Of a stretch of 57,909 bases of DNA, positions 1 to 57,909 are shown in pieces. The position numbers were made by a program, and so were the translations under genes. The notes beneath the pieces are model-generated. The model saw nothing but the letters and a program-made list of their open reading frames with translations, did not search any database and was not told the origin of the DNA. The stretch is from Phenylobacterium sp. (lineage in GTDB: Bacteria; Pseudomonadota; Alphaproteobacteria; Caulobacterales; Caulobacteraceae): positions 1 to 57,909 of the forward strand of contig NZ_JAUYQL010000023.1 in NCBI RefSeq assembly GCF_030697305.1, written 5' to 3'. How positions within the stretch are numbered: position 1 is the first letter of the stretch; each line of letters starts with the position of its first letter.

Positions 1-5
1 CCGGT

Positions 6-398
6 GTGAAGGACGATCCCTGGACCCTGACCACGCCAAGCGGCGGGTCGCAGTTCCAGGCCTGGCGAGACGAAGCTCTCGATCCCCCCGCGCTGGTCGT
101 CCAGGTCGGCAAGACCCAGTTGCGGTACGCCATCAGCGCCATCGATGACCTGCACGCCATGCTGCGTGACCACGGCGATTGGATGCTGCTTGGCGGCGCC
201 GACGAGCAGAAGCCCGCCCCGGCCGACAGCGTCGAGGCCTGGGGCCGGGCGCCCGACAACCCGTACGGCGGCTGGTATGGCCTCAAGAAGGGCCTACGCG
301 GCCGGTTTGGCGTCTATGTGCCGCCCGTGCTCGAGGCGTTGGGCCTCGTGGAGCTAGACCGATCGCCGCGTAACGGCAAGGTGCGGGCCGCTCAGTAG
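6..398 (+). CDS. conserved hypothetical protein (possibly extends past the left window edge)
   Basis: 130 aa ORF, GTG start at position 6; coherent globular sequence (DDLHAMLRDHGDWMLLGGADEQKP...GGWYGLKKGLRGRFGVYVPP). Reading frame is open to the window edge. Confidence 0.7.
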   Translation: MKDDPWTLTTPSGGSQFQAWRDEALDPPALVVQVGKTQLRYAISAIDDLHAMLRDHGDWMLLGGADEQKPAPADSVEAWGRAPDNPYGGWYGLKKGLRGRFGVYVPPVLEALGLVELDRSPRNGKVRAAQ

Positions 399-3300
399 TC
401 GCGCCGCCAGCGCACCGCGAGCTTGGCGTCCTTCTGTCCGGCCAGCTTCGACAGGATCGATAGGCTGCGCCCCACCCGCCATTCGACCTGCGCCGACGGC
501 CCTTCGCGGCCGCCGCCGGTGATCTCCAGATAGACGTTGTCCGTCAGATACTTGCCGCCGGACACTGTGACGCCGGAAGCGTCGCCGCCGCCTAACGCCA
601 GGCGGTCGAGCCCGGCGAACCCACGCAGCTCTCCGATCAGGTCGAAGCCGCCCCCGCCCGCCAAGGCCGATAGGGCCGAGGCGAGCTGGGCCGCCTCCAG
701 TGGCGAGAGCTGCGACGCCGAGCGGCCGAACAGCACCTGGGACAGCACCTCGTCATTGGGCAGCACCGGCGAAGAGGTCAGCGTGATCTCCGGCTTCGCC
801 GCGGTGCCGCGGATCCGCACCGCCGCGGTCAGCGCCGGATCGTCTCGTGTGGCGGTCAGGTCCAGGCGGATCTCCTGAGCGCGCGTGGACAGATAGACGA
901 CGCTCTGGGTGTCGAAGGTGAAGCGCTTGCCGGCGAAATCGTAGTCGCCGCGCACGATCCGCGCCGTCCCGCTCAGCACCGGCCGCGCCGTTGATCCCGC
1001 TACGCGGGCGTCCAACGAAAGCTCAAGGTCGAGGCCCCGGCCGCGTAGGAACACCCGCCGCGGCGCCTGCAGGGTGACGTCCAGAACCCACCCGTTCCCG
1101 CCACGCTTCGTCTGAGCCGGCAGGCCGCGATCCAGGGTGTCCGGCACATTGCGCTCCACCACCTCCATGGACACCACGCCGGACGGCGTCGGGGGGTCGG
1201 CGGCGACGTCGGCGCGGTCGATGGCCAGCGCGCCTGACAGCCGCACCTGACCGCTGGCCGCCCGGTCGATGGTCACCGGCCCAGTCGCCGAGGCTGTCGC
1301 CTGCTCATTGTCGATCAGCCTGAAACCCTTGAGATCGAGGCGAAAACTGCTGGCCCCTTCGCGGGTCAGGTTGATCCGCCCCTTGCCGGACAGCGTGCCG
1401 CCGTGACCATCGGCGCCGCTGGCCTGGGTCACGTCGATCGCCGTGTTGGCGAACTGGGCGCGGACCACCACGTCGCGCAACAACAGCCCCGTCGCGCCGT
1501 CCTCGAAGCGCCCTGCGTCCACCGCCGCCTGCCCCACGGCGCGCGGATCGGCAAGCGTGCCGGCCAGCGTCCCCTCGGTCCGCACGTGACCCGAGAGGCT
1601 GCGCTCGCCGCCGATGAGCAGATCCCACAGCGGGCGGATCTCGCCTTCCGCGAAGAACCGACCGCTCATCGGCCGGGTGCGTGCGACGGCGATGCGGACC
1701 GGCGCCGCGGTGGCGACCACCGGCACGGTCACCGCACCATTGGCCTTAAGGCCCTCGCTGTTGGTCGCGTCGAGGTCGAGCGTCAGGCTGTCTCCGGCCA
1801 ATCGCGCCCGAAGCGCACCGTCCAGCCCCGACGCTGCATTGGCGCCGCGACCGCGCGCGCCGTCCAGCTTCGCCGACATAACGCCGTCGAGGCGCGCGCC
1901 GCGCCCGTTCAGGGTCATGTCGGCGTCGAAGCGGCCAGTGAGGTCCTCGTTGAGCATCTCCAGGCCGAGCTTGGCGACCTGGGCGCGGATCTCGGCGCCC
2001 CCGCCGGATAGGCGCGCGTCGACATTGACCCTGCCCCCATCAGCGGCGGCCAGCCTCAACCGCGCGCTGCGCTCGGGACCGCCGAAGCGCAGCACCGCCG
2101 GCTCGACGGTGCGCACCGCTCGCGTCCCGGCTTTCCCCGCACCGGAGAACGCCAACTCATAACCGGGTTTGGCTTCGGCCAAGGTCCCACCGCCATCGAG
2201 ATTCCATGCCCCGCCGTTCATCCTGCCCTCGGCCTTCAACCGGTAGGGCAGCCTTGCCATCGGTCCCTCGGCGTTCAATGAGCCGTTGCGGATGGTCAGG
2301 TTCGAACCGCGCAGCGCCGCACCATCGGCGGTGAGCGCCAGATTGGCCTGCGCGCCGCCCCGGCCGTCGACGATCCTCACCCGGCCAGCGATGGATCCAG
2401 CGGTCAGGAACGCGCCAGGCCCTGCCTCCACCGTCAGATCGGCGGTGGATGGCGTGCGACGGCGCAGCGTCAGCGCGCCCGAGGCCTTCACCCCGCCGGC
2501 GTCGACGGCTAGGTTGGTGAGATCGACACCGCCGTGCGGGAACCGGAAATCCGAGCGCGCCCGCGCCGGACCGTATTCGGACTCCGCCGCGATCGTCACC
2601 AGCCCGGCCGCGCCGTCGGTCCTTCGCTGGAAGTTGAGCGTCACCCGCGCGGCCTTCAGCGGCAGTCGCGGCACGTCGATCACGTCGAAGTCGGCGATCA
2701 GGTCCGCGCGCGGCTGGGCCAACGAGCCGCCAATGGCGCCGGTCCCCTTGGCGCGCCCGGTGATCTCCACCGGGCCGGCGCGGAACGGGCCGTCGGCGGT
2801 CCAGTCGAGCTTGAACTTCAGCGCCCCGTCGCTGCCGAGCACGCCGGCGGTCTCTGCCTTGAGCGACGCGCCGGCCAGCTTGGCCTGGGCCACCGACACC
2901 TGCCTGCCCGCGATGTTGGCGCGCGCCTCGAGGCGCGGCGCGGGGCCTAGCAGCCGATCGGCCTCAGGATACCCGGTGGCGAACCGCTGGCCCTTAGCGT
3001 CGAGGCTGACGGTCCACGGCTTCCCCGCCCCGCCCTGGACCGCCGACCAGTCGGCGTCCAGCCCGCCGGAGGCGCCGGCGCGCGCGGCGGCGAGATTCGA
3101 GATCAGGACGCGCCCCTTGAAGTTCAGGCCGCCGAGCAGGCTGCGCCCGCCGCTGGCCTCGACCTTCAGGCCCGAGCCGGCGACGTCCAGACGGCGCAGC
3201 GACAGCCGCCCGTCGCCCAGGCGCTGGGCATCCAGCGCCAGGGTCGGACGCGCGCCCAGCAGCGCCGCTGCAAGGCCTCGTCCGGCGCCGCCGGCGCCCG

Positions 3301-4570
3301 TCAGCTTCGCCTCGACGCCCAGGTCGCCGTTGCGGCGGGAAAGGTTCAGCGGGCCGGAAACCCGCGACAGGACGTATCCGCCCAGGCCGATGTGATCCAC
3401 CGACCCTTCGCCGGCGAAGCGCAGGTCCTTGGCGTCTCCGGTGAGCACGCCCGCGAGCCGCCCCGCTCCCGTGGCCGGTCCGCCGGTGATCTTCGACAGA
3501 GCGCGGGCGTCGGCCGTGAGCGTGAGACCCTTCGGGCCTGCGCGTTTCGCCTTGAAGTCGGCGAAGCCTTTCGCCGTCGCGTTGAGGTTCGCGGACCCCA
3601 GCCGCACGTCCACGGCGTACAGCCCGTCCGGCGCACGACGCGATCCGAAGGCGAAGCGCGCCTGCGGTCCGAACCGGGCGACCAAGGGCGCGGTGAGACG
3701 CGACGAGGCCAGCTCGATCCGCCCGCCGGCCTGTCCGCCATACGGTCGCCATGCGCCCTTAGCCGACAGGGGTCGCTGCTGGCCAGAGTCGGCGATCGCG
3801 GTGAACTTGCCGGAACCCGCCTGGCCGTCCGCGCGAACCGCCAGGCTGAAAGGCTGGTCCGCCGGCAGCCCGAGTGCGCCGGCCAGGGCGCCGCCGCTGG
3901 CTTCTTCCGCCAACGCCTCCACCAGCATCGGCCGGTTCTTACCGAGGTCGAAGCGGACCCGCAGGTGATCGCCGGCGTGCAGCAGGCTTTTCGCCGCTAC
4001 CCGGCCGGACTGCCGGCCTCCGCTGCCGCGCGCCACGTCCAGCGCGCCGGTTACGTCATAGAGCCCGCGCCGATAGCTGAACGCCGGAGCCAGTTCGACT
4101 CGCGCCCCCAGCCGCGCGATGTGGAACGACACCGGCAAGCCGCCGGCCTTGCCCTTGGGCGTCAGCGTCGGGCGGCGCAGCAGCCGCAGGCTCTCGGCGT
4201 CGATGGAGTCGGCGTGGAAGCTGCGACGAAGCAGGTCGCCGTAGCGCCAGGTGACGTGGAGCTTGCTGGCCTCCAGCCAGACTCCCTTCTCGTCGGCGAT
4301 GGTCAGCCGGCGCACGGTGAAATCGCGCCACACGTCGCCGTCCAGGCCCTCGATGCGCAGCTTTCCGAAACGTCCGATCTTCAAGCCCTCGAGCCGGGCC
4401 TCCAGTAACAACCGCCCCTGCGACGAGACCACGCCGTAGCGGGCGGCCACGAAGGCGCCGCCGATCAGCAGGAACAGCACCGCACACACCGCCACGATGA
4501 TCTTGGGCAAGGTCGCGCGCCTGCGCGGCGGCGGCGTGTTTTCAGCCGGGGTGGCGTCAGGCGCGCTCAA
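392..4570 (-). CDS. tamB: translocation/assembly module protein TamB (DUF490 family)
   Basis: 1392 aa; N-terminal TM segment, long AsmA/TamB-like beta-rich repeats, C-terminal RGDYDFAGKRFTFDTQSVVYLS...YLEITGGGREGPSAQVEWRVGRSLSILSKLAGQKDAKLAVRWRRDY typical of TamB; overlaps upstream tamA by 4 bp. Confidence 0.9.
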   Translation of the reverse strand: MSAPDATPAENTPPPRRRATLPKIIVAVCAVLFLLIGGAFVAARYGVVSSQGRLLLEARLEGLKIGRFGKLRIEGLDGDVWRDFTVRRLTIADEKGVWLEASKLHVTWRYGDLLRRSFHADSIDAESLRLLRRPTLTPKGKAGGLPVSFHIARLGARVELAPAFSYRRGLYDVTGALDVARGSGGRQSGRVAAKSLLHAGDHLRVRFDLGKNRPMLVEALAEEASGGALAGALGLPADQPFSLAVRADGQAGSGKFTAIADSGQQRPLSAKGAWRPYGGQAGGRIELASSRLTAPLVARFGPQARFAFGSRRAPDGLYAVDVRLGSANLNATAKGFADFKAKRAGPKGLTLTADARALSKITGGPATGAGRLAGVLTGDAKDLRFAGEGSVDHIGLGGYVLSRVSGPLNLSRRNGDLGVEAKLTGAGGAGRGLAAALLGARPTLALDAQRLGDGRLSLRRLDVAGSGLKVEASGGRSLLGGLNFKGRVLISNLAAARAGASGGLDADWSAVQGGAGKPWTVSLDAKGQRFATGYPEADRLLGPAPRLEARANIAGRQVSVAQAKLAGASLKAETAGVLGSDGALKFKLDWTADGPFRAGPVEITGRAKGTGAIGGSLAQPRADLIADFDVIDVPRLPLKAARVTLNFQRRTDGAAGLVTIAAESEYGPARARSDFRFPHGGVDLTNLAVDAGGVKASGALTLRRRTPSTADLTVEAGPGAFLTAGSIAGRVRIVDGRGGAQANLALTADGAALRGSNLTIRNGSLNAEGPMARLPYRLKAEGRMNGGAWNLDGGGTLAEAKPGYELAFSGAGKAGTRAVRTVEPAVLRFGGPERSARLRLAAADGGRVNVDARLSGGGAEIRAQVAKLGLEMLNEDLTGRFDADMTLNGRGARLDGVMSAKLDGARGRGANAASGLDGALRARLAGDSLTLDLDATNSEGLKANGAVTVPVVATAAPVRIAVARTRPMSGRFFAEGEIRPLWDLLIGGERSLSGHVRTEGTLAGTLADPRAVGQAAVDAGRFEDGATGLLLRDVVVRAQFANTAIDVTQASGADGHGGTLSGKGRINLTREGASSFRLDLKGFRLIDNEQATASATGPVTIDRAASGQVRLSGALAIDRADVAADPPTPSGVVSMEVVERNVPDTLDRGLPAQTKRGGNGWVLDVTLQAPRRVFLRGRGLDLELSLDARVAGSTARPVLSGTARIVRGDYDFAGKRFTFDTQSVVYLSTRAQEIRLDLTATRDDPALTAAVRIRGTAAKPEITLTSSPVLPNDEVLSQVLFGRSASQLSPLEAAQLASALSALAGGGGFDLIGELRGFAGLDRLALGGGDASGVTVSGGKYLTDNVYLEITGGGREGPSAQVEWRVGRSLSILSKLAGQKDAKLAVRWRRDY

Positions 4571-6351
4571 AAGCTCTGCCCGATGCTGATGTAGATCTGG
4601 AAGGGCGCATCACCCTGGCGTTTCTCCAGCGGCACGGCGATGTCGGCGCGGATCGGTCCGAAGCCCAGGTCGTAGCGAACGCCGAAACCTGCGCCGACGC
4701 TGAGGTCCTTGCCGCTGGGATAGGGATCGCTGCCCACTGCGCCCGCATCGACGAACGCCACCACGCCCCAGCGGCGCGTCAGGTTGTGGCGCACCTCGAA
4801 CGAGGTCTCCAACAGCGAGACGCCGCCCTGCGGCGTGTTGTCCGAGAGCCTCGGGCCCACCGCCTGGTAGCCATAGCCGCGCACCGACCCGCCGCCGCCG
4901 GCGAAGAACCGCCGCGACGCCGGAATCTCGGGGATCGAGCCGCCGACCATCGCACCGGCCCGAACCCGTGCCGCGACGACCGTCCGCGCCGCTTCGCCCA
5001 ACGGAAGATAGACCGACGCCAGGGCCACCGTTTCCAGATACGGCAAGGTCGTCTCGCCGGTCAGCAGCGTGGGCTCCAGCCGCATGCCGACCCGCCAGCC
5101 GCGGCGCGGGTTCAGAGGATCGTCGGAGCGATCCAGAGACAGGTCGGCAAGTCCGGCGATCGCAAACAGGTCGCGCCCGAGCGGCGTCAGCGTGCCAGGC
5201 CGCCGTTCGTCGGTGCGGCTGAAGTCCAGCGAGCCGCCGACAGTCAGATAGGATGTCTTGCCGTAGCGCCGCTGCAGGTCGGCGCGGACGCCGACGCCCT
5301 TCTCGTCGTAGGCGTCGGTGCGGGTGCTGTAGGCCGCGGCGCCCAGCTTCAGCGTCTGCGCCGGCCTGCGCCAGTGCGGCAGGGCGACCTCGGCGGCCAG
5401 CCGGCTGTCGATGTTGGACAGCCGTCCGCTCAGAGACTGCGTGTCGGCGCGGCCCAGGACATTGTACCGCGTCCAGCGCGCATCCAGCCCGACGCCTTCG
5501 CTGGTGGAGTAGCTGGCCCCGGCTTCGAGCGTGCGGCGCTTGCGGTCGGCGAGGCTGACGATGATCGGGCGTAGCCCGTCTGTCGTGGTGTTCTGCTTCG
5601 GGGCCAGCCCTACGGTCACCGACTCGTAGACCCCGGTGTCGAGCAGCCGCCGCTCGAGCTCGGCGACATCCTCCGGATCGTAGACCTTTCCGGCGCGCCA
5701 CGGCGCGAGGCGTCGCAGCCAGTCGGGGTCGGTGCGGCCGCGCGCGCCCGTGAGGTCCAGGCCGCCCAACCGCACCAGTTCGCCGGCGACAATCCGGTAG
5801 GTCGGCCGCACGGTGTGATCGGCATGGTCGACGATGACTTCGCGGGGCGCGGCGGCGACGTCGGCGTAGCCCTGCTTCTGCACCGTGGCCACCACCCGAC
5901 CTTCGGCGGCGACCACGTCGGCCGCGCGGCCAGGCGCGCCGTCTCTCAGGCCCATGGCCGCCTCGCCCAAGGCGCGCACCGGGGCGCTGGGCTCGGGCGC
6001 GGTCCAGTCGACCTTCGGATCGGCGATCACGAAGCGTCCGCCGGGCGTCACCTTGACCACCGGCGTCGGCGCATCGCCCTCGCCGACGTCCGGGATCACC
6101 TCGTAGCCGTAGTAGCCCTCAGATCGCAGGACAGCGACGGCGTCCTCAGATGCTTCCCGCGCGCGTCGCCGCGCCTCGAACCGGTTGAGCAGAGGACGGT
6201 CGGTCTCGCCGATGGCCTTGACGATCGCGGTGCGCAGCGATGAGTCCATCTCGCCGTCGACCCGTGCACGCGGATCGGCCGCACGCGCCGGCGCAGCCCC
6301 GCTGAAGCACAGGACCGCGCATGCGGCCGCGGCGAAGACGATGCGTCCCAC
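4567..6351 (-). CDS. tamA: autotransporter assembly factor TamA (BamA/Omp85 family outer membrane protein)
   Basis: 594 aa; signal peptide, POTRA-like region, C-terminal Omp85 barrel (FFAGGGGSVRGYGYQAVGP...VGAGFGVRYDLGFGPIRADIAVPL...YISIGQSF). Confidence 0.9.
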   Translation of the reverse strand: MGRIVFAAAACAVLCFSGAAPARAADPRARVDGEMDSSLRTAIVKAIGETDRPLLNRFEARRRAREASEDAVAVLRSEGYYGYEVIPDVGEGDAPTPVVKVTPGGRFVIADPKVDWTAPEPSAPVRALGEAAMGLRDGAPGRAADVVAAEGRVVATVQKQGYADVAAAPREVIVDHADHTVRPTYRIVAGELVRLGGLDLTGARGRTDPDWLRRLAPWRAGKVYDPEDVAELERRLLDTGVYESVTVGLAPKQNTTTDGLRPIIVSLADRKRRTLEAGASYSTSEGVGLDARWTRYNVLGRADTQSLSGRLSNIDSRLAAEVALPHWRRPAQTLKLGAAAYSTRTDAYDEKGVGVRADLQRRYGKTSYLTVGGSLDFSRTDERRPGTLTPLGRDLFAIAGLADLSLDRSDDPLNPRRGWRVGMRLEPTLLTGETTLPYLETVALASVYLPLGEAARTVVAARVRAGAMVGGSIPEIPASRRFFAGGGGSVRGYGYQAVGPRLSDNTPQGGVSLLETSFEVRHNLTRRWGVVAFVDAGAVGSDPYPSGKDLSVGAGFGVRYDLGFGPIRADIAVPLEKRQGDAPFQIYISIGQSF

Positions 6352-6564
6352 GCGTGTTTCCCTGCCGCCCCCGACGTCGGGGTGTAACGGCGGTCGCGCA
6401 GCATGTCACCACGCCGCGCGACGCTCGCGAAAAGCGCCCATTCGCTCAAGCCGCTTTCCATGCGGTGCGAACTTTGCCCAAATGTCGGGCAGTCGGGGCG
6501 CCTGCGAGCAAGTCGCTGCGAATGGCGTGCCTTAGACGGCCGCGTTCGCCCGCAGGATGCGCCG

Positions 6565-8076
6565 ATGGACATGAGAGACGAGGCTGGCGTGGCGTTGAGC
6601 GTAGGACCGGAACAAGTCGCCGGAGAGGCCCGCATCATGGAGCCGGCGGTCGCGCCCTACGACGAAATGATCACGCCAGGTCAAGATGTACGCCCGCACT
6701 ACGCGGCGCTGGCCAACCGGCTGTCGACACTGGGCGCCCAGGAGCTTTCCGAACGCCAGCGCACGTTGGAGCGGTTCTTTCTCCTGCAAGGCATCACCTT
6801 CACCGTCTATGGCGGCGAAAGCTCCACCGAGCGGATCATCCCCACCGACCTGCTGCCGCGAATCATCCCGTCCGACGAATGGACCAAGATCGAGCGCGGG
6901 CTGACCCAGCGCCTGCGCGCGCTGAACATGTTCCTGGCCGACATCTACGGCGACCAGCAGATCCTGATGGACGGCGTCGTCCCGCGCGAGCTGGTGCTGC
7001 AGGCCCCGTCGTACCGGCGCGAGATGCAGCACCTGTTCGTGCCGCACCAGGCTTTCGCAAATGTCTGCGGCAGCGACCTCATCCGCCAGCCGGACGGCTC
7101 CTTCGCCGTGCTGGAGGACAATCTGCGGGTGCCTTCGGGCGTCTCCTACATGCTCGCCAACCGCGAGGCGTCGAAGCGGGTGTTCCCGGGTACGTTCCGT
7201 GGCGCCGGCGTGCGCTCCATCGACCGCTATCCCGACCTGCTGCTGGCGACCCTGAAGAGCATGGCGGCCGATTGGCGGCCCGACCCGCAGGTCGTGGTGC
7301 TGACGCCGGGGGTCTACAACTCCGCCTATTTCGAGCACGCCTACCTGGCCCGCCTGATGGGCGCGCCGCTGGTCGAGGGGCGCGACCTGGTGGTGCACGA
7401 CAACCGCGTCTACATGCGCACCACCACGGGCCTTCGCCGTGTCGACGTAATCTACCGCCGGGTCGACGACGACTTCATCGACCCCCTCACGTTCCGTCGT
7501 GACTCAGGACTGGGCGCGGCGGGGCTGTTCAACGCCTACCGCGCCGGCGCGGTGGTGATCTGCAATGCGCCTGGCACCGGGGTCGCCGACGACAAGGCGG
7601 TCTACGCCTATGTGCCGGAGATCATCCGCTACTACCTGGGCGAGGACGCCATCCTGCCGAACATCGAGACCTTCCTCTGCCGCGACCCGTCGCAGCTCAG
7701 CTACGTGCTGGCCAATCTCGACAAGCTGGTGGTCAAGGCGGTCGGCGCGTCCGGCGGCTACGGCATGCTGGTCGGCCCCCACTCCACCCAGGCCCAGCGC
7801 GAGGAGTTCGCCGACGCGCTGAAAGCCGATCCCGCCAACTACATCGCCCAGCCGACGATCCAGCTCTCGACCGCGCCGTGCCTGGTCGACCAGACGATCG
7901 AGCCGCGGCACGTGGACCTGCGCCCGTTCATCCTGTGCGGCGACAAGATAACCGTCACGCCCGGCGCGCTCACCCGCGTCGCCCTGCGCAAGGGCTCGCT
8001 GGTGGTGAATTCCAGCCAGGGCGGGGGCTCCAAAGATACCTGGGTGCTCGACGACGCCGGAGAGCTGCGCCCATGA
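6565..8076 (+). CDS. circularly permuted type 2 ATP-grasp protein
   Basis: In-frame ATG at 6565 (MDMRDEAGVALS); motifs ERFFLLQGITFTVYGGE, NMFLADIYGDQQIL, DNLRVPSGVSYMLANRE, YVLANLDKLVVKAVGASGGYGMLVGP typical of circularly permuted ATP-grasp (DUF404/407-type) proteins. Confidence 0.88.
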   Translation: MDMRDEAGVALSVGPEQVAGEARIMEPAVAPYDEMITPGQDVRPHYAALANRLSTLGAQELSERQRTLERFFLLQGITFTVYGGESSTERIIPTDLLPRIIPSDEWTKIERGLTQRLRALNMFLADIYGDQQILMDGVVPRELVLQAPSYRREMQHLFVPHQAFANVCGSDLIRQPDGSFAVLEDNLRVPSGVSYMLANREASKRVFPGTFRGAGVRSIDRYPDLLLATLKSMAADWRPDPQVVVLTPGVYNSAYFEHAYLARLMGAPLVEGRDLVVHDNRVYMRTTTGLRRVDVIYRRVDDDFIDPLTFRRDSGLGAAGLFNAYRAGAVVICNAPGTGVADDKAVYAYVPEIIRYYLGEDAILPNIETFLCRDPSQLSYVLANLDKLVVKAVGASGGYGMLVGPHSTQAQREEFADALKADPANYIAQPTIQLSTAPCLVDQTIEPRHVDLRPFILCGDKITVTPGALTRVALRKGSLVVNSSQGGGSKDTWVLDDAGELRP

Positions 8077-9017
8077 TGCTCGCCCGTGTCGCCGACAGTC
8101 TCTACTGGATCGGCCGCTATATCGAACGCGCCGAGCACATGGCGCGGCTTTCCGACGTCATGCTCAACGCCACGCTCGACCGCACGGAAGCGGCCTACGA
8201 GGTGGCGCAGATCGCCATCGCCGCGGTGGGCGAACCCGACCCGTCCAAGGCGGCCAACCCCTATCAGGCCGCACTCGCCCTAGCGCTGGACCGCGAGGAC
8301 GCCGGCTCGATCACTTCATCGCTAGCCAAGGCGCGCGAAAACGCCCGCCAGGTGCGCGATCAGATCACCACCGAGACGTGGGAGCGGTTGAACCTGCTGT
8401 ACCTGCGCCTGACCGGCCCCAACGCCGACAAGGCGTTCGCCGACGGCTCGTCGACCTTCCTGCACGAAGCGATCGCCGACCTGCATCTGTTCAAGGGGGC
8501 GGCCGACGCCACCATGAGCCATGGCGAGGGCTGGCGCTTCCTGCTGCTGGGCGTCTATCTCGAACGCGCCCAGCTGATCGGACGGCTGCTGGAGGTCTGC
8601 TTCGGCGATGCGCGCCGCGGGCCGATCACCGACCACTTCGCCCTGACCAGCCTGCTGCGCATGAGCTGCGCGCTGGAGCCCTATCTGCGGGTCTACACCG
8701 CCGACATCCAGCCGCGTTTCATCCAGGAATTCCTGCTGCTCGACGAGGAATTCCCGCGCTCAATCCGTTTCTGCACGTCGCGGATCGAAGAGCATCTCTC
8801 CAGCCTGACCCGGCACATGGATGTTCCCGGTCAGGTGGGGCCCGAGCGCCTCGCAGGGCGGCTGAAGGCGCGGCTGCAATACGCCGACATGGATGAGCTC
8901 GAGGCCAGCGGGGTCAGCGCCTTCCTGTCCAGCATCCTGGACGAGTGCGCGGCGATCCATCGCGGACTCTACGAGACCTTCGTAGCCTATCCCCTCGAGC
9001 TGCGACTGCCTGCCTAA
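8073..9017 (+). CDS. alpha-E domain-containing protein
   Basis: MMLARVADSLYWIGRYIERAEHMARLSDVMLN is the alpha-E N-terminus; ATGA overlap with the upstream ATP-grasp gene (8073-8076). Confidence 0.9.
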   Translation: MMLARVADSLYWIGRYIERAEHMARLSDVMLNATLDRTEAAYEVAQIAIAAVGEPDPSKAANPYQAALALALDREDAGSITSSLAKARENARQVRDQITTETWERLNLLYLRLTGPNADKAFADGSSTFLHEAIADLHLFKGAADATMSHGEGWRFLLLGVYLERAQLIGRLLEVCFGDARRGPITDHFALTSLLRMSCALEPYLRVYTADIQPRFIQEFLLLDEEFPRSIRFCTSRIEEHLSSLTRHMDVPGQVGPERLAGRLKARLQYADMDELEASGVSAFLSSILDECAAIHRGLYETFVAYPLELRLPA

Positions 9018-9042
9018 AGACCCCCGCCTAAGGACCCAAGCC

Positions 9043-10020
9043 TTGCTCCTCGAGATCCGCCACGTCACCCAGTACCACTACGACGACGACGTCCGGGAAA
9101 GCGTCATGGAGCTGTGGATGCAGCCCCAGAAGGGCTCGCATCAGCGGCTGGTGAGCTTCGAGCTCGACCTCGACCCGCCGGCCCAGCTGTTCTCCTACGC
9201 CGACCCGTTCGGCAACGCCGTCTACCACTTCGACGTTCCCCAGCCGCACGACCGCCTGACCATCCAGGCCCGGTCGGCGATCGAGACCCAGCCGCCGCCT
9301 GCGCTGCCCGAGGCGCTCGACATGGGCGAGTGGGATCGGTTGCGCGGTGAATTCGTCCGCGGCGAGAACTTCGACTTCCTGTATCCGCACGGATTCGCCG
9401 TGCCGACGCCGGCGCTGGAGGCGTTTATCGACGAGCACCAGCTAGACCGGTTGAAAGCCCGCGATCCGCTCACTGCGGTCCGGGCCCTGTCGCAGGTTAT
9501 CTACCAGGCCTTCGCCTACGATCCGGACGCCACCGACGCCGACAGTTCAATCGATGTCGCCCTGGCGGCCCGCGGCGGCGTCTGCCAGGACTTCGCCCAC
9601 ATCATGATCGCCATCTGCCGGTCGTGGGGAATCCCGGCGCGCTACGTTTCCGGCTACCTGTTCACCGACCGCAGCGGCGGTGACCGCTCCGATCCCGACG
9701 CCACCCACGCCTGGGTCGAGGTGTTCCTGCCGAGTGTGCGCTGGGTGGGCCTGGATCCGACCAACAACATCGCCACAGGCGAGCGCCACGTGGCCTGCGC
9801 CATCGGCCGCGACTACGCCGACGTGCCGCCCTCGCGCGGGGTCTACAAGGGCGAGGCTGACAGCCAGCTGGCGGTGGGCGTGTCGGTGCGCCGGGCCCGA
9901 GCCGCGGTCACCGAGCCGGAATTCATGCGGGCGGCCCAGACCACGGCGTCACGCGATGGCCGACGTCGGGGTCCGATCGGCGGCCTCTCCTACGACCAGC
10001 AACAGCAACAACAACAGTAG
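9043..10020 (+). CDS. transglutaminase-like family protein with C-terminal polyglutamine tail
   Basis: TTG start; transglutaminase-like catalytic motifs GGVCQDFAHIMIAICRSWGIPARYVSGY, ATHAWVEVFLP, VGLDPTNN; ends ...YDQQQQQQQ. Confidence 0.88.
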   Translation: MLLEIRHVTQYHYDDDVRESVMELWMQPQKGSHQRLVSFELDLDPPAQLFSYADPFGNAVYHFDVPQPHDRLTIQARSAIETQPPPALPEALDMGEWDRLRGEFVRGENFDFLYPHGFAVPTPALEAFIDEHQLDRLKARDPLTAVRALSQVIYQAFAYDPDATDADSSIDVALAARGGVCQDFAHIMIAICRSWGIPARYVSGYLFTDRSGGDRSDPDATHAWVEVFLPSVRWVGLDPTNNIATGERHVACAIGRDYADVPPSRGVYKGEADSQLAVGVSVRRARAAVTEPEFMRAAQTTASRDGRRRGPIGGLSYDQQQQQQQ

Positions 10021-10024
10021 TCGC

Positions 10025-10432
10025 TCAGCGGTCGCCGAGCTGCAGGCTCGCCACACGAACGATGCTGCTGGGCGGCGTGGGGATCACCTTGGCGAGGCCC
10101 TCGCCATGTTGGTCCGCATCGTCATAGGCCAATTGCAGCGTCACTTCGCTGTCCCCGCGGACGAGCAGCACGTCGGCGGCGTCCGTGCGCAGATGTGACC
10201 GCTGCAAGGCGTGATCGACGGCCGCGCGCGCCAGTCGTTGGGCGCTGGCCTCGTCGGCCGCCAGGGCTGCGGCTTCCAAACCGTCCCGTGCGGCGCGTTG
10301 CAGCGCTCCGCCCATCCGTGCGTGTTCGATCCACAGGTTCAGGCCCGCGCCTAGCAAGAGCATGGCTGGCGCGAGGAACGCGAGCTCGACCCACGGCACG
10401 CGCCGAGCCGCCTTTTCAATGAGTGAATTCAT
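10025..10432 (-). CDS. single-TM TadE-like / conserved hypothetical membrane protein
   Basis: From internal Met (MNSLIEKAARRVPWVELAFLAPAMLLLGAGLNLWIEHARMGGALQRAARDGLEAAAL); TadE-like N-terminal TM layout. Start codon uncertain. Confidence 0.55.
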   Translation of the reverse strand: MNSLIEKAARRVPWVELAFLAPAMLLLGAGLNLWIEHARMGGALQRAARDGLEAAALAADEASAQRLARAAVDHALQRSHLRTDAADVLLVRGDSEVTLQLAYDDADQHGEGLAKVIPTPPSSIVRVASLQLGDR

Positions 10433-10505
10433 GGAGAGCGCGCCAGTCATGCGCGACCTATCGCCGCGCCGAGTGAATCGCACGTTAAAGTCGAGCTTGT
10501 CAGTC

Positions 10506-11537
10506 TTACGCGGGAAAGACGTAAGCCTTACTGGGCGCCAATCGCAGCTTGGCGCCGGGCGCGAGGCCCTGCGCATTCTCCCGCGCGAAGTGGGCCTCGA
10601 ACGGCAGTCCCGCCAGTGTCAAACCCTCAATGTGCACGACCGGCCCCTGGGCGGTGACCCGGTGGGCCACCACGTCGAAGCCGTCGCCATCCGCGGCGGG
10701 CACGAGGTCGTGCGGGCGCACGAAGGCGGTCGCTGAACCATTGGCGACGCCCGGCGCGGCCAGCGTGAGGCCTCCCCCCGTGAAGCGCTCGGCCTGAACG
10801 TCGCCTTCGAAACGGTTGGCGGCGCCGACGAAGCCGCAGACGAACGGACCGCTGGGCGCGTCATAGACTTCGGTCGGCGTCCCCACCTGCTCGATGCGTC
10901 CGAGGTTCAGGATCGCCACGCGGTCGGCCAGCTCAAGCGCCTCCTCCTGGTCGTGGGTGACGAAGATGGTGGTGACGCCGGTGGCGTCGTGGATGCGACG
11001 CAGCTCCTTGCGCAGCGACTTGCGCACCGTGGCGTCTAGCGCCCCGAATGGCTCGTCGAGCAGCAGCACGCGCGGATTCACCGCCAGGGCCCGGGCCAGC
11101 GCGACGCGCTGACGCTGGCCGCCGGAAAGCTGATTGGGGAAGCGCTTGCCCAGGCCGTCCAGCTCCACGAGCTTGAGCAGCTCGTCGACGCGCTTCAGGA
11201 TCTCTTCCTTGGACGGGCGCTGGGCGCGCTTTCGCACGTCGAGACCGAAGGCGACGTTGCGCGCCACGGTCATGTGGCGAAACAGGGCGTACTGCTGGAA
11301 CACGAAGCCGACCCGACGGTCGGCGGCGCCGGCCAGGGTCATGTCCTGATCGTCGAACAGGATCTGGCCCTTCTCGGGGAATTCGAGGCCGGCGATCAGT
11401 CGCAGCAGCGTCGTCTTGCCCGAGCCCGAAGGACCCAGCAAAGCCAGCAGCTCGCCCTCGGCGATCTCCAGGGTGACCCCGTTGAGCGCAGGGTAGCGGT
11501 CGAAGGTCTTTTCGATGTCGCGGGCGGTGATGGTCAT
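10506..11537 (-). CDS. cysA: sulfate/thiosulfate ABC transporter ATP-binding protein CysA
   Basis: Walker [10 protein letters not shown], signature [16 protein letters not shown], Walker B VLLLDEP; followed by cysW and cysT on the same strand. Confidence 0.92.
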
Positions 11538-11556
11538 GAGGGGTGCGGGCTACCGG

Positions 11557-12402
11557 TCAATGGCCAACCCGGCCGTGCGGCTGGGCGACTTCTAGCAGGG
11601 TCTTCAGCGTCAGGGTCACCACCGCCAGGCCGCACAGCACGCCGGCCACGGCGAAGGCGCCGACGAAATTGTACTCGTTGTAGAGGATCTCCACGTGCAG
11701 CGGCATGGTGTTGGTCATGCCGCGGATGTGGCCGGACACCACCGACACTGCGCCGAACTCGCCCATGGCGCGGGCGTTGCACAGCAACATCCCGTAGAGC
11801 AGCGCCCAGCGGATGTTGGGGGCCGTCACACTCCAGAACGTGCGTAGGCCCGACGCGCCCAGCGAAACCGCCGCCTCCTCCTCGTCGACGCCCTGTTCCT
11901 GCATCAGCGGGATCAGCTCGCGCGCCACGAAGGGGAAGGTCACGAACACCGTCGCCAGCACGATGCCGGGCGTCGCGAAGATGATCTTAATGTCGTGGTC
12001 GATCAGCCACTCGCCGAACCAGCCCTGCGCCCCGAACACCAGGACGTAGATCAGCCCCGCGACCACCGGCGACACCGAAAACGGCAGGTCGATCAGGGTG
12101 ATCAGGAATGGCTTGAAGCGGAACTCGTGTTTGGCGACCGCCCAGGCGGCGCAGATGCCGAAGAACGCGTTGAAGGGCACGGCGATCGCCGCTGTCAGCA
12201 GCGTCAGCTTCATCGCCGCCACGGCGTCGGGCTCGCGGATCGCCTCCAGCGCCGGGCCGACGCCACGCCGCAGCGCCTCGACGAACACCGTGACCATGGG
12301 CAGGATCAGCACCAGCACCAAAAACGTCGCCACCACCGCCAGGATCAGCGCCTTGATCCAGGCCGGTTCTTCGGTGGCGAGCCTCGCTGTCGCGCGCTTC
12401 AT
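11557..12402 (-). CDS. cysW: sulfate ABC transporter permease CysW
   Basis: [40 protein letters not shown]...; [54 protein letters not shown]. Confidence 0.9.
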
Positions 12403-13298
12403 GCGAAACGCCTCGCATAGGCCTGGATGGCGTTGATCACGAACAGCATGGCGAATGAAACCAGCAGCATGACGACTGCGATCGCCGCCGCGCCGGCATA
12501 GTCGTACTGCTCCAGCTCGATGATGATCAGCAGCGGCGCGATCTCCGACTTGTAGGGCATGTTGCCGGCGATGAAGATCACCGAGCCGTATTCGCCGACG
12601 CCGCGGGCGAAGGCCATGGCGAACCCGGTGACCCAGGCGGGCGCCAGCGACGGCATGATGACGCGCAGGATCGTGTCCAGACGGCTGGCGCCCAGACTGG
12701 CCGCGGCCTCCTCCACGTCGTGCGAGAGATCGCGCATCACCGGCTCCAGCGTGCGCACCACGAACGGCAGGCCGATGAAGGTGAGCGCGATGATCACGCC
12801 GAGCGGCGTGTAGGCGACCTTGACCCCCAGCGGCGCCAACAGGCCCCCGACCCAACCGTTCTCCGCATAGAGGCTTGCCAGCGCGATCCCCGCCACCGCG
12901 GTGGGAAGCGCGAACGGCAGGTCGATGATCGCATTGACCGCCGCCTTGCCGGGAAACTGGTAGCGCACCATCGCCCAGGCCGTCGGAAGGCCGAACAGGC
13001 CGTTGATCAAGGCCGCCACCAGGGCCGCCCCGAACGAGAGTCGATAGGCCGTGAACGCCCGTTCCGAGAAGGCCGCCGATAGGAAATCCGCGGGCCCCTG
13101 CCCCGCCGACCGGAGGATCACCGCCGACAGCGGGATCAGCACGATGCACGACAGGATGGCGAGGGTGACGCCCATGGTCAGGCCGAAGCCCGGGATGGCC
13201 GAGCGCCTGCGCCAGGTCCAGCCACGCCGGGGCGCGGCCTGCACGGCCGTGCGCTGAGGCGCGTTCGCCACGATGTTGCGATCAGTCGGGGCGGTCAT
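12399..13298 (-). CDS. cysT: sulfate ABC transporter permease CysT
   Basis: [30 protein letters not shown]...[54 protein letters not shown]; start at 13298 (MTAPTDRN) preferred over 13328. Confidence 0.9.
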
Positions 13299-13399
13299 GG
13301 GGAAAGCGGCGCTGGCCCTTTTCGACACGAAAACGCCCGCGCGCCAGGAAAGCGTCAGCCCCCTGTCCGCCAGCTCGCCTCCCGCTAATCCCTAGTTCG

Positions 13400-13414
13400 T
13401 CTATCGACAATAGA
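13400..13414. promoter_or_regulatory. interrupted palindrome TCTAT-N5-ATAGA upstream of cysT (possible regulator site)
   Basis: tctatcgacaataga, about 100 bp upstream of the cysT start in an AT-richer patch. Confidence 0.3.
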
Positions 13415-13534
13415 GATTTTCTGCGGAGCCCCCCGCGAAAGCTGGATCGGGGTCATCCGCCGAGCGGCGGGAAGGCCTGCATGCGGAAATGGTCGATGCG
13501 CCACCCGTCACCGGTGGACCGCAACGCCGCCGCG

Positions 13535-14113
13535 TTAAGGCGTTTTGGGTTCAATCGACTTGTCCTTCAATGATGCCCGGAGGCGCTCGATGAACGACTC
13601 GATGTTCGCCCGTACCGACGCCTCGTTCGCCAACCTCAAGCGCTCCACGCCAATCAGCGCGTCGCCCATGGTAGCGGTGCCCGTCGCCGCCACCGTGTCA
13701 TCGAACACCACGCCGCCGCTCTTCAGGTCGGTGGCGCTGTAGCGAACCCTTGTCGTCACCGACATGTCGAGCCCGGCAAGAGGACGTTTCAGGTCGATCA
13801 TACTTGCTGTGATCTCAGAGGTCGCGGCCTGGGCCTCGTCGGCAAGGTAGTTTGCGGCGCGCAGCGAAGCCTCGAGGGCGGCCTTGAAGTCGACGTTGGA
13901 GATGTTCGACATCCAGAGGGGATTGGTCTCCGAGCCGCCTTGCGTCGCGGCAACTCGAAATTGCCGGTAACCTAGTTCGCCAGCCGATGCAGGCGCTATC
14001 GTCGGGGCGGCGATCATCTGTGTGGAGCGCGCGCCCGACGCGCAGCCTGTAACGCCTAACGAGGCGGCCGCGAGCATCAGGGCCATCCCGGCCTGAAGCA
14101 TGAATCTGGTCAT
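13535..14113 (-). CDS. hypothetical lipoprotein
   Basis: MTRFMLQAGMALMLAAASLGVTGCASG signal/lipobox; 192 aa; overlaps the upstream lipoprotein gene by 4 bp. Confidence 0.75.
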   Translation of the reverse strand: MTRFMLQAGMALMLAAASLGVTGCASGARSTQMIAAPTIAPASAGELGYRQFRVAATQGGSETNPLWMSNISNVDFKAALEASLRAANYLADEAQAATSEITASMIDLKRPLAGLDMSVTTRVRYSATDLKSGGVVFDDTVAATGTATMGDALIGVERLRLANEASVRANIESFIERLRASLKDKSIEPKTP

Positions 14114-14571
14114 TGCGTGATCCCCTGTGTTCCAGGCGCTGACGCGCCCGCGGCGGCTTTGTCCACGATGGTCTCTGCGTCCTTCTTCTCGAGGACGATA
14201 TGGAGTGGATTGGGACTGAGGTCGTTCATCGCCCCGCTCGTCGCGTCGACCCCGACCCCGATGATCCCGCCGAAGATGATGTTCCCAGCCATGCCCGCCC
14301 CGCCGGCGCCCGCGATCTGCGTGCGGACATAGGACGAGGCGTTCTTGTAGCCCGCCTTTGAAGCAGTGACTTCGAACGGATCCTTGCGCGGCATCTTGAA
14401 GACGCAGGGCGTCGCTGGGCAGCTAAAGCCGCTAGAAGTCCTCACCGTCGCGCCTGGTGGTGTGGATTCCACGACGAACGAGGTCGTGGTCCCGCGGGTG
14501 ATGGTCGCGCAGGCGCCGAGCGAAAACCCAAGCGCGGTCGCCGCCGCAAAGCGGATAGATAGCTTCACCAT
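14110..14571 (-). CDS. hypothetical lipoprotein, PEGA-like
   Basis: MVKLSIRFAAATALGFSLGACATITRGTTTSFVVESTPPGATVRTSSGFSCPATPCVFKMPRKDPFEVTASKAGYKN; lipobox and PEGA-like 'STPPGATV' segment. Confidence 0.75.
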   Translation of the reverse strand: MVKLSIRFAAATALGFSLGACATITRGTTTSFVVESTPPGATVRTSSGFSCPATPCVFKMPRKDPFEVTASKAGYKNASSYVRTQIAGAGGAGMAGNIIFGGIIGVGVDATSGAMNDLSPNPLHIVLEKKDAETIVDKAAAGASAPGTQGITQ

Positions 14572-14680
14572 AGCCTCCCCACAACCTATGGTGAAGCTTA
14601 CATCAGGTGACAATGTTGTCGAGAAAATTACTCTCTTTGATTGCGGTTCGGGCCAGCGAAAGCAACCAAAGAGGGTGACG

Positions 14681-15160
14681 TCATGCCGACTTCAAATGCT
14701 TCTCCATCGCATAGTTGTGGATCGCAACGCCGCGCACCGTGAGATCGCGACGCGCGACGATGCGAAACCCTTTGCGCAAGAACATCCGGCGCGCCGCCTC
14801 GCTTGCCTCCATATACAGCCGCGAGACGCCGTGCCCGCGCGCCACTCTCTCCAAGGCGTCGTAGAGCTGGGAACCCACGCCCTTCCCTACGACTTCAGGC
14901 CGAAGATACGTGTGATCGATGTGACCGTCGGCTTCGAGGTCGATGTAGCCGACAGGCCCATCGGCCTCATCCGTCGCTACAAGGAAGCTCAACCGGCTGG
15001 CGGCACGGCGCTCGAACGACAGCGGGTCCGGCGGTGCAGGCGCCCACGCCTCAACCTGCAAACGGCTGTAGTCGCGCAGGCCCGCTTGGCGGACGGAAGC
15101 GAAGAACAGGGCGGCCAGCGCGGGCGCATCCGCAGGTCGATAGGGGCGGATCGTGATCAC
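14681..15160 (-). CDS. GNAT family N-acetyltransferase
   Basis: MITIRPYRPADAPALAALFFASVRQ...YLRPEVVGKGVGSQLYDALERVARGHGVSRLYMEASEAARRMFLRKGFRIV. Confidence 0.9.
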   Translation of the reverse strand: MITIRPYRPADAPALAALFFASVRQAGLRDYSRLQVEAWAPAPPDPLSFERRAASRLSFLVATDEADGPVGYIDLEADGHIDHTYLRPEVVGKGVGSQLYDALERVARGHGVSRLYMEASEAARRMFLRKGFRIVARRDLTVRGVAIHNYAMEKHLKSA

Positions 15161-15252
15161 GGAGGGTCCTGCCGGCGCGGCAGACGGCTGCGCATGCGAG
15201 CCGTCCTACGCCGAGATTAGCCGGTGGGCGGGGCGATTCGTCCGCCGGAGTT

Positions 15253-15507
15253 TCAGGCTTTGTGGGCGTCCCAACCCAGCAGCGGCGACATCGCTTCCTG
15301 GCCGGGCGCGAGGTCGTGGAGATGGCTCTCGAATTCTCGCTGCTTCTCGAAGGCGCGGATCTTGTCGGCGAGCTTGTCGAACCTTTCGGCCAGTGCAGGA
15401 GGCGGCGCCCAGGAGCGGGCCGGGTCATGCGGTCCGGCGTCCAGCGGATGCTCGAACAGGGTCCTCATCTCGCGAAGGACGGCCTCAAGTTCGGAATATG
15501 GGTTCAT
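15253..15507 (-). CDS. hypothetical protein, 84 aa
   Basis: MNPYSELEAVLREMRTLFEHPLDAGPHDPARSWAPPPALAERFDKLADKIRAFEKQREFESHLHDL; plausible helical small protein. Confidence 0.5.
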   Translation of the reverse strand: MNPYSELEAVLREMRTLFEHPLDAGPHDPARSWAPPPALAERFDKLADKIRAFEKQREFESHLHDLAPGQEAMSPLLGWDAHKA

Positions 15508-15639
15508 GGCGGCTTCCTACCGGATCAGCCGACGAGGCGCCCTCGCCGGCGCCGCCCGCCCCCCGTTCATCCGCGAGGCGGGGGCAGCCTTAAAATAGGC
15601 CTGCGGACATAAACGTTCCAGGGGTGTGGCGACGTAGCC

Positions 15640-16086
15640 TCAAGGGCTCTCGACCGGTGGGAACTCGCCGCGACTGACCGCGATGCCCAGCTTGAGGCTC
15701 TGGGCGATCAGCTCCGAACGCGCGACGAACAGCGCTGCGGCGTCAGCCGGGCAGAGCCGGCGCACCGTCTCGTGGAACAGCTCCAGCCAGCGGGCGAAGT
15801 GTTTGGCCTCGATGCCGCCCACCGCCACATGGGCCACCATGGGCGATCCCTCATAACGCGCGGTGCGCAGCAGCACCGACGACCAGAAATCGCACAGCTT
15901 GGCCAAGTGCTGGCTCCAGTCGTCGCCCAACACGCGGCCAAAGATCGGCCCGAGGTCCGGATCGATTCGCACTCGGGCGTAGAAGGCGTGGACGACCTCG
16001 TGGATCATCGCCTCGGTGACCCCAACGGCGACGCCCGCGCCGACGCGAAGCTTTGGGTTCGCAGGTTGTTCGGAAATCACGCGCAC
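15640..16086 (-). CDS. group III truncated haemoglobin
   Basis: VHAFYARVRIDPDLGPIFGRVLGDDWSQHLAKLCDFWSSVLLRTARYEGSPMVAHVAVGGIEAKHFARWLELFHETVRRLCP. Confidence 0.88.
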   Translation of the reverse strand: MRVISEQPANPKLRVGAGVAVGVTEAMIHEVVHAFYARVRIDPDLGPIFGRVLGDDWSQHLAKLCDFWSSVLLRTARYEGSPMVAHVAVGGIEAKHFARWLELFHETVRRLCPADAAALFVARSELIAQSLKLGIAVSRGEFPPVESP

Positions 16087-16146
16087 GCCCTCCTGACCGC
16101 AGATATGGGGTCGGCGGCGCGGGGGCGCATCGGCCCGCGACGATGT

Positions 16147-16221
16147 TGGTAGGCCGGGTGGGGGTCGAACCCACGACCACTCGATTAAAAGTCGGGTGCT
16201 CTACCACTGAGCTACCGGCCC
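16147..16221 (-). tRNA. tRNA-Lys (anticodon TTT), CCA encoded
   Basis: Reverse strand gggccggtagctcagtggtagagcacccgacttttaatcgagtggtcgtgggttcgacccccacccggcctacca folds as a cloverleaf; anticodon loop cttttaa. Confidence 0.93.
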
Positions 16222-16353
16222 TCAGCGCGACGCGATGGTTTGCGTCGGGCGAAGCGGCGCGGACCTTACCCAGCAGGCCCCGACGAAACAAGGCCGCGGG
16301 AGCGTGCGGGCCGCGGGGCGCGTTTAGCCTGGAGTGATATAGGATCGCTTCCG

Positions 16354-16950
16354 ATGCGCTTCGCGACTCTCGCCCTTCTGCCCGTCCTGGCTCCCATCCT
16401 GCTGCTTGGCGCCTGCACGACGACGCGCGCGGACGGCTCGGCGAAGATCCAGACGACGTCGGAAGCCAACCGCGAGAACCTGCAGGGGGCGCTGGCTGCG
16501 CCGCTTCGCGACGTCAATGTGCTGCGTACCAAGATCCCCGACGTGCTGCTGCAGGCCGAGGCCGATCCCTATCAGCGCCCGACCGCCGGCGACTGCGAGG
16601 AACTGCGCGCCCTGGTCGCTCCGCTGAACGAGGCGCTGGGCGACGACCTGGACCTGTTAGCCATCGAGAACGCCAGCATGATGATCAGGGGGCGGGAGAC
16701 GGCGCTTGGGGCGATCGCCGGTCTGACCACCGACGTGATCCCGTTCCGCGGCTGGGTCCGTAAGCTGACCGGGGCCGAGCAGCACGACAAGCTTGTGGCG
16801 CAGGCGATCATGGCAGGCGCGGTGCGTCGCGCCTACCTGAAGGGTCTGGGCGAGAGCAAGGGATGCGAGCCGCCGGCGACGCCGTCGCACCTGCTCAGCG
16901 GCACGCCGCCCGTCGAGCAGGAGCCGAAGCCCCGCTATCCCGTTCGCTGA
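16354..16950 (+). CDS. hypothetical lipoprotein
   Basis: [28 protein letters not shown] lipobox; 198 aa; last 16 bp overlap tgt convergently. Confidence 0.75.
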
Positions 16951-18050
16951 CGCGCGGCGAAGTCGCGGCGGAACACGTCCAGCCGGCCCTCGGCGATGGC
17001 CTCACGCAAGGCCTTGGTCAGGATGTGGAAGAAGGCCAGGTTATGCCAGGAGAGCAAAACCTGTCCCAGGATCTCCTGCGACTTCACCAAGTGATGCAGA
17101 TAAGCCTTTGAATAGTCTGTGCTAGCTGCGCAGCCGCCGTTTGGATCAAGCGGCGTATCGTCTTCCGCGAAGCGTGCATTCTTCAGGTTCACCGAGCCTT
17201 CCCAGGTCCAGGCCTGGCCGTGGCGGCCCGAGCGCGTCGGCAGGACGCAGTCGAACATGTCGACGCCGCGGGCCACCGCCTCGACGATGTCGATCGGCTT
17301 GCCGACCCCCATCAGGTAGCGCGGACGCTCCGGCGGCAGCATAGCCGGCGCATAGTCCAGCACCTCGCACATGGCGGCATGACCCTCGCCCACCGCCAGG
17401 CCGCCGATCGCATAGCCGTCGAAGCCGGTCTCGATCAGCCGCTCCGACGATTCGCGCCGCAGCGCCTCGAACGTCGAGCCCTGCTGGATGCCGAACAGCG
17501 CCTGGGCCTCACGCGCCCCGAATGCGGCCTTGCAGCGCTCGCCCCATCGCGCCGACAGCCGCAACGCCTCGCCCGCGCGCGCCTCTTCCGCCGGCCAGGC
17601 GACACACTCGTCCAGCTGCATGGAGATGTCCGCGCCCAATAGGTCTGCCTGGATCTCGATGGACCGCTCCGGCGACAGCGTGTGGCGCGAGCCGTCGATA
17701 TGACTCTGGAAGGTGACGGCATCCTCCCTGACCTTGGCGATCTTCGACAGGCTCATCACCTGGAAGCCGCCCGAGTCCGTGAGGATCGGCCCCTCCCAGC
17801 GCATGAACCGGTGCAGGCCGCCCAGCCGCGCCACCCGCTCGGCGGTGGGTCGCAGCATCAGGTGATAGGTGTTGCCCAGGATGATGTCGGCGCCGCTGGA
17901 GGCCACCTGATCGACGCTCAGCGCCTTGACCGTGCCGGCCGTGCCCACCGGCATGAAGGCCGGGGTGCGGATCGCGCCGCGCGGGGTCTGCAGCACGCCG
18001 GTGCGCGCGGCGCCGTCGACGGCGTCGATGCGGAACGGGAAGGCGCCCAT
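16935..18050 (-). CDS. tgt: queuine tRNA-ribosyltransferase
   Basis: [36 protein letters not shown]...[10 protein letters not shown]...[40 protein letters not shown]. Confidence 0.96.
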
Positions 18051-19126
18051 CAGTCGGCCCGCCAGAGCAGGCTCGCGTCGCCGTAGGAATAGAACCGATA
18101 GCCATCGGCGATGGCGTGCTCATAGGCCTCGCGCATCCGATCCTGCCCGGCGAAGGCGCAGACCAGCATGAACAGCGTCGACTTCGGCAGATGGAAGTTG
18201 GTCATCAGGCCGTCGGCGGCGCGGAACCGATAGCCCGGCGTGATGAAGATCGAGGTCTCGTCGGCGAAGGGCTGCACCTGTCGGTCCTCGCCCGCCGCCG
18301 ATTCCAGCAGCCGCAGGGACGTGGTGCCGACGCAGACCACCCGCCCGCCCGCCGCTCGCGTGCGATTGACCGCGTCCGCTGTGGCTTGCGACACCTCCCC
18401 GTACTCCGGATGCATGCGGTGGAGGGCGATGTCGTCTTCCTTCACCGGCAGGAAGGTGCCCGCCCCGACATGCAGGGTGACAAAGGCGCTTCCCACGCCG
18501 CGCTCGGCCAGGCGCTCCAGCAGCCGCGGGGTGAAATGCAGGCCGGCGGTGGGTGCGGCGACCGATCCGTCGGCCTGCGCGTAGACCGTCTGGTAGTCGC
18601 TGCGGTCGCGTTCGTCCTCTGGGCGGCGCGCGGCGATGTAGGGCGGCAGCGGCATGGCCCCGCGCTCGGCGATGGCTGCGTCCAGATCGGCGCCCGTCAG
18701 ATCGAAGGCCAGCGTCACCTCGCCGCCGTCGCCCTTCGCATGGATCGTCGCGTTCAGCGCGCCAATCAGGCAGGCGCGGTCGTTGGTCTCGCCGAAGGAC
18801 ACCCGGTCGCCGGGCTCCAGCCGCTTGCCCGGCTTCATGAACGCGGTCCAGCGCGAGCCGGACAGGCGACGGTGCAGGGTGGCCTCCACCGCCACCACGC
18901 TGTCGCCGCGATGCCGCTTGCCTTTCAGCCGCGCCGCGATCACCCGGGTGTCGTTGAGCACCAGCAGATCGCCGGGTGCGAGCAGGCTCGGCAAGTCGTC
19001 GACGCGGCGGTCGGCCAGCGCTTCGCCGGGCTGCACCACCAGCAGGCGTGCGGAGTCCCTCGGTTCGGCCGGGCGCAGAGCGATGCGCTCCGCAGGCAGT
19101 ATGAAATCGAAATCGGCAAGCTGCAT
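18050..19126 (-). CDS. queA: S-adenosylmethionine:tRNA ribosyltransferase-isomerase
   Basis: [31 protein letters not shown]...[22 protein letters not shown]...[12 protein letters not shown]; directly upstream of tgt. Confidence 0.95.
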
Positions 19127-19189
19127 GGATCGGGCTCAAGCGCATGCGCGCGGGCGCCCGTCAAGGCCATGCCGTGCTAGAGCGCACGC

Positions 19190-20194
19190 GTGTCGCTACG
19201 CTCCATCCTCCTGACGGTGACCCGCACGATCGGCGTCGCCCTGGCCCTGCCGCTGGGGCTGGTCTGCGCCGGCGCGGCGCTGGCCGCCCAGGGCGGTCGA
19301 TGGAGCGCCAGCCTCGACGCGCTGGCCCACTTCGCGCCGTTTTGGCTGGCGGGGGCTTTAGGCGTCGCCGCCGCCGGCGTCGTGCTGGCGCGGGGCGTCT
19401 TGCGGGGTGTGCTGGTGGTGCTGGGCCTGGTCGGCGCATTGGCCGCCGGATCGCTGATGGCGCCTGAGTATCTGCGCGACGCCGGGCCTCACGCAGACGC
19501 CAAGGCGCCGCTTCAGTTGAAGCTGCTGCAGTTCAACGTCTGGTGGTTCAATGCCGATGTCGAGCGGACCGCCGACTGGATCGCCGCCCAGAACGCAGAT
19601 GTCATAGTGCTGGAGGAAGCGCGCGCCAGCTTTCGTGACGCCATGCTGCGCCGTGGCCGCTACCACGTCAGTTGCGACGGGTGCTCTGTGACGATCCTCA
19701 CCCGCGCCCAGCCGGTCGCGTGGGGCGGGCTGCCGGGTCCATGGCCGTCGCCAGCGATGACCTATGTCACCTTCGCGACCGCGCAGGGGCCGTTCACGGT
19801 GTTCGGCGTCCACCTGTCGTGGCCGACGTCCAACGGCTTGCAGCAGCGCCAGGGCGTCAACCTGGGCAAGGTGCTCAGCACCTACCCGCACAGTTCGCTG
19901 ATCGTCTCGGGAGACTTCAACTCGACGCCATGGTCTTTCACCCGTCGCCGCATGGATCGCGACCTTGGCCTGATCAGACGCACGCGCGGGGTGTTCAGCT
20001 GGCCAGCCAGGGACGTCACCGGCAAGGTGGCGAAAGTCCCCTTCCCGTTCCTGCCGATCGACCATGTCTACGCCGGGCGCGAATGGCGAACGGTGAGCGT
20101 CAAGCGCGGCCCGCGCCTGGGATCAGACCACTATCCGGTGATCGTCACCCTGGCGCGCGATCCGGCTACAGGTCGGCGGCGACCTTCGCGCTGA
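19190..20194 (+). CDS. endonuclease/exonuclease/phosphatase family protein with N-terminal TM helices
   Basis: Three hydrophobic segments then LLQFNVWWFN...NADVIVLEEA...SGDFNSTPWS...LPIDHVYAG...GSDHYPVIVTL. Confidence 0.88.
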   Translation: MSLRSILLTVTRTIGVALALPLGLVCAGAALAAQGGRWSASLDALAHFAPFWLAGALGVAAAGVVLARGVLRGVLVVLGLVGALAAGSLMAPEYLRDAGPHADAKAPLQLKLLQFNVWWFNADVERTADWIAAQNADVIVLEEARASFRDAMLRRGRYHVSCDGCSVTILTRAQPVAWGGLPGPWPSPAMTYVTFATAQGPFTVFGVHLSWPTSNGLQQRQGVNLGKVLSTYPHSSLIVSGDFNSTPWSFTRRRMDRDLGLIRRTRGVFSWPARDVTGKVAKVPFPFLPIDHVYAGREWRTVSVKRGPRLGSDHYPVIVTLARDPATGRRRPSR

Positions 20195-20633
20195 CGATCT
20201 TGCCCGGCGCGCGCGGCGGCTCGCCCTTGGGCAAGGCGTCGACATTGTCCATGCCCTCGGTCACTTCGCCCCACACCGTGTACTGGTTGTCGAGGAAGCG
20301 GGCGTCGTCGAAGCAGATGAAGAACTGGCTGTTGGCCGAATCCGGGTTCGAGGTGCGCGCCATCGAGCAGACGCCGCGAACGTGCGGCTCCTTGGAGAAT
20401 TCCTGCTTCAGGTCCGGCTTGTCGGAGCCGCCGCTGCCGCGCCCCGTCGGGTCGCCACCCTGGGCCATGAAGCCAGGGATGACCCGGTGGAACACCACGC
20501 CGTCGTAGAAGCCCGAACGCGCCAGTTCCTTGATCCGGGCGACGTGCCCGGGCGCCAGATCCGGGCGCAGGCGGATCGACACCGGCCCGGTGTCGAGCGT
20601 CAGGATCAGGGTGTTCTCGGGATCGTCGGCCAT
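20166..20633 (-). CDS. peptidylprolyl isomerase (cyclophilin type)
   Basis: FYDGVVFHRVIPGFMAQGGDPTGRGSGG...GVCSMARTSNPDSANSQFFICFDDARFLDNQYTVWGEVTEGMDNVDAL; start at MADDPEN (20633). Confidence 0.93.
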   Translation of the reverse strand: MADDPENTLILTLDTGPVSIRLRPDLAPGHVARIKELARSGFYDGVVFHRVIPGFMAQGGDPTGRGSGGSDKPDLKQEFSKEPHVRGVCSMARTSNPDSANSQFFICFDDARFLDNQYTVWGEVTEGMDNVDALPKGEPPRAPGKIVSAKVAADL

Positions 20634-21538
20634 TACGGGGTAACCTCTGCTGGAATTTCGATGTCGCACGCCGTGAAGTCGGCGCCCTTGGAGTGCCGGA
20701 CCCAGGCGATCTCGGCCTTGAACCAGGCGCTCGCCGGATCGATGACCCGCACCTTGGGGCGTTCCGCCTCGGGGATGTCGGCCATCACCCGCACGCGGTC
20801 CATGCGGTCCTGCGGCTCGGCGACCGGTTCGCCGATCTTGATCGCCCGGACCACGTCCTGGCCGACGATGACGCGGCCCCAGGCGGTATAGCGCTTCTCA
20901 AGCGAAGGATAGCCGTCGCGCATCAGGAAGAACTGGCTGTTGGCCGAGTCGGCCTCGGTTCCCCGCGCCATCGCCGCGACGCCCGGGCAATACAGGGCCC
21001 AGGCCGAGACCTTGCCGTCGGTGGTCATCGGCGCGAGCATCGAGCTCTGGCTCATCACCGGCAGCGATTTGATGAAGCCGATCTCGGCGACGGTCTGATC
21101 GGCGGCCACCACCATCCCGGCTTCTGGGCCTCGGCGGAAGGTGAATTCGGCGGCGAGGTCCGGCTTCAGCGAACCGCCGGAGCCGGTGTTCTCCGGGTCC
21201 CCGGTCTGGTCCATGAAGCCGTCCACCACCCGGAAGAAGGTCAGGCGGTTGTAGAAGCCGTCGTGGGCGAGATCACGCACGCGGGTGACGTGATTGGGCG
21301 CCACCTGCGGGATCATCTCCACCAGCACGCGGCCCTTGTTGGTGTCGATCACCAGCACGTTGGCGGGATCGGGCGTGCGCCAGTCGGCGGCCGTCGGCGG
21401 GGCGGGCTTGGCGGGTGCGGCCGGCGCGGCGGCTGCCGGCGGTTCCGGAGGCGGCGCGCGCTTGGCTTTGCGCGGGGCGGCCTGGGACGGTGCGGCCAGG
21501 GCGAGCGCGGCGGCCGCCAGTATCAGGGTACGGATCAT
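20633..21538 (-). CDS. peptidylprolyl isomerase (cyclophilin type, exported)
   Basis: Signal peptide then FYNRLTFFRVVDGFMDQTGDPENTGSGG...DSANSQFFLMRDGYPSLEKRYTAWGRVIVGQDVVRAI. Confidence 0.92.
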   Translation of the reverse strand: MIRTLILAAAALALAAPSQAAPRKAKRAPPPEPPAAAAPAAPAKPAPPTAADWRTPDPANVLVIDTNKGRVLVEMIPQVAPNHVTRVRDLAHDGFYNRLTFFRVVDGFMDQTGDPENTGSGGSLKPDLAAEFTFRRGPEAGMVVAADQTVAEIGFIKSLPVMSQSSMLAPMTTDGKVSAWALYCPGVAAMARGTEADSANSQFFLMRDGYPSLEKRYTAWGRVIVGQDVVRAIKIGEPVAEPQDRMDRVRVMADIPEAERPKVRVIDPASAWFKAEIAWVRHSKGADFTACDIEIPAEVTP

Positions 21539-21582
21539 GCGATATTGGTAAACGCAGGCCGCGCGCGCCGCCAGTCCAAAGC

Positions 21583-22080
21583 TCAGCGCGCCGCGGCCGC
21601 CTTCGCCGCCAGCCGGTCAGTGACCCGGGTGCTCACGAACTTCGACACATCGCCGCCCAGTTGGGCGATAACCTTGACCAGGCTCGACGAGATCGCCTGG
21701 TGTTTGGGATCGGCCATAAGGAACACCGTCTCCACCTCACGGTCGAGCTGCTGGTTCATGGCCGTCATCTGGAATTCGTACTCGAAGTCGGCGGAGGTGC
21801 GCAGGCCGCGCACGATGATGTTGGCCCCGACCTCGCGGGCGTAGTGGATCAGCAGGCCCTTGAACGGTTGCACCACGATCTTGTCGCCGGCCCCGATCGC
21901 CTCGCACTCCGCGATGATGATCGCCACCCGCTCTTCAAGCGTGAACAGAGGTCCCTTGCCCTCGTTGAGCGCCACTCCGATGACCAGCTTGTCGACCAGC
22001 TTCACCGCCCGCCCGATGATATCGGTGTGCCCGTTGGTGAACGGATCGAAAGTGCCCGGATAAAGACCGACGCGGCTCAT
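21583..22080 (-). CDS. coaD: pantetheine-phosphate adenylyltransferase
   Basis: MSRVGLYPGTFDPFTNGHTDIIGRAVKLVDKLVIGVA...; start at internal Met (22080). Confidence 0.96.
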   Translation of the reverse strand: MSRVGLYPGTFDPFTNGHTDIIGRAVKLVDKLVIGVALNEGKGPLFTLEERVAIIIAECEAIGAGDKIVVQPFKGLLIHYAREVGANIIVRGLRTSADFEYEFQMTAMNQQLDREVETVFLMADPKHQAISSSLVKVIAQLGGDVSKFVSTRVTDRLAAKAAAAR

Positions 22081-22200
22081 GCAGCCCATTCCCCTTACTT
22101 GCGCCCGCTTCGGCTTTCGCCGCGCGCCGTTCTGTTGGCAAGCCAATTCTTGCACGGCGACAACACATTACGGAAGGACGCTCTTGCCGTAGAGCAGCGA

Positions 22201-24969
22201 TCAGGTCTCGTCGGTCGCCTCGGGCTCGTCGCCCTCCGCCACGTCGTCCTCCGGCTCTTCGCCAGCGTCGGCCAGCCGTTCCACGGACACCACATGCTCG
22301 TCCTGGGCGGTGCGGAAGATGGTGACGCCCTGGGTGTTGCGTCCGGCGATCCGCACCTGGCTGACAGGCGTGCGGATCAACTGTCCGGCGTCGGTGACCA
22401 GCAGAAGCTGATCGCCATCGTCGACCGGGAACGAGGCCACCAGCCGCCCCCCGCGCTTGGTCAGGTCGTGGGCGATGAGCCCCTGCCCGCCGCGGCCCGT
22501 CCGCCGGTAGTCGTAGGCCGATGTGCGCTTGCCGAAGCCTTCGGTGGACACCGTGAGGATGAACTCCTCGGCCGCGCCCAGCTCGGCGATCCGCTCGACG
22601 CTGAGCGAGGTCATGCCTTCGCCTTCGGCCTCTTCCTCATCGGGAACCACGGCCTCTTCCGGCTCGCCGCTCTGGGCGGCCAGCATGGCCTTCTCGTGCC
22701 GCAGATAGGCGATGCGTTCGGCGGGCGTAGCGTCGACGCCGCGCAGGATGGCCATCGAGATCACCGAGTCTCCCTCGGCCAGGCGCACGCCGCGCACGCC
22801 GGTGGACTCGCGGCCGGCGAACACCCGAACCTCGTCGACTGCAAAGCGGATGCAGCGACCGAGCGCGGTGGTCAGCAGCACGTCGTTGGCGGTGGTGCAG
22901 ACGCCCACCCCCATGATCGCGTCGCCCTCATCGAGCTTCATGGCAATCTTGCCATTGCGGTTGATCTGCACGAAATCCGACAGTTTGTTGCGCCGCACAC
23001 CGCCCGAGCGGGTGGAGAACATCACGTCGAACTGGTCCCAGGTCGCCTCGTCCTCGGGCAGTGGCATGATGGAGGTGATGGTTTCGCCGGGTTCGATGGG
23101 CAGCAGGTTGATGAACGCCTTGCCGCGTGAGGTCGGCGTGCCGACCGGCAGGCGCCACACCTTGAGCTTGTAGACCTTGCCCCCGGACGAGAAGAACAAC
23201 ACCGGCGTGTGGGTGTTGGCCGAGAACACCCGGGTGACGGCGTCCTCTTCCTTCGTCGACATGCCCGAACGGCCTTTGCCGCCGCGATGCTGGGTCCGAT
23301 AGGTGGCCAGCGACGTGCGCTTGACGTAGCCCGAGTGGGTCACGGTGATCACCATGTCCTCGCGGGTGATCAGGTCCTCGTCCTCGACGTCGGCGTCGCC
23401 TTCGACGATCTCTGTCCGCCGCGGCACGGCGAAGGCGGCGCGGACCTCGGTCAGCTCCTCGCGCACCACCGCCATGATCCGGTCGCGCGACGACAACATC
23501 TCCAGGTGACCGCTGATCGTATCGGCCAGCGCACGCGCCTCGCCGAAGATCTCGTCGCGGCCAAGGCCCGTGAGCCGCGACAGCGTCAGCGCCAGAATGG
23601 CGCGGGCCTGTTCTTCCGTCAGGCGCACGCGGTCGCCGCCGACAAGTTGGGTCCGCGGATCGGCGATCAGCGCGATCAGGGGCATCATGTCGCCCGCCGG
23701 CCAGTCGCGGGCGACCAGGCGCTCGCGCGCCTCGGTCGGATCCTTCGACGATCGGATGATGTGGATCACATCGTCGATGTTGGCGACGGCGATGGCCAGA
23801 CCGACCAACACGTGGCCGCGGTCGCGCGCCTTGTTGAGCTCGAACTTGATGCGCCGCACGACGACTTCCTCGCGGAAGTCGACGAAGGCCTTGAGCATCG
23901 TGTGCAGGCCCATCTGCTCGGGCCGGCCACGGTTCAACGCCAGCATGTTGACCCCGAACGAGGTCTGCAGGGGCGTGAAGCGATAGAGCTGGTTCAGCAG
24001 CACCTCGGCCGAGGCGTCGCGCTTCAGCTCGACGACCACACGCATGCCGTCGCGGTCGCTTTCGTCACGCAGGTCGGAAATCCCGTCGATGCGCTTCTCG
24101 CGCACGAGTTCGGCGATCCGCTCGACGAGGGCGGCCTTGTTCACCTGATAGGGAATCGCCGTGATGATGATCGCTTCGCGATCCTTGCGGATCTCTTCGA
24201 TGGCGGCCTTGCCGCGCATGATCACCGAGCCCCGGCCGCCCATCAGCGCCGCCCGGGCGCCGGTGCGCCCGATGATTTCGCCGCCGGTCGGGAAATCCGG
24301 TCCCGGCACGATATCCAGCAGGTCTTCCTGGCTGATCTCGGGATTGTCGATCAGGGCCAGACAGGCGTCGACGATCTCGCCCAGGTTATGCGGCGGGATG
24401 TTGGTGGCCATGCCGACGGCGATGCCGCCCGCGCCGTTGACCAGCAGGTTGGGGATCCGCGACGGCAGGACCGTCGGCTCGCTCTCCGAGCCGTCGTAGT
24501 TCTCCTTGAAGTCGACGGTGTCCTTGTCGAGGTCGGCCAGGATCGACATCGAGGCCTTGGTCAGGCGGCACTCGGTGTAGCGCATCGCGGCCGGCGGATC
24601 GTTGTCGACCGAGCCGAAGTTCCCCTGGCCGTCGATCAGCAACAGACCCATGGAGAACGGCTGGGCCAGCCGCACGAGGGTGTCGTAGATCGCGGTGTCG
24701 CCGTGCGGATGGTATTTGCCCATCACGTCGCCGACCACGCGGGCCGACTTCACATAGGAGCGATCCGGCGTGTGCCCCTGCTCGTTCATCGAGAACAGGA
24801 TGCGCCGGTGCACCGGTTTCAGCCCGTCACGGACGTCCGGCAGCGCGCGGCTGACGATGACGCTCATGGCGTAATCGAGGTAGGAGCGCTTGAGCTCGTC
24901 CTCTATGGCGATAGGAGCGATGTCCCCGCGCCGGCCGTCGTCCGGAGGGGTCGTGGTTTCGTCGGTCAA
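22201..24969 (-). CDS. gyrA: DNA gyrase subunit A
   Basis: [33 protein letters not shown]...[23 protein letters not shown]; 922 aa. Confidence 0.98.
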
Positions 24970-25078
24970 GGGAGGGGTTCAGCCGTCAGAATCGGACACA
25001 GGAACTTGTTGGTTCTGTTAACATTGAGACCCCAGCGCGGCAACGTCCAGCGGCCGCTCAAGCCCAGGAAAACGCCTC

Positions 25079-25609
25079 ATGAGACTGATCGCCCTCAGCA
25101 TCGCCGCCATTCTCGCGGCGGGCGCCGCCGTTGCGGCCGATTCGCCGACCGCCGTGACCGTGGATGTGAAGAACGCCGCCGGTGACAGCCTGGGCCAGGC
25201 GACGATCACCCAGGCTCCGAACGGCGTCCTGGCGCGCTTCCAGCTCAAGGGGCTGACGCCAGGCTGGCACGGGCTGCATTTCCACGAGAAGGGCGACTGC
25301 TCGAAGGCCGACTTCACCAGCGCCGGCAGCCATGTCCACGACAAGGCGACGATCGTCCACGGCCTGCTGAACCCTGACGCCAACGATTCCGGCGACCTGC
25401 CGAACCTGTACGCCGGCGCCGACGGGACCGCGACCGCCGAGGTCTTTTCCCCGTACGTGACGTTGTCCAACTCGACGGGGCGGCCGAAGCTCGCCGACGC
25501 TGACGGCTCGGCCATCGTGGTCCACGCGTCTCCCGACGACTATCGCACCCAGCCGATCGGCGGCGCCGGCGCGCGCATCGCATGCGGTGTGATCGCCCCC
25601 GGCGCCTGA
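25079..25609 (+). CDS. sodC: Cu/Zn superoxide dismutase family protein
   Basis: Signal peptide; GWHGLHFHEKGDCSKADFTSAGSHVHD...GDLPNLYAGADGTATAEVF...SAIVVHASPDDYRTQPIGGAGARIACGVI. Confidence 0.92.
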   Translation: MRLIALSIAAILAAGAAVAADSPTAVTVDVKNAAGDSLGQATITQAPNGVLARFQLKGLTPGWHGLHFHEKGDCSKADFTSAGSHVHDKATIVHGLLNPDANDSGDLPNLYAGADGTATAEVFSPYVTLSNSTGRPKLADADGSAIVVHASPDDYRTQPIGGAGARIACGVIAPGA

Positions 25610-26670
25610 TGTCGCTGATCCTAGGGGAGCCGGCGCCGTGGTTCACCGCGGCGACGCCTTCGAACCCGGAGTTCGCCCTCGACACAGCGGGCGGCCGCTT
25701 CGTGCTGCTGTGTTTCCTGCCCCCGGCGCCTGAGGCGCGCGGTCCGGCCATGCGTGCGGTTGCCGCCCGCCAGGCGCTGTTCGACGACGCGCGCGCTTGC
25801 GTCTTCTTCGTCGTGCCGCAGGCCCATCAGCCCGGCGCCCGCGACCTGCGCGGGCTTCGCTGGTTCCTCGACGAAGACGGCGCGGTCGGCCGGCTCTATG
25901 GCGGGCTGGAGGCGGACGGTTCCGCACGGCCCCGGTGGGTGCTGCTCGATCCATCGATGCGGGTGCTCTCGATCGCGCCGATCGATCGAGCGGAAGCCGT
26001 CATCGACCAGGTCGCCGCCCTCCCCGCGCCCGGCGATCACGCTGGCGTCGCCCTGCACGCGCCCGCCCTGGTCGTCCCGAGGGTGTTAGAGCCCGAACTC
26101 TGCGCCCAGTTGATCGCCCTGCATGAAGCCGACGGCGGCGCATTCACCGGCGTCATGCGCGACATCGACGGCCGTACGGTCGCGGTCATGGACGAAGCCA
26201 AGAGCCGGCGCGACATCTGGATCCACGACGAGGCCTGGCAGGTAACGCTGCACGGCGCACTCGAGAGCCGCCTCTTCCCGATGCTCCAGCGCGCATTCCA
26301 GTTCGAGGCCGCGGGGATCGAGCGCTATCTGGTCAGCCGCTACGCCGCCGAGGAAGGCGGCGTCTTCCGCGCCCATCGGGACAACACGACCAGGGGTACC
26401 GCGCATCGGCGGTTCGCCTGCACCATCAACCTCAATGACGACTACGAAGGCGGCGACCTGCGCTTTCCTGAATTCGGCCCCGGGCTCCACCGTGCGCCGG
26501 TGGGCGGGGCTGTAGTTTTCTCCTGCTCGCTGCTGCACGAGGTGACGCCGCTGACGCACGGCCGACGCTATGCGTTCCTGCCGTTCTTCTATGATGCTGC
26601 GGGCGCAGGCGTGCTGGCCGACTATCGCGCCACCCTGACCGAAGGGGATGCGAGCCAAGACCAAGCCTGA
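25609..26670 (+). CDS. redoxin-like N-terminus fused to 2OG-Fe(II) oxygenase (prolyl-4-hydroxylase-like)
   Basis: ATG at 25609 overlapping the sodC stop; C-terminal HRDNTT...LLHEVTPLTHGRRYAFLPF = HxD...H...R core; N-terminus LILGEPAPWFTAATPSNPEFALDTAGGRFVLLCFLPP resembles AhpC/TSA. Confidence 0.85.
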   Translation: MSLILGEPAPWFTAATPSNPEFALDTAGGRFVLLCFLPPAPEARGPAMRAVAARQALFDDARACVFFVVPQAHQPGARDLRGLRWFLDEDGAVGRLYGGLEADGSARPRWVLLDPSMRVLSIAPIDRAEAVIDQVAALPAPGDHAGVALHAPALVVPRVLEPELCAQLIALHEADGGAFTGVMRDIDGRTVAVMDEAKSRRDIWIHDEAWQVTLHGALESRLFPMLQRAFQFEAAGIERYLVSRYAAEEGGVFRAHRDNTTRGTAHRRFACTINLNDDYEGGDLRFPEFGPGLHRAPVGGAVVFSCSLLHEVTPLTHGRRYAFLPFFYDAAGAGVLADYRATLTEGDASQDQA

Positions 26671-26735
26671 TCTGGCGCAAGCGGCGCGCCATTGGCTAAA
26701 ATGCCCGCCGGTTCGGGCAAATGGGGGCGGGACAG

Positions 26736-27791
26736 ATGGGTCTGGGTTTCGGAGAGGCTGCGCCCTACTTCGCCGGCGACACGGCCGCCAATCCGCGCTT
26801 CCAGTTCTCCTCCGTCGCCGGGCGTTTTGTGCTGCTGGGCTTCGCGCCGCCGAATGGGGCGCCGGTTGCATTGGATATGTTCCAGCGACGTCGGGCGCGT
26901 TTCGACGATATCAACCTTGTCTGCTTCATCGTCGCCGGCGACCAGGCGACGATCGCCCAGGCCGTAGACGAAACGCCGGGCCTAAGATGGTTCCGCGATC
27001 CGTCCGGCGCGATCGCCGAGGCCTATGGCGAGGCGCCTGACTCGGGCCGCTGGCTGTTGCTGGACCCGACATTGCGGGTGATAGCCGCCCTGCCGTGGGG
27101 CTCCGCCGACGCTCTGCTGGAGCAGATCGACGCCCTGCCGGCGCCCGACCTGCACTCCGGAGCCGATATCCACGCACCCGTGCTGATCGTACCCCGCATC
27201 TTCGAGCCAGACATCTGCCAGCGCCTGATCGCCCACTACGACGCCGTGGGCGGCGCACGATCCGGCGTGATGCGCAACATCGACGGCAAGACCGTCGGGG
27301 TGATCGACAACTTCAAGAGCCGCCGCGACGCCGACGTCACCGACGAGGCGTTTCGCCAGCAACTGCGGATCCGACTGGCGCGACGGCTGGTTCCGGAGAT
27401 CAAAAAGGCGTTCCAGTTCGATGTCACCCGCATGGAGCGCTACATCGTCGCCTGCTACGACGCCGGCGAAGGCGGCTATTTCCGTCCACACCGCGACAAC
27501 ACCACCCCCGGCACCGCGCATCGCCGCTTCGCGGTGACTATCAACCTGAACGCTGGTGATTATGACGGCGGCGATCTGCGCTTCCCCGAGTTCGGATCGC
27601 GGGCTTATCGCGCGCCGACCGGCGGGGCTGTGGTGTTCTCCTGTTCGCTGTTGCATGAGGCGCTGCCCGTCACGCGCGGGCGCCGTTACGCTTTCCTGCC
27701 GTTCCTCTACGACGAGGCGGGCGCGCAGATCCGTATCGCCAATCAGGCCACGATCGTGAACGAGGCGCAGCCCGCCGAGGTGGACGGCTGA
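26736..27791 (+). CDS. redoxin-like N-terminus fused to 2OG-Fe(II) oxygenase, tandem paralogue
   Basis: Same architecture as the preceding gene: MGLGFGEAAPYFAGDTAANPRFQFSSVAGRFVLLGFAPP...FRPHRDNTTPGTAHRRFAVTINLN...SCSLLHEALPVTRGRRYAFLPF. Start 26721 or 26736. Confidence 0.85.
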   Translation: MGLGFGEAAPYFAGDTAANPRFQFSSVAGRFVLLGFAPPNGAPVALDMFQRRRARFDDINLVCFIVAGDQATIAQAVDETPGLRWFRDPSGAIAEAYGEAPDSGRWLLLDPTLRVIAALPWGSADALLEQIDALPAPDLHSGADIHAPVLIVPRIFEPDICQRLIAHYDAVGGARSGVMRNIDGKTVGVIDNFKSRRDADVTDEAFRQQLRIRLARRLVPEIKKAFQFDVTRMERYIVACYDAGEGGYFRPHRDNTTPGTAHRRFAVTINLNAGDYDGGDLRFPEFGSRAYRAPTGGAVVFSCSLLHEALPVTRGRRYAFLPFLYDEAGAQIRIANQATIVNEAQPAEVDG

Positions 27792-27840
27792 GGCGCGCTC
27801 GCGTCTACCTTCCGCCGGGATTGGCTGCTATCGGGGCGCA

Positions 27841-28281
27841 ATGAAAAGACCTCTCGTCGCCGGCCTTCTGGGCCTGTCGATCGCCGCCGGCCCCCTGAGC
27901 GCCAGCGCCGCCGAACTCATCCAGCCGGGCTATTGGGAATCCACCAACCGGATGCTGTCGCCCATTCCCGCCAAGAGCGTGGAGCGGCGATGCATCACGC
28001 CGGCCGACGTCGCCAAGTTCCTGATGGGCCCCAGCAACCGCCACTACGCCTGCACCTACCCGACCCGCAGCTTCGAAGGCGGCAAGATCCTGCTCAAAGG
28101 GAGCTGCGTCAGCAAGAAGGGCCGGCGCGTCCAGGTCGAAGGTCAGGGGAGTTACTCCCAGACCAGCTTCAGTCTCACCGCGCAGGTGGCGACCGAGTTC
28201 TCCGGCATCCCGATCGCCGGCAAGGTGCGCACCGAAGCCAAGCGCATCGGCGACGCCTGCCCGGCGCCCGCCGCGAGCTGA
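27841..28281 (+). CDS. DUF3617-like exported protein
   Basis: MKRPLVAGLLGLSIAAGPLSASAAELIQPGYWESTNRMLSPIPAKSVERRCITPADVAKFL...CTYPTRSFEGGKILLKGSC; DUF3617-like 'pGyWe...rCit' pattern. Confidence 0.7.
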   Translation: MKRPLVAGLLGLSIAAGPLSASAAELIQPGYWESTNRMLSPIPAKSVERRCITPADVAKFLMGPSNRHYACTYPTRSFEGGKILLKGSCVSKKGRRVQVEGQGSYSQTSFSLTAQVATEFSGIPIAGKVRTEAKRIGDACPAPAAS

Positions 28282-28286
28282 CCGCC

Positions 28287-29480
28287 CTATTCGGCCGCCG
28301 CCGCGCGCTGCTGCAACTCGGCCAACAACTCATCGGTGTGCTCGCCTAACTTCGGCGCACGGCGCTTCGCGTTGGCCGGACTGCGCTCGAACGTCGCCGG
28401 ATGGTTGGCGTGGCGGATGACCCCGAATTCCGGATCCTCGATCTCGACCACAGTTTCGTTGTGGCGCGCCTGAGGGTCCTGCATCAGGTCGACCACGTCG
28501 TTGACCTTGGAGAACGGCAGGTCCTGGGCGACCGCGCGGGCGATGAAATCCGCGGTGGTCATGCGGCCGACGTCAGCGGCGACGGTCTTGTAGAGCAGTT
28601 CGAGGTTGGGGACCCGCGCCGCGAACCCTGCGAAACGGGGGTCATCGATCAGGTCGTCGCGACCGATCGCCTTGCAGAATCCGCGGTAGTGGTTGTCCAG
28701 CAGCAACAGGCCGATCACCTGGCCGTCGGCGGTGCTCAGCGCGCGGAACATGTTGACCCCGCCTCGGGCGGGGGGTTCGACCTCTGCGAAAGTATAGGGA
28801 TTCAGCATCTCCGGCAGCATGTAGGCGGCGTAGGAATCCAGCAGATTGGTGGAAACCTTCTGGCCCTCGCCGGTACGCTCGCGATGCAGCAGCGCGGCCA
28901 ACGCCGCATGCGAGGTGAAGATGGCCGTCACCTTGTCCACGACATAGGTGTTGATCGCCTTGGCCGGGCCGTCCTCGCCCTGCACGGGCATGAAGCCGAC
29001 CACGCCCTGGATCACCTGGTCGAACACCGGCTGGTCCGCCTTTGGGCCGCTTTCGCCATACCCGCTGACCTTCAGGTAGATCAGGCGGGGATTGGTGACG
29101 CGCAGGCTCTCGTAGCCGAGGCCCATCTTCTCCAGAACGCCCGGGCGGTAGTTCTCCAGCACGATGTCGGCGCTGTCGATCAGCCGTCGCACGGCGTCGA
29201 CGCCCTGCGGCGTGCGCAGGTCGGCGACGAAGCTGCGCTTGCCGCGGTTGAATTGCTCGAAGCTGGCCGCGAGGCCTTTGTAACCCGCGGCGTTGCGCAT
29301 CAAGTCGCCGCCCGGATCTTCGATCTTGATCACGTCGGCGCCCAGGTCGGCCAGCAATTGGCCGCAGAACGGCGCGGCGACATAGCGCGCAATCTCGATC
29401 ACCCGCACACCGTCGCAGGGCCCCTTGGCCATCGGATCAGCCATCGTAAGTCCTCCCGTATCGGCCGCGTTCGCGACCAT
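28287..29480 (-). CDS. CaiB/BaiF family CoA-transferase
   Basis: MAKGPCDGVRVIEIARYVAAPFCGQLLADLGADVIKIEDPGGDLMRNA...ADIVLENYRPGVLEKMGLGYESLRVTNPRLIYLKVSGYGESGP. Confidence 0.94.
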   Translation of the reverse strand: MVANAADTGGLTMADPMAKGPCDGVRVIEIARYVAAPFCGQLLADLGADVIKIEDPGGDLMRNAAGYKGLAASFEQFNRGKRSFVADLRTPQGVDAVRRLIDSADIVLENYRPGVLEKMGLGYESLRVTNPRLIYLKVSGYGESGPKADQPVFDQVIQGVVGFMPVQGEDGPAKAINTYVVDKVTAIFTSHAALAALLHRERTGEGQKVSTNLLDSYAAYMLPEMLNPYTFAEVEPPARGGVNMFRALSTADGQVIGLLLLDNHYRGFCKAIGRDDLIDDPRFAGFAARVPNLELLYKTVAADVGRMTTADFIARAVAQDLPFSKVNDVVDLMQDPQARHNETVVEIEDPEFGVIRHANHPATFERSPANAKRRAPKLGEHTDELLAELQQRAAAAE

Positions 29481-29500
29481 CTTTTCGTTCCAGCCATCGC

Positions 29501-30121
29501 CTAAGCGGCGGCTTTGCGTTCCATCGCCAGCCGCAGCAACTGAATGCGGTCGACGCCAAAATACATATCATCGCCGTCCAGATACATGGTCGGCGAACCG
29601 AAGGCGCCGCGCGCCATGGCTTCGTCGACATTACGCCTGAGCGCGTCCTTGACGCCCTGCTCGCCGATCTTGGCGAACATCCCGGCCGGGTCCAGGTCGG
29701 CCTGCCTGAACAGGTCCTCGACCACGGCGTCGGTTGAGAGGTCGCGGTCGTCGGTGAAATAGGCCTGGAAGGCCGAGCGCGCGAAACCGACCAGCTTCGG
29801 CGGCGCGCTATCCAGCAGCACCATGCAGGCGCGCATCACCTTGACGCTGTTCACCGGGTGGCCGGTCGGCAGGAAGCGAATCGTGACGCCCAGCGCCTTC
29901 TCCCAGTCGCCGATATCCTTGCGCACATAGGCGGACTTCGCCGCCGGCGACGGCGGCCGGTTGCGGATGTCCGCCGTTGGATTGATCGCGTTGAAGATGC
30001 CTCCCACCAGGATCGGCCGCCAGATCAGATCCGCTCCGAACTCGGCGGCCAGCGGCTGGATGGCCTCGAACGCCAGATAGGTCCAGGGGCTCGAGCAATC
30101 GAAGAAGAACTCGATCTTCAT
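29501..30121 (-). CDS. 2-hydroxychromene-2-carboxylate isomerase / DsbA family
   Basis: MKIEFFFDCSSPWTYLAFEAIQPLAAEFGADLIWRPILVGGIFNAINPTAD...ARGAFGSPTMYLDGDDMYFGVDRIQLLRLAM. Confidence 0.88.
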   Translation of the reverse strand: MKIEFFFDCSSPWTYLAFEAIQPLAAEFGADLIWRPILVGGIFNAINPTADIRNRPPSPAAKSAYVRKDIGDWEKALGVTIRFLPTGHPVNSVKVMRACMVLLDSAPPKLVGFARSAFQAYFTDDRDLSTDAVVEDLFRQADLDPAGMFAKIGEQGVKDALRRNVDEAMARGAFGSPTMYLDGDDMYFGVDRIQLLRLAMERKAAA

Positions 30122-30157
30122 GCCGTCACCCTGCCCTGAACCTGCGCCGTTGCGAAC

Positions 30158-30649
30158 CTAGAACGGGATCTCGTCGTCCAGGTCGGCGGAAAACTCCTCG
30201 CGCGGACCCGAGCTCGCGGCGCGTGGTCCGCCGCCGCCGCCGCTGGAGAAACCGCCGCCGTAGCTTGCGCCGCCCTCGCGATCGGGATCGCCGTCGCCGC
30301 GTCCGTCCAGCATGGTCAGCTCGCCACGGAATTTCTGCAGCACGACCTCGGTGGAGTACTTCTCGACACCCGACTGATCGGTCCATTTGCGCGTCTGGAT
30401 CGCGCCTTCAAGATACACCTTAGAGCCCTTGCGCAGGTAGCTCTCGGCGACCTTCACCAGATTGTCGTTGAAGATCACCACCCGGTGCCACTCGGTACGC
30501 TCCTTACGCTCGCCCGAGCCGCGGTCGCGCCAGGACTCCGAAGTGGCGATACGCAGGTTCGCCACCCGGTCGCCGGACGTGAGCGTGCGGATTTCGGGGT
30601 CTGCCCCGAGGTTGCCGATCAGAATGACCTTGTTGACGCTGCCCGCCAT
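30158..30649 (-). CDS. ssb: single-stranded DNA-binding protein
   Basis: [60 protein letters not shown]...; acidic C-terminal tip DLDDEIPF. Confidence 0.97.
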
Positions 30650-30726
30650 GTCGCAATTCCCACCGTTGTTGATTTAGCGGGCCAACGCCCGCCGCCACGC
30701 TAGCCTCGGGTTCAAATCGAGGCAAT

Positions 30727-30741
30727 GTTCTATATTCGTTC
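30727..30741. promoter_or_regulatory. putative LexA (SOS) box GTTC-N7-GTTC
   Basis: gttctatattcgttc, exact match to the alphaproteobacterial LexA consensus, 78 bp upstream of the ssb start. Confidence 0.7.
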
Positions 30742-30751
30742 CGCGACCGAC

Positions 30752-31129
30752 CTACTGTTGGCTGACGGCTCCGGGGATCGCCAGACGTCCGTCGCCGGTC
30801 CGCACCAGCGCCAGGTAACCGTGCGTCTCAAGCGATGACGAGGTGAAGACTCCCTGACGATCGATGAAGAGGAAATTTCCCTGATAAGCGCCTGTAATGT
30901 CTCGCGTATTACCCCCCATCCTGAGGAATTTTATGCGCATCGCCTCAAGGTTCGCCGCACAGCGTTCCAGGCTCGGCACGTTCTCCACGAGGCGGTTGTA
31001 TCTCAGCTTGCCATCCTTCTGGACGACGTGGAAGCAGACGCCGACGTCGCCGGGCGGCAGGGTGCGCTTGGCGCAGCCGGCGAGCAGCAAGCCGGCGGCG
31101 AGAGACGCGATCAGCAGGGGTCGAAGCAT
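30752..31129 (-). CDS. hypothetical lipoprotein
   Basis: MLRPLLIASLAAGLLLAGCAKRTLPPGDVGVCFHVVQKDGKLRYNRLVENVPSLERCAANLEAMR; lipobox. Confidence 0.75.
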   Translation of the reverse strand: MLRPLLIASLAAGLLLAGCAKRTLPPGDVGVCFHVVQKDGKLRYNRLVENVPSLERCAANLEAMRIKFLRMGGNTRDITGAYQGNFLFIDRQGVFTSSSLETHGYLALVRTGDGRLAIPGAVSQQ

Positions 31130-31167
31130 GCGATCAACCTACACGCGGCAATGCGCTGGTGCGAGAA

Positions 31168-31842
31168 CTACGCGAGCGGGGGAATGACACAGCCGGCGGC
31201 CTGGTCGGCGAGCTTGCGGAAGCTGCGGTTGTCTTCCGACACCTCGACGCGCCCGGGGACCAGACGCAGCGTCTGAGCCATCCAACGGCCGTAGGTGGCC
31301 CCGCCCGGCCGCTCACAGCGTCCGGCGAAAAGCGCCTGCACGCAGCCATCGAGGCTGAGATCGGCAGGCAACTGGCGCCATTCTCCCTGCGCGTAACGCC
31401 AGCACGCGCCCGCCGGCGGCCCGGCGACAGGCGCGACGGCGACAGGCGCGGAGGCCGGCTTCGGCTGAAGCGCCACCGTCACGGGCGGCAGGGGCGTCAG
31501 CACCGTGCCGGCGGCGTCCGCGGCGGCCAGCGCACCCGTTTCATCGACGCCCACGTCCAAAGCCCCGGTGGCGACGCCGTTTCGCGTCGCGCAGTCGCTC
31601 AGCGTCAGTTCACCGACAAACTGGCCGGCGACGAAGCAGCGCAGCGGCTTGGCGGGATCGAGGGAGGCCTCCTCACCCTGCCCGGTCTCGATCACCAGGC
31701 CGCCTTGCGATGCGGGCGGCGGCGGCGGGGTATCGTCGCGATGGCGAAGGCCGAGACCGGCGGCGATACCCAGCCCCGCAAGCAACGCCAGCGCGCCCCC
31801 GATGAGCACGAGCCGGCCCTGGCGGTCCTTGAGGAAGTCCAT
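31168..31842 (-). CDS. hypothetical single-TM protein
   Basis: MDFLKDRQGRLVLIGGALALLAGLGIAAGLGLRHRDD...; 224 aa, N-terminal anchor. Confidence 0.7.
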   Translation of the reverse strand: MDFLKDRQGRLVLIGGALALLAGLGIAAGLGLRHRDDTPPPPPASQGGLVIETGQGEEASLDPAKPLRCFVAGQFVGELTLSDCATRNGVATGALDVGVDETGALAAADAAGTVLTPLPPVTVALQPKPASAPVAVAPVAGPPAGACWRYAQGEWRQLPADLSLDGCVQALFAGRCERPGGATYGRWMAQTLRLVPGRVEVSEDNRSFRKLADQAAGCVIPPLA

Positions 31843-31907
31843 GCGTCCTGGCTAGACCGCGCGCCCGCGCGTTTCAAGCGGTGGCGGGCGGTGGCGACCG
31901 AAGTCGC

Positions 31908-34685
31908 TTAGGCGGTCAGTCGGTCGAGGGCGGCCTGGTAGTTGGCGATCTGGTTGGTCAGGTAGGCCGGAACCGGGCCGCTGGCGGCGGCGGCCGTCGA
32001 CTGGGCGCTCTTCGGCGTCGCCGCGGTGACCAGGTCCTTGTAGGCGGTACGGATCACGCCCATCGCCGCGGCGATCTCGGCGATCGTATGCTTGATCTGG
32101 TCGGGATCGCTGAGGTTCAGGTCGGCCGGCAGGCCCAGGCCGTAGATATTCGGCTTGCCGTCGGCGGGCACCAGCTTGCCGGCGGCATTGGTCACGGTCG
32201 CACGCACCAAGCCCTCCGGCAGGCCGAGGCTCGCCAGCGCGTCCTTGTCGCCCTTCCCGGGTTCGATCTCGATCAGCGAGCGCGGGTTCAACGGCTTGAT
32301 CTGCAGGCGTCGCCCGCCCTCGATGGTGACAATGTCCACCTTGGCCTGGAAGCCCAGGGCGCGGCGCACCTTCACCGCCAGGGTGTCGAGGGTGTCCTTG
32401 GTGTCGATGGTCACCGGCACGCGGCGGCCATCGCCGGCGCGCACAGTGAAATAGTCTCCGGCCCGCAGCGCCGTCTGGGCGGTGAGCTGGGTGGAATCCG
32501 TCGTGTCGATCGTGCCTCGCGGCAGGCCCAGCTTATCGAGGACGCTGGATCCCGTCGCGTCGACGGCGATCGAGGTCGGCGCGGCGTAGCCGTCCTTGCC
32601 AGTGAAGCGGCGCGACCAGTCGACGGCGCCGGTGTTGACGTCGAGGCGCGTGAGGAACCCGTCCTTCTTGCCCATCGGATCCTGGTTCGGCAGGTCGGTC
32701 CCGGCGGAGCCGGCGATCCACACCTGTCCGCCGGAGACGGCCAGCGCCGTCGCCTTGTCGTCGCCGGAGCCGCCGTAATAGGCCAGTCGGTCGCTTCCGC
32801 TGGCATTGAGGTCGGCGGAGATCCGCGCCGCGAAGGCGTCGGAGCCGCCGGCGTGCGCCCGCGTGATCGTCCCCGCCGACAGCGCCGGATTGGCCGCCGT
32901 GCCGGCGATCACCAGTTGGCCGTTGTCCATCGCGATGCCGGCGATGCTGCCGCCCTGCAGGTCGCCCAGGTCGCGCGTGGCCATCAGGGTCGGCGGCTGG
33001 GCGGTGGTGTCGAAGCGACGCAGCACCGCGCGGCCGTTTTCGACGCTCGCCACCACCAGCGCGGTCCCGTCCATCACCATGCCGGCCGAATGATCGTCGC
33101 TGGCGGTCCCGAATTGCTGGGTGAACACCGCCTTGACCTTGCCGTCGGCGCCGGCCTTGAAGCCTTCGATATAGCCGTCTCGACCGCCGAGCGCAGTGGC
33201 GCCGGGCATGGTCGACTTGGCGTCGCCGGCCACGAACACCGTGCCGTCCGCGCCGAAGGTCAATTGCGTCGCCGCATCGTCGGCGCGTGCGCCGCGACGC
33301 TGGGTCCACAGTTCCTGGCCGTCCTTGTCGTACAGGGTGACGAAGCTGTCGGTGTTGTCGGCGAACGAGCCCGTCGCGCCGGAGTTGAGCGGCCCATCGA
33401 CCGCGCCGCCCAGCGTCCCCTTGACCGATCCGGCGATCGCCACCTGGCCGTCGGCCGATATCGCCAACGCCAGGCCGCTCGCGGTGTCGGACGCCCCCAG
33501 GGTGCGCCGATAGACGACGTTACCGGCAGAGTCGTACTTCAGCAGGGCGACATCCTGTTCGCCCTTGATCGTCTGGCCGCCGATCTTGGCGCTGACGTCG
33601 GCCAGCACATAGACCGAACCGTCCGGACCGGTGGCCGAGGCGCGCACGGCGTCGACTTCCGGACCAAGGGTCACGGCGAACGAACGGCCTTCGACCCAAT
33701 AGGTCGAACCCGTCCCTTGCTGCGGGGCGGACACCTGACTGGAATCGGTCTGGAATTTGAGGAGTTGGCTGGGCGTCACGCCGTCCTTGGTGGATGCCTT
33801 GCCGTCGGGATCGGGGTTGCCGACCTTCTGGGTCAGGTAGACCGACGGCGCGGTGACCGGCGCATCGAAGCTGACCGTCTCGCCGGAGTCGGCCTTGATT
33901 TTCAGCGCCCACTGATCGGGCGAATTACCCAGGCTGACAGTCTTGCCGCCGACCACGGTCGTGCGCGGCGCGCCGGCGATCCGCTGGCTGGCGAACCGCG
34001 TCGACAGCCCCTCGTCCTGTAGCTTCTGATTGATGAAGGTGATCACATTGCCCAGCGTGCGGTCCTGGGCCCCCATCTGGGACAGGTCGATGCTGACCGT
34101 GTGGTCGACGTTGACGCGCTTGACCTTGATGTCGAACTTCACGTCACCTTGGAACGCCGCAACCACGCCGCCGCTTGATCCGCTGACCAGCGGCGCGGTG
34201 ACGTATTCGGTCTTGGCGCGAGGCACGCTGGCTGTGGTGCGCGCGCTGGTCGCCGCTTCGCCCTTGGTCAGGCGCAGCAGGTCGAGCTGGGCGTCGTCGG
34301 CATAGGTGGAAACCTCGGCCAGGCCCTTGGCGAACACCGACTGGATGCGTCGCAGCTCGGTATCGGTCAGCAGCTTCGCCTGGGCGCGCTCGGCGACGCC
34401 GCTCAGGGTGTTGAGGCCCTGATAGAGCGCGAACAGCTTCTTGTAGTCGTCGCTGGCGCCCGCCAGGTCCAACTGCGCCGCGCCTTCGTTGATCAGCTTG
34501 CGCCCGAGCAGCGCGTCCTTCACCGCCGCGCTGGCTTGGGCCGTGGTCATGCCCTGGCCGGACCATGGTGCGGTCGGCGCGACCTTGGCTCTGGTCGACG
34601 TCCCGCTCGAACCCGTCGTCACCGGTACGCCGGCGCGCGACTGGTAGTAGTTGAGCAGGATATTGGTGTCGAAGCCGATGGTCAT
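31908..34685 (-). CDS. flaEY: flagellin-locus regulatory protein FlaEY-like, with SBBP-type beta-propeller repeats
   Basis: MTIGFDTNILLNYYQSRAG...; repeats such as DSFVTLYDKDGQELWTQRRGARADDAATQLTFGADGTVFVAGDAKS and DAFAARISADLNASGSDRLAYYGGSGDDKATALAVSGGQVWIAGSAG; lies directly downstream of the flagellins as in the Caulobacter flagellin locus. Confidence 0.8.
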   Translation of the reverse strand: MTIGFDTNILLNYYQSRAGVPVTTGSSGTSTRAKVAPTAPWSGQGMTTAQASAAVKDALLGRKLINEGAAQLDLAGASDDYKKLFALYQGLNTLSGVAERAQAKLLTDTELRRIQSVFAKGLAEVSTYADDAQLDLLRLTKGEAATSARTTASVPRAKTEYVTAPLVSGSSGGVVAAFQGDVKFDIKVKRVNVDHTVSIDLSQMGAQDRTLGNVITFINQKLQDEGLSTRFASQRIAGAPRTTVVGGKTVSLGNSPDQWALKIKADSGETVSFDAPVTAPSVYLTQKVGNPDPDGKASTKDGVTPSQLLKFQTDSSQVSAPQQGTGSTYWVEGRSFAVTLGPEVDAVRASATGPDGSVYVLADVSAKIGGQTIKGEQDVALLKYDSAGNVVYRRTLGASDTASGLALAISADGQVAIAGSVKGTLGGAVDGPLNSGATGSFADNTDSFVTLYDKDGQELWTQRRGARADDAATQLTFGADGTVFVAGDAKSTMPGATALGGRDGYIEGFKAGADGKVKAVFTQQFGTASDDHSAGMVMDGTALVVASVENGRAVLRRFDTTAQPPTLMATRDLGDLQGGSIAGIAMDNGQLVIAGTAANPALSAGTITRAHAGGSDAFAARISADLNASGSDRLAYYGGSGDDKATALAVSGGQVWIAGSAGTDLPNQDPMGKKDGFLTRLDVNTGAVDWSRRFTGKDGYAAPTSIAVDATGSSVLDKLGLPRGTIDTTDSTQLTAQTALRAGDYFTVRAGDGRRVPVTIDTKDTLDTLAVKVRRALGFQAKVDIVTIEGGRRLQIKPLNPRSLIEIEPGKGDKDALASLGLPEGLVRATVTNAAGKLVPADGKPNIYGLGLPADLNLSDPDQIKHTIAEIAAAMGVIRTAYKDLVTAATPKSAQSTAAAASGPVPAYLTNQIANYQAALDRLTA

Positions 34686-34759
34686 CGCATTCCGTCCGCG
34701 GACGCAGGTCCGCAGTCGAAGCATGCACGATCAAGGCTGACGGTCCGTTAAGCCGACAA

Positions 34760-34792
34760 CAAAAAGGCCCCGCGCATCGGCGCGGAGCCCTT
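34760..34792 (-). terminator. Rho-independent-like terminator downstream of flagellin
   Basis: Reverse strand GGGCTCCGCGCCGATGCGCGGGGCCTTTTTG: GC-rich hairpin followed by a T5 run. Confidence 0.75.
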
Positions 34793-34830
34793 CGTAACGC
34801 CCCCGTCAAACTGGAGATGAATTCAGAAGC

Positions 34831-35661
34831 TTACTGGAAGAGCCGCAGGATGATCTGCGGCGCCTGGTTAGCGATCGAAAGAGCCTGGGCGCCCAGCTGC
34901 TGCTGCACCTGCAAGGCCTGCAGGCGCGCGCTCTCCTTGGCGATGTCGGCGTCCACCAGGTTGCCGACGCCCGATTCGAGCACGTCGGTCAGTTTGGAGA
35001 CGAAGACGTTGTGATTCTCGATCTGCTTGGCCTGCGAGCCCAGGTCGCCCAGCGACTGGTTGACGTTGGCGATCGACGCATCGAGCTGGGTCATGATGCT
35101 GGTGGCCAGCGTCACGGTGCCGATCGACGAGGCCGCCGCCATGGTGATGATCGAGCCGCCGAGAGACAGGTTCTTGCTGGACAGCGTGATGTAGGCGTTG
35201 GCGTCGGCGTTGGCGAGGAAGCGGATGCCGCCGGTGATGCTGCCGTTGAGGATGTTGGCGCCGTCGAACGCGGAGTTCTGCACCACTTGGGTGATCTGCC
35301 GCAGCAGCGACTTGTAGTCCGAATTGACGGCCGTGCGGGATGCGGTGTCGAGCGACGGATCGAGCGCGGTGACCACCTTCTCCTTCAACTGCACCAGCAG
35401 GTCGGACACCGACTCGCCCGCGCTCATCGCAACGTCGGAGATCGACTTCGCCCGGTCCAGGCTCATACGCACCGCCGACAAGGCGCCGATGTCGGCGCGC
35501 TGGCCCTGGGCGATGGACCACACCGCGGCGTTGTCCTTGGCGTTGGCGATCTTCAGGCCGGTATTGATCCGGTTCTGCGCGCCCGCGAGATCGTCGTTGG
35601 TTTTATTCAGGTTCTGCAGCGCCACGAGCGCCGACTTGTTGGTATGGACGCTGATGGACAT
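34831..35661 (-). CDS. flagellin (divergent paralogue)
   Basis: [57 protein letters not shown]...; C-term [40 protein letters not shown]. Confidence 0.95.
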   Translation of the reverse strand: MSISVHTNKSALVALQNLNKTNDDLAGAQNRINTGLKIANAKDNAAVWSIAQGQRADIGALSAVRMSLDRAKSISDVAMSAGESVSDLLVQLKEKVVTALDPSLDTASRTAVNSDYKSLLRQITQVVQNSAFDGANILNGSITGGIRFLANADANAYITLSSKNLSLGGSIITMAAASSIGTVTLATSIMTQLDASIANVNQSLGDLGSQAKQIENHNVFVSKLTDVLESGVGNLVDADIAKESARLQALQVQQQLGAQALSIANQAPQIILRLFQ

Positions 35662-35835
35662 CGACGGCTCCCGGCTCCGAGGGGCGCTCGCTCGATTCGC
35701 GACGCAGCCCCCGTGGCCAGGAAGCTACGGATTCATGGTGTCCAGAAAGTTAACGCGCCCATATGACGCGGCCGCCACCGGCGGGACCGGGGCGGTTAAC
35801 ACTCGCAAGTCGCCTCTCCGGAAGCCCGGCCGGCG

Positions 35836-36117
35836 TCAGACCTTGGCGCGGATCATGGCGCCGGCTTCGTACTCGGCCTCACGCTTGAGGCGCAGGACGT
35901 TCTCGCGCGGGATCTGGGCGATCACCTCGCCCGTCAGCCGATCGACGGTCTTGTAGACGTATGATCCATTGGCCTGGTCTTCTTCTATCACCAGACGCAG
36001 GTCGGTCTGGCTGGCGGTCTCCCCGGGAATGATCTTGGCGGGAGCTGCGGGCTCTGGCGCCACGTTCCGGATGGGAGGAATGAGACCCGCCTCCTGTGTG
36101 GACGGTATTCTCGACAC
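35836..36117 (-). CDS. flaG: FlaG family protein
   Basis: GTG start preceded by GGAGAG; ...TDLRLVIEEDQANGSYVYKTVDRLTGEVIAQIPRENVLRLKREAEYEAGAMIRAKV matches FlaG C-terminal pattern. Confidence 0.78.
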   Translation of the reverse strand: MSRIPSTQEAGLIPPIRNVAPEPAAPAKIIPGETASQTDLRLVIEEDQANGSYVYKTVDRLTGEVIAQIPRENVLRLKREAEYEAGAMIRAKV

Positions 36118-36210
36118 GGTACTCTCCGTTGAGCCGCCCGGCGGTCGTAAGCTCGGGCGTTTCGGGGAATGCTCACGGCGGAGAGGTCTCCCTCCCCGCC
36201 GCGGCAGCCT

Positions 36211-36232
36211 GCCGCGGGCTTTCACCCGCGGC
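36211..36232. repeat. perfect 8-bp-stem hairpin between the flagellin 3' end and flaG
   Basis: gccgcggg-ctttca-cccgcggc; 13 bp beyond the flagellin stop, no T-tract. Confidence 0.55.
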
Positions 36233-36244
36233 GTCGCGCCTCGC

Positions 36245-37078
36245 CTATCGGAACAAGCCGAGCAGGATCGAGGACGATTGGTTAGCGATCGATAGCGCCT
36301 GAATGCCGAGCTGCTGCTTCGTCTGCAGAGCCTGCAATCGCGCGCTTTCCTTCGCCAGGTCGGCGTCCACCAGATTGCCGACACCGGCGTCCAGGCTGTC
36401 CTGCAGCTTGTCGATGAAGCTCAGATGGGAGGCGAGCGACTTGGAGCCCGTACCCAGCTTCGACAGAGCGGTCGAGACAGCGCCGATGGCGGTGTTGACG
36501 GTGGCGATCATCGCATTCGCGATGGTCTGAGTGCCGATCGAGGCCGTGGCCGCGATGCCGGTCAGCGCAGTGCTGCCCAGCGCCAGGCTTTGAGCCGCGA
36601 CGGTGATCTTCGACGTGCCGTCCGCGTTGGCCAGAGCCATGACGGTCGCGCCGGAGGCCTTGATCATGTTCGAGCCGTTGAAGTCGGCGTTGGTCACGGC
36701 CTTGGTGATCTGATCCCGGAGCGACTTGAACTCGTCGTTCAGGGCGGTACGGCTGGCCGTGTCGAGGGTCGTGTCGGAAGCCGCGAGGGCCTTTTCCTTC
36801 ATTTGAAGCAGAAGGTCCGAAACCGTTTCACCGGCCGCCAGCGCCACGTCGACGGTCGACTGACCGCGTTGCAGCGAGGAACGGACGGCGTTCAGGGCGT
36901 TCGACGTCGCACGCTGGTTCTGAGCGATAGCCCAGATAGCGCCGTTGTCTTTCGCGCTGGCCACTTTCTTACCCGTGTTGATGCGCGCTTGCGTCGTCAT
37001 CAACTCGTTGTTGGTGGAGTTCAGGTTTTGCAGGGCCACCAGGGCGCCCACGTTCGTATTGACGCTGTTCATCGGCAT
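36245..37078 (-). CDS. flagellin (major-type)
   Basis: [67 protein letters not shown]...[40 protein letters not shown]; start 37078 or 37072. Confidence 0.96.
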
Positions 37079-37153
37079 ACGAGTAATTCCCTATTCTCAG
37101 GAAGGTCGGCCGCCATTTTGGCGACCGTGGGCGTTTTGCCCGCCCCTCCCCGA

Positions 37154-37168
37154 GCAAGGCGCGGGCCA
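37154..37168 (-). promoter_or_regulatory. sigma54 (RpoN) -24/-12 promoter for the flagellin gene
   Basis: Reverse strand TGGCCCGCGCCTTGC: GG-N10-GC spacing, close to TGGCACG-N4-TTGC, about 76 bp upstream of the flagellin ATG. Confidence 0.8.
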
Positions 37169-37337
37169 CTGCGCTGTCAGGGGGCCGACGCCACAACACA
37201 TGGAAATCATTGCGTTATAGGGCTGTTATCCATGCTTTGAGCCGGCAGTTTTTGCCTAGTCGCGAATCCACCCGGCACTTCCTGCCTACCGCTGGTGGGC
37301 AAGCGGCGCCGGGCGGAATGCTGGTGCGCGTCAGCAG

Positions 37338-37460
37338 CGTCATCCTCGGGCTTGTCCCGAGGATCGATGCACCCCGGAGACGCAAGCAAGATAGCCGAGC
37401 CGCCGCGCAACCCCGCGACGGCGGTGTTCATGGATCCTCGGGACACGCCCGAGGATGGCG
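37338..37460. repeat. REP-like inverted pair of palindromes, family 1 (ATCCTCGGG-N5-CCCGAGGAT x2)
   Basis: atcctcgggcttgtcccgaggat at 37342-37364 and atcctcgggacacgcccgaggat at 37434-37456; loops cttgt vs acacg are near reverse complements, so the two halves are inverted. Confidence 0.85.
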
Positions 37461-37488
37461 CTGCGATGCGGACAGGCCGCGCCCTTAA

Positions 37489-37580
37489 CCGCTCACCCCG
37501 GCGAAAGCCGGGGCCCACGCTGAGTTTCGGTTTGCGCGCGGACAGCCCGCTTGGGTCCCGACTTTCGTCGGGATGAGCGG
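37489..37580 (+). repeat. REP-like bipartite dyad element, family 2, copy A
   Basis: ccgctcaccccggcgaaagccggggcccacgctgag...cttgggtcccgactttcgtcgggatgagcgg; two GAAA-loop hairpins in inverted orientation. Confidence 0.9.
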
Positions 37581-37627
37581 GTTCGAGGTAAAGATAACGC
37601 CGGGACCTGGCCCCGGCACGCTTCAGG

Positions 37628-37981
37628 TCAGCCTTCGCCGCCGAGGCCCTGCATGATCATTCGATTGACGTCGATCAGAGGTTCGATCTCCTCCTCGCGA
37701 CGGATCACCGCACTGGTGTGTTTGTCCACCCAGATGCTGAGCGAGATGATCGAGGCGCGCAGCGGCGCCGGCAGGCCGTTCTTGGAGTCCGCGCAGTCGG
37801 AGCCCAGCGTCGACCAGAGACGCCGGTTCCAGTCGAGCGCGTCGACACGGGTCCGCGCATCCGTCGGATCGGCCTCCGCCGCGGACATCAGCGCGCGCGT
37901 GACCTGCCCGAACAGGCGGTATTCCGCCTCGCGCGGGGATTCAGCTCTCGCTGTGGCTTGCTGGTAAGCTCGCAGGGACAT
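37628..37981 (-). CDS. flaF: flagellar biosynthesis regulator FlaF
   Basis: [113 protein letters not shown]. Confidence 0.93.
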
Positions 37982-38402
37982 TGCCCAACCTCTCGTCTTC
38001 GTACTCGATCAACTTCCGACACAGCATCAGCGCCTTGTAGTATTCGCGCTCCATGCAGTGCTTGGAGATGGCCACGCATTCCGCGAGCACCTGCGGATTG
38101 CCGATCACCCCCATGAACTCGGCGAGGCGCTGGACGAACTCGTCGTAATAACGAGCGGCCCCAGCCTCATCGAGGTACATCATCATCATCGGGAAATAGA
38201 TCCGCCGGGCCGGCGTGGTGACGTCTTCTTCCTGCATGATGTCCTTCTCGCGAAGGACCGACGCCTTGTTCTGCAGGACGAGCACGCCGCGGCGGTCCCC
38301 GTTCTGCACGACAGCGCCGTTCAGCACGAACTTCTCGCCCGGCTTCAGCGACAATTTGAGCGGCAAATTCCGACTCCCTCGATTGGCGTCGAAACGAGCC
38401 AA
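37941..38402 (-). CDS. flbT: flagellar biosynthesis repressor FlbT
   Basis: [87 protein letters not shown]; start codon uncertain. Confidence 0.93.
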
Positions 38403-38516
38403 CCTTGTTCCGAGTGACGCCCCCCGAGGCGGATCGGACGATCCACTCCTCTATACGGCGCGAGTTAACGGGCCATTGCACGCAGCCCGGGCGATGAGCT
38501 TAAGGAAAGGTTAGGC

Positions 38517-40361
38517 ATGCGCGCGCGAAGCATGGCCCAATTCTCACCCCTTGGGGAGTCGCAGGCCATGTCGCGTCCGGGCCAAACCAGCGCCGTCTCG
38601 CAAACTGCGCTGGAAGCAGGCGCCGTGGCGACGCCGCCCCGTCTTTCGGCCGAGGCCATGGGCCGTTCGGGGTCGAGCGAGGCGTTGGCCAAGCTGGACG
38701 CCGCGGTGGCCGAACTGCGCGCCATCGCCATCCAGCCGCTGCTGCAGGCCTCGATCAACGCGCTGAATTCCGGTGACGCCCAGACCGGCGCCGAATGGGC
38801 GATCAAGACGCTGGAGAAGGACGAGCGTAACGGGCTCGCCTGGTACCTGCTGGCCTTCGCCCGCGAAGCCGCTGGCGACTTCGTCTCTTCCATCCGCTGC
38901 TACGAGTCCGCGCTGAGCCTGCTGCCGGACCACGCGGAGGTCGCCAACGACCTCGGGCGCCTGGCGTTTCGCATGGGCATGGTCGAACAGGCCGAGAAGC
39001 TGTTCCGGCACTTCGTCGATCGCCACCCGTTCAATCCCGAGGGCGCCAATAACCTGGCCTGCGCGGTGCGCGACATGGGCCGCCACGACGAGGCCGCCGC
39101 GATCCTGAAGGACGCGCTGCTGGCCAATCCCGAAGTCCCGATGATGTGGAACACGCTCGGCACCGTGGTTACCGAGCAGGGCGAGGTGCACACCGCGCGG
39201 GTGTTCTTCGAAGAGGCGTTGCGCCTCGATCCGGTGTTCGCCAAGGCCCGCTATAACCGCGGCAACACCCGCCTGGCGCTCGGCGACGTGGCCGGCGCGC
39301 TGGAGGACTGCGAGGCGGCCATGGCGTTGAAGCCGCCGGAGGGCGAACGCCAGATGATGCAGCTCGCCCGCTCGACCATCCTGATCGCCGACGGGCGCCT
39401 CGCCGATGGCTGGGACGCCTACGAAGCCAGGCTCGATCCGCAGTTCGCCGACGTGACCCAGTTCATGGTCGACCGGCCACGCTGGGCGCCGGGCGACGAT
39501 CTGGCCGGGAAGTCGCTGCTGGTAATCGGCGAACAGGGCCTGGGCGACGAGGTGCTGTTCGCCAACACCCTGCCCGACGTCGTCAAAGCGCTGGGTCCCG
39601 ATGGGCGGCTCTCCATCGCCGTCGAGAAGCGCCTGGTCCCGTTGTTCGAGCGCAGCTTCCCGGGCGCGCGCGTCGGCGCCCACGCCACCTTCTCGGCAGG
39701 CGGGCGCAGCGTGCGCCTGACGCCCTTCCTGGAGGACCACGCGGACATCGACCTTTGGACGCCGATCGGCTCGCTGCTGCGTGAATTCCGCCGCTCGCCG
39801 GAAGCCTTTCCCTTGCGCGACCGCTATCTCATCCCCGACCCCGCGCGTGTGGCGCATTGGCGCGCCGTGGTGGAGCAGGCGCTGCCCGGCCCGCGCGTCG
39901 GACTGCTGTGGAAGAGCCTGATCAAGGCCGGTGCGCGCAGCCGCTACTTCTCGCCCTTCGAGCAGTGGGAAACCGTGCTGCGCACGCCGGGCGTCGCTTT
40001 CGTCAACCTGCAGTACGGCGATTGCGCCGAAGAGATCGAGCAGGCGGAGCGTGAGCTGGGCGTCAGCATCTGGACACCGCCCGGGATCGATCTGAAAGCC
40101 GACCTGGACGATGTGGCCGCGCTGACCTGCGCGCTCGATCTGACCATCGGCTTCAGCAACGCGACCCTGAACCTCGCCGGCGCCTGCGGTGCGCCGACAT
40201 GGCTGATCTCCACGCCCGGCGCCTGGCCCAGGCTCGGGGCGGACCGCTACCTCTGGTATCCGCAGACGCGCCTTTATGCGCCATCCGCCTTCGGCGAATG
40301 GGCGGGCGTGATGCAAGCGGTGGCCGACGACCTGGCCGCTTTCGCCGCCGCGGAACACTAG
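38517..40361 (+). CDS. flbA: tetratricopeptide repeat protein with GT41-like C-terminal region (FlbA-like, putative flagellin modification)
   Basis: N-terminal TPRs (NGLAWYLLAFAREAAGDFVSSIRCYESALSLLPDHAEVANDLGRLAFRMGM...), C-terminal ...TCALDLTIGFSNATLNLAGACGAPTWLISTPGAWPRLGADRYLWYPQTRLY; divergent from flbT/flaF as in Caulobacter. Confidence 0.75.
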   Translation: MRARSMAQFSPLGESQAMSRPGQTSAVSQTALEAGAVATPPRLSAEAMGRSGSSEALAKLDAAVAELRAIAIQPLLQASINALNSGDAQTGAEWAIKTLEKDERNGLAWYLLAFAREAAGDFVSSIRCYESALSLLPDHAEVANDLGRLAFRMGMVEQAEKLFRHFVDRHPFNPEGANNLACAVRDMGRHDEAAAILKDALLANPEVPMMWNTLGTVVTEQGEVHTARVFFEEALRLDPVFAKARYNRGNTRLALGDVAGALEDCEAAMALKPPEGERQMMQLARSTILIADGRLADGWDAYEARLDPQFADVTQFMVDRPRWAPGDDLAGKSLLVIGEQGLGDEVLFANTLPDVVKALGPDGRLSIAVEKRLVPLFERSFPGARVGAHATFSAGGRSVRLTPFLEDHADIDLWTPIGSLLREFRRSPEAFPLRDRYLIPDPARVAHWRAVVEQALPGPRVGLLWKSLIKAGARSRYFSPFEQWETVLRTPGVAFVNLQYGDCAEEIEQAERELGVSIWTPPGIDLKADLDDVAALTCALDLTIGFSNATLNLAGACGAPTWLISTPGAWPRLGADRYLWYPQTRLYAPSAFGEWAGVMQAVADDLAAFAAAEH

Positions 40362-40424
40362 GCGCACGCACGGGTTTCCCATTCGAACCGGCGCCCCCGC
40401 GCCGCCGCAATGGAGGATCTCCCG

Positions 40425-40901
40425 ATGCCCGGCCCGGAAACCGACGAAGGCTTCGACGACCAGGACCGCGCCGAGGTCCTCGACGAGACCAACTACGACG
40501 GCGGCGAAGGCCCCGGCGAATTGCGCACCTTCGAGGATCTGGTCGACGTCTTCGACGTGACACGGGCCGACGGCGACGCCGATGAGGACGAGGCCGTGGC
40601 GCTCGACGCCGCAGATTTCGACGAAGAGGCGATCGACGACGAGGATCTGGAGGAAGACGACGACGTCACCGAGTTGCTGGCCGCCGACGAGACCGACCTC
40701 ACCGACGACGTCGATTCCTTCGACGAGGACGCACTCGACGATCCCGACAATATCGAAGGCCTCGACGAGGTGGCCGACGCAGACCTGGTCGCCGGCGGCG
40801 AAGACAGGTTCACCGACTTCCAGTCGAAGGGCGTCGGCGACGCCGATCTGCAGCGGATGGGCTATTCCGACGAGAACGGCCTGGCCAAGGACAACGACTG
40901 A
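40425..40901 (+). CDS. highly acidic (Asp/Glu-rich) hypothetical protein
   Basis: About 40% D+E by manual count; ggagg SD 8 nt upstream of ATG at 40425 (MPGPETDEGFDDQDRAEVLDETNYDGG...). Confidence 0.75.
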   Translation: MPGPETDEGFDDQDRAEVLDETNYDGGEGPGELRTFEDLVDVFDVTRADGDADEDEAVALDAADFDEEAIDDEDLEEDDDVTELLAADETDLTDDVDSFDEDALDDPDNIEGLDEVADADLVAGGEDRFTDFQSKGVGDADLQRMGYSDENGLAKDND

Positions 40902-41038
40902 CGACTGGCTCATTTTCACTCTGCGAGCGCGGCGCGCCTTGAATGTCGCGCCGCGCTCGTTAGGCTGCGCGTGATTGAACACCTGTTTGAAATCGCGCGG
41001 GCGTGCGAGCCCACGATGCGAGAGTCCGCGAGGAGCCC

Positions 41039-41914
41039 ATGACCAACCGCTTCGAAGGCACAGAGAAGTACGTCGCGACCGAAGACCTCAAGGTCGCGGT
41101 CAACGCCGCGATCGCGCTGGAGCGCCCGCTGCTGATCAAGGGCGAACCCGGGACCGGCAAGACTGTGCTCGCCTATGAGATCGCCGAGGCGCTGAACGCG
41201 CCGCTGATCACCTGGCACATCAAGTCGACCACCAAGGCGCATCAGGGCCTCTATGAATACGACGCGGTGACCCGCCTGCGGGATAGCCAGCTCGGCGAAG
41301 AGCGGGTGAAGGACGTCCGCAACTACATCAAAAAGGGCAAGCTCTGGGAGGCGTTCGATGCGCCCCAGCGCCCCGTGCTGCTGATCGACGAGATCGACAA
41401 GGCCGATATCGAGTTCCCGAATGACCTCCTGCAGGAGCTCGATCGGATGGAATTCTACGTCTACGAGACCAACGAGACGATCAAGGCCGCGATCCGCCCG
41501 ATCGTCCTGATCACCTCTAACAACGAAAAGGAGCTGCCGGACGCTTTCCTGCGCCGCTGCTTCTTCCACTACATCCGCTTCCCCGACGTCGAGACGATGA
41601 ACGAGATCGTCGAGGTCCACTATCCGGGCGTGAAGCAGAAGCTGGTCGCCGAGGCGCTGCGCATCTTCTACGACATGCGCAAGGTGCCGGGCCTGAAGAA
41701 GAAGCCCTCGACGTCGGAGTTGCTCGACTGGCTGAAACTGCTGATGTCGGAGGACATCAGCGAGGAGACGCTGCGCGAGCGCGACCCCACCAAGCTGATC
41801 CCGCCGCTGCACGGGGCGCTGCTGAAGAACGAGCAGGACGTCCATCTGTTCGAACGGCTGGCGTTCCTCGCCCGTCGCGAAGGCGCGGCCGGCACGCCCC
41901 GCCCGGGACAATAG
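41039..41914 (+). CDS. MoxR-family AAA+ ATPase
   Basis: IKGEPGTGKTVLAYEIAEAL (Walker A), VLLIDEIDKADIEFPNDLLQELDRMEFYV (Walker B), LITSNNEKELPDAFLRRCFFHYIRFPD. Confidence 0.94.
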   Translation: MTNRFEGTEKYVATEDLKVAVNAAIALERPLLIKGEPGTGKTVLAYEIAEALNAPLITWHIKSTTKAHQGLYEYDAVTRLRDSQLGEERVKDVRNYIKKGKLWEAFDAPQRPVLLIDEIDKADIEFPNDLLQELDRMEFYVYETNETIKAAIRPIVLITSNNEKELPDAFLRRCFFHYIRFPDVETMNEIVEVHYPGVKQKLVAEALRIFYDMRKVPGLKKKPSTSELLDWLKLLMSEDISEETLRERDPTKLIPPLHGALLKNEQDVHLFERLAFLARREGAAGTPRPGQ

Positions 41915-41944
41915 CCCCGAGCGACGCGCACGACGGCCGGGGCC

Positions 41945-42319
41945 TCAGGTCGCCGGCTGCACCTCGACCACCTTGTAGGTCAGCGGACGGCCGTCCTCAT
42001 CGGTGATGGTGACGTATTCGCCGACCGCGAACCTATGCTCGCCCAGGCGGTGGACCGGCTCGTCGTCGGCCGAATCCTCTTCGTCATAGTCGAAGAACCA
42101 GCGCTGGCCTTTGCGCGCCAGCCGGCCGTCAACGGCGTCTTCGTCAGGCGCGAAGCGGCGCACGGTGCAGGCGTCTCTCGCCTTGGCGTAGGCCGCCTCG
42201 TCGAGCTTGCCGTCGGGCAGCAGCGGCGCCGTCAGGGCGTACCCGCGATGGTCGTCGCCGCCTGCGAACTCGGTGCCGGGATTGCGGGCAAGCCGCATGA
42301 CGATGCGCGACAAGGACAT
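41945..42319 (-). CDS. conserved hypothetical protein
   Basis: MSLSRIVMRLARNPGTEFAGGDDHRGYALTAPLLPDGKLDEAAYAKARDACTVRRFAPDEDAVDGRLARKGQRWFFDYDEEDSADDEPVHRLGEHRFAVGEYVTITDEDG. Confidence 0.75.
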   Translation of the reverse strand: MSLSRIVMRLARNPGTEFAGGDDHRGYALTAPLLPDGKLDEAAYAKARDACTVRRFAPDEDAVDGRLARKGQRWFFDYDEEDSADDEPVHRLGEHRFAVGEYVTITDEDGRPLTYKVVEVQPAT

Positions 42320-42351
42320 AGGGTCACCTTGAATCTAGTGGGACGGGGAAT

Positions 42352-43164
42352 CTAGTGCGACAGGAAGAGAGACGGTTGCTCGATGTTCAGCAGGCTGCGG
42401 GTGGTGCCGCCGAAGATGAACTCCTTGAGCCGGGGGTGGCCGAAGGCGCCGGCGACCAGCAGATGGGCCCCGGCGCGCGCCGCACCGTCCTGCAGCGCCG
42501 GCGCGACCTCACCGCCGTCGCTCAGCACATCAAGCTCGGCGTTCACACCACGCGCGGCGTAATAGGCCTGCAGGCGCGAGGGTTCGAAGCTGCGCGACGC
42601 CGACTTGGGCGCCGCCAGAATCACCACGCGTTCGGCCTTCTCCAGCATCGGCAGAGCGAGGCGCGCGGCGCGCGAAGCCTCCTTGCCGCCGTCCCACGCC
42701 ACGGCGATCACCCCGCCGGGCCGCAGGCCTTCGCGTGCGATCAGCACCGGGCGCTGTTCGTCGGCCATGACCTGTTGGAAGCTCTCGGCCAACGGACCGC
42801 GACCGCGGGCGGAATCATTGCTGAACACCACCACGTCGGACAGCCGCGCCTCCGCCGACAGGCCGGCCCACACAGGCGACTGCAGGGAAAAGAACCGCCG
42901 CTTGGCGTACGGACAGGCGTCGAGCGCGGCCTGGGCGCGGGTCTCGCCGTTGGCGGCGGCTTCGCGGAGGGACTCGAGCGCCGTGGTCTGCACGCCGCCC
43001 ATCAGGCCTTCGCCCATCCAGGGCATCACGTCGGCCACGTCCGGCGGCGCGTAGACGCCGGCCAGCTCCGCGCCGAACGGTTCGGCGAGCATCGCCGCCG
43101 CGGCCAAGACCGCGCGGTCGCTGTCCGCTCCGCTAAGCGGCGCCATGATTCGAGCCCAGCTCAT
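42352..43164 (-). CDS. universal stress protein family
   Basis: MSWARIMAPLSGADSDRAVLAAAAMLAEPFGAELAGVYAPP...GAARAGAHLLVAGAFGHPRLKEFIFGGTTRSLLNIEQPSLFLSH; start at internal Met (43164). Confidence 0.9.
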   Translation of the reverse strand: MSWARIMAPLSGADSDRAVLAAAAMLAEPFGAELAGVYAPPDVADVMPWMGEGLMGGVQTTALESLREAAANGETRAQAALDACPYAKRRFFSLQSPVWAGLSAEARLSDVVVFSNDSARGRGPLAESFQQVMADEQRPVLIAREGLRPGGVIAVAWDGGKEASRAARLALPMLEKAERVVILAAPKSASRSFEPSRLQAYYAARGVNAELDVLSDGGEVAPALQDGAARAGAHLLVAGAFGHPRLKEFIFGGTTRSLLNIEQPSLFLSH

Positions 43165-43241
43165 GTGTTTTCCTTCATCGCTCAGGGTCGCCAAGGCTAA
43201 GGAGGCCCGAACCCTACCTTGACTGTGAAGGGAACGCATCG

Positions 43242-43886
43242 GTGAGAAAAGGGCTGCGTCGCGAGAAGGCCGCACCGCGCGCCTGGCAGCGAATGTTGTC
43301 GGGCCGCCGACTCGACCTGCTGGATCCCTCGCCGATGGACATCGAGATCGAGGACATCGCTCACGGCCTGGCCCGCGTCGCGCGCTGGAACGGCCAGACG
43401 GTGGGCGAACACCCCTTCTCCGTCGCCCAGCATTCTCTGGTGGTCGAGGAGATCGTCGCCCACGTCCAACCCGACATCGAGCCGCGCTGGCGGCTCGCGG
43501 CGCTGCTGCACGACGCCCCGGAGTACGTGGTCGGCGACATGATCAGCCCATTCAAGGCGGCGCTTGGCCTGGACTACCGCACGTTCGAGGGTCGGCTGGA
43601 GACCGCGATCCATGTCCGCTTCGGCCTGCCGGCCCGCTCGCCGCCCGCGGTGGAACGCGCGATCAAGGCCGCCGATCGCGCCTGCGCCTATTTCGAGGCG
43701 GTCGCGCTGGCGGGTTTCAGCGAGGCCGAGGCGCTGGAGCTGTTCGGCGCGCCGCCGGCGGGCTTCCACGCCAATGTCGAGCCGATGACGCCGGCCATCG
43801 CACAGGCGCGCTATGTCCATCGCTTCGAACTGTTGTCGGAAGCGGCGGGTTTCACCAGCACGGCGCAGGCGTTCGACACCGAATAG
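43242..43886 (+). CDS. HD-domain phosphohydrolase (YfbR-like)
   Basis: VARWNGQTVGEHPFSVAQHSLVVEEIV...RLAALLHDAPEYVVGDMISPFKAALG; GTG start. Confidence 0.88.
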   Translation: MRKGLRREKAAPRAWQRMLSGRRLDLLDPSPMDIEIEDIAHGLARVARWNGQTVGEHPFSVAQHSLVVEEIVAHVQPDIEPRWRLAALLHDAPEYVVGDMISPFKAALGLDYRTFEGRLETAIHVRFGLPARSPPAVERAIKAADRACAYFEAVALAGFSEAEALELFGAPPAGFHANVEPMTPAIAQARYVHRFELLSEAAGFTSTAQAFDTE

Positions 43887-43900
43887 GCTAAGAAGGAGCC

Positions 43901-44422
43901 ATGGTGTTCATCATCTGCGGATTGAGCGAGGTCGAACGGCTGGCGAAGGATCGCCTGCCGTCACACATGATCACGCTCATCGATCCCGCGACGCCGGTCT
44001 CGACCCCGCCCAGCCTGGCGCCGAACCGCCACCTGCGGCTCAACGTCAACGACATCACCGCCCCTGCCGAAGGGCTTGTCGCGCCCAGCCACGCCGTGGT
44101 GGAGAAGATCCTGGGTTTCGGCGCCGACTGGGACGAGGCCGCGCCGATGCTGATCCACTGCTGGGCTGGAATCAGCCGATCGACCGCCACCGCCTTCATG
44201 CTGGCCTGTGAGCGCAGCGCCGAGGCCGACGAGCGCGAGATCGCGCTGGCCATGCGCCGAGCCGCGCCCCACGCCTTTCCCAACCGCCGCATCGTAGCGC
44301 TCGCTGACGAGGTGCTGGGACGCCGCGGTCGGATGGTCGCTGCGCTCGAGGTCATGGGCGAGTTCGATCACACGTTGGCGCGGCCGTTCGACTTCGCCGC
44401 CCGCCATCACAACCCCACCTGA
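43901..44422 (+). CDS. tyrosine phosphatase-like protein
   Basis: HCWAGISRSTATAF matches the HCX5R(S/T) PTP signature. Confidence 0.85.
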   Translation: MVFIICGLSEVERLAKDRLPSHMITLIDPATPVSTPPSLAPNRHLRLNVNDITAPAEGLVAPSHAVVEKILGFGADWDEAAPMLIHCWAGISRSTATAFMLACERSAEADEREIALAMRRAAPHAFPNRRIVALADEVLGRRGRMVAALEVMGEFDHTLARPFDFAARHHNPT

Positions 44423-44430
44423 AGGCCCGC

Positions 44431-45399
44431 ATGGACACCCCTGTCGTCATCGGACTATCGGCCGTGGTGGTGGCGATCCGCGACGACGACGCGGTGGTGC
44501 TGACCGTGCGTCCGCGCGCAGGCATGCGCGGCCTGCCGTTCGGGCCGTTCGATCCTGAGGGGCACCGCACCTTCGAACTGGCCCTGCGCGCCTTCGTGAC
44601 CGAGCAGACCCGCTTCGACCTGGGCTATGTGGAACAGCTCTATACGTTCGGCGACAAGGGCCGCGACGCGCCGATCGCCGACATGGGCGATGGGCCGCGC
44701 ACCGCGCGCGTGCTGTCGGTGGGCTATCTCGCCCTTACTCCGGCGGCCGTCGACACCCAGGCGCCGGACACCGAGTGGTCGGCCTGGTCGAGGTTCTTCC
44801 CGTGGGAGGACTGGCGCGCCGGCCGGCCGGCGGCCTTAGGCGCCCTAGAGCCGGCGCTGCAGAGCTGGGCCGCCGCCGCCCATGGCGCAGAGGCGGCGCG
44901 GCGCGCCTCGAGCATCCGGCTGCTGTTCGCCCTCGACGGCGCGGCGTGGAACGAGGAGCGCGTACTGGAGCGTTATGAGCTGCTGTACGAGGCCGGCCTC
45001 GCGCCGGAGGCCGCCCGCGACCGCGGCGAAGGCGCGCCGGCCTATGCAACGGGTCTGGGGGCCGCCTTGGGCGAGCCGATGATCAGCGACCACCGGCGCA
45101 TCCTGGCGACCGCATTGTCGCGGCTTCGCGGCAAGCTGAAATACCGACCGGTCGCCTTCGAGCTGATGACCGAGGCCTTCACGCTGTCGGCGTTGCAGCG
45201 GGCCGTGGAGGCGATCGCCGGCGTGCCGCTGCACAAACAGAACTTCCGCCGGGCGCTGGAGCGCGCCGGTCTCGTCGAGGGGCTAGGACGACTGGATTCA
45301 GAGACCGGCGGGCGGCCGGCGGAGCTGTTCCGTTTCCGACGGGAGCTGCTGGGCGCGCGGCCCGTGCTCGGGCTGGCCCTGCCCCAGCTACGGGATTGA
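44431..45399 (+). CDS. NUDIX/NrtR-type NAD regulator
   Basis: NUDIX-like N-terminus (VVVAIRDDDAVVLTVRPRAGMRGLPFGPFDPEGHRTFELALRAFVTEQTRFDLGYVEQLYTFGDKGRD) plus wHTH-like C-terminus (FELMTEAFTLSALQRAVEAIAGVPLHKQNFRRALERAGLVEGLG). Confidence 0.75.
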   Translation: MDTPVVIGLSAVVVAIRDDDAVVLTVRPRAGMRGLPFGPFDPEGHRTFELALRAFVTEQTRFDLGYVEQLYTFGDKGRDAPIADMGDGPRTARVLSVGYLALTPAAVDTQAPDTEWSAWSRFFPWEDWRAGRPAALGALEPALQSWAAAAHGAEAARRASSIRLLFALDGAAWNEERVLERYELLYEAGLAPEAARDRGEGAPAYATGLGAALGEPMISDHRRILATALSRLRGKLKYRPVAFELMTEAFTLSALQRAVEAIAGVPLHKQNFRRALERAGLVEGLGRLDSETGGRPAELFRFRRELLGARPVLGLALPQLRD

Positions 45400-45410
45400 G
45401 CCTGCGCAGG

Positions 45411-45433
45411 AGGGCGGGGCGAAGCCCCGCCCT
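45411..45433. terminator. perfect 10-bp-stem GC hairpin between convergent genes (possible bidirectional terminator)
   Basis: agggcggggc-gaa-gccccgccct between 45399 (+ stop) and 45448 (- stop); no T-tract. Confidence 0.5.
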
Positions 45434-45447
45434 CCCCGCCCGGTGGG

Positions 45448-45984
45448 CTAGAACTTGCGGACGTAGGCCAGAGACCAGACGTCGGCGTCGCCGTCGTCCT
45501 TGAAATCGTGCCGGGTGTAGTCAGCGCGCACGCCGTTGGCGCCGTCGAAGAAGTACTGACCGCCGACGCCATAATTCCAGGAGTCGCCGTCCACAGTGGC
45601 CGACACGCCGCCGACCTGGCCCTTGATCTTGCTGGTCCCGTAGCCGACGCGGGCGAACAGATCCGCACTCGGCGTCACCGGAACGCTGGCGACGCCATAG
45701 ACCGCCACCTGGGACTGCAGTTTCACATTCACCGGCGTGCCGGCGACGGTCACGTCGTCCTCCTTTACGCCGCCGGCCAGTTCGCCTTCCACGCCGAGAT
45801 AGGAGCCGAAGCGGGCGCCGACCCGCCCCTGGATTGCGCCCAGATCCGCTCCCTCTACGTCTGTGTGGGCGTAGCCGAGCGTCCCGTAGATCTGCGGCCC
45901 GGAGTCCTGCGCGGACGCCATGAGCGGGGTTGCGGTGACGAGGACCGCGGATGCGGCGGCGGCGATGAGCGTAAGCTTATTCAC
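45448..45984 (-). CDS. outer-membrane beta-barrel protein
   Basis: GTG start VNKLTLIAAAASAVLVTATPLMASAQDSGPQIYGTLGYAHTDVEGADLGAIQGRVGARFGSYLGVEGELAGG...WSLAYVRKF (terminal F). Confidence 0.85.
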   Translation of the reverse strand: MNKLTLIAAAASAVLVTATPLMASAQDSGPQIYGTLGYAHTDVEGADLGAIQGRVGARFGSYLGVEGELAGGVKEDDVTVAGTPVNVKLQSQVAVYGVASVPVTPSADLFARVGYGTSKIKGQVGGVSATVDGDSWNYGVGGQYFFDGANGVRADYTRHDFKDDGDADVWSLAYVRKF

Positions 45985-46195
45985 GATTGGAACTCCGATA
46001 CACACTGGTTGTCCCCCAACCCGGTGGGTCGGCGACAAACGCGGCGTCATAGAGACGGTTCGATTGCAGACTTGTACCGACGGGCGGATGTGGCGCGCAG
46101 ACCACAGCTCGCCCCGGGACTCCCGCCGAACAGCCCCGAAAATTCATGCTTTGGCCGAACGGGGATCGGTCCTTGCGGCGGAGCGTTGCCGTGAC

Positions 46196-46594
46196 ATGAC
46201 TCCATGTCGCCTCGTTGTCCTAGTCAGCCTCGCCGCCGTCTTGGCGACGACTCTCGCGCAGGCGGAGGAAGCCGCGCGCCCGCCCAAGTCTGAGACTGGC
46301 GAGGCGTCGTTCTATGGCGAACAGTCCGCCGGCGAGACCACCGCCAGCGGCGCGCCGTTCGATCCCACCAAGCTGACCGCCGCCAGTCCCACCCTGCCGT
46401 TCGGAACCAAAGCCAAGGTCACAAACCAAGCGACGGGTCAGTCTGTGAACGTCACGATTACCGACCGCGGCCCTTTCGCGAAGGACCGGATCATCGACGT
46501 TTCGCCGAAGGCGGCGGAGCATCTGGGCATGAAGGAAGACGGCGTCGCCCAAGTGAAGATCCAGCCACTGAGCGTGCCTAAGAAGGCGCCCTAA
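46196..46594 (+). CDS. rlpA: RlpA-like septal ring lytic transglycosylase / DPBB protein
   Basis: GEASFYGEQSAGETTASGAPFDPTKLTAASPTLPFGTKAKVTNQATGQSVNVTITDRGPFAKDRIIDVSPKAAEHLGM. Confidence 0.9.
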   Translation: MTPCRLVVLVSLAAVLATTLAQAEEAARPPKSETGEASFYGEQSAGETTASGAPFDPTKLTAASPTLPFGTKAKVTNQATGQSVNVTITDRGPFAKDRIIDVSPKAAEHLGMKEDGVAQVKIQPLSVPKKAP

Positions 46595-46606
46595 CTGCGA
46601 TGCACG

Positions 46607-48295
46607 TCACGCGGCGTGGGTCGGATCGGTCAAGGGATCAGGAACGCCCTGCGGATTTATCGCCTCATGAGGGGCGATACGTGTCTGACGCTCGATCATG
46701 CGATGCACGACCGGCCGCTCACCGCCCCGATGCAGGGCCAGCACGCGGTCGGTGATCACCCTGTCGGCCTCCGTCGGGCGCTGGTTGTGCCGCACGTAAT
46801 CCACCCACGTCGGCGTCTGATAACGTTCGATCCAGACGCGCGGATCGGCCAGGTCGCGCATCAGCCGCCAGTTGCGGGCGCCGTCGCGTCGACGGATCCG
46901 CCGCCGCTCGGCCATGGCGGCCAGGAAGGCGTCGATGTCAGCGTCGTCGATCAGATATTGCACGGTGACGATCACCGGCCCGCTGGTCGGCTGGATATCC
47001 ACCGCCAGATTCGGCTCTTGCCAGCGGTTGGACGGATCCAGGCTGAGATCCGAGGTGGAGGCGAGCGGAAATCGCAGGCCGATCAACGCGCAGGCGAACT
47101 GCAGCCCGCCCGACACGAACAGCGCCTGCTTCAGGCCCTCGTATTCGGCGACCATGCCCCAAACCCAGCTGCCCAGCGCCATGCCGCCGAACGCGGCCAC
47201 CTGATAGAAGGCGAGCGCACGCGCCACCACCCAGCGCGGCGCCGACATCTGGGTGGTCACATTGAACGTCGACATGGCGAGCACCCAGCCGCCGCCGCCC
47301 ACCGCCAGGACGATCACCGCCACGATCAGCGAGCTGGTCAGCGCCAGGGCGACGGTCGATGCGCTGAACACCAGGCATGCGTACCGCACGATCTGTTCGT
47401 TGGAGAAGCGGCCGCGCAGCTTGGTCATTGTCGCCGCCGCCGCGACGGCGCCGACGCCGAACGCGCCGAGCAGAAGGCCGAAGGTGCGCGGCCCGCCGCC
47501 TAGGGCGTCGCGCGCGATCAGAGGCATCAGGGACTGGACCGCGCTCGCGCTGACGCCGAACACAAAAGCGCGAAGCAGGACCGACCCGATGCGACCCGAC
47601 ATGATCACATAGCGGAACCCTGCGCTCATCGCCACGCCGAGCCCTTCGCGCGGCAGGGTCTGGACCTCGCGCTGCGGCCGCCAGCGCGCCAGTACGACAA
47701 TCAGTCCCAGATAGCTGAACACATTGACGGTGAACGCCGCGGCGGCCCCGGCGGCGGCGACGATCATCCCGCCGATCGCAGGGCCGGCGGTGCGCGCCAG
47801 ATTGAAGCCCATGGAGTTCAGCGCCACGGCGCCGGCGATCTCTTGCCTGGGCACCATCTCGCCGACCGAGGCCTGCCAGGCCGGGCCGTTCAACGCCGAA
47901 CCGCAGCCGATCAGGAAGGTGAACATCAGCAGCACCCATGGCGTGATCAACCCGGAAAAGGTGCAGATGCTGAGCGTGATCGACACCGCCAGCATGAAGC
48001 CCTGGGCGCCCAGCATCAGCTTGCGCCGATCGAATGTGTCAGCCAGAGCGCCCGCCGGCAGCGACAGCAGCATGATCGGCAGGGTCACCGAGGCCTGCAC
48101 CAGGGCGACCATCTTCGGCGAGGCGATCGACGTCATCAGCCACGACGCGCCCACCGACTGGATCAGGTAGCCAAAGTTCGAAGCCAGGCTGGCGATCCAC
48201 ACGGCCCGAAAAACGCGACTGTTCAGCGGACTGAACAGCGACGGCGGGGCGGACCGAGACCCGGGATCAGACTCCGACGAACTCATACGTCTCAC
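46607..48295 (-). CDS. MFS transporter (MFS_3 type) with soluble C-terminal domain
   Basis: FRAVWIASLASNFGYLIQSVGASWLMTSIASP..., multiple TMs; C-terminal ~150 aa PVIVTVQYLIDDADIDAFLAAMAERRRIRRRDGARNWRLMRDLADPRVWIERYQTPTWVDYVRHNQR. Confidence 0.88.
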   Translation of the reverse strand: MRRMSSSESDPGSRSAPPSLFSPLNSRVFRAVWIASLASNFGYLIQSVGASWLMTSIASPKMVALVQASVTLPIMLLSLPAGALADTFDRRKLMLGAQGFMLAVSITLSICTFSGLITPWVLLMFTFLIGCGSALNGPAWQASVGEMVPRQEIAGAVALNSMGFNLARTAGPAIGGMIVAAAGAAAAFTVNVFSYLGLIVVLARWRPQREVQTLPREGLGVAMSAGFRYVIMSGRIGSVLLRAFVFGVSASAVQSLMPLIARDALGGGPRTFGLLLGAFGVGAVAAAATMTKLRGRFSNEQIVRYACLVFSASTVALALTSSLIVAVIVLAVGGGGWVLAMSTFNVTTQMSAPRWVVARALAFYQVAAFGGMALGSWVWGMVAEYEGLKQALFVSGGLQFACALIGLRFPLASTSDLSLDPSNRWQEPNLAVDIQPTSGPVIVTVQYLIDDADIDAFLAAMAERRRIRRRDGARNWRLMRDLADPRVWIERYQTPTWVDYVRHNQRPTEADRVITDRVLALHRGGERPVVHRMIERQTRIAPHEAINPQGVPDPLTDPTHAA

Positions 48296-48450
48296 TTGCG
48301 ATGCGAGATGAGAATCTATCCCCTCAGCTAACCCTTTGGCCGGGCGTGCGCCATGGCCGAGCCGCCTGGACCGAATACCGTGGAGCGAACGCGCCTTCGC
48401 AACGCCTCAGCCGGTCGCTAGGTTCGCGGAAAATCAAAGGGAGAAGCGCC

Positions 48451-49488
48451 ATGGAATATCGCGTGCTCGGCCGCACGGGCTTGAAGGTCTCGGCCTACTG
48501 CTTCGGGGTCATGACGTTTGGCGGCGTCGGCCGCTTCTCCCACATGGGTCAAGTGCAAGTCGAGGAGGCCAGGCGCCTGCTGGACCAGTGCTTCGACGCG
48601 GGCGTCAACCTGGTCGACACCGCCAATGTCTATTCGAACGGCGTGTCGGAGGAGATTCTCGGAGAGGCGCTGGGCGACAAGCGCAAGGACGTGCTGATCG
48701 CCACCAAGTTCCACAGCCCGATGGGGACCGGCCCCAACGACCAGGGCGCCTCGCGCCACCACATCATCCAGGCCTGCGAGGCCAGCCTGAAGCGCCTGCG
48801 CACCGACTACATCGACCTCTATCAGGCCCACAATCAGGACCTGTTGACCGCGCCGGAGGAATCCATGCGCGCCCTGGACGACCTCGTGCGCGCCGGCAAG
48901 GTTCGCTACATCGGCTCATCCAACCTGAGCGGCTGGTACACCATGAAGTCGCTGGCCGCGTCCGACCGCATCGGCCTGACCCGCTACGCCAGCCAGCAGA
49001 TTCAGTACTCCCTGCTGTGGCGCGACGCCGAGGACGAACTGCTGCCGCTGGGCCTCGACCAAGGCGTCGGCGCCCTGATCTGGAGCCCGCTGGCCAGCGG
49101 CTACCTCTCCGGCAAGTACCGCAAGCCCGGCGAGAACGCGGCCACCCGGCTGAGCGGCGACGCCCTGTCGACGGTGGATGACGAGCGCGCGCGGGCCATC
49201 GTCGACGTGCTGGACGACATCGCCACGGCGCGCGGGGTGAGCGCCGCCCAGGTCGCGCTGAACTGGGTCGTGCGGCGCGCCGGCGTCACCTCGGTAATCA
49301 TGGGCGCGCGGACCGAGGCGCAGCTCGCCGACAATCTGGCTGCGGCGCGCTGGTCGCTGAACGACGAGGAGATGGAGCGGCTGACCACGGTCAGCAAGCC
49401 GCCAAGGCGCTATCCCTACTACCACCAGGCGACGTTCGGCGCCGCGCGCAACCCCGTCCCGCCGCTGCAGGCGCCCCTGTCTCTCTAG
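48451..49488 (+). CDS. aldo/keto reductase
   Basis: MEYRVLGRTGLKVSAYCFGVMTFGGVGRF...DYIDLYQAHNQD...KVRYIGSSNLSGW; start at 48451. Confidence 0.94.
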   Translation: MEYRVLGRTGLKVSAYCFGVMTFGGVGRFSHMGQVQVEEARRLLDQCFDAGVNLVDTANVYSNGVSEEILGEALGDKRKDVLIATKFHSPMGTGPNDQGASRHHIIQACEASLKRLRTDYIDLYQAHNQDLLTAPEESMRALDDLVRAGKVRYIGSSNLSGWYTMKSLAASDRIGLTRYASQQIQYSLLWRDAEDELLPLGLDQGVGALIWSPLASGYLSGKYRKPGENAATRLSGDALSTVDDERARAIVDVLDDIATARGVSAAQVALNWVVRRAGVTSVIMGARTEAQLADNLAAARWSLNDEEMERLTTVSKPPRRYPYYHQATFGAARNPVPPLQAPLSL

Positions 49489-50150
49489 TCCGCGGTGAAT
49501 GTCAGCGTGCCGGCGGGAGGCGGACGCAGCTGCGCCTCGCCGGGCCCCGACAGGTCCAGCCACTGCGCGCCGGCGGCCGCGTCGAGGATCACCGGCTGGC
49601 GGATGTGGTAAGGGCTGACGTCCTCGCCGGCCGAGCAGGTGGCGAGGGTGAAGCTCTGCAACGGGCCGTCATGATCGCTGGGACGCGACTGCTCCCACAA
49701 GCCCGGGAAGTAAAACACCTCCTGTCCCGGCGCGGTGACCCGCCAGCGCTGCTTCGGCCCCTTGGGCTTGGCGGGATCCAGCGGGGTCCATTCGAAGAAG
49801 TGGGTCGCGGGAACCAGGCAGCGGCGGCGCGCATAGGCTTCGCGGTAGGCGGGCGTTGTGGCGATGGTTTCGGCGCGCGCGTTGGTGGTCATCGCCTTCC
49901 AGGCCTTTACCGGCCCGCGATGAAAGAACGGGATCAGCCACCACCGCAGCTCGACGAGTTCCAGGCCCGCCGCGGCGCCTTCGCCCGTATCGCGGGCGCG
50001 CAGGATCGGTGCGGGATCGGTAGGTCGGATCAGGTCGCGAGGTTGCAGATTCGGCACCCGGCCATCGTCGAACCTTAGTGGCAGGTCAAGCTGGCGGAAG
50101 CTGTCGATCAGCTTGTCGATCGGCGCCAGGTAGCCGTAGGCGTTGCACAT
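49485..50150 (-). CDS. SOS response-associated peptidase (SRAP/YedK/HMCES family)
   Basis: MCNAYGY (Cys2), RWWLIPFF, NARAET, RRCLVPATHFFEWTPLD, HIRQPVILD. Confidence 0.9.
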   Translation of the reverse strand: MCNAYGYLAPIDKLIDSFRQLDLPLRFDDGRVPNLQPRDLIRPTDPAPILRARDTGEGAAAGLELVELRWWLIPFFHRGPVKAWKAMTTNARAETIATTPAYREAYARRRCLVPATHFFEWTPLDPAKPKGPKQRWRVTAPGQEVFYFPGLWEQSRPSDHDGPLQSFTLATCSAGEDVSPYHIRQPVILDAAAGAQWLDLSGPGEAQLRPPPAGTLTFTAD

Positions 50151-50158
50151 GGTCCGAT

Positions 50159-51334
50159 CTAACGCACCTGGTGGGCCGCCTTCCAGTCCATCGCTCGGCG
50201 GATGCGCGCGCCGACCGAGGGGTGGCTGTAGAAGATCGCCTCCTCCAGATTCCCCGGCGTCGCATAGCGGTACTCGACGGTCTTCATCAGCGCGCGGGCC
50301 AGGCCGTCCGGCTCGCGAGCGCGCTCCAGCGAGAAGCGATCGGCGGCGGCCTCGCCGATGCGGGTCATGGAGTTGGTCAGCGGCGTCGCCGCCAGCGCCA
50401 TGAGGGTGACAATGATCCCCACCGCCGGGAAGCCTGCGGGATCGGCTAGACCTTCGACGCCGCGCGCGCCCGTCAACCGCAGCACCAGCGGGAACAGCCG
50501 GTCGACCAGCCAAAGGGCGAAGATCGCCAGCAGGCCGTAGCCGCCTGCCATCCACAGGACGTGGTGCTGGACATAGTGGCCCATCTCGTGGCCGACGACG
50601 GCGCGCACCTCGCCCAGGTCCGCGCCCTTGGCGAACATCACGTCGCTCATGGCGATCCGCGCGGTCCCGAAAAGGCCGGAGACGTTGGCGGTGTAGCGGT
50701 TGGACTGACGCGAGCCGTCATAGATCACGATCTTGTCGGCCGGCACGCCGTTCTCGCGGGCCAGCCTCTCCACCGCCTCGCGGACCGGGCCGGGCGGGGC
50801 CGGGCGATAGGTGTTGAACAGCGGCTGGATGAACACAGGCGCTGCGACCATCAGCAGGACGACGAAGACCGCTGTGAGTCCGCCGCTCCACGCCCACCAG
50901 GTGCGCGGTGCGCGGCGGGCGAGCGCATAAAGGCCGCTCGCCAGCAGCAAGGTGATGACGATCGAGACGGCGAGGCCGATGGCGTGCTCGGTGAGCCAGC
51001 CCACCAGAGGCTGATCGGAGAGCCCATAGCTGCGCTCGCGCGCCCAATCCTCGTAGATATCCCAAGGCGTCAGCAGCAGGCCCTCGGCTAACAGGTCGAC
51101 GGCGACCACGGCGAGAACCGCCAGCCAGGGTCGGTTGATCCTGCTGCGCAGGCGCACCAGCAGGCCGGAGCGCAGCACCAGCCAAGCGGCGGCGACCGCA
51201 GCCAGCGCGCCGAACAGCAGCAGCCAATGGCCGCCTTGGGTGTAGGCCTGGGCGCGGGCGTGCGCCTCGGGCGGCAGCTGCGCCAGGTAGGCCGCCGTCG
51301 CCGCGGCCGGATCGAAGCTCGATGCGGGAATCAT
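50159..51334 (-). CDS. M48 family metallopeptidase (Ste24-like)
   Basis: VVGHEMGHYVQHHVLW (HExxH), multiple TMs, EAAADRFSLERAREPDGLARALMK, SHPSVGARIRRAMDW. Confidence 0.94.
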   Translation of the reverse strand: MIPASSFDPAAATAAYLAQLPPEAHARAQAYTQGGHWLLLFGALAAVAAAWLVLRSGLLVRLRSRINRPWLAVLAVVAVDLLAEGLLLTPWDIYEDWARERSYGLSDQPLVGWLTEHAIGLAVSIVITLLLASGLYALARRAPRTWWAWSGGLTAVFVVLLMVAAPVFIQPLFNTYRPAPPGPVREAVERLARENGVPADKIVIYDGSRQSNRYTANVSGLFGTARIAMSDVMFAKGADLGEVRAVVGHEMGHYVQHHVLWMAGGYGLLAIFALWLVDRLFPLVLRLTGARGVEGLADPAGFPAVGIIVTLMALAATPLTNSMTRIGEAAADRFSLERAREPDGLARALMKTVEYRYATPGNLEEAIFYSHPSVGARIRRAMDWKAAHQVR

Positions 51335-51387
51335 CCAGGCGCCTCCGCAGGAGCGGTCAGCTTACGGCTGCCCGGCCTGCCCTTACA

Positions 51388-51478
51388 CCGCTCATCCCGA
51401 CGAAAGTCGGGACCCAAGCGGAAGATCAGCGCGCAATGCGCAACTCAGCTTGGGCCCCGGCTTTCGCCAGGGTGAGCG
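51388..51478 (-). repeat. REP-like bipartite dyad element, family 2, copy B
   Basis: ccgctcatcccgacgaaagtcgggacccaagcgg...actcagcttgggccccggctttcgccagggtgagcg; close match to the reverse complement of copy A (37489-37580). Confidence 0.9.
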
Positions 51479-51495
51479 AGACGTAGGGGTCGCGC

Positions 51496-54192
<2,697 letters not shown>

Positions 54193-54201
54193 CCTGTCCT
54201 C

Positions 54202-56478
54202 TCAGCCCGTCACTTGCGAAAAGTCCGCGACACGGCCCATGGCCTCGCGGACCTGCACCAAAAGCCGCAGACGATTTTCGCGTTCCGCCGCCACTTCAGA
54301 GTTCACCAGCACCTTATCGAAGAACCCATCCACCGGCGCGCGAAGTCCCGCAAGCGCACGCATGGCCGCGGCGAAATCTTCCTGCTGCAACGCCTGCGCC
54401 ACAGCCGGTTCGGCGCCCGCCAACGCTGAAATCAACGCCTTCTCCTGTTCGGGCGCAGAGTCCATCGGCTTGGGGTCGCCCTGCGGCAGCGGGCCCTTCT
54501 TCTCCTCGGCCTTGAGGATGTTCACCGCGCGCTTGTAGCCGGCCAACAGGTTCGCCCCGTCGTCGGTGGCGAGGAAGCGGGCCAGCGCCTCGACCCGCGC
54601 CTTGATGCGCACCAGATCGTCGTCGCCCAGGGCGAAGACCGCGTCCACCAGGTCGTGGCGTTCTCCCTGCTCGCGCAGCAGCACCTTCAGGCGCTCAGCC
54701 AGGAAGGCGGTCACTTCTTCGACCACCTCCGGATAGGGGCGGAAAGAGTACTGCAGCTCGCCGTCCGGTTCGGCCCCTGCCCGCGCGCTGCGGTCGAACT
54801 CGACGTCCACCTCGCGGTCCGTGGAAACCACCAGAGGCGTCGCCACCAGCAGGGCTTCGTCGAACTCCTTCAGATAGGCGGCGAATTCCTGCGACGCGGC
54901 GCGACCGCGCGCGCCGAGGTAGGCGGTGGTGCGGTGCGTAGAGATATAGAGCGCCCTGCCCGGATCGACGAAGCAGCGCAGCGAACGGTACCAGCCGGCC
55001 ACCAATTCGCGCACCGGCGCGCGGGCCTCGGCGCCCAGCAGGATGCGGATCACGCCCAGCGCCGCGCGACGCAGCGCATAGGGATCGCGCGATCCCGTCG
55101 GCTTCTCGCCGATAGCGAAAAAGGCGGTGAGCGTATCGATCTTGTCGGCCAGCGCGACGGCCATGGTCACCGGCGTGTCCGGCGCCTCGTCGGAGCCGCC
55201 CAGCGGGCGGTAGTGATCGCGGATCGCCTCGGCGACCACTGGCGTCAGGCCCTCTTCACGGGCGTAGTAGCCGCCCATGACGCCCTGAAGTTCGGGGAAC
55301 TCGCCGACCATGCCGGTGGCGAGGTCGGCCTTGGCGAGGCGCGCGGCCAGCACCGCCTTGGCGGGATCGGCGCCGACCTTGGGCGCGATCTCGCGGGCCA
55401 GCATCTCCATCCGCTCCATGCGTTCGTAGAGCGTGCCGAGCTTGGCGTGGAAGGTGACGCCCTTCAGCGTCTCCAACCGGTCCTCGAGCCGCAGCTTGCG
55501 GTCCTCGTTCCAGAAGAAACGCGCGTCGTTCAACCGCGCCGACAGCACGCGTGCGTTGCCGGCGGCGATCGCCGCACCACCGTCAGGCGCCTCGATGTTG
55601 GCGACGGTGACGAAGTGCGGGGCGAGTTTGTTGGTGCGAGGGTCGCGCACGGCGAAATACTTCTGGTGGTTGCGCATCGAGGTGCGGATCACCTCCGGCG
55701 GCAGATCCAGGAACGCCGGATCCATGTCGCCCATCAGCGGCGTCGGCCATTCGGCCAAGCCCGAAACCTCGTCCAGCAGGCCCTCGTCGCTCACCAGCTC
55801 CAGCCCGCGCGCGAAGGTCAGCGTGCGCGCGCCGTCCATGATCCGCTCCTTGCGCTCCTCGGGATCGAGGACCACGAAGTGGCGTCGCAGGCCGTCGGCG
55901 TAGCTGTCGAAGTCGCGCACGGTGAACGGCTGGGCAGGGCCCATGAACCGATGGCCCTCCGAGAGCGCGCCGCTGGCGATCCCGTCGATGTCGAACGCCA
56001 CCACCTCGCCGTCGAACAGGCAGGCGATACGTTTGAGCGGGCGAACCCAGCGCAGCGTGCCGACACCCCAGGTCATCGACTTGGGCCAGGGGAAGTCGCG
56101 GACGATCTCGTCGACCATCACCGCGATGATCTCCGCCGTAGGCCGGCCGCGGCGCTCGATGGAGGCGAAATAGACGCCTTCACGCTCCACCAGCTGATCG
56201 CGCGTCAGGCCGGTCGAGCGCAGGAAGCCCTCCACCGCGGCGTCCGGCGCGCCGATCCGCGGGCCCTTGCGTTCCTCGGTGCGGTCGGCCTGGGCGGCTG
56301 GCAGGCCTTCGGCCACCAGGGTCAGTCGGCGGGGGCCGGCGAAGGTCTTCAGCGCTTCGGGCAGCATGCCCTGGGCGGCCAGGCGCTCGCGCGCCATGCG
56401 CTCCAGATCGCGAGCGGCCTGTTCTTGCATGCGCGCGGGAATCTCTTCAGAGAACAGCTCAAGCAACAGTTGGGGCAT
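54202..56478 (-). CDS. glyS: glycine--tRNA ligase subunit beta
   Basis: [28 protein letters not shown]...; 758 aa. Confidence 0.97.
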   Translation of the reverse strand: MPQLLLELFSEEIPARMQEQAARDLERMARERLAAQGMLPEALKTFAGPRRLTLVAEGLPAAQADRTEERKGPRIGAPDAAVEGFLRSTGLTRDQLVEREGVYFASIERRGRPTAEIIAVMVDEIVRDFPWPKSMTWGVGTLRWVRPLKRIACLFDGEVVAFDIDGIASGALSEGHRFMGPAQPFTVRDFDSYADGLRRHFVVLDPEERKERIMDGARTLTFARGLELVSDEGLLDEVSGLAEWPTPLMGDMDPAFLDLPPEVIRTSMRNHQKYFAVRDPRTNKLAPHFVTVANIEAPDGGAAIAAGNARVLSARLNDARFFWNEDRKLRLEDRLETLKGVTFHAKLGTLYERMERMEMLAREIAPKVGADPAKAVLAARLAKADLATGMVGEFPELQGVMGGYYAREEGLTPVVAEAIRDHYRPLGGSDEAPDTPVTMAVALADKIDTLTAFFAIGEKPTGSRDPYALRRAALGVIRILLGAEARAPVRELVAGWYRSLRCFVDPGRALYISTHRTTAYLGARGRAASQEFAAYLKEFDEALLVATPLVVSTDREVDVEFDRSARAGAEPDGELQYSFRPYPEVVEEVTAFLAERLKVLLREQGERHDLVDAVFALGDDDLVRIKARVEALARFLATDDGANLLAGYKRAVNILKAEEKKGPLPQGDPKPMDSAPEQEKALISALAGAEPAVAQALQQEDFAAAMRALAGLRAPVDGFFDKVLVNSEVAAERENRLRLLVQVREAMGRVADFSQVTG

Positions 56479-56978
56479 CAGCGCGACTCGCTCTCAAGCG
56501 CCGTGGGCGCCAGCGTCGCCTGGGCCTTGGCGCGCATCTCCGGGCTGACGCGATCGAACATCGCCCGCGTGGTGAAGTGTCCGTAGGTGCGCCCGTCTCG
56601 CGTGTAGGACCAGTCGACGACGTTGGCGGCGCTTGCCTGCACGTCGGCGCCAAGGAGGCCCGCGACCTGGGTCGGCTTGTTGGCGAAGCGGCCGAAGATG
56701 GTGTCGCCGAGCCGGCTGACGACCATCACCCAGACCGCCTCCGATCCACCGCGCGGGGTCGGCATGTCGACCTGCACGACAAACGAGTCATAGCCGTCCG
56801 GCTTGGCGTCGAACTTCGACCAGAACACCGGCAGCGAGTCCCTGGCCTGGGCGCGCGCTTTGGCCACCGCCGGGTCGACAGGCGCACCGTAGGTCGCGGC
56901 CTGCGCCTGAGCCACGGCGAGCGCCGGGGCGCCTGCCGTCGCGAGGGCGGCGACCAGCGCGAGGGAGGCCGCGATCAT
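56478..56978 (-). CDS. exported DUF2314-like protein
   Basis: Signal peptide [27 protein letters not shown]; ...[60 protein letters not shown]; overlaps glyQ and glyS ends. Confidence 0.8.
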
Positions 56979-57877
56979 ACGTTCGCCCCTTCGTTGGCGA
57001 CCCAGGCCTCGGCGCACATCTTGGTCAGGTCGCGGATGCGGCCGATGTAGCTCTGGCGTTCGGCCACGGCGATCGCCCCGCGGGCATCCATCAGATTGAA
57101 TAGGTGGCTGGCCTTCAACACGTGGTCGTAGGCCGGCAGCACGATCGCCTGGCCCTGCGGACCCTTAAGGCCCAGCAGGCGCGGCACCTGGATCTCCATG
57201 TCCTCGAACTGCCGCTTCAGCGTCTCGACGTCGTAGCCGTGGAAGTTGGCCTGGGAGTGCTGGCGCTCGTTCTCCAGGAACACCTGTCCGTACGTGCGGG
57301 GCTCAGGACCATCGGGATCGTTGAACGCCAGGTCCGCGAAATTGTCGACACCCTGGATGTACATCGCCAGGCGTTCCAGGCCGTAGGTCAGCTCGCCGGC
57401 CACGGGCCAGACGTCCAGGCCGCCCACCTGTTGAAAGTAGGTGTACTGGGTGACCTCCATGCCGTCGCACCAGACCTCCCAGCCCAAGCCCCAAGCGCCG
57501 ACGGTAGGGTTCTCCCAGTCGTCCTCGACGAATCGGATGTCGTGCAGGCGTACGTCCAGTCCGATCGCCTCCAGCGAACCCAGATACAGGTCCTGCAGAT
57601 TCTCCGGGTTCGGCTTCAGGATCACCTGATACTGGTAGTAGTGCTGCAGCCGGTTCGGGTTTTCGCCGTAGCGACCGTCGGCCGGCCTGCGCGAGGGCTG
57701 CACATAGGCCGCACGCCACGGCTTGGGCCCTAGGGCTCGCAGAACGGTCGCCGGATGCAGCGTGCCTGCACCGACCTCGACGTCGTGCGGCTGCAGAATC
57801 ACGCAGCCCTGACGGCTCCAATAGTCGTGCAATTTCAGGATCAGGCCATGAAATGAAAGCGGCTTGTCTGAGGACAT
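56975..57877 (-). CDS. glyQ: glycine--tRNA ligase subunit alpha
   Basis: [100 protein letters not shown]. Confidence 0.98.
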
Positions 57878-57909
57878 GAGGGGCTTGTTCGCAGGCGCAA
57901 AAATAGTCG

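Follow-up and report, generated by a model that had tools for sequence, protein, structure and literature searches.

A family of redoxin-like/2OG-Fe(II) oxygenase fusions without a peroxidatic cysteine, encoded as a tandem pair in Phenylobacterium

Collagen prolyl 4-hydroxylase is a eukaryotic α2β2 enzyme in which the α-subunit needs a thioredoxin-fold partner, the PDI subunit, to be soluble and catalytically competent (PMC9676403). In the crystal structure, the PDI cysteines make intersubunit disulphides (PMC9676403). The likeness to the bacterial proteins described here is one of analogy and not of relationship by fusion, as PDI is a subunit of its own and keeps CGHC motifs in both of its catalytic thioredoxin-fold domains. 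Closer in sequence and fold is PiuC/YbiX (PRK05467; PDB 9ghl, 9qn4 and 3dkq), the best solved match, which shares the double-stranded β-helix oxygenase and the Fe/2OG residues but, unlike the fusions, has no redoxin domain. HIF PHD2 and the Pseudomonas putida P4H, an EF-Tu hydroxylase, share the fold and the active-site layout at 16-21% identity and also lack a peroxiredoxin-like domain. The N-terminal domain of the fusions is homologous throughout to the Bcp/AhpC-type peroxiredoxins (PF00578; PDB 2ywn and 3drn), yet it has no peroxidatic cysteine, and the motif Pro/Thr and the distal Arg of these enzymes are unconserved. The parts are of known kinds; the variant, which merits a search for its substrate, lies in a cysteine-less peroxiredoxin stably joined to a prolyl-hydroxylase-type domain. 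No prior description of a redoxin/2OG-oxygenase fusion was found in a search of the open-access literature.

The tandem locus and its slot in Caulobacteraceae

We analysed a 57,909-nucleotide stretch of DNA from Phenylobacterium sp. (the window), in which two adjacent paralogues of one architecture had been predicted downstream of sodC. Both open reading frames were as described, and their products share 54% identity over 350 aa (E 1e-118). A search of the genome revealed two fusion copies, the tandem pair only. The features of the locus are as follows.

22201..24969, minus strand: gyrA, conserved left border of the locus
25079..25609, plus strand: sodC, exported Cu/Zn superoxide dismutase, 5' of fusion gene 1 (PF00080, 4.8e-38)
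25609..26670, plus strand: fusion gene 1, 353 aa; redoxin-like domain at about residues 1-140, 2OG-Fe(II) oxygenase domain at about 150-335
26736..27791, plus strand: fusion gene 2, 351 aa, same architecture as fusion gene 1
26736..27155, plus strand: redoxin-like domain of fusion 2, with Ala45 in the peroxidatic-Cys column
27489..27497, plus strand: codons of H252-R253-D254, HxD Fe ligands of fusion 2; H252 and D254 invariant in 96 homologues
27654..27656, plus strand: codon of H307, third Fe ligand of fusion 2, invariant
27684..27686, plus strand: codon of R317, predicted 2-oxoglutarate-binding Arg of fusion 2, invariant
27841..28281, plus strand: DUF3617 exported protein (PF12276, 1e-15), third gene of the conserved FUS-FUS-DUF3617 unit

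The predicted overlap of fusion gene 1 with sodC was confirmed: the sodC stop and the ATG of fusion gene 1 share one base in TGATG at 25607-25611. For fusion gene 2 an upstream ATG at 26721 is also possible, although the homologue alignment makes 26736 the likelier start. The exported DUF3617-like protein predicted after the tandem was likewise found. Reading of the N-termini by eye identified signal peptides on SodC and the DUF3617 protein and on neither fusion. The window SodC has Asp at the position of the canonical Zn-ligand His, so that, in a comparison by eye, the canonical Cu/Zn SOD motif H-x-G-D reads D-S-G-D here; the sodC-linked homologues have Asp or Glu at the same position.

In Caulobacteraceae the fusion occupies a conserved slot between gyrA, on the opposite strand, and ssb, and gyrA adjoins in 32 loci. 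Two arrangements were observed in this slot, sodC-FUS in about 12 genomes from three genera of the family and FUS-FUS-DUF3617 in about 23 genomes of the genus of the window. The window was the only locus seen in which sodC, the tandem and DUF3617 occur together. The two fusion genes overlap by 4 bases in 12 of the 23 tandem junctions and by 1 base in 7, DUF3617 lies 22-129 nt 3' of the fusion in 24 loci, and the sodC-FUS gaps are mostly 34-95 nt, all of these lengths depending on the start codons that we chose. In a phylogenetic tree the first tandem copies, including copy 1 of the window, form one clade (T1; 23 rows, support 100/99), and the second copy of the window is less firmly placed. 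Because the first copies form a single clade, the tandem duplication is probably old in the genus, and FUS-FUS-DUF3617 appears from these sequences to be an old operon of Phenylobacterium. The sodC-FUS pair looks like the older arrangement, and sodC would since have been lost from most tandem loci. In about 11 relatives FUS-FUS-DUF3617 is followed by a compact tryptophan 2,3-dioxygenase-like gene (263 aa; L130:3069-3857 and about ten other loci), which is not present in the window.

A degenerate redoxin-like domain fixed to a conserved oxygenase core

Taken singly, the two fusion sequences match AhpC-TSA below the cut-off (15.8 and 17.5 bits against 26), but across the family the match is clear. 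When members were searched singly at a lenient threshold, 48 of 51 N-domains matched PF00578 (best E 6.8e-13). A profile built from the 51 N-domains matched peroxiredoxins in the PDB, the best being 2ywn (4.1e-10), followed by several Bcp proteins. Alignment by hhalign to five peroxiredoxin-family proteins of the same genome gave 97.4% probability over 122 columns. These results bear out the proposed redoxin-like N-terminus and support a domain of the thioredoxin/peroxiredoxin type, homologous to peroxiredoxins over its whole length.

The absence of a peroxidatic cysteine, noted originally from the two window sequences, persisted after proper alignment to peroxiredoxins. The peroxidatic column (Ala45 of protein 2) holds Ala in 59 and Cys in none of the 96 homologues. 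Of the PxxxT/SxxC motif, the Pro (column 38) was present in 20 and the Thr/Ser (column 42) in 9, and the distal Arg (column 104), present in 17, is not conserved either. The motif was also absent from the printed sequences of more distant relatives (200-280 bits). With Cys missing from this column in all 96 homologues and no motif in those distant sequences, loss of the cysteine is ancestral to the whole fusion family and no quirk of the window's genome. No conserved Cys was found anywhere in the redoxin-like N-domain in the family alignment. An alternative redox cysteine in this part was considered and rejected; the commonest column (residue 35, Cys in 41 of 96) lies in a predicted β-strand and is unconserved.

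The oxygenase domain, by contrast, is strongly maintained, and the predicted intact HxD...H...R core was borne out. Both fusions exceed the Pfam cut-off for PF13640 (44 and 47.6 bits against 27), and H252, D254, H307 and R317 are invariant in the 96 homologues. K194, R196, E234, R235, H262 and R263 are invariant as well, as is C161 in the homologue alignment, with C303 nearly so. Mean pairwise identity is 37% for the N-domain and 63% for the oxygenase domain, indicating that the N-domain evolves faster. If only the oxygenase is catalytic, slower change would be expected there, and the two values fit this expectation.

The full length of fusion 2 was modelled with AlphaFold on an alignment of the 96 sequences, which gave a mean pLDDT of 94.6 and a pTM of 0.90. 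The model presents the fusion as one rigid two-domain protein. Its N-terminal elements are strand 13-15, helix 24-27, strand 31-37, helix 42-51, strand 61-67, helix 70-75, strand 83-87, helix 92-96, strands 105-109 and 114-120, and helix 124-132; read from the order of the elements, and not by structure search, this succession matches a peroxiredoxin/thioredoxin fold. Prediction of the N-domain by itself from its single sequence was of low quality (pLDDT 50). Among the matches listed by Foldseek for the whole chain there were only oxygenases and hydroxylases. The best were the PKHD oxygenase 3dkq, PiuC, PHD2 (in several entries bound to HIF peptide) and the Pseudomonas P4H-EF-Tu complex, and an E of 1e-11 supports the double-stranded β-helix fold of the oxygenase half.

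Distribution and genomic neighbours of the family

One scan of species genomes detected 126 relatives, of which the best 80 include members from Caulobacteraceae, Acetobacteraceae, Azospirillaceae, Rhizobiales, Rhodobacterales, sphingomonads, β-proteobacteria, Planctomycetes and Cyanobacteria, as judged from record titles. Of 299 genomes sampled from the window's family, 124 carried the fusion, as did 19 of 399 in a phylum sample. RefSeq names the plasmid copies merely '2OG-Fe(II) oxygenase'. The fusion is thus a widespread, generically annotated protein family that is not special to the genome of the window. A mobile or viral origin was rejected, as a single viral contig of the collection gave a relative and the loci are stable chromosomal slots. 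Three fusions are split in two frames (L040:1766-2986, L044:60-1256 and G032:C3:440393-441456), consistent with frameshift or sequencing error.

One genome, G785 (completeness estimate 100%), encodes a stand-alone oxygenase (L223:1480-2118, minus strand) directly 3' of trxB. The N-domain profile detected no redoxin domain in this gene or elsewhere in the genome. We rejected the idea that relatives commonly lack the redoxin part, because G785 has the sole stand-alone copy in its family and the other matching members have longer frames.

The neighbourhood of the fusion differs among lineages. In four genomes outside the window's family trxB lies just 5' of a fusion-family gene, and in five loci SoxY, SoxZ and a sulfide-dehydrogenase flavoprotein are encoded beside it. 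In four Mesorhizobium/Rhizobiaceae loci, whose ribosomal genes we named by reading their sequences, rpsM-rpsK-rpoA-rplQ lies 5' of the fusion on the same strand and a DegP-like protease lies 3'. In Niveispirillum the fusion gene adjoins ECF sigma/FecR genes and a TonB-dependent receptor gene. No single common partner emerged among 76 operon-like neighbours outside Caulobacteraceae, and the recurrent redox neighbours are suggestive without naming a single substrate. In three of the four Mesorhizobium/Rhizobiaceae loci (L035:5169-5840, L060:5233-5910 and L072:5229-5897) the interval from rplQ to the fusion contains a gene for an ankyrin-repeat protein, apparently with a signal peptide. Ankyrin repeats are known substrates of 2OG hydroxylases in animals, and this neighbour is a substrate lead.

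These neighbourhoods bear on the proposal that the tandem belongs with sodC in an oxidative-stress-linked system. The tandem is conserved and the sodC neighbour is real in three Caulobacteraceae genera, but most tandem pairs within the family have no adjoining sodC. Near the fusion, sodC was absent from all non-Caulobacteraceae loci examined. The link to oxidative stress does not hold as a general rule; it is local, because other lineages have trxB, rplQ-degP or sox neighbours, and SodC is exported while the fusions are not. The sodC neighbour therefore tells of function only weakly.

A probable hydroxylase with a proposed non-catalytic redoxin module, and its alternatives

Computation establishes the architecture, the family-wide cysteine loss, an oxygenase core that is conserved, a model with two rigidly joined domains and an operon that has been maintained. 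We think it on balance probable that the fusion is active in the cytosol as a hydroxylase of proteins or peptides, with the redoxin domain as a fixed, non-catalytic scaffold or docking module. Each gene would encode a cytosolic Fe(II)/2-oxoglutarate-dependent hydroxylase of the prolyl-hydroxylase/PKHD type. The N-domain would descend from a Bcp/AhpC-type peroxiredoxin that lost its peroxide chemistry, and may now be a fixed module for structure, oligomerisation or substrate docking. The domain would act like the PDI subunit of collagen prolyl 4-hydroxylase, but within one chain, an analogy that is imperfect because the PDI cysteines form intersubunit disulphides. The original prediction had offered a dead redoxin as scaffold or sensor; the scaffold is favoured, because the model is of a rigid two-domain protein, and the sensor is less so. 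Retention of the fusion across phyla, with one redoxin-free copy seen, supports a kept module. Against it, that G785 copy suggests that the N-domain is dispensable, and the variation of neighbours by lineage outside Caulobacteraceae also counts against this reading.

A possible but doubtful alternative is that the enzyme resembles PiuC/YbiX and hydroxylates a small molecule, for example a siderophore, an amino acid or another metabolite, with the redoxin domain as an oligomerisation piece only. The solved structures matched by sequence are PiuC-type chains only, such PKHD oxygenases are also among the top Foldseek matches, the weak NCBIfam matches of the fusions are all to PRK05467, and the Niveispirillum neighbours point the same way. 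To our knowledge the natural substrate of PiuC is not established as a protein, and, PiuC being the nearest solved oxygenase by sequence, this counts against a protein substrate. However, the fusions fall far below the PiuC/YbiX equivalog cut-off (38 bits against 143 for the best model), PiuC has no redoxin domain, and iron-uptake genes are missing from most neighbourhoods.

A redox or peroxide sensor, in which the redoxin fold or C161/C303 gates the hydroxylase under oxidative stress, would account for the proximity of sodC (about 12 genomes, three genera) and of trxB (four genomes) and for the conservation of the two cysteines. We consider it unlikely, as the redoxin part has no conserved Cys and none in the peroxidatic column, SodC is exported while the fusion is not, and most fusion neighbourhoods have no sodC. 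Unlikely, too, is a hydroxylase of the translation machinery comparable to YcfD, OGFOD1 or the Pseudomonas prolyl hydroxylase, with EF-Tu or a ribosomal protein as its target. The fold match to the P4H-EF-Tu complex and the position 3' of rpsM-rpsK-rpoA-rplQ in four loci are consistent with it, but that position is confined to one lineage, the Caulobacteraceae slot is gyrA-ssb, and a housekeeping slot may just reflect stable inheritance.

Returning to the favoured reading, we tentatively raise the possibility that bacteria have a widespread and as yet uncharacterised system for hydroxylating proteins, with a degenerate peroxiredoxin as the permanent substrate-recruiting or assembly domain of a prolyl-hydroxylase, a single-chain counterpart of PDI-P4H. 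Few 2OG hydroxylases in bacteria act on proteins, mostly with unknown substrates. Through the FUS-FUS-DUF3617 operon conserved in Caulobacteraceae, the reading is open to testing by deletion and proteomics. A family of this size, whose redoxin domain is fixed and catalytically dead, is a clear case in which to ask how a peroxidase fold comes to be reused as a scaffold.
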